DNA from: Polytrichum commune
Lineage: Eukaryota; Streptophyta; Polytrichopsida; Polytrichales; Polytrichaceae
Reading direction: 5' to 3'
DNA length: 64,000 bases
NCBI GenBank assembly: GCA_950295325.1
Contig: OX485805.1
Coordinates: forward strand, 44,976,758 to 45,040,757
Numbering within the stretch: the first letter of the stretch is position 1; each line of letters starts with the position of its first letter. Made by a program: the position numbers and the translations under genes. Below the pieces are notes generated by a model that saw nothing but the letters and a program-made list of their open reading frames with translations, was not told the origin of the DNA and searched no databases. Of the stretch, positions 1-64,000 are shown in pieces.

Positions 1-274
1 CTTTTCACATGTTAGCAAGGCTTTCCCATCCTATTGTTAACGTACATATTTCAAGATTAGAAAAGATCACATCTTTTGTGTGTTATTCATTTCAATCTAT
101 AGGTAGATGTTCGTACATATTATGAAAATAATCAAAATACTCTTTACGATATGTTCAAACATCATTCTATTATCCGCGTGTGCCAATTCAATGTTGGATC
201 ACATTCCTATATTATTTTCATGGCCTAATGTTTGTAATATGAGCATTGGCTACAACAAAGTTGTTGTTTTGTTA
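1..274. other. Intergenic, no gene seen
   Basis: AT-rich sequence with no coding signal that I can support. A 70-codon open frame at 107-319 has no recognisable domain and no counterpart upstream of the second receptor copy. The segment lies just left of the point where similarity between the two receptor loci begins (about 275 here, about 51526 there). Confidence 0.6.
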
Positions 275-740
275 ATTAAGAAGTTATCACTATACAAACC
301 ACATGAAATACATAGTTGATATCAACTTTAAGAGGTTTTGTTTAAATCTAGTTGACGACCTTCATCTCAAACTGTAACTTATCAAAATTAAAGATCAATT
401 ACATGTTTGCTTTTGCCAAAGAGGTTAAGCAAGTGCACACCATACTTTGAATATGAACTCTTTTGTGGTCAGAGGTTGGTCCGGGGATGCATATGTTGAT
501 GTCCATTATATTAAAGATAGAATTATCATTTGCTCAAATTTTAAGTTGTGTAAGAATCATTTTATATTAAAAAAAATTATGAGTACTTGATTTTTTTAAT
601 TTAATTTTTGCATCAATATTTGATGGTTTTGGTGGTTTTTATAGGTTCAGGTTCTAGTGGAGTTGATTGGTTACTATATATACTTCAAGCATACAATACA
701 ACATAATCAAGCTTTGTGGACATTCATTATATCTCTAAAA
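275..740 (+). promoter_or_regulatory. Upstream region shared by both receptor genes
   Basis: This 5' flank is closely similar to 51526-51985 upstream of PNL2, so the duplication included upstream sequence. A TATA-like run (ctatatata, about 674-682) lies some 60-65 bp before the ATG at 741. An alternative reading is that a splice acceptor (tttttatag at about 635-643) opens an exon and the open frame from 657 is coding. Conservation of that frame in PNL2 makes this possible. I favour 741 as the start because its context (aaaaATGGC) is better and the extra 28 residues match no domain. Promoter function is inferred, not shown. Confidence 0.4.
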
Positions 741-3700
741 ATGGCAAATGTTATGCGGCTAGCAATGGGGAGTGTGAAATTTCCCGAAATATCATTGTTG
801 GACGAAGTATTGAATAGAAGACAATGCGAGAATTTGTTCTTCAACTTTCAAAATGGTGTGCAAGCATTGCAAAGCATCACAAGTAGTCAAAACGAGGTGT
901 TCCGCAAAGCAGAAGAAGATCTATATCAAATTGTATACAAAGAAAAAGTGCTAATTGAAGATTGTTGCAGAGAAGATTGGTGTCGAGTTGTAGTGACACA
1001 ACTGACCAACAAAGAGGGCTTTAGAGAACTCCTTTTGGACTTTGAAAATTGTTTCCATACAATTTGTGACATATCTTGCCTTCACCATCCGGTTCAAGCA
1101 TCAAAGATTCTTGCGATGAGGAATGATATGACATTCTACCCAACATCAATCGATGCAGTTAAAGAGGATCAAACTTCAATATGTGGAAGGTTTTCTAAGC
1201 ATTTGGATTCATGTACAACCATGGATTGCGATGATTGCAAACTTGCGCAATACCTTAAGGAGTACCTAAGGAGTCTACAACATGTTGAAGGTGGTGGATT
1301 GGACAAAATTGATTTTCCTTACAATTATCCTCGCCCCAAATATACAAGAAATCCACCTAAGGTTTTGGGAAGGTCAAACAACATGTGTGTGTTCTTGACA
1401 AATTGGTTGGGTTTGGAGTCTGCAACAAAGGTGTTTGACATCCGTGATCCCAAGAACATAAAACGACTTTGGAAAGAAGCAAGTATTTTGGGAGGGTTGA
1501 ATCATCCAAACATCATCAAATTTTATTGTTGTGGTTTTCTTGAGATGGAAAACCAATTTGAGCTTGTTATGGAATATGGAAAGAAAACCTTATCTGATCA
1601 TCTAAATGAAGAAGGACCTCTTGAAGAGACAAATGCAATGGAAATTATGTTACAAATTGCAAATGGAATGTGCTACCTTCATGATATGAAGGTGGCACAT
1701 CGTGACCTAAAGCCTGGTAATGTTGTTGTGAGTCTACCAAATGATTCGACGTTGATTAATCTCGGGTGCATACAAGTGAAATTACTTGATTTTGGTATTT
1801 CAAAGGTTGAAGTGAAGGATTATAAGGAGGTGCCCACAGGTCGATACATAGGAACTCATGGATACATGGCGCCGGAGATCATGATGAATGAATTATCCGA
1901 GGTGGATGCTTTGAAAGCTGATGTGTTTAGTTTTGGAATGTTGTGTTCTGATATTCTTTCGGCAAAGAAACATCCTTTTGATTCGTTTCGTGAATATCGA
2001 AAGTACATATTAGAAGATTCTAGTAGACCAAAGCTGCCAGAATCCTATTCGGAAGGATTAAGATCAATGGTGCATGATTGTTGGTCGTTGGATCCTTTGG
2101 AAAGACCAACATTTCTTGATATTCACAACAAACTTACAAGTTTGAAAAGACCTACAATCCTCAAGGGTGTGGTTACGACTGGAGGAGCTACAAATGATAC
2201 ACGTGGCTCCTTATGGAAAGTTTTATTATACTTATGCTTTGTTTTGGTCTTTTGGATCCGATACTTATGGTTTGTATTCAAATTTAAACATACTAATCGT
2301 CCAACCTTATTTTCAAGCGCCCAAAAGGTCTCTAATGGATCATCATCAAATCCATTTTCCATGAAGGTAAGCGTGTGGTTGAGTTTATAAATGGAAGTTA
2401 CTAGATTTCAATTTTATTTGGGATAATTGAAGAGGCCTCACCAACTCTATCATGTTAATAACACTCACTAATGTTGAGAAGTTGGAAATTTTGTAGGTCA
2501 ACAATGATGACAACATGAAAGAATTTTCCAAATTAATTGGAATCCAAGACAAAGTTTTCCAATTGGAAAGGCAACTTCAAAGTGTTGATTGTCTAGGACT
2601 TGTTGGCATGGGCGGAAGTGGCAAGTCAACGTTGGCTAAGGCTTTGAGTGACCACATCTCCAAGAGTTTTGATGTAACATGTTTTGTGTACGACTTGAAG
2701 GATGAAACTTGTACATTGCAAGTACAACACAACTCCAAAGGCATGCAAGACTCACGTCCCCAAGCCAAAACATTGATAAAGACACAAGAGATATTGAAAA
2801 ATATTCAAAGAACAAAAACAATTCTCATTGTGGTGGACAATCTGGGCAAACAAAGTCAACTACAACAACTATTGGATGATGGTTTATTCAAAAATATCAA
2901 TGGCAGTAGGTTGATTGCAAGTTCTCGTGATTGGAAGTCCTTGGAACAACATGTACCCATGGGTGGTAAAGTAGACATGCAAACCCTCGATGGGAACCAA
3001 GCTATGGAGCTATTTTCAATGTATGCTTTTGGGACCAACCAATCATGTTCACCTCATTTAAAACATGTGGTTGAAAAGATTGTGGATGCATGTTGTGGGC
3101 TTCCTTTGAGTTTGGAGGTGATGGGCAAATGCATGCAAGGGGAAACACGATTGAGAATATGGGAGCGAACATTGTGTAGGGTGTTGAGGGCAAGACATGA
3201 TGGAGGTTCAGATGAGAAGATTTGGAAGACATTGAGAATAAGCTTTGATGAGCTGAATGATCTAGAAAGAAACATGTTTCTAGACATAGCATGTTTCTTT
3301 TGTAAAGATACATATCTTGATGATTTTTATCCAACAAAAGAATCATATCTTAGAATGTGGGATGGTGATATCGAGGTTGCCAAAAATGTCTTGAAAAGGC
3401 TTCAAGAAAAATCATTGTTGAAGGTGAACGACTGGGAAGGTTTTTACATTCATGATCAATTGCGTGAGATGGGTCGTCTGATTACGGAAAAAGATTTTAT
3501 GGGGACTCGAATTTTTAATATAAGTTACCATGCATTCGTCAATCGTTGTAAAGATAAGGTATATAGTTTGGGTTTTGTACAAGTTGATATTCCTTATTAA
3601 CTTCTTGACAAGTTCTATTAAATTGCAAAAGTTATATAATATGCCAATAGCTCTAAATCCATTGTATTCGAGATGAAAACAAATCAACTCGTGTGTTTTG

Positions 3701-6457
3701 TTGTGTATGTAGGGCATAGAACTTGTCCAAGGCCTATCAATTACAAATTTGGAAAACAAGTCAATGCATGAAGGAGATGTGGAAATAAAATCGATGGAAA
3801 AGCTTTGTCTACTCCAAGTCCGATTTTGTGAGAATATTAACCCACTTCTTGCTATTGTGAAAAAATCACCCAATCTTAAATGGTTGGACATCCATTTCTC
3901 CCCCGAACATATTGACTCTACAAGGTTGACAAACCGATTCATTGGGAAGTTTTTCATTAATACCCTTGAAAATCTCAAAAACTTGCGGTACCTTGTGATG
4001 TCCAATTGCAATTTTTTGGGATCCATTTCTTGTGCATACTTGAATATGATGCAGATCCGGGAATTATCATTCTCAAATTGCGAACAATTGGATGAATTCC
4101 TCATTGGAATTGATAAACTCATCACCTTAGAAGAGCTAAGTTTCTTCGATTGCAAAGACCTCAAGGGCACCTTTATTCAGATAGGCAACCTATCAGCCTT
4201 GGAAAAATTACAGTTCTCCACATGTCGATATTTAAAAAAAATCCCGGAAAACCTTGGGAACTTGACGAAACTGAAAATACTGCAAATGTATGAATGCGAG
4301 GCGTTGGAGGAGTTCCCTGTTGGAGTAAGCAACCTCGTAGCCCTAGAGGAGCTCCATTTTGGGACATGTCCGGCATTGCAAAGGATTCCGGAAAGCTTTG
4401 GGAACTTGACGAAACTGAAAATACTGCAAATGTATGAATGCGAGGCTTTGGAGGAGTTCCCTGTTGGAGTAAGCAACCTAATAGCATTGGAGGAGCTTCA
4501 TTTTGGGATATGTCGGGCATTGAAAAGGATTCCGGAAAGCTTTGGGAACTTGACGAAACTGAAAATACTGGAAATGTATGAATGCGAGGCTTTGGAGGAG
4601 TTCCCTGTTGGAGTAAGCAACCTCGTAGCCCTAGAGGAGATCCATTTCGGGAGATGTCGGGCATTGAAAAGGATTCCGGAAAGCTTTGGGAATTTGAAAA
4701 AACTGAAAATACTGCGCATGTATGAATGCGAGGCTTTGGAGGAGTTCCCTGTTGGAGTAAGCAACCTAATAGCCTTGGAGGAGCTTCATTTTGGGGGATG
4801 TGGGGCATTGAAAAGGATTCCGGAAAGCTTTGGGAACTTGACGAAACTGAAAATACTGCGCATGTATGAATGTGAGGCTTTGGAGGAGTTCCCTGTTGGA
4901 GTAAGCAACCTAATAGCATTGGAGGAGCTTCATTTTGGGGGATGTGGGGCATTGAAAAGGATTCTGGAAAGCTTTGGGAACTTGACGAAACTGAAAATAC
5001 TGCAAATGTATGAATGCGAGGCTTTGGAGGAGTTCCCTGTTGGAGTAAGAAACCTCGTAGCCCTAGAGGAGCTCCATTTTGGGACATGTCGGGCATTGAA
5101 AAGGATTCCAGAAAGCATTGGGAACTTGACGAAACTGAAAATACTGGAAATGTATGAATGCGAGGCTTTGGAGGAGTTCCCTATTGGAGTAAGCAACCTC
5201 GTAGCCCTAGAGGAGCTCCATTTTGGGACATGTCGGGCATTGAAAAGGATTCCGGAAAGCTTTGGGAACTTGACAAAACTGAAAATACTGCAAATTTATG
5301 AATGCGAGGCGTTGGAGGAGTTCCCTGTTGGAGTAAGCAACCTCGTAGCCCTAGAGGAGCTCCATTTTGGGACGTGTCGGGCATTGAAAAGGATTCCGGA
5401 AAGCATTGGGAACTTGACGAAACTGAAAATACTGGAGATGTATGAATGCGAGGCTTTGGAGGAGTTCCCTGTTGGAGTAAGCAACCTAATAGCATTGGAG
5501 GAGCTTCATTTTGGGATATGTCGGGCATTGAAAAGGATTCCGGAAAGCTTTGGGAACTTGACGAAACTGAAAATACTGCCAATGTATGAATGCGAGGCTT
5601 TGGAAGAGTTCCCTGTTGGAGTAAGCAACCTCGTAGCCCTAGAGGAGCTCCATTTCGGGAGATGTCGGGCATTGAAAAGGATTCCGGAAAGCTTTGGGAA
5701 CTTGATGAAACTGAAAATACTGCAAATGTATGAATGTGAGGCTTTGGAGGAGTTCCCTGTTGGAGTAAGCAACCTCGTAGCCTTAGAAGAGCTCCATTTC
5801 GGGAGATGTCGGGCATTGAAAAGGATTCCGGAAAGCTTTGGGAACTTTAAAAAACTGAAAATATTGCGCATGTATGAATGCGAGGCTTTGGAGGAGTTCC
5901 CTGTTGGAGTAAGCAACCTGATAGCATTGGAGGAGCTTCATTTTGGGGGATGTGGGGCATTGAAAAGGATTCCGGAAAGCTTTGGGAACTTGACGAAACT
6001 GAAAATACTGGAAATGTATGAATGCGAGGCTTTGGAGGAGTTCCCTGTTGGAGTAAGCAACCTCGTAGCCCTAGAGGAGCTCCATTTCGGGAGATGTCGG
6101 GCATTGAAAAGGATTCCGGAAAGCTTTGGGAACTTGACGAAACTAAAAATACTGCAAATGTATGAATGTGAGGCTTTGGAGGAGTTCCCTGTTGGAGTAA
6201 GCAACCTCGTAGCCCTAGAGGAGCTCCATTTCGGGAGATGTCGGGCATTGAAAAGGATTCCGGAAAGCTTTGGGAACTTGACGAAACTGAAAATACTGCG
6301 CATGTATGAATGTGAGGCTTTGGAGGAGTTCCCTGTTGGAGTAAGCAACCTGATAGCATTGGAGGAGCTTCATTTTGGGATATGTGGGGCATTGAAAAGG
6401 ATTCCGGAAGGCTTTGGGAACTTGACGAAACTGAAAATATTGCAAATGTATGAATGA
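741..6457 (+). CDS. Kinase-NB-ARC-LRR receptor (PNL1), three exons
   Basis: Predicted intracellular immune receptor of the moss kinase-NB-LRR class. Exons are 741-2366, 2497-3558 and 3713-6457; introns of 130 and 154 bp have GTAAGC/GTATAT donors and TAG acceptors, both phase 0. The product is about 1810 residues. The kinase domain spans about 205-470 with HRDLKPGN near 320, DFG near 350 and APE near 377, but the glycine loop is not canonical (GRSNN). A hydrophobic stretch lies near 492-513. NB-ARC follows: P-loop GMGGSGKST near 580, kinase-2 IVVDN, RNBS-B GSRLIASSRD, GLPL, a TIR-NB-LRR-like FLDIACFF, and IHDQL in place of MHD. The LRR domain starts near 1000 and from about 1076 is a run of 48-residue double repeats. 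The frame stops where a Cys codon TGC of the repeat reads TGA (6455-6457), so the protein may be truncated relative to its ancestor. Function in effector detection is inferred from the family. Confidence 0.85.
2367..2496 (+). other. Intron 1 of PNL1
   Basis: Donor ATGAAG|GTAAGCG and acceptor TTTTGTAG|GTCAAC are conserved at the matching place in PNL2 (53640-53769). Splicing joins the kinase frame to the NB-ARC frame without a shift and restores seven residues before the first Met of the downstream open frame. The intron falls between the hydrophobic stretch and the nucleotide-binding domain. Confidence 0.8.
3559..3712 (+). other. Intron 2 of PNL1
   Basis: Donor GATAAG|GTATAT and acceptor GTATGTAG|GGCATA join the end of NB-ARC to a segment starting GIELVQGLS. 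That resembles the GIExxxGLS linker found after the NB-ARC winged-helix part in TIR-NB-LRR type receptors. The intron is phase 0. The same borders occur in PNL2, ending just before 54987. Confidence 0.8.
4259..6457 (+). repeat. LRR-encoding tandem array, 15 units of 144 nt
   Basis: The spacing from the first to the last copy of the motif encoding MYECEALEEF is exactly 15 x 144 nt (TGC at 4295 to TGA at 6455). Each unit encodes two LRRs, one around KLKILxMYECEALEEFP and one around ALEELHFGxCRALKRIP. Units are almost identical in DNA, so the array is recent or kept uniform by conversion or unequal exchange. Differences concentrate at a few codons: the residue after KIL is Q, E, R or P, and the one before the Cys of FGxC is T, I, R or G. 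Confidence 0.9.
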
Positions 6458-7512
6458 GAGGCTTTGGAGGAGTTCCCTGTTGGAGTAAGCAACCTGACAG
6501 CATTGGAGGAGCTCAATTTTGGGGCATGTCGGGCATTGAAAACGATCCCGGAAAGCTTTGGAAACTTGATGAAACTGAAAATACTGGAAATGTATGAATG
6601 CGAGGCTTTGGAGGAGGTCCCTGTTGGAGTAAGCAACCTGATAGCATTGGAGGAGCTTCATTTTGGGGGATGTGGGGCATTGAAAAGGATTTTGGAAAGC
6701 TTTGGGAACTTCGCGAAACTGAAAATACTGCAAATGTTGAATGCGAGGCTTTGGAAGAGTTCCTTGTTGGAGTAAGCAACCTGATAGCATTGGAGGAGCT
6801 TAATTTGGGGCATGTCGGGCATTGAAAACGATCCCGGAAAGATTTGGAAACTTGACAAAACTGAAAACATTGCGCATGTATGAATGCAAGGCTTTGGAGG
6901 AGTTTTCCTGTTGGACTAAGCAACCTGATAGCGTTGGAGGTGCTCAATTTTGGCAAATGTCCGACATTAAAAAATATTCCGGAAAGCTTTGGGAACTTGA
7001 TGAAATTGAAAATACTTTGCATGTAAGAATGCGAGGCTTTGGAGGAGTTTCCTATTGGAATAAGCAACCTGATAGCGTTTGAAGAGCTCCATTTCCGGAC
7101 ATGTCGGGCATTGAAAACGATCCAGGAAAGCTTTGGGAACTTGTCGAAACTGAAAATGTTGTACATGTTTGAATGTGAGGCTTTGGAGGAGTTTGATGTT
7201 GCTGTAAGAAACCTCGTAGCATTGGAGGAGCTCGATTTTGGGACATGTCAAGGCATTGAAAACGATCTTGTAAAGTTTTGTCAACTTGATGAAACTGAAA
7301 ATATTAAAATAGAATTATGTAGGCTTAGAAATAGTAACCATTATTTTTGCCCTCCCAACATAGTGATCACTGCCAAATGTGATGAGATAATTTCACCTCC
7401 CTCCATGTTGCAAGAAAGGGATCACAACGGACGGGGAGAACCGACAACTACATTATTTTCTCCAATTAGTGTGGGTTACCATTTGGAGACATGTGTCGCT
7501 ATAACGTTTTAA
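6458..7512 (+). pseudogene. Decayed LRR tail of PNL1
   Basis: LRR-coding sequence continues beyond the TGA at 6455-6457 in the same frame for about 100 codons, then breaks. Near 6733 one base is lost (atgttgaatg for atgtatgaatg), near 6805 another T is missing from a TTTTGGGG run, and further shifts and an atgTAA stop follow near 7021-7026. The last open piece (7039-7512) carries three more LRRs and a non-repeat end rich in Cys, Pro and His that may be the ancestral C-terminus. Sequence at about 7290-7350 matches 59133-59200 in PNL2, so both genes once extended this far. Confidence 0.75.
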
Positions 7513-7682
7513 TGTGTATTTTCATTTTTCACCAACTAAGTTATATCATATTTGTCAGTGTGTATAGTAACTACTTATGTTATTCAAGTAGGGAAGGATA
7601 CTCTCAGCAAAATTTTTTAGCAATGTGTAACTCCAAATCGTAACCCACACCAATTAGTCAAAATAGTGTAGCTACAGATGAA

Positions 7683-7866
7683 TTGCTGAGAAATAACTGG
7701 TTGAAGTTGAAGGCTTTCAGAAAATTAGCCATCATTTTAGAGAAATATATGGAATATGCCTCAAATTAGTGAAGGAAAAGTCCAAGATTACAACATATAA
7801 GTGGTATTGGTTGGAAACACAAGTATTTTGACCAATTACGCCCAAAAATCTTCCCACACACATGAC
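7683..7866 (+). repeat. Dispersed repeat D, copy 1
   Basis: About 180 bp related to 23224-23330, 35548-35750, 35872-36020 and parts of 37270-37560, 46130-46340 and 48600-49060. Shared words include gagaaataactggttgaag, a ggaatatgcctcaaat-like word and attttgaccaattacgcccaaaaa. Several copies carry CCGGTT, which here reads CTGGTT. It has no coding potential. It is probably a fragment of an old transposable element; the class cannot be told from these pieces. Confidence 0.55.
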
Positions 7867-10800
7867 TACGGAGTAGATAGTAGCAAGCATGGGATATGGG
7901 GTGGAGGGAGCCTTGCAGACCCCCACCACAAGGGTAGGGTCATGCAGGGGTAGGCTAGCAGACATTGACCACCCATTCAAGTCCCTCGACGTGGGAGCTA
8001 GCACCGGGCCACTCAAGAGCTCGACTAGCGGTGGGGGAGGGTGGGCTTAGCTGCACCTGACCGATTGCCCATTTATTTTGGGCAAGTCAATTGGATTGGC
8101 GTCCATTGGCACCTGTCCACTGGGTAGGCACTATATTTGGGAAGTATGGAGCTCAAAACTTAGTCCTAGGAAATTTTAAATGGCTAAATTTAGAGGACAT
8201 ATGGTATGACTCCATTGGACGGATTTGATCAATTTTGAGTGAAAGGGTTGATTTCTCATAGTCAAAGGATGAATCAACTTTTAGGTCCATATTTGGGCCT
8301 TCAACTTTGAGGGTGATGAACCTCATCTAAATTCACCAAAATAATCCAACTTTTTGGGAGCAACTATTTTGACAAGCACATTATAGAAATGGCCAAACTG
8401 CAAACTTTTGAGAATGTCACCCTTGACCAATATGGCATCAAATGGAAAGTTTGCAAAATATTTAGGGTTGCCCCACCCATAAAGTGAATTGTTATATGTC
8501 ATCTAACCTAGCCTATGTGGTCTGATTGACTTCAAATTTTCATAGCAAGAATAAAGGGTAGTCTAGTTCACATCTGTACACTCGTATTTTCTACAAAAAC
8601 TTATTTTTCCTACACAACAAAAAATGTCAGTATTGGTCCTGGGAATGCCTGAAAATGAAATGTGAAGGGTTAAGCATGTAGGGATTGAACCAACCACACA
8701 TCATAAGACTCTCCAAATGTGACCATTTCTTAGGTGATATGCACAAGAGCCAAATTACAATATGGGAAGGTGTTCTTTATTTGTCTTTTACAATGCCAAA
8801 GTATAATTTTCACATGTGAGTTGCATGGGTCTGAATGTAAGATTGCCATGGACAAAATTCAAGAATAAACATCAATTAAAACTCAAAACATGAAACACAT
8901 TAGAGTAGTCTCCTTATTTGTCACAAACCATCTAAGTTCACCAATCACTTTAGGCACATTTTTAGACCACCTATCTCTATTTTAGGAAAGCATTTTTCTT
9001 TTAATTTTATTACACACTCCATTAAATTAAAGTAAATTTTCATTTAAATTGTTGAAGTGTTGCTTTTTGAATATTTTTCTTTTGATGTGTATTTATTCAT
9101 TGGAAAACACATAAGGTGGCCTACGATTCATGCCATCCATGCAAGGTGGTTTCGTACAAACCTATCTTGTGATAGTTTATGTTGATTTATCCCATCTAAT
9201 TCATTGGACTAATTCAGGGTTTGTGATGCTACTTTGGGGGTCAAACTTGTTAGAAGATAATTTAAAGCTATAAGGGTTCAACTTACGTGAATGACATAGA
9301 TCCTTGGCCATTTAAGACATCATAAAGATCACATGACCATCCCACGATATGTTCCCCAATTAAAAGGCCTAGTGATGTGAACTATGTCAAATACATGTAT
9401 AAAAGTAGTGATGAAATATAAGAATATTGTCCCTTACATAACATCATTTAAATGTGAAAGAAATGCTTAGACTTTGAGGAGATAGTTCTCATGGTGGGAA
9501 AGTACTTTTGAGCTCATTTGAGCTCAAAGATGGCTCCCGATGCAAACTTTCCCAAGTTAAAGTTGCATTGTTGGTGGGCGCCATCATTGGTTCCGTCCCA
9601 CTGCATTATACTACATGACACTACATAAATGGACGGATGATATGCACCATTTCCACCTTTGAAATTGATCAATATGCCAATGACTTGACCACGTGATCCT
9701 TGTAGTGAGGCTAGTAACCATTTTAAGCTACCTACTTTACATGACGTTTCTTTCTATTTCTCCATTTTTCTTTTTCCTCCTTATATTCTTAACTTTATAA
9801 TTATTTTGGTGAGGTAGATAGGCCTAATTTGGATACTTTTTGATGTTTCCAACCTTATACTACTTAGATTCAAAAGGTCAAAACTTTTTGCATTCTCAAT
9901 TGTATACGAAGAGGCCAAGCTAAATCCCATAAGGGGTTGGAGCTAATCCCAATTTATTATCAATTTTCAAGGTATACTGACAATGAACCACTTAAATCCC
10001 GCAATTATGTAAGTTGCCCACTCAGCCTAGAATGGTTGACAATTCAATGAGTATGAAGCCCAATTTGTTTAGCACAAATGTCTTTCAGGTGTGATAAAAC
10101 ATCAAGGATTGGTGGCGCCTTTGTGCTCCAAATTTACCCATATCGCATAGCCTATGGTCGGTCCAGGCTACTTTCTTCAAATTTGGTTTGAACATGCAGA
10201 TTTGATATTCACTGTTTTTTAAATAAAAAAATTAATTTCTACATTTGTGATAGAAAATCGGGCTCTGCTTAGTTTTTGTGTGGATGAACACTTAAATGTG
10301 GAATTTCCTTACAAGTTGCAGTTTTTAGTAGTGATTTCCCGGCCTACTGGAGAAAATTTGTCTGGAAGCAATTTACCTCTTTAGAGCCAGGTTCTACAAA
10401 ATTTGATTGTGCAGGGAAATTTGGGGTGAAATAAAATTCCCACTTGTGGTCCCTCCATTGGATGTTTGTGTGTGAACAAAGATAGTCACGGGACATTCCA
10501 AAACAAAGGAATCTGGATGCTGAGGTGGCAATGATTGAGCAGCATCGTAATTTTGAATAATTAAGGTGGAGGGGTTGGGGTGGAGAGAGAGAGAGGTTAT
10601 GCCGGGAGATGAGAAATTGTTGAAATACGTGTAGAACGAGCCATTGGCATGTGGCGGACTTGGCAAAGGGTTGTTTCAACGGAGGTCAAATAACATGATT
10701 TCGTGTAGGAGAATCACCTGAGGGAAATGTATTCCAAGATTTTTGGGCACTATGGAATGCACGACGCTGAAGAGCATTCCATTGCATTAAGACTATGTAC

Positions 10801-12139
10801 AAAGGGCATAATGTCACAAAGCATTGTATATCAAGCATTACGTAGGCCATAATGCATTGGAACTGCATAAAGATCATGTACAACAAGCTTTGTGATGTAA
10901 AACACTATAATGCACTGTCACCTGAAATGAGTGGTACTAAATGATGGACAAACTCTAAAGAATGGAAAAATATCAGGTCTTTATGTTTCTCAATGAATTA
11001 GAGCTGTTCAAATCCATCCCCGGACCTTTACTTTCAATAATGCATTCAAGGGAGTGCATTATGGTGAACACGTACACCTATACTTTAATCAGTGTCCTTA
11101 TTCCCCATGATGCACCTTCACCCACCAGAATGCATTAAGTACTTCGTAATGCCCTGCCCTAAAACGTGGATTTGCACTGTGAAATACATGGGGTATATTT
11201 ACTCAAAGTAAGGGTACTTGAGATTACAAAGGGAAAATGCAGCCTGGGTCTTTATGGATGACATAACGATTTTGGGGTTTCCTAACATGGATTGTGTGTT
11301 TCTTCTCCTTCATGAGCGAGCTTGCAAGTGGTGATTCTTGCCATGAAAAATATTCTTCAGCCATGTACAGTCAAGAGCTTTTCAATAAAAAAATTAAATT
11401 AAATTAAATTTTAATAAGGTTCAAAATCTTAGAAGCATGATTAACTCACAAATCTCTTTCTTAACATGTAGATATTTGACATTCTAAGCGTCCATATGCA
11501 GTTCATGGGAATTAATGGAAACATTAAACATAAGACAAACATAATGATATACTATATAATGCCAAGATAAAGAATGGCCATTGAATTACATCTTATTAAG
11601 ATGTAATGCCTTCCTTTTTATTTATATAAAAACTATCTAATTTCTTATAAAGAAAAAATATTAAATTCAATTAAAATGCTCAAGTTAAGGTGAAGGAAGT
11701 GATCATTTTTTCACAAATTCAGGTTGGGGTCATGTGTGGAGAACCAAAAATTTGACCCCCCCTCTTTTCTTAATAGAAGAACCATGCCACTATTAATGTA
11801 TGTGAGCCTAAAGTGAACACTTAAAAAAGATGTTGACGCTCTTATAATTTTCAGAGACGGAGTACATGAAATGATGAAGAATGTAAGTTGATTCGCAATT
11901 TTATTCCCTGTAAATGTCTAGTTACATTTTTCCAAGGAGGAAAGTAAATCAAACCCCCATTTGTACACTAGAGTCTCCCTAATATGAGCATCAAATCATC
12001 CTACTTCGCATACAAATGCACACAAACCGGTTAACTCAATGGCACCCAAAAGTGATATCACAAGTCGTGTGAAACAACACCTATATGGCCTACCACTGCA
12101 TCTTTTTCATGCCACCACTTTTACAATTAGCCATTTGGA
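7867..12139. other. Intergenic, no gene seen
   Basis: About 4.3 kb of AT-rich DNA with no open frame that resembles a protein. At 10780-10870 the word taatgcatt and its complement recur (cataatgcattgg and similar), giving small palindromes but no clear element borders. A homopurine run of GA repeats sits near 10585-10596. No LTR ends, TIR pair or RNA gene were recognised. Confidence 0.5.
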
Positions 12140-12144
12140 CCACA

Positions 12145-13843
12145 TGTGAGCCCAGAATCTCCCCCACCCTTAAGTGCGTCTGAGTCCGGGTGAGGGATCC
12201 TCTGTCACACTCTCCTCGTCGGTTCTAGAAATGTGTGACAATGTTGTTGCATGGATGGTAAATCGGTGAAGTGTAGGAACTACTCTCTTTATTAATCTTT
12301 TGGGCACAAAGTATTCATCAATACTTGTACCCTAACTAACATTGAGCAAAATTCCACCACTTCCTGCATCACCTAAAGCCTAACCTAATGCTATGATAAA
12401 ATATGTAATTATCCCAAGTGACCCAGCTTGCTTAAGGGCTTTAATGGCTAACCCTTCCTACATCAGGTCCCCTCCGCTTGGCAACTGAACCCAAGCCCAG
12501 CCTAACCACTGGCTGTGGCTTCCTTCCTCGGCTCTGCAGCCATTGCAGTTTCCCCTGGTTGCAATTTTACCTCTCGGCCTCACTTCACTGCAGAAAAGCT
12601 GTTGGCCGACTCAGCACCAATAATGTGCCTGGCCCTTCATCCCTGGCAGATCCCCACACTCGATCCCAGAAGCATCCTCGGATTGGTGGCCCTTATCCTT
12701 CACTGGCCAACGCATTGCTGCACCGAATGCCAACCAGCTCCTGAGGTGCTGGCATGAACGCGAGCTCTGGTTTCTCCCTTCTTTGCTTGAGGAGTGGAAT
12801 TACTCCTAGTTCTTGGTCCCCTTCAACCACACACATTACACTGCATCTCGAATCCCACATTTCCCGATCAAGGCCTAACAATTCAGCAGCATTCGGCTGG
12901 GCCGACTGACTTCCGATTTTTACCTCCTGGTTGAAATTCGACCTTCATTCCTTGCTACCGGCCTTACTCACCCCTCACCCAAATAGCTGCATTGCCGACC
13001 AGGGAATGGCCGCTCTCGGTGGCGGTGATAATTCACCCTCTCTCACCTGCCTCTGTTTCGATTGCACAAGCTTGGCCCAGTTGGGTATCGGCCTCACAAT
13101 TCCCCTGCCTCCAAGTGGCCTGGTACACATTCGACCTTCCCGTCAATCCTTCGCAATGTATTCAGTGTTCGGACCTTCCGCCAACCTCTAATTGGCGGCA
13201 AGCTCTCATGCCTCAGCCCCCTCTAACTCCAGGCAGCCACCCTCGCCACCACTGGACTGCCTCCTCCCAGCAGCGGCACCTCCAGTCCGAACCGAGAAGA
13301 GAGAGAGAACAATTTTTCGGCACTCTGCCGAGTACCCCAAGGAGCCTCCCAACACTGGATCCGGAGATCCAGGCTCTAATCCTAAACCAAGGAGGCCTTC
13401 CCCCTTGAACAGCTAATGACCAAGCCTAAAACGAACGACACTCTAAGCCCAATGCGAACAGTGATGCCCGCCGGACCAACTAATCACACAATTAACAAAG
13501 ACAAGTCTTTGGGGATAACCCTCAACCCCCTTCCTCAAGCCACTTAAGCTTGGACTTAAGATAATTAATTAAGGCCTAACCTAAGTCAAAACAACACCAC
13601 AATTCCACCCTACGGTTTCTAGCTCCCTTAACACGGAGCTTCCCCGATCATGTTTTAATCAAAAATCCACTCGAGACTAAAATCCCATCATAATTCCTAC
13701 TCCAATCTTAAACTCAATTGCAAATCCTAAATGCTATGCATCACTCTTTTTATCTTTTCGAACACTTAAGTAAACATCAAGGTCTAAATCCTAATAAGAT
13801 TCCTAGGTTAAGAACACATGTGGGCACCATTTTTGGGCTCACA
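12145..13843 (+). mobile_element. Solo LTR, family A, copy A1
   Basis: The element begins TGTGAGCCCAG and ends TTTTTGGGCTCACA, so it has TG...CA ends with short inverted termini. It is flanked by the 5-bp target duplication CCACA (12140-12144 and 13844-13848). It is 1699 bp long, with no internal gag-pol sequence and no second LTR. Its right end (ggttaagaacacatgtggg onward) and left end match copies at 41293-42818 and, reversed, 37630-45494. The small open frames inside (12478-12757, 12931-13416) have no domain and are probably chance products of a GC-rich stretch. A 5-bp duplication with TG...CA ends points to an LTR left by LTR-LTR recombination. Confidence 0.85.
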
Positions 13844-13848
13844 CCACA

Positions 13849-14828
13849 CAAGAATTATTCTACCCCTAGTTTAGTGCACCAATAGTGGTCATTCATGGTT
13901 GTCGTTTTTTCTACCACCTAATAATTTGTTTGAGGCTTCACATTGGATGAATCATTTAAGATTAAAAAAACTCTTGTTGGAAGTGTATGTTTAAGCCATC
14001 AAGCCATAAATACTACTTTATATATTTATAACTACCTTGTTTGTTAGAGAAATGAACAAGCTCATGCATAAGAGCATGATCACATGTTATCACTATAGGT
14101 CCCCTCAATGTGATAGTGCCATGTTTAGCTAATGAGCTGAACCCACGCATCAAGCCTAACCACTATTGTATTGTTGGCATGGTCCAGAAAGCCTCCCTCG
14201 ACCATAATAGCTTGAATATATTACGGCCCAACTTTCAACTCATCTATAGAGAATCAACTATCAATGCCTCACAATCTTTGACTAGACAAAATCTTAGCTA
14301 CATGTATTTTTATGACATACCTTGTGTATTGGGAGATATTAATTACTTTTGATCATGGGACCCACAATTTATGAAGCTTATATAGAGTGAACACGTGGGA
14401 CATATAATGAGACTACTCCCCTCTAACATAATGTTACAGTGAGTCTTCCCATCTGCAAAATTTGGTCTGAATTTTAAATATTTCCGTGGGGCAATGTGTG
14501 AGAGGTTTGTGGGACCGTCGCCTAACCACGTGTAGTTGCTACTGATATTTGAATTGTTAAATGATAGGAAAGAAGGTGTGGGGTGTCTTAACAAAAAATA
14601 CTGCTGATAGTAGTGCTCTTTTGCGGATCATTGATCTATCTGACAAGTTCCATCATGGTTTTGACAGTTATTATCTGGATAGTACCCATTTCAGGTTTTC
14701 ATAGGAGGCAATAATCATGCTGTATTGGCGAAACTTGGTTCTCGTGACTTCTGTTACTATCCTCACTTGAAACGTAAGATTCCTACATGTGCTTATTCTC
14801 ATGAAGGATTGAATGTGGAATAGGAATC
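13849..14828. other. Intergenic, no gene seen
   Basis: Unique-looking AT-rich sequence between the A1 solo LTR and the TIR element. It has short open frames only (14110-14352 plus, 14343-14594 minus) with no recognisable domain. Confidence 0.5.
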
Positions 14829-15313
14829 AGGGCGACTTCACACGTGGGCCAAGAGCCGTGACCATGAAATTGTGAGAGCCCAAAAGAAAGTATCCAAAGG
14901 TCATCCCAACACACCGCTAGAATCATGTAGTGTGGTCACGGACCTTCAAGTGTAGTGTGAAGTCATATGTGATCAGGCCCTCAACAAACTGCTATTTCAA
15001 TGAAATTTTATTCATATGATAGAATTATAGAACAAATCAACGGTTGTGAGCGTTCGGAGTGTCATGGTCTCCCAGTTTTGTATTATGCCTACCTCCAAGA
15101 AGTGGTTTTTGAAAATAGTCCAAATGACCATGAAGCATGATCCATTTGATGCCATGTAGGAATTCATGTAGATTTGACATCCATCTTGCATTCACTTACT
15201 CTGTTGGTCCCTCACGTGTAGTGTGAAGCGAACTTGGACCAGCTATGCTTTTTCCACCAATGAGAGTGCTTGAAGTGATCACAGGCTGTTGGTCTCATGT
15301 GTGAATTGGCCCT
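14829..15313. mobile_element. Non-autonomous TIR element T, copy 1
   Basis: A 485-bp unit starting AGGGCGACTTCACACGTGGG and ending in the near-complement CTCATGTGTGAATTGGCCCT. It matches 47651-48149 and 50383-50882 along its length, including the inner word catgtagtgtggtcac. It has no coding capacity, so it is probably a MITE moved by a transposase encoded elsewhere. Target duplications are not clear, so the superfamily is undecided; the AGGG/CAGGG-like start would fit hAT. Confidence 0.65.
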
Positions 15314-18300
15314 TACAATGTTGCAACCATTGTCACTTATGGAGCGGTTTTCTTAATTTTAAATTTAATTATTTATTAAAATATAGATTACTGCTAGTTC
15401 TTCCCGAGCCATGGTCGGTACATGTGAAAGTGTTGACCTACCTAATATTTTTTGGGCCCTGTTTATTGAAGGCAGTGCAGTGCACTATTATTTGTCTAGC
15501 ATGCATGTATGTGCTTAAACTTCACCCCTAAAGGCCAAGGCGGACATTTTAGTTTAAGCAGACACTTTACCTAACAATAACAACGTTCAAGTTTTCATTA
15601 TAATCTTTTGATTTTGGACACGTGTACAAATAAAAAATTGTTTGAACAATCTTGATTTCACAAAGCTTTCATCCAATCAGATCTACCATAAGAAGTAACA
15701 ATTTTCGTCACAATGCATCCAAATTGGGCTAGATTGTTTTGGGCAATATTGGGAAGGGTTTGCTTCAGCCTTGAGGAGTTAATGATTTCTTCTCGAACCC
15801 ATGTCCAAGAATTGGGAATAAGTTTATGTTGATAATGCTCATGGGTGCACTCTAGACATGAAAATTTTAGATAGAAACTTGTTATTTATTCCAATTTGAA
15901 AGAATGTTTGAACATGGTTTCGAGCGCTTTGCTAAAGATCTTTCTTATTAACGCTACCATCCTTCTAGTCATTCGTGGAGTTTGTTTGCTTCAATCAAAG
16001 CAAAACCCTTCAATGTGAAAACTTAACAATGAATTTTTGTTGCATCTTCACAATGTTGCACCAAATACATGTGGTGCCTACTTGCTCAGCATGTCATTGA
16101 ACCAATGTGTAGACTTTTGCTTATTATACCATAAGCAATGGTATAATAGATGACTTTAAATAAATCGGGTATAATAATAGTATGTGCAAATATTTTTAAC
16201 AATCTACAATTTGGCAAGAGTATATATATTTATCTTGGGTTTTGAAGTCTTCATATTGTGCCAATACCAATAATGCTATGATATGGAAATGCTCTACAAT
16301 ATAAGTTTTAACGAGAGCAATTTAATGGTAATAATAATAATAATAATTTCATAGCATTGCTAAGCGCCATGCTCCCTCATAACTATGTTTAAGTAAATCA
16401 TGACTTGTTAATGAGCATAACATTTCTCAGCACCCACTATCTGTTAAGTGGGCCCTTGGAATATAACAGTTGGATGCTCAAGAAACTAAGTAGGAGACTC
16501 AAATTTTTGCAAATCCGACTGTTATATTATGAGGGCCTATTGAACAAATAGTAGGTCTTGAGTAATGTTATGAGATTTGGACAAAAGAAAATTTTATACA
16601 TGCGCTTCTATCGGCAGGACCCTATAATATGAATGACAACAACTATTCACAAATGTGGACTACATGTCTTGTTAGAGCACATGACATCAATTGCTTGCAC
16701 ATTGTGTCATTTATGACAAATACACATCTACAAGGAATATTCGATCATAGTGCTTCTAAAAGTATGCATAATTGGGATATTGATCATATTCTTCTAGTTT
16801 CTTTCTTCGAATAATTTGTTGTGCAATGTGCAAGTCTCAACCATGCAAAAAAAACTCTCATATACGCATTATCAATCTTGGACAAGTCTTTTGTCCATAT
16901 CTACTTAAATCCTAGTTTCATCCATCTCAACCAAATAAAAATGATGCCATATTCCATAAGAACCTTGTTGCGGCACTAAGACCAAGGTTGTTATTTCTTC
17001 AAAATCACAGCATGTTTAATCTTCGCTCTTGACCGAAATATTCTCATGCCTAGGTGATATGTGGTAGGTGGAGCTTAGCAATGTTATGTCATCAACGAAA
17101 CATGTAGGGAATAAAAGTTGTTGAAGAAAACTTGAGGCCTTTTGGTGTGGAGTAGTAGTTTGGTTTCTCATGCTTTTATTTCTTGAATAGTACCTTTTGA
17201 AATTGTGCAATCTCTAATGATCCCTTTTGTGGCTCAATATAGTGTAACCACATTGCAAGGTTTATATTTAAAAATAAGAAGCAAATCACATCATGCTCAA
17301 ATTGCTTGATTTTCTTGCTTTGGGTTCATATCGGGTTGAGGAGTAAATTCTTATTGAGGTTTGGCCAAATTCCATGATGTAATGTGCACATGTACACTTT
17401 ATTCTACCCCAATGACAATGGTGAAAGCTAGCCAAGGACACTCCCCTTACATCTAACACTTAATTTCTTCTAGAATATGGGCATGGACATTTGAAATAAC
17501 TCATGAATATTTTAAACTGCTTGGTATTAACATCACCACGGGTTTGTAAAACGGATCTTATTTCAAAATTACACAAACATAGGCCTTCTTCAATTTGACC
17601 CATTTTTCTACCCCAAACTCCCAAATGTATTTAGGGCTTAGTCTCAAGAGCCTCATCATTATGGGCCTTAAGATGCCACACATACTAGTACTTAAATGTT
17701 TAAGGTATATCATAACGATACTTATTTGAACATATTAAAGATAATCGCACCTTAAATGAACCCTCTTATCAAATATATTCTTGCAATTGTAAGTTATGTA
17801 TATGTAAAAAGAAATCTCAAGAGATTTCACCTCAAATAAATAACCTAGTTATAAATGCATATTGAATATATCTTATCACCATTGTTGCGTACAACTGCAT
17901 TTTCACTTCCTCATTGTGATAGGTTGTGTCCAACATCATTTTCATCTTATAGATCAAGTAAACGTCGAATGTCATTGTTGTTGTATATACTATTATCCAG
18001 GCCATTGACCATATACCGGTGATTTTAATTATTTATTGTATGCGTTCAAATACATTGTAATTAATTATTTGGTCATTGTATGCTCAAAACATTGTACAAA
18101 ATTGATGACCTACAATCACAAATGGCTTTCCAAACGTGGGTTTTTTTTTACCTCAACCAATTTCTAGACCTAGTTGTTATGACTAATATCAAGATCCAAT
18201 TTCTTACTTTTGCTTTGGGGGGCTAATTTCTACTTTCACTTTTACTTTTACGTATACGTTTACACCATGTTTATTTTTCTTGTATACATATTTTGTAGTA

Positions 18301-18524
18301 AAATGTTTTGTTTCAATTTTATGTTTAATTTAGTGTACTTCTTGCTATTTCTTAGCTATAAGTTTGTATGTGTACCCTTTTTTGGTCCATCCAATAACCG
18401 TATATAAGGATATTTCATTGAAGGTGACGCACGCACGCACGCCACAACATAAGCTTTTAATAAAGGGTGTATCCCATGTTGAAGGTTACCTCTTTTATTT
18501 GATTTTTATTTGGTTCTTTGCATT
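15314..18524. other. Intergenic, no gene seen
   Basis: Roughly 3.2 kb of AT-rich DNA. A short (TAA)n microsatellite lies at about 16330-16348. A Cys/Phe-rich open frame at 18210-18407 sits in a T-rich stretch and has no domain. No RNA gene or element border was recognised. Confidence 0.5.
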
Positions 18525-18985
18525 TGATTTTGGAGGTCAAATGGGTTTTGTTCTCTAAATTTTGCTCCATATTTTGAAGCCCAAGTCCTATGCTTTTGTG
18601 GGTTTTATTGTTTTGTAGCTATAGAAGGTCAAATGGATGTTGATGATCCATATTTAGAAGCCCAAGGGCTTTATTTTTGTGAGTTTTGTTTTTTGAAGAT
18701 GTAGGAGGTTAAATGGGTGTTAATGTCCAATGCATTTTTTGAAGCCCAAGTGGTATGTTTTAATGCACCATGGTATTTCGGAGGTGTAGGAGATCAAATT
18801 TGTGTAAATGTCAATTGTTTGATACATTTTTGAAAGCCCAAGTGCTATATTTTTGTGGGTTTTGGTTTCTTATAGGTGTAGGAGGTCATGTGTTTTTTGA
18901 TGTTCAACTCTTGCATATTTTAAAGGCTACAGGCTTTATTTTTGTGGGCTTTGGTTTTTAAAGGTGTAGGAGATCAAATGTGTGC
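18525..18985 (+). repeat. Minisatellite, about 88-bp unit
   Basis: Five to six degenerate copies of a unit built around aggaggtcaaatgggtgtt, then a tttgaagcccaagtg word and tttttgtgggttttggttt. The aggtcaaatg word starts near 18531, 18624, 18704, 18787, 18878 and 18967, a spacing of 80-93 bp. Copies differ enough that the array is not recent. No coding role is apparent. Confidence 0.75.
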
Positions 18986-19549
18986 TAATATATCTCCAAA
19001 AAAAAAAAATCATAAACATATATATGAAAAATCCCACGAAGGGAGTAAAAGTGACCCCCACGGGAGAAATATATGTTTGGAAAAAACAAATAAAATTTTG
19101 TGTTTTTAGGGGTGTTTTGCTTTGAGCTTCATTGGCTCACATTGTTTGAGCTTCATTGGCTCTTGCTTTGGGGGGTGTTTTGCTTTGGGCGTCACCCGAG
19201 CGCCATGGGCTCACATTGTTGAGCTTCTTCAATGGCGTAAGAGTGTTGAGCTTCCTTGGCTCTTAGGCCTTGAGCGCATCTTTTGTGCGCATCAAGGCGT
19301 CGTTGGCGAGCTACGGCAGCTCTTTGGAGTTGGGCTTGCTTCGAGGCTTTTGCCTTGGCGAGCAAGCTTGCCATGGTAGGAGCGTGGGAGCGCTCTATGG
19401 GAATGGAGCTTCCATAGAATTCTTGCTCCGCAGTGGGATCCGCTGCTACCTCCGCCACCAACCGGAGGCATGGCAAGCGTTCCTCTTTGTAGCTCATTTT
19501 GGTGTGGTTTTGGATATGGTTCCAGGTGTGGTAGGGCGAGGCAAGTGTG

Positions 19550-19620
19550 GGTGCAAGGATTGAATCCGAGATCTCGTGGGTTGTGAAGGTAAGCGCCTTG
19601 CCGTCGCCTCTTGTCAAGAA
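19550..19620 (-). repeat. tRNA-like SINE head or relic
   Basis: On the minus strand there is a box A-like GGCGACGGCAAGGCGCTTA and, about 40 bp on, a box B-like GGATTCAATCC, with CCTTCACAACCCACGAGATC between them. This order and spacing resemble a tRNA-derived pol III promoter. The arms do not fold as a full tRNA, and a GC-rich stretch follows, so a SINE or decayed tRNA-derived repeat is more likely than a working tRNA gene. The 149-codon minus-strand frame across it (19192-19641) is probably not a gene. Confidence 0.35.
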
Positions 19621-19901
19621 CCATGCCCAACATGCGAGCACTAACCCTTTTATACCTCAAAAGGAGTCCGAATCCGCTTCAAGGTAATCATCCGGCGATA
19701 TGTGCACGTGTGCGTATGTGTATGTGTGGGGCGAATACGACGGAGGCGAAGTAGAAGAAACAGGAGGCGACGAACAAGGAGCTCTTGCAGGTGGAGCGAG
19801 AAAGCGACCCCATGAAGTTCTCTTGACTTACCTCGGTTGTTCCTGATTTTCTTTTTCCAAATTCGCAAGGAAAGCAGTTGAATGCATGAAGCGTATGATA
19901 G

Positions 19902-20880
19902 TGGTGTCTTGAACCCTAAACCTCAAGTCTTGTGATTCGCCAGTCTGCAACACTGCCATAATTTACATCCGGAACAAGTTTATCTTCACCTCGGACATGA
20001 ATTTTTGAGTTCGAATTTTGGCCGCAATTTATGTGCACATTGTTCAATCTCGTCGTAACACATGTCTCTTTGAATTCCGTTCTTAACTACAACCTTTGCC
20101 GTGTACCACTCAAATATAGGTTTCTGATTGGCAAGAGTCACCACATAAGGCCCACATATTCTGACCCTCAAAATATTTGTGCAGGGCTTAGCTTTGGGAA
20201 TTGCTGATCTCAACACCCCGGAAGCTCTTGCAGCAGCTGAGCAAGCAACTGCCGCCCAAATGCATGAGATGGATATACATGAAGATTCCTCCGGAGATGA
20301 TAGTCAATATGGTTCTCATGATAACACTCACAAAACAGCAACAAAAAGTAGGTGATATGAGAAGCTCCTGCAAACACAAAATCAGAACTCTCCACAAGTA
20401 GCAAATAGCAAGTGAAGGTTTGTGACTTGGGAGTTGCCAGATCGAAAGACGACACGCACACCACAAATGTAACTCCCAATGTTGGCACAAGGAAGTACAG
20501 GTCGCCAGATTTTATGGTTTTCCCTCGAGATAATTATTTGAACACATCAGGACGTTTATGGAGTATGATAACTAGGATGTGGAATATGAATGAGCAGAGC
20601 GACAATCAGGATTCACCGAGGTCAAGCTATTTCAGAGCCCATGTCTACGTACAGTTTCGCTCTCACCTGCAGTGAGGTAGTCACGGGGTGCGAGGTTTAG
20701 AACGGCATCGACAGGATGGCAGATGTTAAGATTCAACAAGGAACACGGCATCCTGTCCCGAAAGATTGTCCATAGTCTTGAAGAAATGGTGGGATCCAAA
20801 TCCTGGGATCCCGCCTGACTTCTCAGAAATCTGGAAGGAGCACAGATTTCTCAAGGCCATTCTCCTCATCCGTAAGTTTG
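19902..20880 (+). pseudogene. TKL-type kinase pseudogene, left inverted arm
   Basis: This is a fragment of a protein kinase gene, matching 30272-31257 on the opposite strand. An exon opens after TTTGTGCAG (about 20185) and encodes GLALGIADLNTPEALAAA onward to a GTAGGT donor near 20348. After a ~60-bp intron, an exon starting about 20407 encodes KVCDLGVAR (the DFG region, Phe replaced by Leu) and GTRKYRSPDF (the APE region). A third piece gives SEVVTGCEV then TAG at about 20697. After a frame change, LKKWWDPNPGI and PDFSEIWKE are the usual end of TKL kinase domains. The N-lobe and catalytic loop are absent. The in-frame stop and shifted frame mean no full kinase can be made. The kinase class is judged from the C-terminal motif. 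Confidence 0.7.
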
Positions 20881-20940
20881 CTTTGGGGGTTGTTTTCCTT
20901 TGGGCTTCACCCGAGCTTCTTAATTTGGATGGGGAATTCG

Positions 20941-21090
20941 TAGTAAGTGATATAGTTGCAACAGTGTAAATTTATAATGCCCAGTAATGGTAGGCTCACA
21001 TTTAGTACTGGTGACACTACACTTTACAATTAGTATTGAGCAAGACTTATAGAATTGGTGACACTAAATACAATATGTAGTGTAGTTAAT
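20941..21090 (+). repeat. Short repeat R, copy 1
   Basis: About 150 bp containing a ttgcaacagtgtaaatttat word and then attgagcaagacttatagaa and gacactaaatacaatat. It matches 30057-30224 in the same orientation, although the kinase fragments beside both copies are in opposite orientation. It is therefore a separate repeat rather than part of the inverted duplication. No coding content. Confidence 0.6.
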
Positions 21091-22159
21091 TCATGGGCCT
21101 CTAAGAGACTTGTAGAGTTTTGACTTAGAGTCACGTTCACAACAAGAAGGGCCCCATATTCTCAATTGTACATGTGTAAATATTTATGGGTTCTTGTAAG
21201 GTAGATTTTTGTACATAATTTGGTTATGTATCTTAATCAAACACCTATATTTAAGTGGTGTGAGGTTAGTTGTGGATCTAAGATCAAACACTCAAAAAAA
21301 ACATGTATTTAGAAGAGATTGGACTACATGCTCGAAATGTTCTAGGTTCAATAGTTCACATAATTGGAGGGACTTATATAATTGTTTGATGAGCACACAA
21401 ATCTTCACTTTGATATTGAACACGATATTCATATGAGCTTCAAAAATCATGACGAAAGTGGCTATAGTCTCGATGTGGATTTGCTAATCATTTCATACTA
21501 ATCACATGCTTTGTACTTTACAAGAGTAGATTTTTATTTTTATTTTTTTCTATAAAACAAAGTAATCTCGTAAGACCCATTTATTTGTTATCCATTTAAA
21601 ATTTTGACTTGAGTTTTTCAATCCCTTATGAACTCTGCCTCTTCCCTGAAATCCACATTAGGTAAAAATGCAAAAAGACCATTTGATGTCTTACTTTGGA
21701 ATCCACCAAAGTGTTCATGATTGGGTCATCCTATGGTTTTAGCAAGATACTGTTCCAATAATTGTAAATTGATGTTTCAACATATTAGAAGCTTCAACAT
21801 GGTTAGAGGCTTGAAGCACCTGTTAGGCATGGGAACCTCTTGAACATGTATGTGTGTCATCAATCTACCAAAAAATATTCATGTTTATGTTTTATTTGGA
21901 GTTTGCTGAACATGTGGGAAATGACTCATATATATGTGCATAAAATGTGCATTCAATTTTATTGTGTAGAAAAGTTACAATTTTTGAGTCCTCGTTGAGG
22001 TGCATTCAAAGTTATTGTAGACATAAATCATAAAACATGCGTCCTCTTTTGAGTCACATTTCTCGAGTGCATTTGGGCACTCAGTTCATCTATTCTAAAC
22101 ATAGCTTTACAACATGAGATGCATCCTCTTTTTGAGGTGCATTCTTCATGATTAAAGTT
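21091..22159. other. Intergenic, no gene seen
   Basis: AT-rich DNA downstream (3') of the minus-strand kinase-like gene. Words like cctctttttgaggtgcattc recur loosely at 21990-22150, a weak tandem pattern just past the kinase stop codon. Nothing else was recognised. Confidence 0.45.
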
Positions 22160-23107
22160 TCATTTCTCTTCAACATCTACTCTTTGGAGTTGTGTCATAT
22201 GTTGCACCGCCCATGGATGTTGGAAAAACTCATCAGCCGTCAATCGCACCGATGGATTCACTGCTAACATTTTAAAAAGCACATCTCTTGCACTTTCTGA
22301 CATGGATTTGCATGCTCCAGAAGATGGGAAATCCTTCTCGAATTGTTGATACGCACAAAGTTGTTTCCTTCGTGCGCTCTTCGAGAAGATATCAACTTCT
22401 TCAAGATCGAAAGGTAGTCCGCCAGTGAAGAGCATGTACATGATGCATCCCGCACTCCATATGTCAGATTCACAACCATAGTTTTGTTGGAGGACTTCAA
22501 GGGCCATGTAGCATGGGGTGCCGGCAATTGTAGTCACCTTCTCACCTTCAGTGATCTTCGACAACCCAAAATCGACGAGCTTGACACGTGGGTCATTTGT
22601 GCTACTTTCACAGAGCATGATATTCTCAGGCTTGACATCACCGTGCATGACTCCGGCCGCATGGCAACATCGAATGGCAATCATGATTTGAAGCATCACA
22701 TGCGCCACTAGTTGTTCGGAGCAACCGGAGGGATGTTGCAGAGCAATGAAGTCGAACAAGTCTCCTCCCGAACACAAGTCCATAACAAGGAAGACATAGT
22801 TGGAGTTCTCAAAGATACCGTGAAGGTTGACGACATTGAGTTGGCCAGTTAATCTTAGCATAATTTGAACTTCCTTTCGCACATCCTCCTCATTGAAGTT
22901 TTTGTTTTATTTCGATAGCATTTTGCATGCATATGGGAGGTTTGTGACCTTGTCATAGACTTTGTATACACTGGAGGAGAATCCACTCCCCCAAAACTTC
23001 TCATTGCGGAATTGGTCCTCCACATTTCCAGTGTCTAGTTCTGGAAATAAAGAAGCTCTTCGAACGAACGAGGGCAAGCCGGTGGGCGCTACATATAATT
23101 GAGCCAT
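22160..23107 (-). pseudogene. CDPK/PEPC-kinase-like protein kinase with one nonsense codon
   Basis: This is a single-exon kinase of about 315 codons on the minus strand, the size of a bare CDPK-family catalytic domain such as PEPC kinase, with no EF hands. The first 66 codons give the N-lobe (FWGSGFSSSVYKV glycine loop, YACKM lysine). A TAA follows LSK at 22907-22909, and the same frame then continues through NKNFNEEDVRKEVQIM to the end with no other stop. The C-lobe has LVMDLCSGGDLFDF, HGDVKPEN (HRD reads HGD), DFGLSK, GTPCYMALEV (APE reads ALE), DIWSAGCIMY and HPWA. One nonsense codon plus two altered motif residues suggests an inactivated gene. A very short intron or sequencing error would be the alternative; no splice pair removing only the stop is evident. 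In family members this kinase phosphorylates Ser/Thr in the cytosol. Confidence 0.75.
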
Positions 23108-23220
23108 TGTTTTTCAAACAGATTAAAACTTAATGAGTCCAAGAAAATGAAGTCGAGTTTCTCTCCAGAGGATGAGCAAGAGAGAATAGACTCGAGCTGT
23201 GTATGGGGAGATCCAGCTGC

Positions 23221-23230
23221 TACTTATAGA
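23221..23230 (-). promoter_or_regulatory. TATA-like box of the kinase-like gene
   Basis: The minus strand reads TCTATAAGTA about 115 bp upstream of the kinase ATG at 23107. Distance and sequence fit a plant TATA box. It borders a copy of repeat D, so part of the promoter may be repeat-derived. Function is inferred. Confidence 0.35.
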
Positions 23231-23330
23231 TGAACCGGTTGAATTTGAGAAATAACCGGTTAAAGTTCAAGAGTTCCCAATCATTTTAGGAGTTCATAGA
23301 ATTAAAAAAATCCCGAAACATGTAATCGGT
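23224..23330 (+). repeat. Dispersed repeat D, copy 2
   Basis: About 100 bp with gatgaaccggttgaatttga and gagaaataaccggtt, matching 35872-36020 and less closely 7683-7866 and 35548-35750. It lies immediately upstream of the kinase-like pseudogene. Only a fragment of the longer copies is present. Confidence 0.55.
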
Positions 23331-26300
23331 TGGATTTGGAGACCCTAGGCTCTCGCCCGCTTATGCCCACAAACCTCCCACCGCTCAAGAATAAACTCCA
23401 GAAAATGAACTTGAGAGGACGAAGTCGGAGGAAGCTCGAAAGAATGATCTAATGGTGTCCACTAGCTCTCATTTATTGCAATAGAACCCAAAAAGTAAAA
23501 GTAAAAGTAAAAGTAAAGTATCAGGTTAGGAAACTAGGCCTGGGAAATCAAGTTTGGGGGGGATTAGGTCTGGGAAATCAGGGCTGCCAAAATGAAGCCA
23601 CGTTAGAGTACCCACATCGGAATTAAATACTGGCAACACACCCAATTCTTATAAAAAAATGACGTGGCTAATTGGTGATGTTCTGTGGTGGCCTTCACTA
23701 AACCTAGACCCATCAATGCATGCCAGACTACTAGTAATGGCCAAAACTGACCTTTTAATTTAGGGACAATGAACTCTAGGAGAAGTGCAAAAAAGATCCA
23801 GATGAGCGATCCATTGTGGAGACCACCAAGAAATAGATCGTGAGGATCGACCTAAACTCTTGCTCAAGAATGTTATGCACTTTGAAACCTCTCAACATAC
23901 ACTGCCCTTGCATCCTACAACCTAATCCAACTCTAATAGAGAAGGGGTCACAGTTTTAAACGACACAATTCTAATATCTATGAGTCATAATTATTAAAGA
24001 AAAAATAGTTGTGTTAATTCTACAATTGTGTTGTTTGGACCAAAGAGTATCACATGACACTTGGTGTTACTTGACAAGCCACAAGGCCATCCTAATTTAT
24101 GTCAAGCAAATATGATTTCCCCCCCCCCTTTCCTTGGTATATGTTACCCTTTATAATACATAATTTGCAAATTCTTGAACTAGTGGAGAATGCTCCGTCA
24201 CTTAGTATACAAAAATCAAAAGTGCTCCACGCAAGGGAATGCCCCTTGGATCGTGCATTGCACAATTTCAGACACTACCATCGGACTCCTACCTTTGGAC
24301 AAGTGCCCTCAAATTCCACAATGCACTCCCCTATACCTACATGGCACACCAATTTGAATGTCATACTAAAATGTGTAGTGTTTTCAATTAATTATCCATT
24401 TAGTGTAGATCAGATGTTTAGTGTAGTGGAGGCTTACCTGGAGGACTTGATTGAAACGTGAGTGTGTGATGAGCAGTCATCGAACTTTAATAGCGCACAG
24501 ACCTTCGGATGCTCATGCCTTCATCAACTTTTGGTGCAGAGATTCGAAGCTCACTATCGGTGAAGTTTGAAGCATATATCTGGCAATCCTTTCGCGCTCT
24601 TGCAGCTTTACGTGTTACTGATCCATGCAATATTCAAAGGTATAAGCCTCGAAACGTACAAACACGACTACCTATCGCATAGATGCTACTCTGTGGACTT
24701 CATCCCGTATGTTACAATTGTGTGGAGTTCCAACCCTTCCGGTTGCACTCTTTGGGCGCTTGATGCATGTGTTGTTTGAGCAAGCTCAGAGTTCCTTTCT
24801 TTTGAAGGTTTTGGTTAAAGAGATTTGAATGTTGATGTTGTTTTTGTAGTCTTGTGGCTGACAACATTTGGGGTTGAAATGGCTCATCAGTTGACATTCA
24901 TTATTGCGGATTGGTTTGATGTTTAGGGTTTAGGGTTGAAGGTCGGGAGCCATGGGAAAGGTGTTAGTGCATCTCAAAGAGGTGACCTATGCATGGTCTA
25001 CTTACCTTCAACAAGTGGTGACGGGGTTGATGAAGGATGTCCCTTATAAAGTAAGCAAGGAATTGAATGAGAATTGAGTGTTAGCTCTCATTATGCTTGC
25101 TCCCAACTTGGGCACATATTGGTAAGCCTCAATTTCCTCTCTCGATAGCCAAACATTCAATTAGCCACTTGGTGTTGGTGGTGATCTTCCCAAGAAACAT
25201 ATGTGATAGTTTTTGGGAGGTTTCAAACACAATTGAATCCTTTGCTTACGTCAAATGGATTATGCATGAGTTTGTTTTCTCCAAGGAATTCATAGGCACT
25301 CTTTTGTATGTTCTATATGAACATTATGATTGGAGGAACCCTTAGCAAATGAGCTTATGCAATTAGGAGAAAAAGTCTTTGGATCATCCAAGTAGTGTAA
25401 CATGAGTATGTTTTCCTCCAAAAGAATGATAGGCTATGTTGTGTATGTTCAAATTCTGGATGGACATTTGATTGGAGGAGAGTGCAACATGAGTATGTAC
25501 TCCTCCAAGAAATTGCTTGATACTCTTGTCTGTATTCAAGTTTTTGAATGCACGTTTATTTGGAGGAAACCAGAAATAAATGAGCATATGTAATCTGGAG
25601 ACATAGTCTTCGGTCATCCAAAGAGTGCAGTGCTCTTGTTAAGGGTTGATCACCTGCCAATAATACAAATGTAGACATATAAACCTTGTGTCACCAAGTT
25701 TATGTGACAAGTAGGACTGTAAAGTATGAGCTCCTCTGCTATCAACCCAAGCAACAATCTAAGGTCAAGATTGAATCTATTGTAGTGTTTTCAAAAAATA
25801 TAAAATGCACTTCAAATCACAATTGGTTGAAAACTGTCATATGATCAAATATCATCATTATGCATACTATGTAAATATTCACTTAGGGATTTCCAAAACA
25901 AATATCATTGTTCATTCAAACTGCTAGTTTTTCTAATATTTTTTAAGATACATAATTAATTATGTTATCTATACATACATATTTAAACCTCCAAATTTCC
26001 TTTCATGCACCATAAACCTACATGTGCTCAAAGCACCTACAAGATTTCAAACCAAAGTTATGCAATTTTGATTTATGTCGATTTGCGTTGAAAATATCCA
26101 AACTTAAAGTCTAAAGAATCACATGGAATGCACCACTTTAGGTGAGGACAACAACCACATATGATTTTAAAATTGATATCACCAACTTTTCTCTCCAATA
26201 ATAGATTCAAACTTGCAACCTTTAGTTTATACCAAGTGAACAATGCATGTTGTCATATGTGAGAGCGTTCGAGAATTTGCAGGTTCGGGTTAGGGATTTA

Positions 26301-28474
26301 AATAGCATACTTTTCGAGATGTAAAACAATGAAAGAGAAACTTTGCTTTGATGACAAATAACATATTTATCGGAGCTCCAAAAACAACGAGGAAAACGGC
26401 TACTAGCCAAAGTTGCAAGATTGGCTAAGAATACTTGCACTAATTGTATGTTTCATAACCTTGAAGCAGTGGGTGCCAAACCTTTCATCATTATATTCAT
26501 AGTGTGGTCCATAGACAACATACACCATAGGAGAGCAATGCTTAAAGAGTGACACTTGTGAGCAATTAATTGTTTATTCAATTTTATTTTGAACGAGCAA
26601 CACATTTCCATTGCCAAAGAATGAAATTATGGAAAACATGCCTAATTCATTTGGCGTCTTGATTGGACACCTATATTTAATGATGGGTGGTGAAGTCTAG
26701 CTCCAAGAACATATACCAAAAAGACAAGTGATTAATATAAATTGGACCACGTGCTCAAATTTTTGATAAGTAGTGTAAGTTCAACAATCAACATAATTGG
26801 GAGAACATGTATCACCTTTATAATGAGCACGAATATCTTGACTAGGAAAATGAATGAGATATTCATGTGGGCTCCGCAAATTATGAGGAAAGTGGCTACG
26901 GTATTGATTTGGATTTGCAAACCATCATCATAGAATAGTGTGTGTTTCATATCCTAGGAGAGGTGAGCCAGTTGGCAAAAAGTAACCATTTAAGACCCAT
27001 CTACCTGGCAACCATAGCATGTCACAGCTCTAGATATCTACGAATATGCTATTGCCATATCTACGAGAACCTAGATATGTTATCTTCATTTAGTGGAAAC
27101 ATCTGGTTAGGTTTGGGATCCAAGGTCCCCTGACTCCACCTCATGGGGCCGACGCTGTGACAAAGGTCACATCTGAACCATCAGATGTCGATGGAGGGTT
27201 CAGATCAATCTGATACATCTATAGTCCGGGCAACCGGTGGCCCCACGAGAATCGTCTAGTTTGTGATTTTCATCCACGAAACCGTAGCCCTAAGTTAGAA
27301 AAGCACCGAAGATGGCCCCCTAAGTGAAGAAGCCTAAAACCCTAAGCATCGATCCGTGTCTGTCGCGCACCACAACGATGGTGCGGCATGTGTACAAAGA
27401 TCTTGTGGAGGTCGTGCGGCGTGATCTCAAGGTTTGGTGGTCGTTGCGCTTCTTTGTGGACAGAAGCAGTGCCGATGTGCTTGTGCTTTAGATTTTTATT
27501 TTACCAGTGGTATATTATGCGTGATGGATGCCTGTAGGCATCAGTTTGACGGCCCATTGTCTACGATTTGAGTTATAACTATCCATGAGTAGATGAGTTG
27601 ATGTAGTTTTCATGATTTCTTTGATAATTTTCTTGGATGGAGGCAGTGGTGGTGGAGTTAGGGCGTGGGTTTTTTAGTGGTGCGTTTTGGAGTGTTGGAG
27701 GCAAACGATTTGTTTTGCACAAGGAGATTTTTGTATGATTGGCATTGGGAAATTTCGGTGCATGTGTTGTTTGCTCTGTGTCGCATTGAGGTCATAAGTA
27801 TCCAGAAGCCTCGATGTCGATGAGTGAGGTGGCGGAACGAACTCACGCATTGCATTTGTGTTGTTTGTCTTGTCTCTCTTGGTTGTTTGTCTCTTTTGGT
27901 TTGTGAGGTGTAGAGATAAATATGGTCAGTACATTTGGTTTGATGATCTTAAGTCCAACGCACATTGGAAGTGCATTTGTGGATTCAAGTGTACAAAATG
28001 GGTTCTTTTTGAAAATCCCCTCATAGGAAGTAGTCGTGGGTTTTGAAACGATGAGTTGCCAATTATGTAATCGGGGCATAAGTGTGCGTTCACCTTGTGA
28101 TGAGATAAGATGAGCGGGTGAACGAACTGGCAGGTGATGGCCGTGTTGCTTATGAGCTCTCTTCTCCCTTGTGGGATGTAGTACTAAATACCAAAACTAC
28201 ATCATTCCTCACATTGTAGATTTGAATATAGTGAAATGTAGTGCGTTCCTCTGCACTTGCTAGAGCCCATACTAAGCCTTCTGTTCACAGTGGGTGTAGA
28301 ATGCAACGACATACGTAAAAAGGCCTCGTCACCCAAAAAAGGGCCAGATTTTGTTTTGAGATTTTGAACTGGATGCCGCTCGATCTCAGAAGAAGCATGC
28401 CATTTAATTAAGAGGTTTAGTTGTAAGCCTCCTTTCAAAATAGGAGGTTTAGTCAAGACCAGTGCATTGAAATT
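23331..28474. other. Intergenic, no gene seen
   Basis: About 5.1 kb between the kinase-like pseudogene and the third TKL fragment. It includes a short AAAAGT run near 23495-23520, a weak tandem repeat at 25284-25640 (own entry) and a C run near 24120. Open frames are short and match no family. A slightly GC-richer patch at 27110-27480 has no domain in any frame. Confidence 0.5.
25284..25640 (+). repeat. Degenerate tandem repeat, about 100-bp unit
   Basis: Three diverged units share a tcctccaagaaattgcttga-like word, then tactcttgtctgtattcaag-like and tttggaggaaacc-like words. The first and third also share a gagcatatgtaat-like word and a ggtcatccaaagagtg-like word. Units are unequal in length, so this is either an old tandem duplication or a relic of a repetitive coding sequence. 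No intact frame remains. Confidence 0.5.
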
Positions 28475-28585
28475 GTTGTTTGCTACTTGTAGAGAGTTTT
28501 GATTTTGTGTTTGCAGGGACTTCTCATATCACCTACTTTTTGTTGCTATTTTGTGAGTGTTACCATCAGAACCATATGTGGGGGT
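28475..28585 (-). pseudogene. Third, truncated copy of the TKL kinase fragment
   Basis: About 110 bp matches 30755-30860, the right-arm segment covering the intron between the ALGIADLN exon and the KVCDLG exon plus part of the former. On the plus strand both read gattttgtgtttgcaggg or -gag followed by cttctcatatcacctacttt. Only this piece remains. It lies 1.7 kb outside the right arm and in the same orientation. Confidence 0.6.
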
Positions 28586-30056
28586 CTCACAAAACTTCTC
28601 CACAGGCTTTCATTCTCAGGGGCTTCTATATCCTATGAACAAGTCCAGGTGCAGAAATGTATTGGTCCATCCCAGATAAAACTTTACATTAGTGTTCATT
28701 CTTAGTTGCCCCTTCCATACTCTGTTGTGAACTCAAACTTAAATTTAGTACACAGTTTTGTATTATAACATATACCAAACAATGTCATATATACTGAAGT
28801 GTAGGACCATTCCCAAGATACACTTTGTGTGCCAAATTTTTAGGAGTAAGGGCTGTCTCTAGTGATGGTAGTGCTCTAAGTTATGACATTAGGCTCCATG
28901 CACTAGATTTACCATATTCGGAAGTTGTCCTTGTGATATTTGCCAAAAGACTGTAATCAAGAGATTCAACAGCAACATTTTTTTTTCTTACACATAGTAG
29001 ACCTTCATTGATATCTATCTGGTGAAGTTTCACTCCAATTTTTGTAGTAAAAAAATCTGATTAATTTTGTTTCTTCTAATTCGGGAGAAATATCCTAAAC
29101 CCAGATTTGATAAATTGTGGTCACTCTGTTCACAACAAGAGTTGGTGCAGAGTTCTCTGGCCTGTTTTGTGGAAGTCCCACTGCTATGGATGGTTGAAAT
29201 TTCTACAACACCACCTCCAATGACTTATATTCTGCAATGCCTTTAATTTAGTTTAGTTGCTTCATGTTCTAATAATGTCGAACTGTTTCCTCAGCGCTCA
29301 TTACGCCAGTTACAGTATTATAATTATGAGCACTTGTAATGTTTTGAATGACCACAGAATCATACTAAAGAAATATTCTAGTGTCTTTGTTACATGATAA
29401 TGGCTCAGTTGAAATTCCTGGTTGGCTTTCTCACATGACAATCTCATATAATGTTCCTCCTCATTCATAAGTGGTCCTGAAAATGGCACAAGAACATCAG
29501 TACGGATCAAATGTATCAACCGGACTCTTGACATTCCTGAGGTCTATGTTATTCTAAATTTAACTCCTACAATTACATCCGGGATCCCATCGAAGGACCT
29601 GCTGAACCGTTTGCAATTCCCTGGAAGTGTTGATGAATTCCACTGTCAAGTCATGTGAGAATGTGACATTTTAATGACCAAAGTAAAATGACATTTATCA
29701 AGCAGAGAATGGAATAAGTCATGAGAGCGGCTCTGACCTTTTTACATTCTGGTCTTTGGGATTTGGGGTCCTTCTCAATTAAGGCTAAAAAGATGCATAG
29801 ATGCTCAGTAGGTCAGTGCCCTATCTGGACTTGACTCATTAGAACTACACTAAATATTGCATTTAGAGTCATTTGGTATTTTATGTGACTGGTAACTTTT
29901 TAATGACACTTTTTATGAATAAGTTTACAAGTACCATCATTTCAACTCATATTCATGTGATTAAATACTTATATGTCGGTACATTCTGCATCCTAGTATT
30001 TGTATAATGAATTATTGTCATGAACAATTCAAATTTGGATGAAAATTCACTCAATA
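28586..30056. other. Intergenic, no gene seen
   Basis: AT-rich sequence with no supported gene. The minus-strand frame at 29310-29534 has no recognisable domain. Confidence 0.45.
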
Positions 30057-30224
30057 AGTGAAAGTAATTGCAACATTGTAAATCTATAATGTCCAATATC
30101 TTTTACAAGGAATGAAAAATAATGTTAAGTCTACATTTGCTATTAGTGACACTACACGGGCAGCTTTCAATTGATATTGAGCAAGACAAATAGAATTGGG
30201 GACACTAAATACAATATTTTGTGT
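30057..30224 (+). repeat. Short repeat R, copy 2
   Basis: Same repeat as at 20941-21090 and in the same orientation, with insertions near its middle (aaggaatgaaaaataatg). It sits directly beside the right inverted arm, on the side corresponding to the 3' end of the kinase fragment, as the other copy does for the left arm. Confidence 0.6.
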
Positions 30225-30271
30225 AGTGCATGCATGTAATCAATCAAGCAAGCAAGCCTTCCAAGTTGAGA

Positions 30272-31257
30272 CAAACTTACGGATGAGGAGAATGGCCTTG
30301 AGAAATCTGAGCTCCTTACAGATTTCTGAGAAGTCAGGCCGGATCCCAGGATTTGGATCCCACCATTTCTTCAAGACTATGGACAATCTTTCAGGACAGG
30401 ATGCCGTGTTCCTTGTTCAGTCTCTCTCTTAACATCCGCCATCCTGTCGATGCCGTTCTAAACCTCGCACCCCGTGACTACCTCACTGCAGGTGAGAGCG
30501 AAACTGTACGTAGACATCGGCTCTGAAATAGCTTGACATCGGTGAATCCTGATTGTCGCTCTGCTCATTCATACTCCACATCCTAGTTATCATACTCCAT
30601 AGACGTCCTGATGTATTCCAATAATTGTCTCGAGGGAAAACCATCAAATCTGGCGACCTGTACTTCGTTGTGCCAACATTAGGAGTTACATGTGTGGTGT
30701 GCATGTCATCTTTCGATCTGGCAACGCCCAAGTCGCAAACCTTCACTTGCTATTTGCTACTTCTGGAGAGTTCTGATTTTGTGTTTGCAGGAGCTTCTCA
30801 TATCACCTACTTTTTGCTGCTGTTTCGTGAGTGTTATCATGAGAACCATATTGACTATCACCTTCGGAGGAATCTTCGTGTACATCCATCTCATGCATGT
30901 GGGCGGCAGTTGCTCGCTCAGCTGCTGCAAGAGCTTCAGGGGTGTTGAGATCAGCAATTCCCAAAGCTAAGCCCTGCACAAAAATTTTGAGTGTCAGAAT
31001 ATGTGGGCCTTATGTGATCACTCTTGCCAATCAGAAACCTATATTTGAGTAGTACACGGCAAAGGTTGTAGTTAAGAGCGGAAATCAAAGAGACATGTGT
31101 TACGACGAGATTGAACTATGTGCACATAAATTGCGGCCAAAATTCGAACTCAAAAAATTCATGTCCGAGGTGAAGATAAACTTGTTCTGAACGTAAGTTA
31201 TGGCAAACCTGCAGACTAGCGAATCACAAGACTTGAGGTTTAGGGTTCAAGACACCC
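30272..31257 (-). pseudogene. TKL-type kinase pseudogene, right inverted arm
   Basis: This is the reverse-oriented copy of 19902-20880, closely similar along its whole length. On the minus strand it has the same TTTGTGCAG acceptor, the same exon encoding GLALGIADLNTPEALAAA, the same intron borders, KVCDLGVAR, GTTKYRSPDL, and SEVVTGCEV followed by the same TAG. It also carries a 7-base insertion (gagagac) absent from the left arm, about 35 bases after the shared TAG. It ends with the WWDPNPGI-type motif. The shared stop shows that the gene was already broken before the inverted duplication arose, or that one arm converted the other. No intact kinase frame exists in either arm. Confidence 0.7.
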
Positions 31258-34200
31258 ACTCATACACACACTCAAAAGAGTCGATTGGCAAGTCAACCCT
31301 CTCATCACCATCACAGTATGTTAGAGGGGCTATTCACGAACAACCCATTAAGCCAAAAAAATAAAAATACACATAACCGAGATAAAAACACTCATGAAAC
31401 ACCTACATCAAATTGCCATCAAATACCTTACATACTTAGTACTAAACAAAAGAAAGTTAGACAACAAACAACCCCTAGTAGACCCCCCTAGGGGTAAGTA
31501 TTGCGAGTTCTCCGAAAACTAAAGGAGCCCACCTTCTGAGAGGGAGGAAGTACCCTTACAGTGACGCTTGGTCAAACATGATTACGGTATAGAGGAATGG
31601 GCTCCCATTCACGTCGGTGGAAAAAGAAACCCGACGTTACTTTAATTTTATTTATTTATTACCATAGTGACAAAAAAAAAAAAACCAATGTCGGGCAATC
31701 TGATGTGAATTCGAGCCTGTTGGCCTTACCATGCTCAAGAATACCCTTGGTGAAGGGTGGGATTTACTGCCTACCTTGTGGTGGGTGGGCTCTTGTTTAT
31801 AAAAACTATTTTAAAAGGTCATATTATGAATTTTTATCATAATTAATAATTCACGACGATGTATAATGTGGTAGTCGTTCACTCCCTCATGATTTATTGA
31901 ATGTGGACAACACCATGACTCATATATGAGATTTTAAAAATAAAAAATTCAATTCCTTGACATGAGGTCTTGGCATGAAGCCTTATTCAAAATCGAGATT
32001 CTCAATCCCATTTTGTTGGTTGACACCATCGCCTATTCTGCACGGGGGGATCACACCTCCTTACATTTTGTAACCACGTGCGATAATGGGGTATTTAATG
32101 GGGGGATATTTATGCACCTCTCAATATTTTTTCCCTCCCTATATGTAGATATAAAGCTACTTTGACATATTTTTAACACCCTATATTTATTTGTAATTGT
32201 TTAGAAAGGCTAATTTTTGGCATCATATTTTTTTTATAAATTGTACAAGTACCAAATAGTAGACGGAATACTATAGCATTGCAAAGTTGACTATGTGAGC
32301 AACAAACGTTCCATAGCATCTATCTTGTCATTTAATCGGTTTCAATTAGTTTTACCAATGCTAAACCGTTCAAAATGCCATTCAAAACACAATCAATAAC
32401 ATTTGGATATTATTTAAAAGGTTACCAATAAACATGGAGATAACAAAATGTACAAGCTAACATAGACAAGTTGTAAAAACGGATAGAACAAAACAAGAAA
32501 CACAATCAATTATCACAAAACATGATTTTTTCCACAACTATGTACTCCAAAAATAAAAGATTGCATTCAAATGAAAAAAAATTAAATACACAAATTGAAA
32601 ATATTTACTTCAATTGTGTTCACAAACATATTCAACCTTGTACCAAATATTTACAATGTGAAGGGTTAGGATATAACTATGCACCCTTCAATACATGTTA
32701 ATATCCTCTACAATGTGATGATAAGACTAAAAAAATTGGAGAGATTTGCTTAACACCAATAATGACGAATAACTAAAACTAATTGATGGCATGAGGCGGG
32801 TAACCTTTGAAGTCTCCAACCACTCCACCAAGTCTTCCTCCAAGGCAGAGTACAAGGCAAAGCGCAATCATCTACGTTTACCACGGTGACGTTGCCAAAT
32901 GTTGTAGCGCATCATCGATCATCTACAAAAGATTGTTGTAGCAAAAATATAATCAATAGAATGTTGGCATATTGGACACTACTAGCATTACTATGATTAC
33001 ATAATGAAGTTTGTAATTTTATGTTTGAAATCTTCGAAAGAAACCTATAATTCTAGGGTTGAAAAGGATCATATGAAAAAAATTGGCTCACATTTCCGAG
33101 ATGATCCCAATATCGGCCTTTCTAGAACCCAATTCCAACCTCACGAACTTTTCTTAATCTCTTTTTCATATGAGTAATCTCTTAGTTTCCAAGACATTAG
33201 TTCCAATTCGATGACAAAATTGGCCTCTCATGGAATGACACTGCAATCTCTAGTAGGACCTCGTCCTCTAACTACAAAACCACATGTTACACAAAATCCG
33301 AATGACACATCTCATCAAAACGTACACATTTTTACAACTATTGGTAACGACATCATAACATCCCACTTGAGGTAGATGTCTCAAAGAACAAGATACAAGT
33401 ACATAATAACCTGGAAAACATCTCATCTTTCTACGCACATTCATGTTTTGTAACTCTTCATCTTTCTACATCTCACATTTAGGAGGGCGTCGGAAATCAA
33501 TAGCATGTCGTCAAAAAACACACAGTGGAAGGGAAAAATCAAGGAGTTGGAGTTTAAAATCAATTCTTACCGCATGCAAGCGGAGCAAGCTGAATCTTTG
33601 GTGCTCATGAAACACCTTGTGTGAACGTTATGAAGCAAAGAAGAAAACTCCAAAAAATGTGTCTTACCTACCGCCTATGTGCCACACTTCACCAATGCAA
33701 GACCTCCTACCCGAACGCTTCACCGCCTTCACGCCACTGTGCTTGCCCAACCCTAAGCAAGCCAAGGGCCATTGAGAAGTCACAACATTCCTTCCCCCAA
33801 AAAAATCCACAACATTTCCCTCCATACTAACGCGTTTCATTCCAATTTGGACAAAATTTACACAATTCTTCATCCAAGTAGTCAAACCCATAATTATTGT
33901 ATTGATCCTACTACACACATTTGGGGGGATCCAATATCTAATACCCTATTTTTTTCTACTGATTAGTAAAATGGAGGAATTATTCACCACCCTATTTTAC
34001 AAATAATCATGTAGAGGACATATTTCCAATGCTATGGTAGATCTAACGAATTTGTAAAATTTACCCTCGATGAATTAAATTGACCCTATTTTTTATCTCA
34101 CGTGGTTTCTAAAATTTCAATAGTCACCTCCCCGTGCTATTCTGATACCAATCTTAGAAGTTGATTACAGCTTTTAGAAAATTAATTTGTTAATAATTGT

Positions 34201-35479
34201 AGGAAGGATGATAGGGTGTTGTATGTATCCCATTTGACAAGGCTGAAAAGTCTATAGACATTAAGAACAAAAACACTTGGAATAAACATTGGTAATCTTC
34301 CAATAAATCATTTAAATTTTTTCTTAAGAATAAGATTTATGAAAGTTTTGTAGTAAGATGTTCTATGTTTGGGAGGATAACCACTAGGTTATGACATGGT
34401 GTTGATATATTGATAGGCTTCATGAACAAGAGACAAAATGACGATACTCTATCTGTTGTATAATACATGAACTAGTTGGTTCAGTGGTCATTCTTCTAAA
34501 CGATATACATGATGTAAACTCGGGGGGTTCACTCCCTCTTATATTTTGCATACACGTGCGTTCAGGACCTATTTATTGGGGGGCTATTTACCTTACAGAA
34601 AAGATTATAAGGTATGGTATTTTTCAAAATAAAGGTGTGATGGTATTTTACATGTGATGATATTTTACATGCAATCATTTTTCATTATTTATATGTGATG
34701 GTATTTTACATGTAATCATTTTTCACTATTTTAAAACCCCCCATATTATATGTAAGTTTTTTTACAAAATGTATCTACAATGAGTATATTAGACCTTATT
34801 CTTTATCGCATGTAGTTCTACAATTTTCGCCAACGAACCCCCCGAGGATGTAAATATATATGATTCTTGGAATTTGTTTTGTTATAGTTTTATTTATGTG
34901 ATTATCAATTTTATATCAATTTTATAGTTTTATTTATTGTAATCTTCTTCAAGCCTACGGAGTCTATTTATGTCAAGACGAAATTGATTCATAAACTTCA
35001 TTTGGTTCAAATTTTTGGAATCACAAAGTTGGAGGAATTTAAGGATCTTCTTAACCCTGATCAATATTCCAAGTGTTTGAATAAAGGCGGACAAGGGACT
35101 TGGTACACCTTTATTTTAGAGGCTTTCACCCAATTTATATACAAGGTGTGTATTCTAACTTATGCCAAACCTCAAGATACATTTCGTTTTAATCAAGTTG
35201 TATGAACTCATTGGTGTTTTTGTTTGTATACATGAGATAGCATTTGTGACTGAAGAGACATCTCATAAATATATTAATAAAAATTCACATTCAATCACGA
35301 ACAACAAAAGATGTTTGAGACATCTTGCAAAATGCAACAAAGAAAGCAATATCATCGATTTGATTAATGTATTAGTCTTTGATATGATAATGATGATGCT
35401 TAGCAGAACGTTGGGCATATGATTCTTGTGTTTCTCTAAATCTAGATGCCAAGGCTTGAGGCTAGACTGTTTAGTTAAT
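31258..35479. other. Intergenic, no gene seen
   Basis: About 4.2 kb, AT-rich. Contains a 14-base A run near 31671 and small direct repeats at 34640-34730 (gatggtattttacatgtgat and related words). Short frames at 33621-33830 and 34984-35422 have no domain. No LTR or TIR borders were recognised. Confidence 0.5.
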
Positions 35480-36020
35480 CATATGTTGGTGGAATGACTT
35501 GAAGCTGGGGAAAGTGAATGGTCTAATGCAATGCTCGGGTAAAACCGACAGTTAGTTACAGATAAACCAGTTGAGTTTGAGAAATAACTGGTTGAAGTTT
35601 GAGACTTCAGGATAATTACCAATATTTTAGAGAAATCTATAAAGTATACCTCAAATGAATAAAGCAAAACCAGAAGATTTCAACATGTAAGCACTTGGAT
35701 TTAAAATCACTAGGATTTTGACCGACTATGCCCAAAAACTTCCTGGATAGTGGTCTAATGGTCTTTGGCTAGTAAGAGCTACAACATAAGGAAATAATAT
35801 GGAGTAATGGAATATTCAGTGTACAGCTTGCAACCACAATAAACAAAGGACCAATGATTGGGAAGAACTGGCAGTTAGTTACAGATGAACCGATTGAATT
35901 TGAGAAATAACCGGTTGAAGTTCAAGACTTCACGAGAATTACCAATCACTTTAAATGAATCTATGGAATATACCTCAAATTTGTACAAAAAAAACTAAAG
36001 GATGTCAACACATAACATTA
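35480..36020 (+). repeat. Dispersed repeat D, two adjacent copies
   Basis: Two copies of the D repeat core at about 35548-35750 and 35872-36020, each with an agttacagat word, then gagaaataactggttgaag or its CCGG version, then attaccaat. Between them, 35757-35860 (gctagtaagagctacaacat onward) matches 48755-48830, showing that a longer parent element existed. There is no coding potential. Confidence 0.55.
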
Positions 36021-37269
36021 AGTAGCAATGTTAGGAGGGTACCCTTTGAGTACCCGCAATATCACCTCAACACGAAGGGAATAGCTTGCAAAGCAAGGGT
36101 GAATGAATGGATATTTAATGCAATATAGTAGCTTCAAGAAGGTATTAAAGAGGTTTCCAATGTGGGTGTCGGGAGACTTTTCCAAAAAGTGCAACTACCT
36201 TATTGAGCTCACCCACTTTCCCATTGCTTTATAGCTATAAAGATTTGTTTAGATTGTAATTTAACCCAAATTAGAACCTTCACCACCACTTGGCATTAGT
36301 TTTGTCCTAGAAACCGACATAATTAATTCTAAGCATTGAAAGTAATTACCCAAATAAATATAAATAGCCTAAGTAAAACTCAAAAGTAATGCTACCTTTG
36401 CTCTTGAAAGAACATCAAACCGGCACGCGCCGGTTTGATGCTCTGATTAGAAGGTCATTCCGGGCTTGCTACTCAATGTTATAATGTAACCGGTTGGACT
36501 TGCAAACACTAGGATCTCAACTGATTGTGCCTAAAAATCTCCCCGATCACTCCAAAGCAGTGTTCAAGTTTGAAGTGTGCACATGCATTCAATGTGAAGG
36601 GTTTCAAAATAATCACACTTCACTCAAACTTTAAAAACAAATTGCAACACCTTACAAAAAAAACTTGATATTGGCCATTTTGTATTGAATAAGAAAATAA
36701 TATGATGTCTCACTTTATTGAAGAAGTACATGCAATAAAATGATGCACTAAAGTTATTTAGATTCCCTACATAATGCACTTAATCATCATCGAACTCCAA
36801 AGGCAATGCCCTCCGGTTTTTGGTTGATTTCCCAAGTGTCAAAAATTCTAGGCCAATCCATATTTTCCATCGAAAGACCCCATTACGACACTCACATCAA
36901 TGCATCCAATGTTTCAAATGTCAATCGACTTCTGCAATCACTCTTCACCCAATTCTGTTTGAAAAATCTACGTTCATATATGGTTGTGCTTGCCAAGCGG
37001 AAGTTGCAATCAATGCCAAGTCGTAGTTCCAGAGTCGACATTGCAAGAGTTATTGGAATTTAGAAGTGTCTGGTAGAGTGTCAAGATTGGAGTCCAACTA
37101 TGTTATTATTTGCAAATTGCAGCCATTCTATTTTGTGACATGCAGTTTTTGGAGAGGCCTTCACTATGAAGGGTGGAAACTTTGCAGAACATATTTTTGT
37201 GAGTGTGCCCCCAAAAAATAAACTTTTTCGATAGCCATAATGGCATTTGACAGGTGTTGAAGACTTCAA
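36021..37269. other. Intergenic, repeat traces only
   Basis: A small perfect palindrome, catcaaaccggcacgcg then cgccggtttgatg, lies at 36413-36441. A short D-like trace (accggttggacttgcaaaca onward) is at 36488-36545. No gene was recognised; the frame at 36806-37063 lacks any domain. Confidence 0.45.
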
Positions 37270-37560
37270 TATTGAACACTGCTCCAAAGGACTCTAAAGC
37301 GAATCCCGAGTAGATATGTACAAAGGATTCGGGAGGAGCACCAAAATTTCAGTCCAAGGTCCGGGTGTCGATCTTTGGGGACTTGGACTTTGCAAGCCAT
37401 GACGGTAGGGCCAAGGCTAGATCAATGTCCGGGGAGAACCGGTATTTAGTGTAATGGCGGCCGGTTGGTTTTGTGAAAAGTCTGGTTGAATTGGGAAAGT
37501 GGAGGATGTGAAACCGGTGCTTTAAAAAAAAACGGATTTCAACCGGCAACCATTTTGAGG
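37270..37560 (+). repeat. Dispersed repeat D relative with CCGGTT motifs
   Basis: Shares gggaggagcaccaaaatttc, cagtccaaggtccgggtgtc and gactttgcaagccatgacgg with 48875-48975. It contains several CCGGT words, as other D copies do. It lies just outside the family-A LTR that starts at 37630. Probably another part of the same unknown parent element. Confidence 0.5.
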
Positions 37561-38738
37561 AGGAGGATTTTTACCAAGATGAATTGTGAAATAGGCAGAG
37601 TTCATCCGGTTTGATTCATCTAGGACCGGTGTGAGCCCAATATGGTGCCCACATATGCTCTTTACCCTTCAAAACTATTAAAGATTGGAAATTGAGGCTT
37701 ATTCAATTATTCAACACAATAAAAAGAGTGAAAACTTAGTGTTTAGATTTGCATTTTAGTAAAGAGTTGGGAAGTGCTTATGTTAGTTCTTTTGTTTGGA
37801 ATTGGAATGAGAGATTAGATTTTAGGATTCGGAAGCTTAGAAGTATGGGAAGTTAAGGTCTAGGCCTAGTTAGTTGATGTTTGTGGCTTAGGCCAGTTTT
37901 ATTGTTTGTATTAGGCTCAAGCTGTATTAGTTAAGGGAGGGAGTTAGGTCGCAGATAAGGTGTGGGCTAGATTTCTGGGGTGGCCCAGGAGGGGTCCGGT
38001 AAGCCTTGGGTCCCGGCTGTCATTCTCTCTGGCAGACTAGTAGGGCAGTATGAGCGAACGGAGAGGGCGAAGCCCTGCCGGGAAAAGCAAGGAGGTGCTA
38101 GCCATGGGCAGATAAGAAAAAACTCGGGAAGGAGATTGGGAATTTCAGTGACTGCACAATAGCAGCTGTGTTTTTGCAGAAAGACATCTCATGGTTGGGA
38201 GCCCAATGTGACAAGGGAGTAGCTAGTGAAGGATTTGGGGAGAGATCAGCCGAGGCCTACTCACGCAAGCGAGCCTGTGCTGTTGGATTGAACAAGGGAT
38301 GAGTCTCGGCCATTTAGCCTCCTCGGAGAGGTTCAACTATGTGCATTTTGTGGGAGCCCAATATTTGACGGAAATACGGAAATACGGATCCATTTTCCGT
38401 ATTTTACCCTGCTCGTACGAGGACAATAGGGTCTCTTAGGGTAAATTAGTTGTACTAGGAAATAGGGCGTTCTAAATCCGCCTCGCACGATAAAAATGAT
38501 AAAATGAGGTACTATGACCGGTCCGGCAAATTGGACTAGGAGGACCGTTTGATTATGGTCCGGACCGCTGGTCCGGACCAAGTAACGGTTACGCCACGCT
38601 TACCCAACGGTCCGGAAGTGGAGAGCCGGCTGGTAACGACGGTTACAACGGACTTGTGGCGGTTGGGGAAACCGTGACGGTTGGCAACCGTTTTCCATTA
38701 AAATGAACGGTAACATGGGAAGGAAGAGGGAGGAAGGA

Positions 38739-38746
38739 TATTTAAG
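38739..38746 (+). promoter_or_regulatory. TATA-like box in element B
   Basis: TATTTAAG lies within a purine-rich to pyrimidine-rich junction (gaaggatatttaagggtccc) about 210-230 bp before the first Met codons of the element's ORF. Position and sequence suit a pol II promoter internal to the element. Inferred from sequence only. Confidence 0.35.
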
Positions 38747-38954
38747 GGTCCCTTCCTTCTCCTCCCCACTTTTTCGTAAGAGGAAAATTTGTTGAGAGAA
38801 CGAGTGGTGAGGTTGTTTTTCGAGCCGCGAGCAGTTGGATTGCTGGGACTCCGCAATTTCTAGTTACCGGCAGTTGGCTTGCCGGGACTCCGTAGCAATT
38901 AAGCGGAAGAGAGGGAACCCGGAGGGGAGAGAATTTCCGTGGTTGTGACAGTGG

Positions 38955-39786
38955 TTGAGAGAAGAAAGGAAAATGCCAGAAGCACGGGAAGAGGATCGGA
39001 GGGAACCCATCCCGATTCCGCTCAAAGCCCTCATCCCTGCAATTCCGAGGGAGGACGGGGAGCTGCAGGAGTTAGCGGAGGATCTCCGGGTTATGGGTTG
39101 CGAGGGTTTGCTCGCCAAACCCTGGGACCTCCGAGCGGCAGATACCCTCCGGGAATTCAAGTTCGAGAGAGGGAATCAATGGCTGGGAACTAAAAGGAGG
39201 GATCCGGATAGTTGGACTCCGGAAGTCTGGAATAGGGTTTACGGGTTTCCGAAAGGAATTGCAGAGGGATGGGCCGGCCGCCTCGATGGCCTGTTTGCCG
39301 GAAAGTTTAGAGGAGACACGGACCCGAAGGATGGCTTCCACCCCGGGAACTGCCGGAATCTTAGAGAGCGGAGGGTATTAGAGTTCCTCATGCCCATCCT
39401 TAACCCGGACAAGCCTAAGCGGATAAGCCTTACCATGGCTAACACCCTGTTCGGTGCTATGTCCGGAGTCCGGCCTGTGAATTGGGGGTTGATAATTCAC
39501 GAGGTAGTAGGGCGGGCCCTCCCCAATGTAGGCCGGAAACCCTCCTTCCTCTCTACCTTCATTCTGCACCTCTACCAGCACTTCGACTGCATCACGGCCG
39601 AGGAGGAGGACATGCTGACTATAGCGTCGGACGAAGTCACCTACAAGCTCCATCCGGAAGTCGGAGACATCGAGACGGAAACCTCAAGCGACCCCATCAT
39701 TCCGGAAGCGCCTCCCTTTTCACCCGGAAGCCCGCCGCCGATCCTCCAGAGACCAACCTCTCCTCCCCCTCATTATCATCCGGAAG
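38955..39786 (+). pseudogene. Element B ORF, N-terminal part (plant-transposon/gag-like domain)
   Basis: Codes for about 277 residues up to the hAT insertion; the Met at 38973 (MPEAREEDRR) is as likely a start as 38955. The order WDLRAADTLREFKFERG, a WNRVYGFP turn, ERRVLEFLMPILNP, NTLFGAMSGVRPVNWGLIIH and LSTFILHLYQHFD resembles the putative plant transposon protein domain (PF20167 type) found near gag in LTR elements. That match is from memory of the family pattern and is tentative. The end is Pro/Ser-rich (SPGSPPP). No catalytic motif is present. Codon use is GC-rich like the rest of element B. Confidence 0.55.
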
Positions 39787-40494
39787 CAGGGTTGTCTATC
39801 CCGACGTCATGACGTGTCGTGTCGTGACGGACCCCTCCGTCACGACACAATAGGGTCCACGTAGGGTCAACCTAGGGGGAAGCTAGTAGGGTGGGCAAAA
39901 TACTTACCTTCTTGCCAAGGTGGCGTCCTATGTGGCAGATAAGGCCGACGTGGACGTGGATATGCCTAGCGCCAGGTAAACCATTTTTCCATTCTGTTTA
40001 TCATTCTGTTAAAATCAAAGTAGTAAAATATGACTAAGGAGGGTGTGGGGCGGACGGGGGACGAGGGTGGGGTGGACGGGGGGGGGGACCGGGGTCGGGA
40101 ACGGGGCGGACGGGGGGGAACGGGGGGGCGGACGGGGGGGGGGGGAGAACGGGGTCGGGAACGGGGCGGACGGGGCGGACGGGGGGGAGAACGGGGCGGT
40201 GGACGGGGGGCAACGGGGACGGACGGGGGTTGGGAACGGGGGTAGACGGGGGGCGGACGGGCGCTAGTAATTTTTTCCCCACTTTACCTCTACTTTGCTG
40301 ACATGTCATCACATGTGGACATCTTACATCCTACGTGTCCGAAATGGGGTAATGTAATTACACACAAAATTCGGTAAAATTCAAGTCCGTCAGGATAAAG
40401 ACAACATCCGGCATAATGTCGTGACGGATACGTGTCGTGATGGCACGACATTATGCCGAGATTAGCCTCCGTCACGACACAATAGACAACCCTG
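39787..40494. mobile_element. hAT-like non-autonomous element inside the element B ORF
   Basis: A 708-bp insertion with termini CAGGGTTGTCTAT and ATAGACAACCCTG and an 8-bp target duplication TCCGGAAG (39779-39786 and 40495-40502). CAGGG-type ends with 8-bp duplications are the hallmark of the hAT superfamily. Beyond the termini both arms carry the word gtgtcgtgacgga and its complement, so the ends can fold back on themselves. It has no transposase frame. Its centre is a long G-rich run (separate entry). Confidence 0.85.
40040..40262 (+). repeat. G-rich minisatellite core of the hAT-like element
   Basis: About 220 bp composed almost wholly of G with interspersed GAC, AAC and GTC, repeating the theme gacgggg and gaacgggg, with runs of up to ten G. 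There are dozens of G3+ tracts on one strand, so stable G-quadruplexes are expected. The Gly/Arg-rich or Pro-rich frames that cross it in all phases are low-complexity artefacts. Confidence 0.85.
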
Positions 40495-41292
40495 TCCGGA
40501 AGCAGGACCCAGCCGGGACCACTTGGCGGAACGTGGATCTCTCCGCTTGGGACTTTCTGGAAAATCCCTTCAAGCGGGTCCAGGAGGGGCAGGAGAATCT
40601 GCAGAACCAGTACTTCCGACTGGAACACATCGCCCGGGGAGCGAACCAGGCCTTGGACAACTGCGGACCCGGAAATATTCTCCGGGAGTTGGCGGAGAGG
40701 GCGGACAGGAAGGAGCTCGAGCAAGCCAAGACGGAAAACGCTCACCTCGCCGCGCAGGTAGCGGCCATGACTCAGGAGCTGAGTCAGAAGAGCGAGGAAA
40801 TCCGGAAGTACCACGTGGAGCAGGCAATGGTCTTCAGCCGGATCCGGGAGCTGGTGGGGCATCCGGCAGAGATCGTCAACAAGGCGCATCTCTACGACCG
40901 GATGATGCAGTCCGGAGAACCGGCTTCCGCTAGGCAGGCCCTCCCCATCCTCGTGAAATGGTCACGGACGATGAAGGATCTCCTGGCGGAAATCCAGAAG
41001 GTGGTCCCGCCAAGCGGAACACCCCGGCGGGTACTCTATCCGGGTCCGCCTGGGTCACCAACTGGAACCCTCTACGAGGTAGTTGGTGACGTCGCCTTGG
41101 TCCAGAATCCGCCAATGGCTGGAGGACCCAGCCAGCAGGGAGGTGGCTCTCGGCCTGCCAGTTCCGGAAGAGCCCCGGAAAGGACCCGCTCTCCCCAAGT
41201 GAGGAGGAAGAGCACCGGGTCTGTTAGATCCGGACGGGGCCAATCCCCTGTTCCGCGGACCTCGGATCGATCCCGAACTCCGGACAGAGCTC
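40495..41292 (+). pseudogene. Element B ORF, middle part (coiled coil, basic Ser/Pro tail)
   Basis: This part continues the element's protein after the hAT insertion. The open frame runs NPVRKQDPAGTTWRNVDLSA onward, then a heptad-like region with LQNQYFRLEHIARGANQAL and ENAHLAAQVAAMTQELSQKS that should form a coiled coil, then a Pro/Gly/Ser-rich region ending RSRTPDRA. The stop at 41295-41297 is created only by the nested A2 LTR. Precise removal of the hAT element with one duplication does not join this frame to the 38955 frame: the offset is two bases, so a further indel or splicing is needed. Confidence 0.6.
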
Positions 41293-41779
41293 TGTGAGGC
41301 CAAACCCATCACCCTTAAGCGTCCTAGTCCAGGCAATAGGTTTGGAGATCACATGTATAACATAACAACTTGTGGTAACACTGGATGTGCGTACCACCTT
41401 GATGAGCTTCTAACTTAATTCAAATCATGACATTTTATTAGTGTAAACCTCGTGCATAGGTACATCCTTAGCCCTTTCCAGAGTCCACCCCACCGCCTTT
41501 GCCACGCATGCCTTCAATGATTTCCCTCTTGTAACTTTGGTTCTGGCTGTCGATTCTTCACTAGTGCATGACACCTCGCTGAGGCTATGACATGTTGATT
41601 CCATGAGGCACACATAAGCTTTAATACAAGTGTTGAAAAACACTTGTATAACTTATCGTAGCCTCCTCTTCACAAGCCCCTCACAAATCCTTCCCAAATT
41701 CATTTATTAATGCAGTTCATAATCCTACTAGTTTAATCAACCTCCTAATTAGCTTGCCTAACTAACTCCACTAACCCAG

Positions 41780-42082
41780 TTGGTTAAACCCGGCTTTAAC
41801 CCAGCTTATAGCTTAGCTCTAATCCCAGCCTGTAACCCAGCTTATAACTCAGCCTTCACCAAGCCTCAACCAGCTTATAGCTTAGCTCTAATCCCAGCCT
41901 ATAACCCAGCTTATAACTCAGCCTAACCCAGCTTATATAAGCCGACCAGCTGCCCCCCTTGAAAGCACCGGTTCCAGCAACCTCGGCAGACCCTGCGACC
42001 CTGCAGACCGGTTCCAGCAACCTCGGCAGACCCTGCAGACTCGGTTCCAGCAACCTTAACAGACCCGGTTCCAGCAACCTTC
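41780..42082 (+). repeat. Two tandem arrays flanking the LTR TATA box
   Basis: Upstream of the TATA box, two imperfect copies of a ~75-bp unit contain cttatagcttagctctaatc and agcctataacccagcttata. Downstream at 41969-42082, four starts of ggttccagcaacct recur at 22-40 bp intervals followed by cggcagaccctgc. Such arrays beside an LTR TATA box often act as enhancers; that role is inferred here. Confidence 0.65.
41934..41941 (+). promoter_or_regulatory. TATA box of LTR A2
   Basis: TATATAAG inside cagcttatataagccgacca is a strong match to the plant TATA consensus. It stands about 640 bp into the LTR, between two tandem arrays, where a U3/R border would be expected. Confidence 0.5.
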
Positions 42083-42818
42083 TGGTGTATAATTCCGGCA
42101 TTCGGCCAACTACCAACTAATAAAACTAAGTGCCAACAATCTAATCATGAATCTAAATACTATAAGTCTTAAACACTATAAATCTAAATATTATAAATTA
42201 AACACTATGAGCTAATGCCTTAAATCAAATGCTACTCCTAACAAATGTCAAACCAATCTTCAAGGCTAATTAGTCTTGGCTCTTCACCTTGAGACCTTGC
42301 ACACACATGTGCTCCTTTCTTGCTTCCCACACACCCACACTTATAACACGTGGGGTGCCAAGGAGCACGAACGAAAGAGAGAGAGAGAGAGGGGAGAGTG
42401 AGGGTTAAATAGGGGGAAGGTGAGAGGTGAAGGGGAAGAAGAGGAGGAGGGTGAGAAGATAGGAGTGAAGGAAGGTGCACCCAAGACCACAACCTCCTAA
42501 TCCTTTCCTACCTAGTAGGACCTCATCCTATCCACTAAGCCCTCAACTCCTAAACCAACAAGAGCATGTTCTAATTCAAACATTTAACACAAGGAGCTAC
42601 CCTTGGTTCACCACACACTACGCTTACCTAACTAAGGAACTTTCTTTATGCCGCTAAACTTCTAATCCATCACTCCACACAAGCCTAAAGCTTAAACATA
42701 ACTTCACTCAAGCCTCACTATTTTTTATATTTTTGTGAATAATCATAAAACATCAAAACATAACTTCTAATGGTTTCAAAGGGTTAAGAACACATGTGGG
42801 CACCATTTTGGGCTCACA

Positions 42819-43233
42819 AGCTCGGACCCCTATAAGGCACCGAACTCCGGATCGAGAGGCGACTCCGAATAGGGGTAAGGCCCCTATGACCCAAGCCTCG
42901 CCGTCGTCTCCTTTGGACTGCCAAATGGTGAACACGTTCCCTCCGCCACCCTCAAGGGCGGCCTCCACCAGGGATCCGCGGACTACCTCGATCTCGGGCG
43001 GACAGAATCCGGAACAGCGCACCGGAAGCGATCCTTCCCCGATCCGGAGCGTCCAGAAGGGAAGTACAGTTTCCGGAACACCACGGACAGAAGGAGCAGG
43101 GGACTCGGAGGACGAGATTGCTTACGCGACTACAGAAGGCATCGCGGGGAGGGGGCTCATCCACCGTCAGTGGCCTCGGCAGTCATTCGAAAGAGGGAGC
43201 AGCGCAGAAGAAGCACCACTCTTCTTAGCTTAG
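42819..43233 (+). pseudogene. Element B ORF, C-terminal part
   Basis: This is the end of the element's protein, in frame with the 40495-41292 part once LTR A2 is removed. It opens RTPIRHRTPDREATPN, which repeats the RTPDR theme seen just before the insertion. It goes on through a Ser/Pro/Arg/Gly-rich low-complexity region (SPIRSVQKGSTVSG) to an acidic patch (GDSEDEIAY) and ends at TAG at 43231-43233. No zinc knuckle, protease or polymerase motif is visible. This tail looks disordered, as in nucleic-acid-binding gag-like proteins. Confidence 0.6.
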
Positions 43234-43504
43234 GACGGTATTTAGATTAGTTAGGCATAATAGAGATAGGAAGATAGGACTTAGGAGTTTTTAAAGTTGA
43301 GGAATAAAATTCTCCCTTGGGTTTTGTCAGCGGAAAATCCGGATCTTGATCCGGGAAATCCGGGAGGACGGAAGCAGTTAGGGTTTTTTTTTTAGGGGCG
43401 GCCGCCTGGGCCGCCACCTTCAGATTAGGGATTTTTGGGCCTCTACTTAAGGCCGAATAAGGAGCTAGAGAGGGGTCCCTTCTCCATTGTTGTATTTTGA
43501 TTGC

Positions 43505-44610
43505 TCCTACTCTAATAAACTCCTTGATTTCTCACTCCTTGACTTTCCTTGATTGATTTTTGTGTACGAATGATTCGGAGATCGTTAGCAGAGGAGAGAG
43601 AGAGCATGAGGGGACAGGAGTTCCGGATAGGACATGGGAGAAGAGACCCGGATCAGATCTAGTTATTGCCTTGCGGATCCTCTCTATGTGTAGTGGGAGG
43701 GAAACCTCACTATTCCGGATGGTTGAGTAACGTCTAGGTGGGATAGCCGCTGGGAGGATTGGGTGAGATCCGGACTTGCGCCGTCCGAGCTTCTGAAGGG
43801 GTCCCACCGCCCTTAGACGGACCAATCCGGAAAGTGGTACGGATCACCCAGTTAGCTCAGATTGAGTAGAGTCCAAGGTAGTGGTAGCCGGATCGATCCG
43901 TCAGAAGGAGGAGGGAAGGACCGGAACAGTTAGGATTCCGGGTCGGAGGCCATCTCCGGAGTGTAGTGGGAAGGGGACCTCATTGTTCCGGATGTCTGGG
44001 TAACGTCTAGGTAAGATAGCCGTGGGGAGGACTGGGTAAAGATCCGGAAGGGATCCGGACTTACGCCAATCTGATCTTCTGAAGAGGTCTCACCGCTTTT
44101 GGACGGGACAATCCGGAAAGTGGTACGGATCACCCACTTATCCCATCGAGTCAGACTTCCGGGTGGAATCCGGAATACTCCGATCATTGTGGTCCTAAGA
44201 TATAATCTGGATTTCCCTATGTGACCTACCAAGACGGATTGGTTGTGAGGGAATATCCGGATCCCAATCTTATAAGGGACGTCTTCACCGGAAGAAACCA
44301 ACTATTCTAGAGGGTAGAACGTAGAGGGGTAAATCTGGACCATAGGGGTGAGTAAGTATTATAATTAGGACCTAAAGATACAATCCGGAAAGGCAAAGTT
44401 CGGAGGAGGAAGAGGTTCCAAAAGACCGGAAGGACGGAAACCGAGGTTTCCGGAAATTCGGCTAAGGAGTGGAAAATAAGCGGGTACGGGGAGTTCTCGA
44501 CCTCCTACACTTCACAGAATCCCCGGACGATACTAGGGTCATCCGGACAAAACCGGATTAGGTACTTAAAAACGCCAATCCGGATATTTTGGTGTTCGTG
44601 TGTTCCCACA
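43505..44610 (+). other. 3' non-coding region of element B with internal duplication
   Basis: After an AATAAA at about 43513, a ~190-bp segment at 43685-43865 is repeated at 43960-44150. Shared words are gggtaacgtctagg-like, tccggacttacgcc-like and aatccggaaagtggtacgga followed by tcaccca. The copies differ by small indels. No protein frame spans it. It extends to the element's right terminus. Confidence 0.6.
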
Positions 44611-45499
44611 CATTTGATGAAGAGGCAGGAAGCATAATTCTACATTGTTGCCCAGCCAGAGGAATCTTCAACTCAAAAGGTCAATCAGGAGGGAGAGGTT
44701 GAATGGTTGAATCGCTTCTACAAAATCGGCTCTACCTTGCCAGGAGGATAGTGCAGATGGCAAGGGAATCCACGGTATTAGTGAGGGCCTGATCTCACAA
44801 GTGCATTGAAATTTACGACCTGGAGTTGGGACAAAAGATCACAGGGAGGATGACAGAGTTTGAGTGCGGAGAGGAAGACCGCAAGATCGGGAGGTAGGGC
44901 GAGAGATAACTTGCCCCTAGGTCAGCATTGAACGGCGTAGCTGCCAGGGCGGCAATGTTGGTTATGGGTAGGCAGGCAACAATTGACACTGGGGAAGAGG
45001 AGCTGCCGAGCAGCTGGACGGAAGTAGACTGCCGGATGGTAGCTGTGCTGGGCGAACCGGTCATCAGAGGGTAGTCCCGGTGAATCTAGGGCAGACACTA
45101 GCAGGAGATGACACTAGGGCTCACGATGGCGGAGTAGCCTGGGAACAGAAAGTTCGATCTTAAACCGAATTGAGTTAAGGGGCGGGGGTGCAAGGGTTGA
45201 CATTAACAGGGCCAGGGGATTCACTTAAGATAACTCTTAGGTTAGGCTAGGATATTTGAGTGGAGTAGGTAGGCTCATTAAAAATGTGTGTGTGTGTGCA
45301 TCTTTATAAGAAATGAAAGAAAATATTCTTCAATACTGGCCACCTCATGTTTCTCAATAAAGCGTGTGTTTTATGTTTGAATGAATGAAGAATGGGGAGT
45401 CAATTCTAAAATGATGAGAGGTCACAACAACACATGTGGGCCATGAATCCTCACCTGGACTAGGATGCACAAGGGTGAGGGTTTAAGGCTAACAACCGG

Positions 45500-46129
45500 A
45501 TATCATATGATTCTAGGGTTTAGGTTATGTGTTCGTTGTAGGCTTGTAGTGATTTGGTGAATGGCGGACATGTGAAGCTTTTGCTTCATTATTGCATTTC
45601 ATTGTTGACGGCTAGCATTTAGAATATTACGATTGTGTCTATGGAAGATCTTCATGGTGATCTTGATAATGTACTAATGAAAGCCATAGCTTTATGGAGG
45701 AACCTTACAAAGTTTAGATGGTTGTTTTCACATCCATAGAGATACCTTTCAGGGCGTTTACCTCTTGAAGGTGAAGATAATACTGTTGATTTTGACTTTA
45801 ACAGTTGATGAATTTCATTTTTGTATATAGTATGGTATGTTAGGTTACTTTTTTTTTATCATATTGTGACCTCAAATCTAATATGAGGTTTTAAGACCTA
45901 AGTATGATAGACGAATAAATCCACGGCCATCAACCAGTTGATGGGTTATTTTAGGTTCAACTCCTGCTATGGATAAATTATTGATCATTGTTGTTGTTTC
46001 TTATATGTAATGAATTGTTGATCATTGTTGTTGGATGTTGATATCATTACATATTATTGTTGTATGATGATATCTTCTTTGGACGTTGTTATTGAGTGGT
46101 GTATGCTGTGTGTAGATATAATTTGCTAA
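45500..46129. other. Intergenic, no gene seen
   Basis: AT-rich sequence to the right of LTR A3. Short words with ttgttgttg recur at 45975-46060. No open frame with a domain. Confidence 0.45.
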
Positions 46130-48365
46130 ATTGGAAAACCGGCTTACTTATAAATGCGCAAGTTTTTGGCCGGTTATCATTACAATGAAGAGGAAATTAG
46201 CCGGCACTTCAAAAAAATATAAGATATTGGCCAGTCCAAATTAATGGCAACAAGTTTGCAACTGATCAAATCTTGAAAAAACCTGTAGAAGTTGTAAGGG
46301 GGGGATTTTAGCTGGTTGAGCTCAAAAGTCTCCCGAACCCTGGGCTAGATGCCCAACCCTTAAGAAATTCAAACCCAGAACAGTGCAACTACGGCAGAGC
46401 TCGAGTAAAAACAGATATTGTATTTAGGACAGTAAGCTACAGTACAAAGAATCTTCCCAAGTTTTCGGGCCCTAAGGTATCACCGAATGCGGGTGACCAC
46501 ATCTTACGAAAATCTGGCGATGATCCTGGCAAGGAAATGCACTCTGGGCCCAGCTTCTTCCCCGCCATAGCCACCTTCCTCTTGCGCTGCCGACGTCCGT
46601 CTCTCCTTCTACTACTCTCTGAGCTTCCTCTCTTTGTCCCTGCACTCCAAGTGGGAGGAATTCATGTTCTTTCCCGCCCGATTGACGAACAGAAGGTTGT
46701 CAAGCATCTGTTGTTGTTTCACAGTCCATTGAGTCTGTTAATATGGGTGCGTTCAGCTCGCGTCTATACGTACGCGTCTTGCTAGAATTCTCACTATTGA
46801 ATTTCTCCATACAGATCCAAGACCCCGAATACATAGGACAAAGCAACACCTCCACTGCTAGCCGTGACCACGTAACGGAATAAGGTTGGCGAGTCTTTTG
46901 AGATGAGTGGTTGTTCTTCGGAATCTCTGTGCTGGGTGTTGAAAGATGACGGTTCGTGAGGATGACGAGGAGGAATCTGGAGGGCGATAGATCTCAAGAC
47001 ACATATCCGGCTTCTTACATAGGTATGCGTAACCCCTTCCTATTTGAAAATTGTAGGACTTTCTCTCCATATTAGTTTGTTCAGATCCTTTTGCATGCTA
47101 GTAGAATGATTTAGAGAGTTAGTTTTAAAGCGCATCACATGTGCACACTGGAGTTTCAGGTAGGGGCCCAGCTCAAAGAGATGGGTGTCTAGCCCTGGTC
47201 ATGACGATAGTCACCAATGAAAAAACCCCACTCTACTCTAGCCCCCTCCTTCCCTGCCATAGCCACCCTTTGCTACTCCTGCCGCTAGCTCTTGTCGTCC
47301 GACACAGCTCACTCTTGCGATCAACCAATTAGCACGACTTTGTGATACTGGACAGGAAGCATGTGATGAGTGATGCAAGTTGTGGTTAAAAATTGGTCAG
47401 TTTGTGCGGAATAGTGTAAATTGAGTTCTGACTCTATTCATTTCTTGGTTCAAGTCCATTGGCTCCACACATCTTGTAGTGTCATGTACCAATTTGTTGT
47501 CCGTTTTCATGTGAGAGATTTCATTGTGAATCAATTCTAGAGTTGAAGGATCTCAAATTTCATGGGAGGCAAGTTCAAATATATTTTCGGATTCGGTGGT
47601 TTCAACTATGTTGATATGGACTCTAGCAAGCTTATGCTTGTAGGTGTCTAAGGGCAACTTTACACATGAGCCAAGAGCCATGACCATGAATTTTTGAGAG
47701 CCCAAAAGAAGTGTTTTAAGGCCATCTTGAGACACTTCCTAAAATCATGTAGTGTGGTCACAGGCCCTCAAGTGTAGTGTGAAGTCATATGTGATTGTGT
47801 CCTCAACCAAATGCTTTTTCAATGAGTTTTATTCATCGGGGTCCTCACACATGATGAAATGTAGTAAATCAACAATTGTGAGGTTTCGAAGTGCCATGGT
47901 CACTTGGTTTTGTGTTAGGCCTACCTCCGAGAGGTGGTTTTGAGAATTGTCCAAGTGACCATGAAACATGATCCACTTGATGCCATGTAGGAATCCATGT
48001 AGACTTTACATCCGTCTTGCATCAACTTACTCAGTGGGTCCCTGAAGTGTAGTATGAAGCGAACTTAGATCGACTCCACCTTTTCCACCAGTGAGTTTTG
48101 CTTGAAGTGCAATGGAAACAGGCCCTGAGTCTCGTGTGTGAAGTGGCCCCAAGTTTAACACCAACTATCTACCTCTTTTGTAATAAAAAATTACTAGATT
48201 TTTCCTGCCATGCCATTTTTTTGGTGTTGAGTAGACATGCCCAATTCAGTTGAAGCCTGGCATACTACACTGATGACTATAATTTCCTGGGTTCTAAGAA
48301 TCCTTTATAAGTAAACTGTAATCAAGTATAAAACACTTGTTGGGCAGAGCGAGTCTGCGTTACAG
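46130..48365 (+). repeat. Direct duplication, left copy
   Basis: From 46343 (ggctagatgcccaaccctta) to about 48365 this segment matches 48966-51105 in the same order and orientation. The match includes gtgcaactacggcagagctc, gagtggttgttcttcg and a complete T element. About 400 bp at 46490-46890 is present only here. The block 46425-46440 (acagtaagctacagtac) is the unoccupied version of the MITE site in the right copy. The preceding 46130-46340 carries CCGGTT words of the D repeat type. No gene is supported. Confidence 0.65.
47651..48149. mobile_element. Non-autonomous TIR element T, copy 2
   Basis: A 499-bp copy of the element at 14829-15313, starting AGGGCAACTTTACACATGAG and ending CTCGTGTGTGAAGTGGCCC. 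It lies within the left copy of the direct duplication, so copies 2 and 3 arose by segmental duplication rather than by separate transposition. Confidence 0.65.
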
Positions 48366-48965
48366 GCCATCACAGTCATTTATGCTCCAACGATCCCAAT
48401 GGGTTCAAGGGCCACTTGCAGGGGATTCGGGGAAGCTTCTATCCGATGCTCCGAGGTCCAAGCATCTACTCACAAGTTCATAACCAGAGTAGGCAGGACA
48501 GAGGGTGCAAATCGTAACTAAATAAGCATAGATAATCCAGTCAGCAAAGGTGGATCCTGGAGGAAGAAACTAAAGAATCTGGTACCTATTTAAAGTTTGA
48601 GTGTCGATCATTGGCCGGCGCCGCAGCTCATCCATATGGACTCAGCGAGAAATGAAAGGTTCTTTTATTAAATTACTGAAGGTGTCTGTACATTCTCTCA
48701 AACACATAACAGTGCAAGGACAGCACAGGTCGAGTAAATATTAGCTTAGATACTTTGGCCAGTAAGAGCTACAGCACAGGGAAGTAATACGGAGTAATAG
48801 AATATTTAGTGTTCAGCTTACAACCACAACAAGAAAAAAGATTCTAAACCGAATCCGGAGTAGATAGGTACAGACAACTTGGGAGGAGCACCAGAAATTC
48901 AGTCCAAGGTCCGGGTGTCAATCTTTAAGGACCTGAACTTTGCAAGCCATGACGGTAGGGCCAGG
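48366..48965. repeat. Spacer with pieces of repeat D family
   Basis: The second half (48755-48965) matches 35757-35860 and 37290-37420, including gagctacagcacagggaagt and caaggtccgggtgtcaatct. Part of a longer, unidentified parent element seen in fragments across the window. No coding frame. Confidence 0.45.
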
Positions 48966-49057
48966 GCTAGATGCCCAACCCTTGAGAAATTCAAACCCAG
49001 AACAGTGCAACTACGGCAGAGCTCGAGTAAAAACAGATATTATATTTAGGACAGTAA

Positions 49058-49570
49058 TGCCCCCTCCCCACTTGACATTAGCAAATAACCAAAGACTTCC
49101 CTAAAACCCGGGTAAAGCTCCCTCGGTTATAGCGGACACGTCCGGCTATCCCAATGCACCTACAAGAACTTGCTCCAGAGATTTCCAAGTAGGTTTTAGT
49201 TAAGTAGCTTTCACACATGTTCATTGTTTTATCTACCAACCAATGAATGTTGGATAGTATTTGTCCCATCCCCAAATGCCTTAATACTTACCATCCGTTT
49301 TTTGTTAATGGAGCTCCTCGTGCCCTCATAGCTAAGACTAACAAGCAACCAATCACAAGAGCGGGAGGCAACACTTTTAGAGGTCCTACATTCTTGCCTC
49401 ATGTCTAGGTACCGATGGGAGGGTCGGTAGTTTTAGCCTAAAACCTCCACTTTTAAGCCATGCCACATCATTTGCCAACTAGGCTCGGCACTAGATAATG
49501 TCGATGGTGTGAACACTCATTTTTAAGAACCCACTTTTAGGCTTAGCTAATGTCAAGTGGGGAGGGGGCA
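49058..49570. mobile_element. MITE with TAA target duplication (PIF/Harbinger-like)
   Basis: A 513-bp element with 25-bp terminal inverted repeats: it starts TGCCCCCTCCCCACTTGACA and ends TGTCAAGTGGGGAGGGGGCA. It is flanked by TAA on both sides (49055-49057, 49571-49573). The left copy of the surrounding duplication (46425-46440) preserves the empty site with a single TAA, which proves insertion and fixes the borders. A TAA/TTA duplication fits PIF/Harbinger. It has no transposase; the minus-strand frame inside is not convincing. Confidence 0.85.
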
Positions 49571-50382
49571 TAAGCTACAGTACAGAGAATCCTCCCAAGA
49601 ATTCGGGCCTTGAGGTATCACCGTCTTCTGAAATGAGTGGTTGTTCTTCGAAATCTCTGCGCTGGGTGTTGAAAGATGACGGTTCCTGAGGATGACGAGG
49701 GGGAATCTGGAGGGCGATAGATCTCAAGACACACATAGCCGGCTTCTTACATAGGTATGCGTAACCCTTTCCTATTTGAAAATTGCATGACTTTCTCTAC
49801 AGATTAGTTTGTTCAGATCCTTTTGCATGCTAGTAGAATGATTTAGAGAGTTAGTTATGAAGCGCATCACAAATGCACACTGCAGTTTCACGTAGGGGCC
49901 CAACTCAAATAGGTGGGTGTCTAGCCCTGGTCATGACAATATTCACCAATGAAAGAAACCCACTCTGTTGTAGCCCCCTCCTTCCTTGCCATAGCCACCC
50001 TTCGCTACTCCTGCTGCTGGCTCTTGTCGTCCAACATAGCTCGCTCTAGCGATCAACCAATTAGCACCACTTTGTGATGCCGAAGAGGAAGGACATGACA
50101 AATGATGCAAGCTGTGGTGAAAATATGAAAAGTTAGTGCAGAATAGTGTACATTGAGTTCCGGCTCCATAAATTTCTTGGTTCAGGTGTGTTGGCTCCAC
50201 ACATCCTGTAGTGACCTGTATCAATATGTTGTCCGTTTTCATGTGAGAGATTTCATTGTGAATCAGTTCTAGAGTTGGAGGATCTCAAATTTCATGAGAG
50301 GCAAGTTCAAATATATTTTTGGATTCGAGGGTTCCAAATATGTTGATATGGACTCTGGCAAGCTTATGCTTGTAGGTGTCTA

Positions 50383-50882
50383 AGGGCCACTTCACACATG
50401 AGCCAAGAGCCATGACCATGAATTTTTGAGAACCCAAAAGAAGTGTTTTAAGGCTGTCCTGAGACACTTCCCAAAGTCATGTAGTGTGGTCACGGGCCCT
50501 CAAGTGTAATGTGAAGGCATATGTGATTGTGTCCTCAACCAAATGCTTTTTCAACAAGTTCTATTTATTGGGGTCCTCACACATGATGAAATGTAGTAAA
50601 TCAACAATTGTGAGGTTTCGAAGTGCCATGGTCACTTGGTTTTGTGTTAGGCCTACCTTCGAGAGGTGGTTTTGAGAATAGTCCAAGTGACCATGAAACA
50701 TGATCCATTTGATGCCATGTAGGAATCCATGTAGACTTTACATCCATCTTGCATCAACTTACTCAGTGGGTCCCTGAAGTGTAGTATGAAGCGAACTTAT
50801 ATCGTCTCCACCTTTTCCACCAGTGAGTTTTGCTTGAAGTGCAATGGAAACATGCCCTGAGTCTCGTGTGTTAAGTGGCCCT
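50383..50882. mobile_element. Non-autonomous TIR element T, copy 3
   Basis: A 500-bp copy starting AGGGCCACTTCACACATGAG and ending CTCGTGTGTTAAGTGGCCCT, the best-preserved inverted pair of the three copies. It lies in the right copy of the direct duplication. Confidence 0.65.
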
Positions 50883-51105
50883 AGGTTAAACATGAACTAT
50901 CTGCCACTATTGTAATAAAAAAATTTCTAGATTTTTCTTGCCATGCCATTTTTTTGGGTACCCAGGAGACATGCCCAATTTGGTTGAAGCCTGACATACT
51001 ACACTCGAGAACTTCAATTTGTTGGGTTCTAAGAATCCTTTATAAAGTTACTGTAATCAAGTATATAACACTTCTTGAGCGGAGTGCGTCTGCGTTACAA
51101 GCCGT

Positions 51106-51525
51106 CACAGTCATATGTGAACCAAAATTATGAGTTGCAATGTTAGCACGAGCTTAGAATTGCTTTTGGGAATCAGGTTTCACAAATTTGAATAAGTTGC
51201 AGATGAATGATGACGTGATGCTTACCAGACTTGAGGTGATCCATGTCTTGACACATTACAATAAGGTAGTTCAAACTTTTGTAAATGATAATGTAGTTCA
51301 GTTGGTTAAAGGAAATTGACTCATTTGCTATGCTAAATAGTTCTATTGTTGTGGGCTCTAGGAATTGCCTTGACCTCACACCAATTCACATTTGAAGAAA
51401 CAACGAGGTTGTGTTCATTCTTAATCCATGCCCAGTTTCTAGATTAAAATCGATGTGAGGCACATTAATTGCTTTTCCAGGACGATGAAGGGGTTCACAT
51501 TTTTATATACCTAAGGTGTTGGTTA
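51106..51525. other. Intergenic, no gene seen
   Basis: Short AT-rich spacer between the direct duplication and the start of similarity with the PNL1 upstream region. Nothing recognised. Confidence 0.5.
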
Positions 51526-51985
51526 AGAAGTTATCACTATATAAACCACATGAAATACATAGTTGATATCAACTTTAAAAGGTTTTGTTTAAATCTAGTT
51601 GACGACCTTCATCATAAACTGTAACTTATCATAATTAAAGATCAATTACATGTTTGCTTATGTTGAAGAGGGTAAGCAAGTGCACATCATACTTTGAATA
51701 TGAACTCTTTCGTGGTGAGAGGTTGGTCCAGGGATGCATATGCTGATTTCCATTATATTAAAGATAGAATTATCCTTTGCTCAAATTCTAAGTTGTGTAA
51801 GAATCATTTCATATTAAAAAGTTATGAGAACTTGATTTTTTAAATCTAAACTTTGCATCAATATTTGATGGTTTTTGTGGTTTTTATAGGTTCAAGTTCT
51901 AGTGGGGTTGATTGGTTACTATATATACTTGAAGCATACAATACAACATAATCAAGGTTTGTCAACATTCATTATATCTCTAAAA

Positions 51986-54900
51986 ATGGCAAATGTTATG
52001 CGGCTAGCAATGGGGAGTGTGAAATTTCCCGCAATATCATTGTTGGACGAAGTATTGAATAAAAGACAATGCGAGAATTTGTTCTTCAACTTTCAAAATG
52101 GTGTGCAAGCATTGCAAAGCATCACAAGTAGTCATAACGAGGTGTTCCGCAAAGCAGAAGAAGATCTATATCAAATTGTATACAAAGCAAAAGTGCTAAT
52201 TGAAGATTGTTGCAGAGAAGATTGGAGTCACGTTGTAGTGACACAATTGACCAACAAAGAGGGCTTCAGAGAACTCCTTTTGGACTTTGAAAATTGTTTC
52301 CATACAATTTGTGACATATCTTGCCTTTACCATCCGGCTCAAGAATCGAAAATTCTTGCAATCAAGAATGATATGACATTCTACCCAACATCCATTGATG
52401 CAATTAAAGAGGATCGAACTTCAATATGTGGAAGGTATTCTAAGCATTTGGATTCATGCACAATTGTGGATTGCGATAATTGCAAACTTGCGCAATACCT
52501 TAAGGAGTACCTAAGGAGTCTACAACATGTTGAAGGTGGTGGATTGGACAAAATTGATTTTCCTTACAATTATCCTCGCCCCAAATATTAAAGGAAATCC
52601 ACCTAAGGTTTTGGGAAGGTCAAACAACATGTGTGTGTTCTTGACAGATTGGTTGGGTTTGGAGTCTGCAACAAAGGTGTTTGACATCTGTGATCCCAAG
52701 GACATAAAACGACTTTGGAAAGAAGCAAGTATTTTGGGAGGGTTGAATCATCCAAACATCATCAAGTTTTATTGTTGTGGTTTTCTTGAGGTGGAAAACC
52801 AATTTGAGCTTGTTATGGAATGTGGAAAGAAAACCTTATCTGATTATCTAAATGAAGAAGGTCCTCTTGAAGAGACAACTGCATTGGACATTATGTTACA
52901 AATTGCAAATGGAATGTGCTACCTTCATGATATGAAGGTGGCACATCGTGACCTAAAGCCTGGTAATATGTTGTTGTAACTCTATTACATTAATGTTGTT
53001 GTAACTCTACCAAATGATTCAACGTTGAAAAATCTTGGGTGCATACAAGTGAAATTACTTGATTTTGGTATTTCAAAGGTTGAAGTGAAAGATTATAAGG
53101 AGGTGCCCACAGGTCGATACATAGGAACTCATGGATACATGGCGCCAGAGATCATGGCGAATGAATTATCGGAGGTGGATGCTTTGAAAGCTGATGTGTT
53201 TAGTTTTGGCATGTTGTGTTCTGATATTCTTTCTGCAATGGAACATCCTTTCTATTCATTTCGTGAATATCGAAAGTACATATTAGAAGATTCTAGTCGA
53301 CCAAAGCTGCCAGAATCCTATTCGGAAGGATTAAGATCAACGGTGCATGATTGTTGGTCGTTCGATCCCTTGGAAAGACCAACATTTCTTGATATTCACA
53401 ACAAACTTACAAGTTTGAAAAGACCTACAATCCTCAAGGGTGTGGTTACGATTGGAGGAGCTACAAATGATACACGTGGCTCCTTATGGAAAGAATTATC
53501 ATACTTATGCTTTGTTTTGGTCTCTTGGATCCGATACTTATGGTTTGTGTTCAAATTTAAACATGCTAATCATCCAACCTTATTTCCAAGCGCCCAAAAG
53601 GTCTCTAATGGATCCTCATCAAATCCATTTTCCTTGAAGGTAAGCGTGTGGTTGAATTTATAAATGGAAGTTCCTAGATTTCAATTTTATTTGGGATAAT
53701 TGAAGATGCCTCGCCAACTGTATCATGTTCATAACACTCACTAAATTTGAGAAGTTGGAAATTTTGTAGGTCAACAATGATGACAACATGAAAGAATTGT
53801 CCAAATTAATTGGAGTCCAAGGCAAAGTTTTCCAATTGGAAAGGCAGCTTCAAAGTGTTGATTGTCTAGGACTTGTTGGCATGGGTGGAAGTGGCAAGTC
53901 GACGTTGGCTAAGGCTTTGAGTGACCACATCTCTGAGGGATTTAATGCAACATGTTTTGTGTACGACTTGAAGGATGACTACTTGTACATTGCAAGTACA
54001 ACACAACTCCAAAGGCATGCAAGACTCACGCCCCCAAGCCAAAACATTGATAAAGACACAAGAGATATTGAAAACCATTCAAAGAACAGAAACAATTCTC
54101 ATTGTGGTGGACAATGTGGGCAAACAAAGTCAACTACAACAACTCTTGGATAATGGTTTATTCAAAAATGTCAATGGTAGTAGGTTGATTGCAAGTTCTC
54201 GTGATTGGAACTCCTTGGAACAACATGTACCCATGGGTGGTAAAGTAGACATGCAAACCCTCGATGGGAACCAAGCTATGGAGCTATTTTCAATGTATGC
54301 TTTTGGGACCAACCAATCATGTTCACCTCATTTAAAACATGTGGTTGAGAAGATTGTGGATGCATGTTGTGGGCTTCCTTTGAGTTTGGAGGTGATGGGC
54401 AAATGCATGCAAGGGGAAACACGATTGAGAATATGGGAGCGAACATTGTATAGGGTGTTGAGGGCAAGACATGATGGAGGTTCAGATGAGAAGATTTGGA
54501 AGACATTGAGGATAAGCTTTGATGAGCTAAATGATCTAGAAAGAAACATGTTTCTAGACATAGCATGTTTCTTTTGTGAAGATGCATATCTTGATGATGT
54601 TTATCCAACAAAAGAATCATATCTTAGAATGTGGGATGGTGATATCGAGGTTGCCGAAAATGTCTTGAAAAGACTTCAAGAAAAATCATTGTTGAAGGTG
54701 AACGACTGGGAAGGTTTTTACATTCATGATCAATTGCATGAGATGGGTAGTCTGATTACGGAAAAGGATTTTATGGGGACTCGAATTTTTAATATAAGTT
54801 ACCTTGCATTCTCCAATCGTTGTAAAGAAAAGGTATATAATTTGGGTTTTGTACAAGCTGATATTCCTTATTAACTTCTTGACAAGTTCTATTATATTGC

Positions 54901-57900
54901 AAAAGTTATATAATATGCCAATAGCTCTAAATCCATTGTATTCGAGATGGAAACAAATAAACTCATGTGTTTTGTTGTGTATGTAGGGCATAGAACTTGT
55001 CCAAGGCCTATCAATTACAAATTTGGAAAACATGTCAATGTATGAAGGAGATGTGGAAATAAAATCGATGGAAAAGCTGTCTACTCCACGTCCGATTTTG
55101 TGAAAATGTTAACATGCTTTCTGCTATTGTGAAGAAATCACCCAATCTTAAATGGTTGTACATCCAATTCTCGCCCAAACGCATTGACTCTACAAGGTTG
55201 ACAAACCAATTCATTGGGAAGTTTTTCATTGATACCCTAGAAAATCTCCAAAATTTGCGATACCTTACGATGTCCAATTGCAATCTATTCGGATCCATTT
55301 CTTGTGAATACTTGAATATGATGCAGCTCCGGGAATTATCATTCTCAAATTGCAAAAAATTGGATTAATTCCTCATTGGACTTGATAAACTCATCACCTT
55401 GGAAGAGTTATGCTTCTACAAATGCAAAAGACCTCAATGGCACCTCTATTGAGCTAGCCAACCTGTCAGCCTTGGAAAATTTATTCTTTTCCAAATGTCG
55501 ATGTTTAAAAACAATACCACAAGGCTTTGGCAACTTGACGAAACTCAGAATATTGAACATGTATGAATGTGAGGCTTTGGAGGTGTTCCCTGTTGGATTG
55601 TGTAACCTCATAGCATTGGAGGAGCTAAGTTTTGCGACATGTCCGACATTGAAAACGACCCCGGAAAGCTTTGGCAACTTGACAAATCTGAAGACACTGC
55701 GCATGTATCAATGCGAGGCTTTGGAGGAGTTCCCTATTGGAGTAAGCAACCTCGTAGCCTTGGAGGAGCTTAATTTCATGACATGTCAAGCATTGAAAAC
55801 GATCCCGGAAACCTTTGGCAACTTGACAAAATTGAAAATACTATACATGTCTGAATGTGAGTCTTTGGAGGAGTTCCCTGTTGGAGTAAGCAACCTCGTA
55901 GCCCTCGAGGAGCTCCATTTTGGGAAATGTCAGGCATTGAAAACAATCCCGGAAAGCTTTGGCAACTTGACGAAACTGAAAATACTACGCATGTTTAAAT
56001 GTGAGGCTTTGGAGGAGTTCCCTGTTGGAGTAAGCAACCTCGTTGCCTTGGAGGAGCTCCATTTCGTAAGATGTCGGGCCTTGAAAAGGATCCCAGAAAG
56101 CTTTGGCAACTTGACGAAATTGAAAATACTACGCATGTTTGAATGTGATGCTTTCGAAGAGTTTCCTGTTGGAGTAAGCAACCTCGTAGCCTTGGAGGAG
56201 CTTAATTTCGCGACATGTCCGGCATTGAAAAGGATCCCGGAAAGCTTTGGCAAATTGACAAAACTAAAAATACTGTGCATGTTTGAATGTGACGCTTTGG
56301 AGGAGTTCCCTGTTGGAGTAAGCAACCTCGTAGCCCTCGAGGAGCTCCATTTTGGGAAATGTCACGCATTGAAAACGATCTCGGAAAGCTTTGGAAACTT
56401 GACGAAACTGAAAATACTACGCATGTTTGAATGTGACGCTTTGGAGGAGTTCCCTGTTGGCGTAAGCAACCTCGTAGCCTTGGAGGAGCTTAATTTCGCG
56501 ACATGTCGGGCATTGAAAAGGATCCCGGAAAGCTTTGGCAACTTGACAAAACTGAAAATACTGTGCATGTTTGAATATGACGCTTTGGAGGAGTTCCCTG
56601 TTGGAGTAAGCAACCTCGTAGCCCTCGAGGAGCTCCATTTTGGGAAATGTCACGCATTGAAACGATCCCGGAATGCTTTGGCAACTTGAGGAAACTGAAA
56701 ATACTACACATGTTTGAATGTGACGCTTTGGAGGAGTTCCCTGTTGGTGTAAGCAACCTTGTAGCCTTGGAGGAGCTTAATTTCGCGACATGTTGGGCAT
56801 TGAAAACAATCCCGAAAAGCTTTGGCAACTTGAAGAAACTTAAAATACTACGCATGTCTGAATGTGACGCTTTCGAAGAGTTCCCTGTTGGAGTAAGCAA
56901 CCTTGTAGCCTTGGAGGAGCTTAATTTTGCAACATGTCGGACATTGAAAACAGTCCCGGAAAGCTTTGGCAACTTGGCGAAACTTAAAATGTTATGCATG
57001 TCTGAATGTGAGGCTTTGGAGGAGTTCCCTGTTGGAGTAAGCAACCTTGTAGCCTTGGAGGAGCTCCATTTCGGGACATGTCCAGTATTGAAAAGGTTGC
57101 CGGAAAGCTTTGGGAACTTGACGAAATTGAAAATACTACGCACCTATCAATGTGAGGCTTTGGAAGTGTTCCCTGTTGGAGTAAGCAACCTCGTAGCCCT
57201 AGAAGAGCTGCATTTTGCGACATGTCGAGCATTGAAAACGATCCCAGAAAGCTTTGGCAACTTGACAAATTTGACAACATTGCACATGTGGGAATGTGAG
57301 GCTTTGGAGGAGTTCCCGGTTGGAGTAAGCAACCCGGTAGCGTTGGAGGAGCTCAATTTCGGGAGATGTCGAGCATTGAAAAGGATCTCGGAAAGCTTTG
57401 GGAACATGACGAAACTAAAAATACTGCACATGTATGAATGCGAGGCTTTGGAGGAGTTCCCTATTGGAGTAAGCAACCTCATAGCGTTGGAAGAGCTCGA
57501 TTTCGGAAGATGTCGAGCATTGAAAAGGATTCCTGAAATCTTTGACAAGATGACAAAATTGAGAATGTTATACATGTCTGAATGTGAGGCTTTGGAGGAG
57601 TTCCATGTTGGAGTAAGCAACCTGATAGCCTTGGAGGAGCTCCATTTTGCAAGATGTCGGGCCTTGAAAAAGATCCTGGAAAGCTTTGGAAACTTGACAA
57701 AATTGAAAATATTGCGCATGTTTAAATATGAGGCTTTGGAGGAGTTTCCTGCCGGAGTAAGCAACCTCATAGCGTTGGAGGATCTCCAATTGCAGACATG
57801 TCGGGCATTGAAAAGGATTCCGGAAAGCTTTGGCAACTTAACAAAACTGAAAATACTGCGCATGTTTGAATGCGAGGCTTTGGAGGAGTTCCCTATTGGT

Positions 57901-59200
57901 GTAAGCAACCTCGTAGCCCTTGAGGAGCTCCATTTCGGGACATGTCCAGCATTGAAAAGGATCCCGGAAAGCTTTGGCAACTTGACGAAACTAAAAATAC
58001 TGCGTATGTTTGAATGAGAGGTTTTAAAGGAGTTCCTTGTTGGAGTAAGGAACCTCGTAGCCCTTGACGAGCTCCATTTCGAGACATGTCCGGCATTGAA
58101 AAGGATCCCGGGCCGGAAATCTTTGGCAACTTGATAAAACTGAAAATATTGTGCATGTATGAATGCGAGGCTTTGGAGGAGTTACTTGTTGGAGTTAGCA
58201 ACCTCGTAGCCTTGGAGGAGCTCCATTTCTAGACATTTTGCGCATTGAAAAGGATCCCGGAAAGCTTTGGCAACTTGATAAAACTGAAAATGTTGTGCAG
58301 GTCTGAATGTGAGGCTTTAGAGGAGTTGCGTGTTGGAGTAAGCAACCTTGTGGCCTTGGAGGAGCTCCATTTCCAAACGTATCAGGCATTGAAAACGATC
58401 CCTGAAAGCTTTGGGAACTTGACAAGATTGAAAATGTTGTGCATGTTTGAATGGGAGGCTTTGGAGGAGTTTCTTGTCGGAGTAAGCAACCTCATAGCGT
58501 TGGAGGAACTCCAATTGCAGACATGTCCGGCATTGAAAAGGATTCCGGAAAGCTTTGGCAACTTGACGAAATTCGAAATACTGCGCATGTTTGAATGTGA
58601 GGCTTTGGAGGAGATCCCTGTTGGAGTAAGCAACCTCATAGCCCTTGAGGAACTCCATTTCAAGACATGTCCGGCATTGAAAAGGATTCCGGAAAGCTTT
58701 GGAAACTTGAGGAAACTGAAAATACTGCGCATGTATGAATGTGAGGCTTTGGAGGAGTTTCCTGTTGGAGTAAGCAACCTCGTAGCCCTGAAGGAGCTCC
58801 ATTTTGCAGCATGTATGGCATTGAAAACGGTCCTCGAAAGCTTTGGGAACTTGACAAGACTGAAAATGTTGTACATGTCTGAATGTGAGGCTTTGGAGGA
58901 GTTCCCTGTTGGAGTAGGTAACCTCGTAGCCCTGGAGGAGCTCAATTTCGCGGCATGTCGGGCATGAGAAATTGTTCCGGAGAGCTTTGACAACTTGACG
59001 AAACTAAAAATACTGCACATGTTTGAGGCTTTGGAGGAGTTCCTTGTTGGAGTAAGCAACCTCATAGCCTTGGAGGAGATCAATTACATGATATGTCGGG
59101 CATTGAAAACGATCCCGAAAGGCTTTGTCAACTTGACGAAATTGAAAATATTAAAATAGAATCATGTAGGCTTAGATAACCAATATTTTTGCCCTCCCAA
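51986..59200 (+). pseudogene. Kinase-NB-ARC-LRR paralogue PNL2, multiply broken
   Basis: Full-length relative of PNL1 with the same exon order (51986-53639, 53770 on, 54987 on). Lesions seen: one extra base and TAA near 52589 before the kinase domain; a 27-nt duplication-like insertion after HRDLKPGN that brings TAA at 52977; one extra base near 53975 in NB-ARC; two bases lost near 55078; GAA to TAA at 55366-55368; one extra base near 55425; one base lost near 56660; TGA at 58015-58017 in the LRR array; later stops near 58230 and 58965. Kinase HRD, DFG, APE and the P-loop are still readable. The LRR part (55376-58967) keeps the 144-nt period, with units more diverged than in PNL1 (MFECDALEEF, LNFATCRALKTI). 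The 3' end is cut by a CACTA element at 59201. No intact receptor can be made. Confidence 0.85.
55540..58970 (+). repeat. LRR-encoding tandem array of PNL2, diverged
   Basis: About 23 units of 144 nt, in phase except for single-base losses and gains. From the TGT at 55568 to the TGA at 58015 is 17 units minus one base. Unlike PNL1, units differ at many positions, including MYE, MFE, MSE and MWE before the Cys and T, K, R or A around the second Cys. This looks like an older array no longer kept uniform. Confidence 0.8.
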
Positions 59201-60019
59201 CACTACAACAGATTGGGTATTTTGTGACTGCAATTTATGACTGCCTTAAGTCATAAAATCCCAAAATATGACTGATGAGGCTCCGGATGAGGATGACGCG
59301 CGCGGTGACTGGGTCTAGTCATTACCGACGAGTCGCTTCGGACATGAGTCATATGAATATATACGGTTGTGGGGCCGTATAAAAGGACAGATTCTACGAT
59401 CCCCACAGCACGTGGGGCATACCTTGACTAGCCTTGGAGTCTGTGCCCTTTTTTGACCTGCCCGAGCAGAAAAAATACCTATCCGACGTGGCATGTGACT
59501 CTATGTAGTCATATTTTTTGTTGACGTGTAATATGACTTGCATGTGTCATAATTTTGCCAACGTGGCAGGCCACGTGGAATGTGACTGCTAGTTTTTTGA
59601 CTGCTTGTAGTCATGTTTTTTGGGGCGTTAGTAACATTTTCTACGGGGATGACATTATTATATGACATCCTATAGTCATATTCTTAGTAATATGTGATGC
59701 ATAATGTGACATGATGGAGTGATATTCGCGTAGATGGAGAGTGCTATTGCGTAGTTCTTTGAGCGTTGTTGTAATTGTATTGAGTTATATTCGTATTACT
59801 TGCAATTCTGAATGTCAGTCATATTTCTGGGCACATTCCAAGTAATGACGACACATTCAAGTCATGCGCTATATGACTGAGCCAAAAAAGAAATTGAGCA
59901 CACAAATTGAGCAGATAAATATAAATAACTTGAATGACATTATGTAGTCTATGTCTCTAAGCATATCTAAATGTGTTCATATATCCCACATTTTTTCTAA
60001 ATGCATAAACTACCGAATT

Positions 60020-63000
60020 CTAAGTGGCTTGTTGAGGTTCCGGCGGGATAGCCTTCAGTGCTTCCAATGGCCACTTGGTGATGGACTTCATTGCATCGCC
60101 CAAATGCAGCATCGGAGGATCATCGTCGTTGTTGCCCTCGTACAACAACACGGATTCTGCTTCCGGCTCGATTGGGGACACGCAAACTGATACGTTGCCC
60201 TCCTCAATGAGCCGCCCGTGGAGTGAGCCTCTTGCAAGGCTCACGATGATGCCTTGCGCCACTACATTCGCCTTGGCCTTGTTCTCCTCGTCCAAGTCAA
60301 ACAATTTGACATTGGACCCCGTGACCAACGGCAAGGATGCGTCCTCCACCAACGCATTAGCCGTCTCCGACAATACGGGAGTGACCTCCTCTGCATGCAC
60401 CTACAAGAGAAAACGTAATTGTCAACAAAAAAAAATCCGCGTGGAGTTACAACTGCTTCAATATTCAATATATGACCTCACAGTAGGCTATGATTGCATA
60501 ATATGACAGGATATACTCATAGAACGCATCATAGTCATCATATATGACAACAATGAGTAATATAATTACGACCTATGACTGACCATAGTCATATGACTGC
60601 ACATAGTCATACTTTCTATGACTGGTCATAGTCATATGACTGAACATAGTCATATTTCCTATGACTGACCATAGTCATATGACTGGACAGAGTCATATTG
60701 TATGACTACAATAAGTAACATATTCGCCTAGGGTCCTCATGTTACTTCGTGGAGTGACATACCTATGCGGACATATGTTATCAGCATTTTCTCTGTCTGC
60801 GATTGGTGTGAGAACCAAATAGAAATAAAAAATATCCAAGAGCAGCTAACCTGTGTCGATGAACCTACCATATTCGCTAGTATAGACGCTAGATGGACCT
60901 CCTTGGTCATATACGCCAAGCAATATTCAATGTCGGATTGCTTGCGGGCCAATGCTTCGAATGGCCCGCAGATTTTGCGGAGGAAGTCATCGTTGGAATT
61001 TAGGGGATCCCATTGCCGAAAGTTTAGGACATTTGAGGGGGAAACGCGCCATCGCCGTTGCATCACAATCGAATTGGAGACATCGTGTTGCGCCGTGGGT
61101 GGGGTCCGGAATCATACTAAATAGATTGCGGAGGTCTTTTATTGGGTTTTGGAGGGGGTAGGACCTTCCTTACAAAAAACTCCACTGAGCTGTCGTTCCC
61201 GCTGCAAGAAACGCAGCTACAACCTCTAGTACGGTCTGCTCTACGGGGGACCATATTCCGACATCAGAATTAGAGCACAACATCGACAAGAACTTGTCGC
61301 AGTCGGTTTTTATTTTTATTTTTACATTCATGTCCTTAGCGTGGTGGATCACTAGATCCGGGCCCCACTCTCTTCTACCGTGCAGAGGTCTGATATTGCA
61401 AAAAAATCCTACGACATTCAACACTATAATTTTCCTACGCCCGGAGTTCGACACTCTTACCGAGGGAACCTTCGCGGCTAACGGCTGGATCTTCGGAGCA
61501 TTGGCAGCCTTCTCCTTCTTCTTTTGTGGACTGCCTCCTTTATGTGCCCGTTTCCCGCCCTCTTCGCCGCAGACTCTTCATGCTCCTCGTCCTCCTTCAA
61601 TTCCACGGGTTGTTCCTAACTCGCTCTAGACGTCATAACCTGGAGCACTACGACCCAGTAACACTCTAGCGTTAGATTATGACTCGGCCCTGTCATATAT
61701 GACTGCTTGTGATAACCTCATGTCATGTTATATGACTGCCTATAGTCATATTATGTGACATAGTCATATGACTGTCCAATGTTGAGGCCAAATCTAAGAC
61801 ATGAAACTTGCACGTAAGTATAACTACCCGACAAGTATGATGAGCATATGGTAGGAAGGCCAACCTCTTTCTGTCGAGCCACTGCGCGCCGGGTAGGCCG
61901 TGCATCGCGTTCCGCCAATAGCTTCTCCGCTTCGCCCTTCCTCTTCTTGGCTATGGGTTTCTTCTTTCGAATGTTGGGTTGGCTACCCATATCTGCTAGG
62001 GTGTTATGCAGGGGCTCCGATGCAGCAGTCGACCCAATATGTCCGGATTCCGCCGACTTCCCAGTTGCCTACATGTTCTAATGATCCACATGAGGCGTGT
62101 ATTAGTGAACGATCTTTCTACATGACATTCAACATTGTTGAAACAAAGGTGTTCCAAACATGTACTCGAAACGAGTACCAGAGGGTATACAGACGCAATC
62201 TTTTCGGCGGTTACTTGGATCACGTCGACTCCCACTTCCGCCGTAGCTGGCGGTTGCAAGGGCTCCGTCGTTCGCTTCTGCACCTCCTGCAGCAATTGCT
62301 TCACCATAACCTTCACATCCTCCAACTCCCCCTTCATGCTATCCTGGAAGTCGTGCAGCTCGCTCCGCGTAACTGCGAGGTCTCTATCTCCCGCTCTTGC
62401 ATTTGGGAGTGGCCCTCTGGACGACAACGACCGGCCCCGTCCTAATTTCCCGGGTGTCGCAAGCTCGGTTTCCACCTCCAGCTGCGTCGGGGGCCGCTCT
62501 AAATCTGCGGCCTGTAAAAGGAGCAACTATGGATCCATGAAAAATGCGTAAACATACCAAAACCAACCAATATATGATTGTGAAGTTTAGTGTATTCATA
62601 TGACTCAGAATATGACTAGGTGAAGTCATATGACTCATGATATGACTATGTAAAGTCATATAATTAATTATCTGACTGTAGGTTGTTACATATTCATTCA
62701 TGAATGTCTTGCATACAAAATTACTTACAAGTCTAGAGCGCACCTCCCCCTCGGACCTTTCGGAATAGAACAAGGTCTGCACGGTCAGACGTGCGGCTTT
62801 CATGCGCGTGGCCTCCGCAATTTTATCCGTCCGGGCAATTAACCGCTTGAAGTTGTCCACGTGCGCTTTCTTCACGTACGGCACGCCACAGCTGCTCTTA
62901 AAAACACACGCAAGCTCATTCGAAGTCATTTTCAAAACCGGCAATGAAATTGCCGGGAAACTAGCAATTGTACGAAATACTTCCACTTGCATGCCATCAG

Positions 63001-63088
63001 GCAGATTAACTATTTTTTTTATCAAATTGACTAGTACATTGTTCATTTCGGCAGAAATGGAGGAAGTCGCGGGAACCACATTGTTCAA
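60020..63088 (-). CDS. CACTA second-ORF protein, TNPA/DUF8039-like, multi-exon
   Basis: Minus-strand gene assembled from exons I can read. The first, about 63088-62729, runs from MNNVVPATSS to EGEVRSRL with donor GTAAGTAA. The next starts at 62511 after TTTTACAG (AADLERPPTQLEVETELATP, then a helix QDSMKGELEDVKVMVKQLLQ). Others lie near 62066-61867 (ATGKSAESGHIGSTAASEPL, then a Lys-rich nuclear-signal-like KKKPIAKKRK), near 61520-61440, about 61320-61178 (FLSMLCSNSDVGIW, VVAAFLAAGTTAQWSFL) and about 61100-60868 (NVLNFRQWDPLNSNDDFLRK). The last is 60400-60020 after CTCTTGTAG. That exon (NVVAQGIIVSLARGSLHG, LHLGDAMKSITKWPLEALK) resembles the DUF8039 domain found with plant CACTA transposons. At least one internal junction does not keep frame in my reading, so the gene may be defective. 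The likely role is binding subterminal repeats. Confidence 0.55.
60573..60701 (+). repeat. Three 43-bp palindromic repeats in the CACTA element
   Basis: Three head-to-tail copies of a 43-bp unit, ctatgactgaccatagtcat then atgactgcacatagtcatac. Each unit has two copies of the inverted pair tatgact/agtcata. The same word recurs singly at 59240-59700, 61690-61770, 62580-62680 and 63120-63320. It lies in an intron of the element's own gene, just upstream of the last exon. Confidence 0.8.
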
Positions 63089-63330
63089 TACGAACAGGAG
63101 TTAATAGACGGACATTACATCTCACAAAATTATGACTCCAACGAGTGGCAATGCTGAAACATGACTTAAATGAGTCACAATGTCTCCACATTTGTATGAC
63201 TCCAAGGAGTCATAATCATATGAATGTAACTGGAGTGCGTCATAATGACTCTAAACTATGACTACAAGGAGTCATAATATTTTGAACTTGACAATAACTT
63301 GAGGGAGTCACACTGCTTAAGACATGACTC

Positions 63331-64000
63331 ACACATATATAAATATGTACACACATTTTCATTCACACTCTCTCTCACACACACACATACACACACCTTT
63401 GTCAATGGATTTGGTGAAGATATTGGGTTACACACTCCAAGTTCCTAACTTTTGTATAATCTCTTATACCCACATTAACAGTCTTATTCTTACACTCACA
63501 CATATATTCTCACTCACATACACATTCTTACTTATATTCATATACATATTCTCATTCACACTCTCTCACATACACACATATTTTCAACACACACACACAC
63601 ATATTTATCAATGGTTTTGGTAAAGACATTAGGTCACACACACACACATTTTCATTCATACAAATATACACACATACCTTTGTCAATGCATTTATGAAGA
63701 CATTAGGTTACACATTCCAAACCCTAACATTTGGAGTATTTCTCATATCCACACTAACACTCTTATCATTACATTCACACACACACACACACACACATTT
63801 TCATTCATACAAATATACACATATACCTTTGTCAATGCATTTAGTGAAGACATTAGGTTACATATTCCAAACCCTAACATTTGAATTATTTCTCATGTCC
63901 ACACTAACACTCTTATCATTACACTCACATATATATTCACACACACACACAAACCCTAACCTTTGGATTATTTTTCATATCCACACTAACAATCTTATCA
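63331..64000 (+). repeat. CA-rich tandem repeat running off the window
   Basis: Alternating (CA)n blocks and a unit containing tttgtcaatgcatttagtga, agacattaggttacacattc, a caaaccctaac word and ccacactaacactcttatca. Cores occur near 63401, 63607, 63683 and 63830, with unequal spacing set by the CA blocks. The 99-codon frame at 63324-63623 (His/Thr/Leu-rich) is a product of the repeat. It could be an intergenic satellite or part of a larger element. Confidence 0.7.

Follow-up and report, generated by a model that had tools for sequence, protein, structure and literature searches.

Near-uniform LRR arrays in a moss NB-ARC-LRR gene family concentrate their replacement diversity at predicted concave-face codons

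Background

How new recognition surfaces arise in an early land-plant lineage, without somatic diversification, is an open question. The window analysed here, which is the whole stretch of 64,000 nt (44.98-45.04 Mb on contig C3 of a 407.8-Mb assembly of Polytrichum commune in 64 contigs), holds a gene, gene A, whose 3' part is a tandem array of almost identical LRR units. A reading of the sequence alone had proposed that the only real variation in this array lies at codons for ligand-facing residues, and had suggested diversifying selection, or combinatorial shuffling of a recently amplified recognition surface, as its origin. A receptor family with a nearly fixed frame, in which it is mainly the contact positions that vary, and which comprises many genes with hundreds of units in all, makes the question directly testable.

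Results and discussion

Gene A and its relation to the moss PNL class

The features of the window to which we refer are the following.

741-2366, + strand: exon 1 of gene A, N-terminal region and protein kinase domain (PF00069, E 8.8e-41, Pfam match at about 1410-2129); ATG at 741, GT donor after 2366, length divisible by 3
2497-3558, + strand: exon 2 of gene A, NB-ARC (PF00931, E 4.2e-22) and winged-helix (WHD_ROQ1, 1e-05) domains; AG acceptor, GT donor, length divisible by 3
3713-4258, + strand: start of exon 3 of gene A, 182 aa whose LRRs are more diverged, ahead of the uniform array; has a match in each of the 16 further close genes examined
4259-6418, + strand: array of gene A, 15 units of 144 nt (48 aa, two 24-aa LRRs), from unit alignment and TRF
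4283-4285 + 144k and 4364-4366 + 144k, + strand: codons 9 and 36, the most variable codons of the unit, from unit alignment
6419-6457, + strand: partial 16th unit (12 codons and TGA at 6455-6457) that closes the open frame
6458-7303, + strand: decayed repeat tail past the stop, with frameshifts and stops; the TRF array extends to 7303
51890-59150, + strand: gene B, a broken paralogue (kinase, NB-ARC, about 25 repeat units) with split, overlapping frames in its exon 1 and exon 2 matches and a partial exon 3 start

The exons of gene A (741-2366, 2497-3558 and 3713-6457) join into an ORF of 5433 nt, that is, 1810 codons plus a single stop, with GT/AG splice sites, in an exon model made without transcripts. 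A kinase domain is present in exon 1, the match to which starts at profile position 24 and leaves the region of the glycine-rich loop outside, followed by an NBS domain of the NB-ARC type and by a C-terminal LRR domain (PF23598 LRR_14, E 6.2e-112). Exons 1 and 2, of 1626 and 1062 nt, join in frame, so that in the same transcript-free model the introns at both domain boundaries would be of phase 0.

An N-terminal kinase, an NBS and a C-terminal LRR domain, each separated from the next by a phase-0 intron, characterise the PNL class (protein kinase-NBS-LRR) of moss genes described from Physcomitrella (Xue et al. 2012, PMC3352924), a large family in P. patens with 45 of the 65 NBS genes (PMC3352924; PpC24 family, Tanigaki et al. 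2014, PMC3991678). Gene A shares with this class the order of domains, the phase-0 introns and the membership of a large family, and by the first two of these it appears to fit the class. Since kinase, NB-ARC and LRR domains are all present, its product is probably a plant immune receptor of the NLR type. The portions of the two PNL accounts considered here (PMC3352924, PMC3991678) describe neither arrays of near-identical LRR pairs nor selection at face codons, and the word 'selection' does not occur in the main text of the former.

Variation among the 15 units of gene A

Fifteen 144-nt units lie complete, in frame and stop-free at 4259-6418, as the sequence-only reading had stated. They are followed by six more, the first of which contains the TGA, with the spacing broken once (TRF rendered 21.2 copies when the decayed tail to 7303 is included). 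The two codons which that reading had singled out as variable, one after KIL (codon 9) and one before the second Cys (codon 36), indeed show the highest amino-acid heterozygosity of the 48 (0.74 and 0.79, the next value being 0.51). Codon 9 is CAA in six units, CGC in four, GAA in three, and GAG and CCA in one each (Q6 E4 R4 P1), and codon 36 is AGA in five, ACA, ATA and GGA in three each, and ACG in one (R5 T4 I3 G3). Replacement diversity per site amounts to 0.46 at these two codons versus 0.026 at the other 46.

The confinement of variation to two codons had been overstated, since codons 38, 27 and 3 vary in amino acid too. Contrary to the same reading, silent sites are not nearly invariant either: silent variants are found at 14 codons besides 9 and 36 (1, 3, 5, 8, 13, 15, 17, 26, 28, 29, 30, 32, 34 and 44) and also inside codon 9 (GAA/GAG) and codon 36 (ACA/ACG), and the array as a whole has a pS of 0.171 and a pN of 0.043. 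The notion of quiet silent sites around the variable codons holds beside codon 9, where among codons 6-8 and 10-12 only codon 8 carries a silent variant, in one unit, but fails beside codon 36, with silent variation at codons 26, 28, 29, 30, 32 and 34. The per-codon alignment of the units did not render similar silent and replacement change across all codons; the two are strongly unequal among codon classes.

Predicted position of the variable residues

A structural model covering residues 1-470 of exon 3, built with 13 sequences (pLDDT 78.8, pTM 0.80), shows evenly spaced strands arranged as an LRR solenoid. The predicted strands of unit 1, at residues 189-193 and 213-217, contain codons 7-11 and 31-35, so that codon 9 (residue 191) would lie in the middle of a strand and codon 36 (residue 218) immediately past one, in agreement with the expectation that the variable residues are found at the LRR strands. 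Residues that alternate with the leucines of an LRR point outwards. In plant LRR proteins the strands line the concave face (PMC4030839). The model thus sets codons 9 and 36 at concave strands, as had been supposed, but this placement is given by strand position and not by solvent exposure. Comparison with PDB folds rendered generic LRR matches, with SHOC2 as the best and RPP1-ATR1 entries ranked 13, 15 and 16, and does not discriminate function.

The face was taken to comprise, in each of the two LRRs, the positions marked x in xxLxLxx (codons 6, 7, 9, 11, 12, 30, 31, 33, 35 and 36), a definition taken from the LRR consensus and applied when the per-codon table had already been seen. In the array of gene A alone, event counts are neutral at codons 9 and 36 (6.5 replacement changes, N, to 2.5 silent changes, S; omega 0.96, p 0.79) and show constraint at the scaffold codons (3 N, 9 S, p 0.005), whereas a measure based on allele frequencies gives a piN/piS of 5.05 for codons 9 and 36 (bootstrap over codons only). 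These two codons are distinctive by the frequency of their variants more than by the number of changes. Enrichment of variation at the ten face codons is not significant in gene A (permutation p 0.12, versus 0.00005 in the held-out arrays) because protein variation occurs at only two of the ten, and its face to non-face ratio (2.2) is the third lowest among the 30 arrays described below. As the event-count test on this single array was null, the question of selection was moved from gene A to its gene family.

Sister arrays in the genome

A genome search with the unit, in which 150 of 2861 candidates were scored, rendered at least 262 matches; with the NB-ARC exon as query, and 115 of 446 candidates scored, there were at least 115, including at least 21 with 80% identity or more, 17 of which, among the matches listed, were examined. 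Identity was 53% or more in 108 of the 115 NB-ARC matches listed, which indicates a family of about a hundred members. The sample consists of 15 loci from the close group and a further 14, more distant, that were selected by their NB-ARC; from the latter the region downstream of the NB-ARC was taken. With the two arrays of the window, the close set comprises 17 arrays and 340 open units, each array being represented by its longest open run alone, and the distant set 13 arrays and 255 units, locus L018 being without array. A cut-off of 80% identity to the consensus of each array removed 10 of the 255 distant and one of the 340 close units, which left 584 units in 30 arrays. Arrays are present at 30 of the 31 loci examined. 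As the unit itself served to find the 17 close loci, a fairer estimate comes from the loci chosen by NB-ARC alone, of which 13 of 14 have an array.

The start of exon 3 is matched over residues 1-182 in 14 of the other close genes, 1-180 in L005 and 30-148 in gene B. The distant loci share 55-68% NB-ARC identity with gene A and keep the 48-aa period in all 13 arrays, with different scaffolds, for instance GGLTSLKKL or GGLTCLKKL in place of NLTKLKIL. Units at these loci were recognised partly via scaffold Leu and Cys, and all runs used are stop-free, so that the apparent constraint on the scaffold is somewhat inflated. In four of the 17 close arrays (L008, L009, L013 and gene B) the run used sits after a frame break and may be untranslated.

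In the 16 close arrays besides that of gene A the most variable codons are 9, 11, 33, 35 and 36, in that order. These five, referred to as the core face codons, were chosen after viewing the 17 close arrays and before the 13 distant ones were fetched. Amino-acid heterozygosity is higher at face than at non-face codons in all 30 arrays, with ratios from 2.1 to 7.8, and per-codon variability in the two distant groups correlates with that in the close group (Spearman 0.75 and 0.70).

Selection or drift at the face codons

The explanation that we favour, and consider fairly probable, is that gene A encodes a kinase/NB-ARC/LRR receptor, and that in its array and the sister arrays selection keeps the side chains of the face diverse on a uniform scaffold that is reshuffled by recombination. 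The main alternative, which seems to us rather unlikely, dispenses with diversifying selection: the scaffold would be under purifying selection, exposed residues would drift, and concerted evolution would keep silent sites similar. In the piN/piS values that follow, silent sites were weighted by the transition bias (kappa 2.26), and the intervals come from bootstrapping over arrays and codons; none of the counts of this section is fully independent, given that arrays share ancestry and recombination repeats events.

Over the 30 arrays, piN/piS at the core five is 2.34 (1.73-3.28), with 3.03 at codon 9 and 2.10 at codon 36, versus 0.17 at the scaffold and 0.40 at other codons. The core excess is found separately in the 17 close arrays (2.10, 1.40-3.32; scaffold 0.15) and in the 13 distant ones (2.67, 1.89-3.82; scaffold 0.19), and codons 9 and 36 give 2.36 (1.46-3.91) in the arrays held out from that of gene A. 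This counts against drift, because drift alone should stay within the silent level, and the lower bounds exceed that level in both sets. They still do so, at 1.33 and 1.97, when doubtful arrays are set aside, namely the four close arrays with a run after a frame break and two distant ones in which the frame is shortened or split: the core value is then 2.14 (1.33-3.42) in 13 in-frame close arrays, 2.85 (1.97-4.22) in 11 distant ones, and 2.45 (1.81-3.35) over this stricter set of 24, with a scaffold value of 0.15. When all ten face codons are taken together, however, the ratio is 1.33 (0.76-2.14) in the 30 arrays and 1.38 (0.75-2.36) in the 24; the former interval spans 1 and is compatible with neutrality, as drift would have it, and the 6.5 N to 2.5 S of gene A points in the same direction.

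By event counts within arrays, face omega is 2.28 (1.84-3.03) in the close set, where the scaffold is at about 0.16, and 1.30 (1.08-1.48) in the cleaned distant set; the six tier-2 arrays give 1.17 (p 0.24). Parsimony on a tree of the 340 units placed only codons 9, 11 and 36 above neutral after Bonferroni correction, with 67 N and 5 S at codon 9 and 39.5 N and 3.5 S at codon 36, and 14 of the 48 codons below it.

Pairs of nearly identical units show a face omega of 1.22 (p 0.32), so that recent face changes are near neutral, a result which drift would also predict. In an MK-like contrast, on the other hand, there are 0.80 face replacements per silent change between old pairs versus 0.48 between recent ones (OR 1.68, p 0.0016), the direction expected if face diversity is favoured, with the opposite direction at the scaffold (OR 0.66, p 0.07) and other codons (OR 0.76, p 0.06). 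The near-identical pairs number 99 in the omega test and 101 in the contrast, since ties are ordered differently. As older pairs carry relatively more face replacements and recent ones are near neutral, we read the face diversity as old variants that have been retained and not as rapid new mutation.

Counting each codon allele once over the 340 units was discarded as a test of selection. It gave an omega of 1.80 (p 0.013) for the face, 1.52 (p 0.011) for other codons, 1.67 (p 0.21) for codons 9 and 36 and 0.72 for the scaffold, and it fails to separate face from other codons, a failure which we ascribe to saturation of silent alleles and which drift would accommodate as well.

Scaffold codons are thus under strong purifying selection, and replacement diversity is concentrated at concave-face positions. 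Diversifying selection, which had been proposed from gene A alone, finds support in the core face codons that exceed the silent level across sister arrays, but not in the event counts of the gene A array taken by itself.

Turnover and age of the units

Units are more alike within than between arrays in 16 of the 17 close arrays, the exception being gene B. The nearest unit belongs to the same array for all 15 units of gene A and for most units in 14 of the 17 close arrays (all but L011, L013 and gene B). Longer periods were detected in several arrays, of four units in L002 and L006, eight in L010 and L012, and twelve in L007. In gene A, linkage (r2) within the unit falls from 0.55 at 1-9 nt to 0.13 at 91-143 nt, and in the pooled arrays from 0.20 to 0.08 (shuffled, 0.07); across unit junctions it declines in gene A, and the pooled arrays show no clear trend (0.10, 0.12, 0.11, 0.11, 0.09). 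Q and E at codon 9 are each combined with T, I and R at codon 36 in the array of gene A. The combinatorial shuffling that had been suggested is therefore borne out, since the decay of linkage within units indicates that variants have been reassorted between them. Similarity within arrays, longer periods and linkage decay would be the marks of unequal exchange and gene conversion.

The recent amplification that had been suggested is not supported. The pS among units is 0.17 in gene A and ranges from 0.108 to 0.359 within the 17 close arrays. Gene copies, when compared with each other, have a mean Ks of 0.087 over the kinase exon, 0.082 over the NB-ARC exon and 0.201 over the first part of exon 3. 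Because the pS of the units is about twice the Ks of the kinase or NB-ARC exons between sister genes, the units are at least as old as the gene copies, unless homogenisation between genes has affected the 5' exons.

Ends of the arrays

In 16 of the 17 close arrays, repeat units continue past the longest open run, with stops at many different positions within the unit. The array of gene B is itself broken into open runs of 8, 9, 4 and 1 units. It could be argued from these ends, from the broken state of gene B and from the frame break ahead of the longest run in four of the 17 close arrays that the arrays are decaying, non-functional relics, or that they have a structural role instead of one in recognition. 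We consider this improbable, given that gene A is open across 1810 codons and that the mean Ka/Ks between close genes is 0.42 in exon 1 (10 gene copies) and 0.37 in exon 2, a stop being found in one of the 10 exon 1 copies (L011). The Ka/Ks comparisons used genes with gap-free exon matches only (10, 11 and 15 genes). Moreover, the low scaffold omega within close arrays speaks against decay, and so does the scaffold N/S, which is 0.33 in 61 units past the run versus 0.20 in 340 open units, the face N/S being alike in both (7.4 and 7.5). For this comparison 61 of the 93 post-run units passed a no-indel filter, and in L005 and gene B some of them lie in other open runs; it is based on the majority codon of each array and replaced a first tail test, on codons never seen elsewhere, which was biased by saturation. 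Such ends suggest that the receptors may lack a fixed C-terminal domain, their length being set by the position of a stop or frameshift.

A local mutator aimed at the variable codons, by diversity-generating retroelements or deaminase hypermutation, would explain without selection why variation is limited to a few codons per unit, but it is very improbable, because it should hit third bases too and silent changes are scarce at codons 9 and 36 of the unit tree (5 and 3.5), and because neither a reverse transcriptase nor a template repeat was noticed on reading the ORFs of the window.

Possible mode of action and known systems

If selection does maintain the face, the following course of events can be envisaged. 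The LRR solenoid of the gene A product would contact the target, with the NB-ARC as a switch and the receptor intracellular, as an NLR. Unequal exchange and gene conversion would hold the scaffold of each array uniform and alter the length of the array, while selection would maintain differing side chains at the face, and reshuffling together with point mutation would give rise to new strings of contact residues. Binding of pathogen molecules to the face would then release the NB-ARC switch, and the kinase domain would signal. The kinase domain of a P. patens kinase-NLR, when placed in N. benthamiana, caused a modest and variable response (PMC11218826).

In Arabidopsis, highly variable NLRs such as RPP1, RPP13 and others have many of the binding residues that are predicted from their high variability on the concave LRR beta-sheet (Prigozhin and Krasileva 2021, PMC8226289). 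Variability would thus fall at the concave face in both cases, as predicted for gene A, but there it lies between alleles and in the gene A family between repeat units of one gene.

TAL effectors are bacterial DNA-binding proteins of a different fold. Their repeats are nearly identical, with two variable residues apiece (PMC4522561), and the units of gene A are likewise nearly identical with two most variable residues. TAL effectors differ in their readout of one letter per repeat, a code that would be speculative for the gene A arrays.

It is possible, and we put it forward tentatively, that this NLR family is a natural counterpart of a designed-repeat-protein library, in which each array has a private uniform scaffold, diversity is maintained at about five contact codons in every 48-aa unit, and specificity is a string of side-chain sets that is rewritten by gain, loss and shuffling of units. 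The family could then be a natural template for engineered binding proteins. Among the titles and abstract openings listed in the literature there was no earlier case of near-uniform two-LRR arrays in NLRs that recur in many genes of a single genome and are diverse at the same few face codons, which does not establish their absence from print.

The nearest precedent for the array is tomato Cf-2. The receptor-like proteins Cf-2 and Cf-5 carry conserved LRR pairs in tandem (PMC4030839), and gene A also has a tandem super-motif of two conserved LRRs, with a period of 48 aa. The Cf proteins differ in being receptor-like, with LRRs of the plant-specific type and a non-LRR island, whereas gene A has a kinase and an NB-ARC domain and is not a receptor-like protein devoid of both, as the Cf-2 type is. 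Over the 30 arrays of the moss the longest open runs have from 7 to 36 units, and the longest array, L022, strings together 36 two-LRR units consecutively, one of them diverged.

Array ends and internal periodicity

Repeat units continue past the longest stop-free stretch of consecutive units in 16 of the 17 close arrays, namely in gene A, the kinase/NB-ARC/LRR receptor gene, where this tail occupies window 6458-7303, and in 15 others. The position of the stop within the unit differs widely among the arrays that have such units, and these receptors may have no fixed C-terminal end. Some of the sister loci also show a higher-order period, which amounts to 4 units in L002 and L006, 8 in L010 and L012, and 12 in L007; in L002, the 34 units comprise just 10 distinct ones.

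Divergence among gene copies

Between close gene copies, silent divergence averages ca. 0.08 in the kinase and NB-ARC exons, and reaches a mean of 0.20 over the initial portion of exon 3, the exon that encodes the LRRs. The low 5' divergence looks as if the 5' half had been homogenised between genes.

A second, broken copy of gene A, with ca. 25 repeat units, lies in the same window (gene B, 51890-59150, plus strand). Its frames are interrupted in all three parts, kinase, NB-ARC and LRR, and its units are more diverged than those of gene A, with a silent divergence among units of 0.36 (longest run) as compared to 0.17.

Other open frames in the window

38949-41297: two long open frames, flanking a G-rich tandem repeat from both sides
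40047-40261: the G-rich tandem repeat, between the two long open frames
22163-22906, minus strand: further protein kinase domain in an open frame (Pkinase, E 5.4e-55)

Neither of the two long open frames had a Pfam match at E 0.01, and the region at 38949-41297 is possibly a mobile element. The additional kinase frame falls outside the receptor genes.
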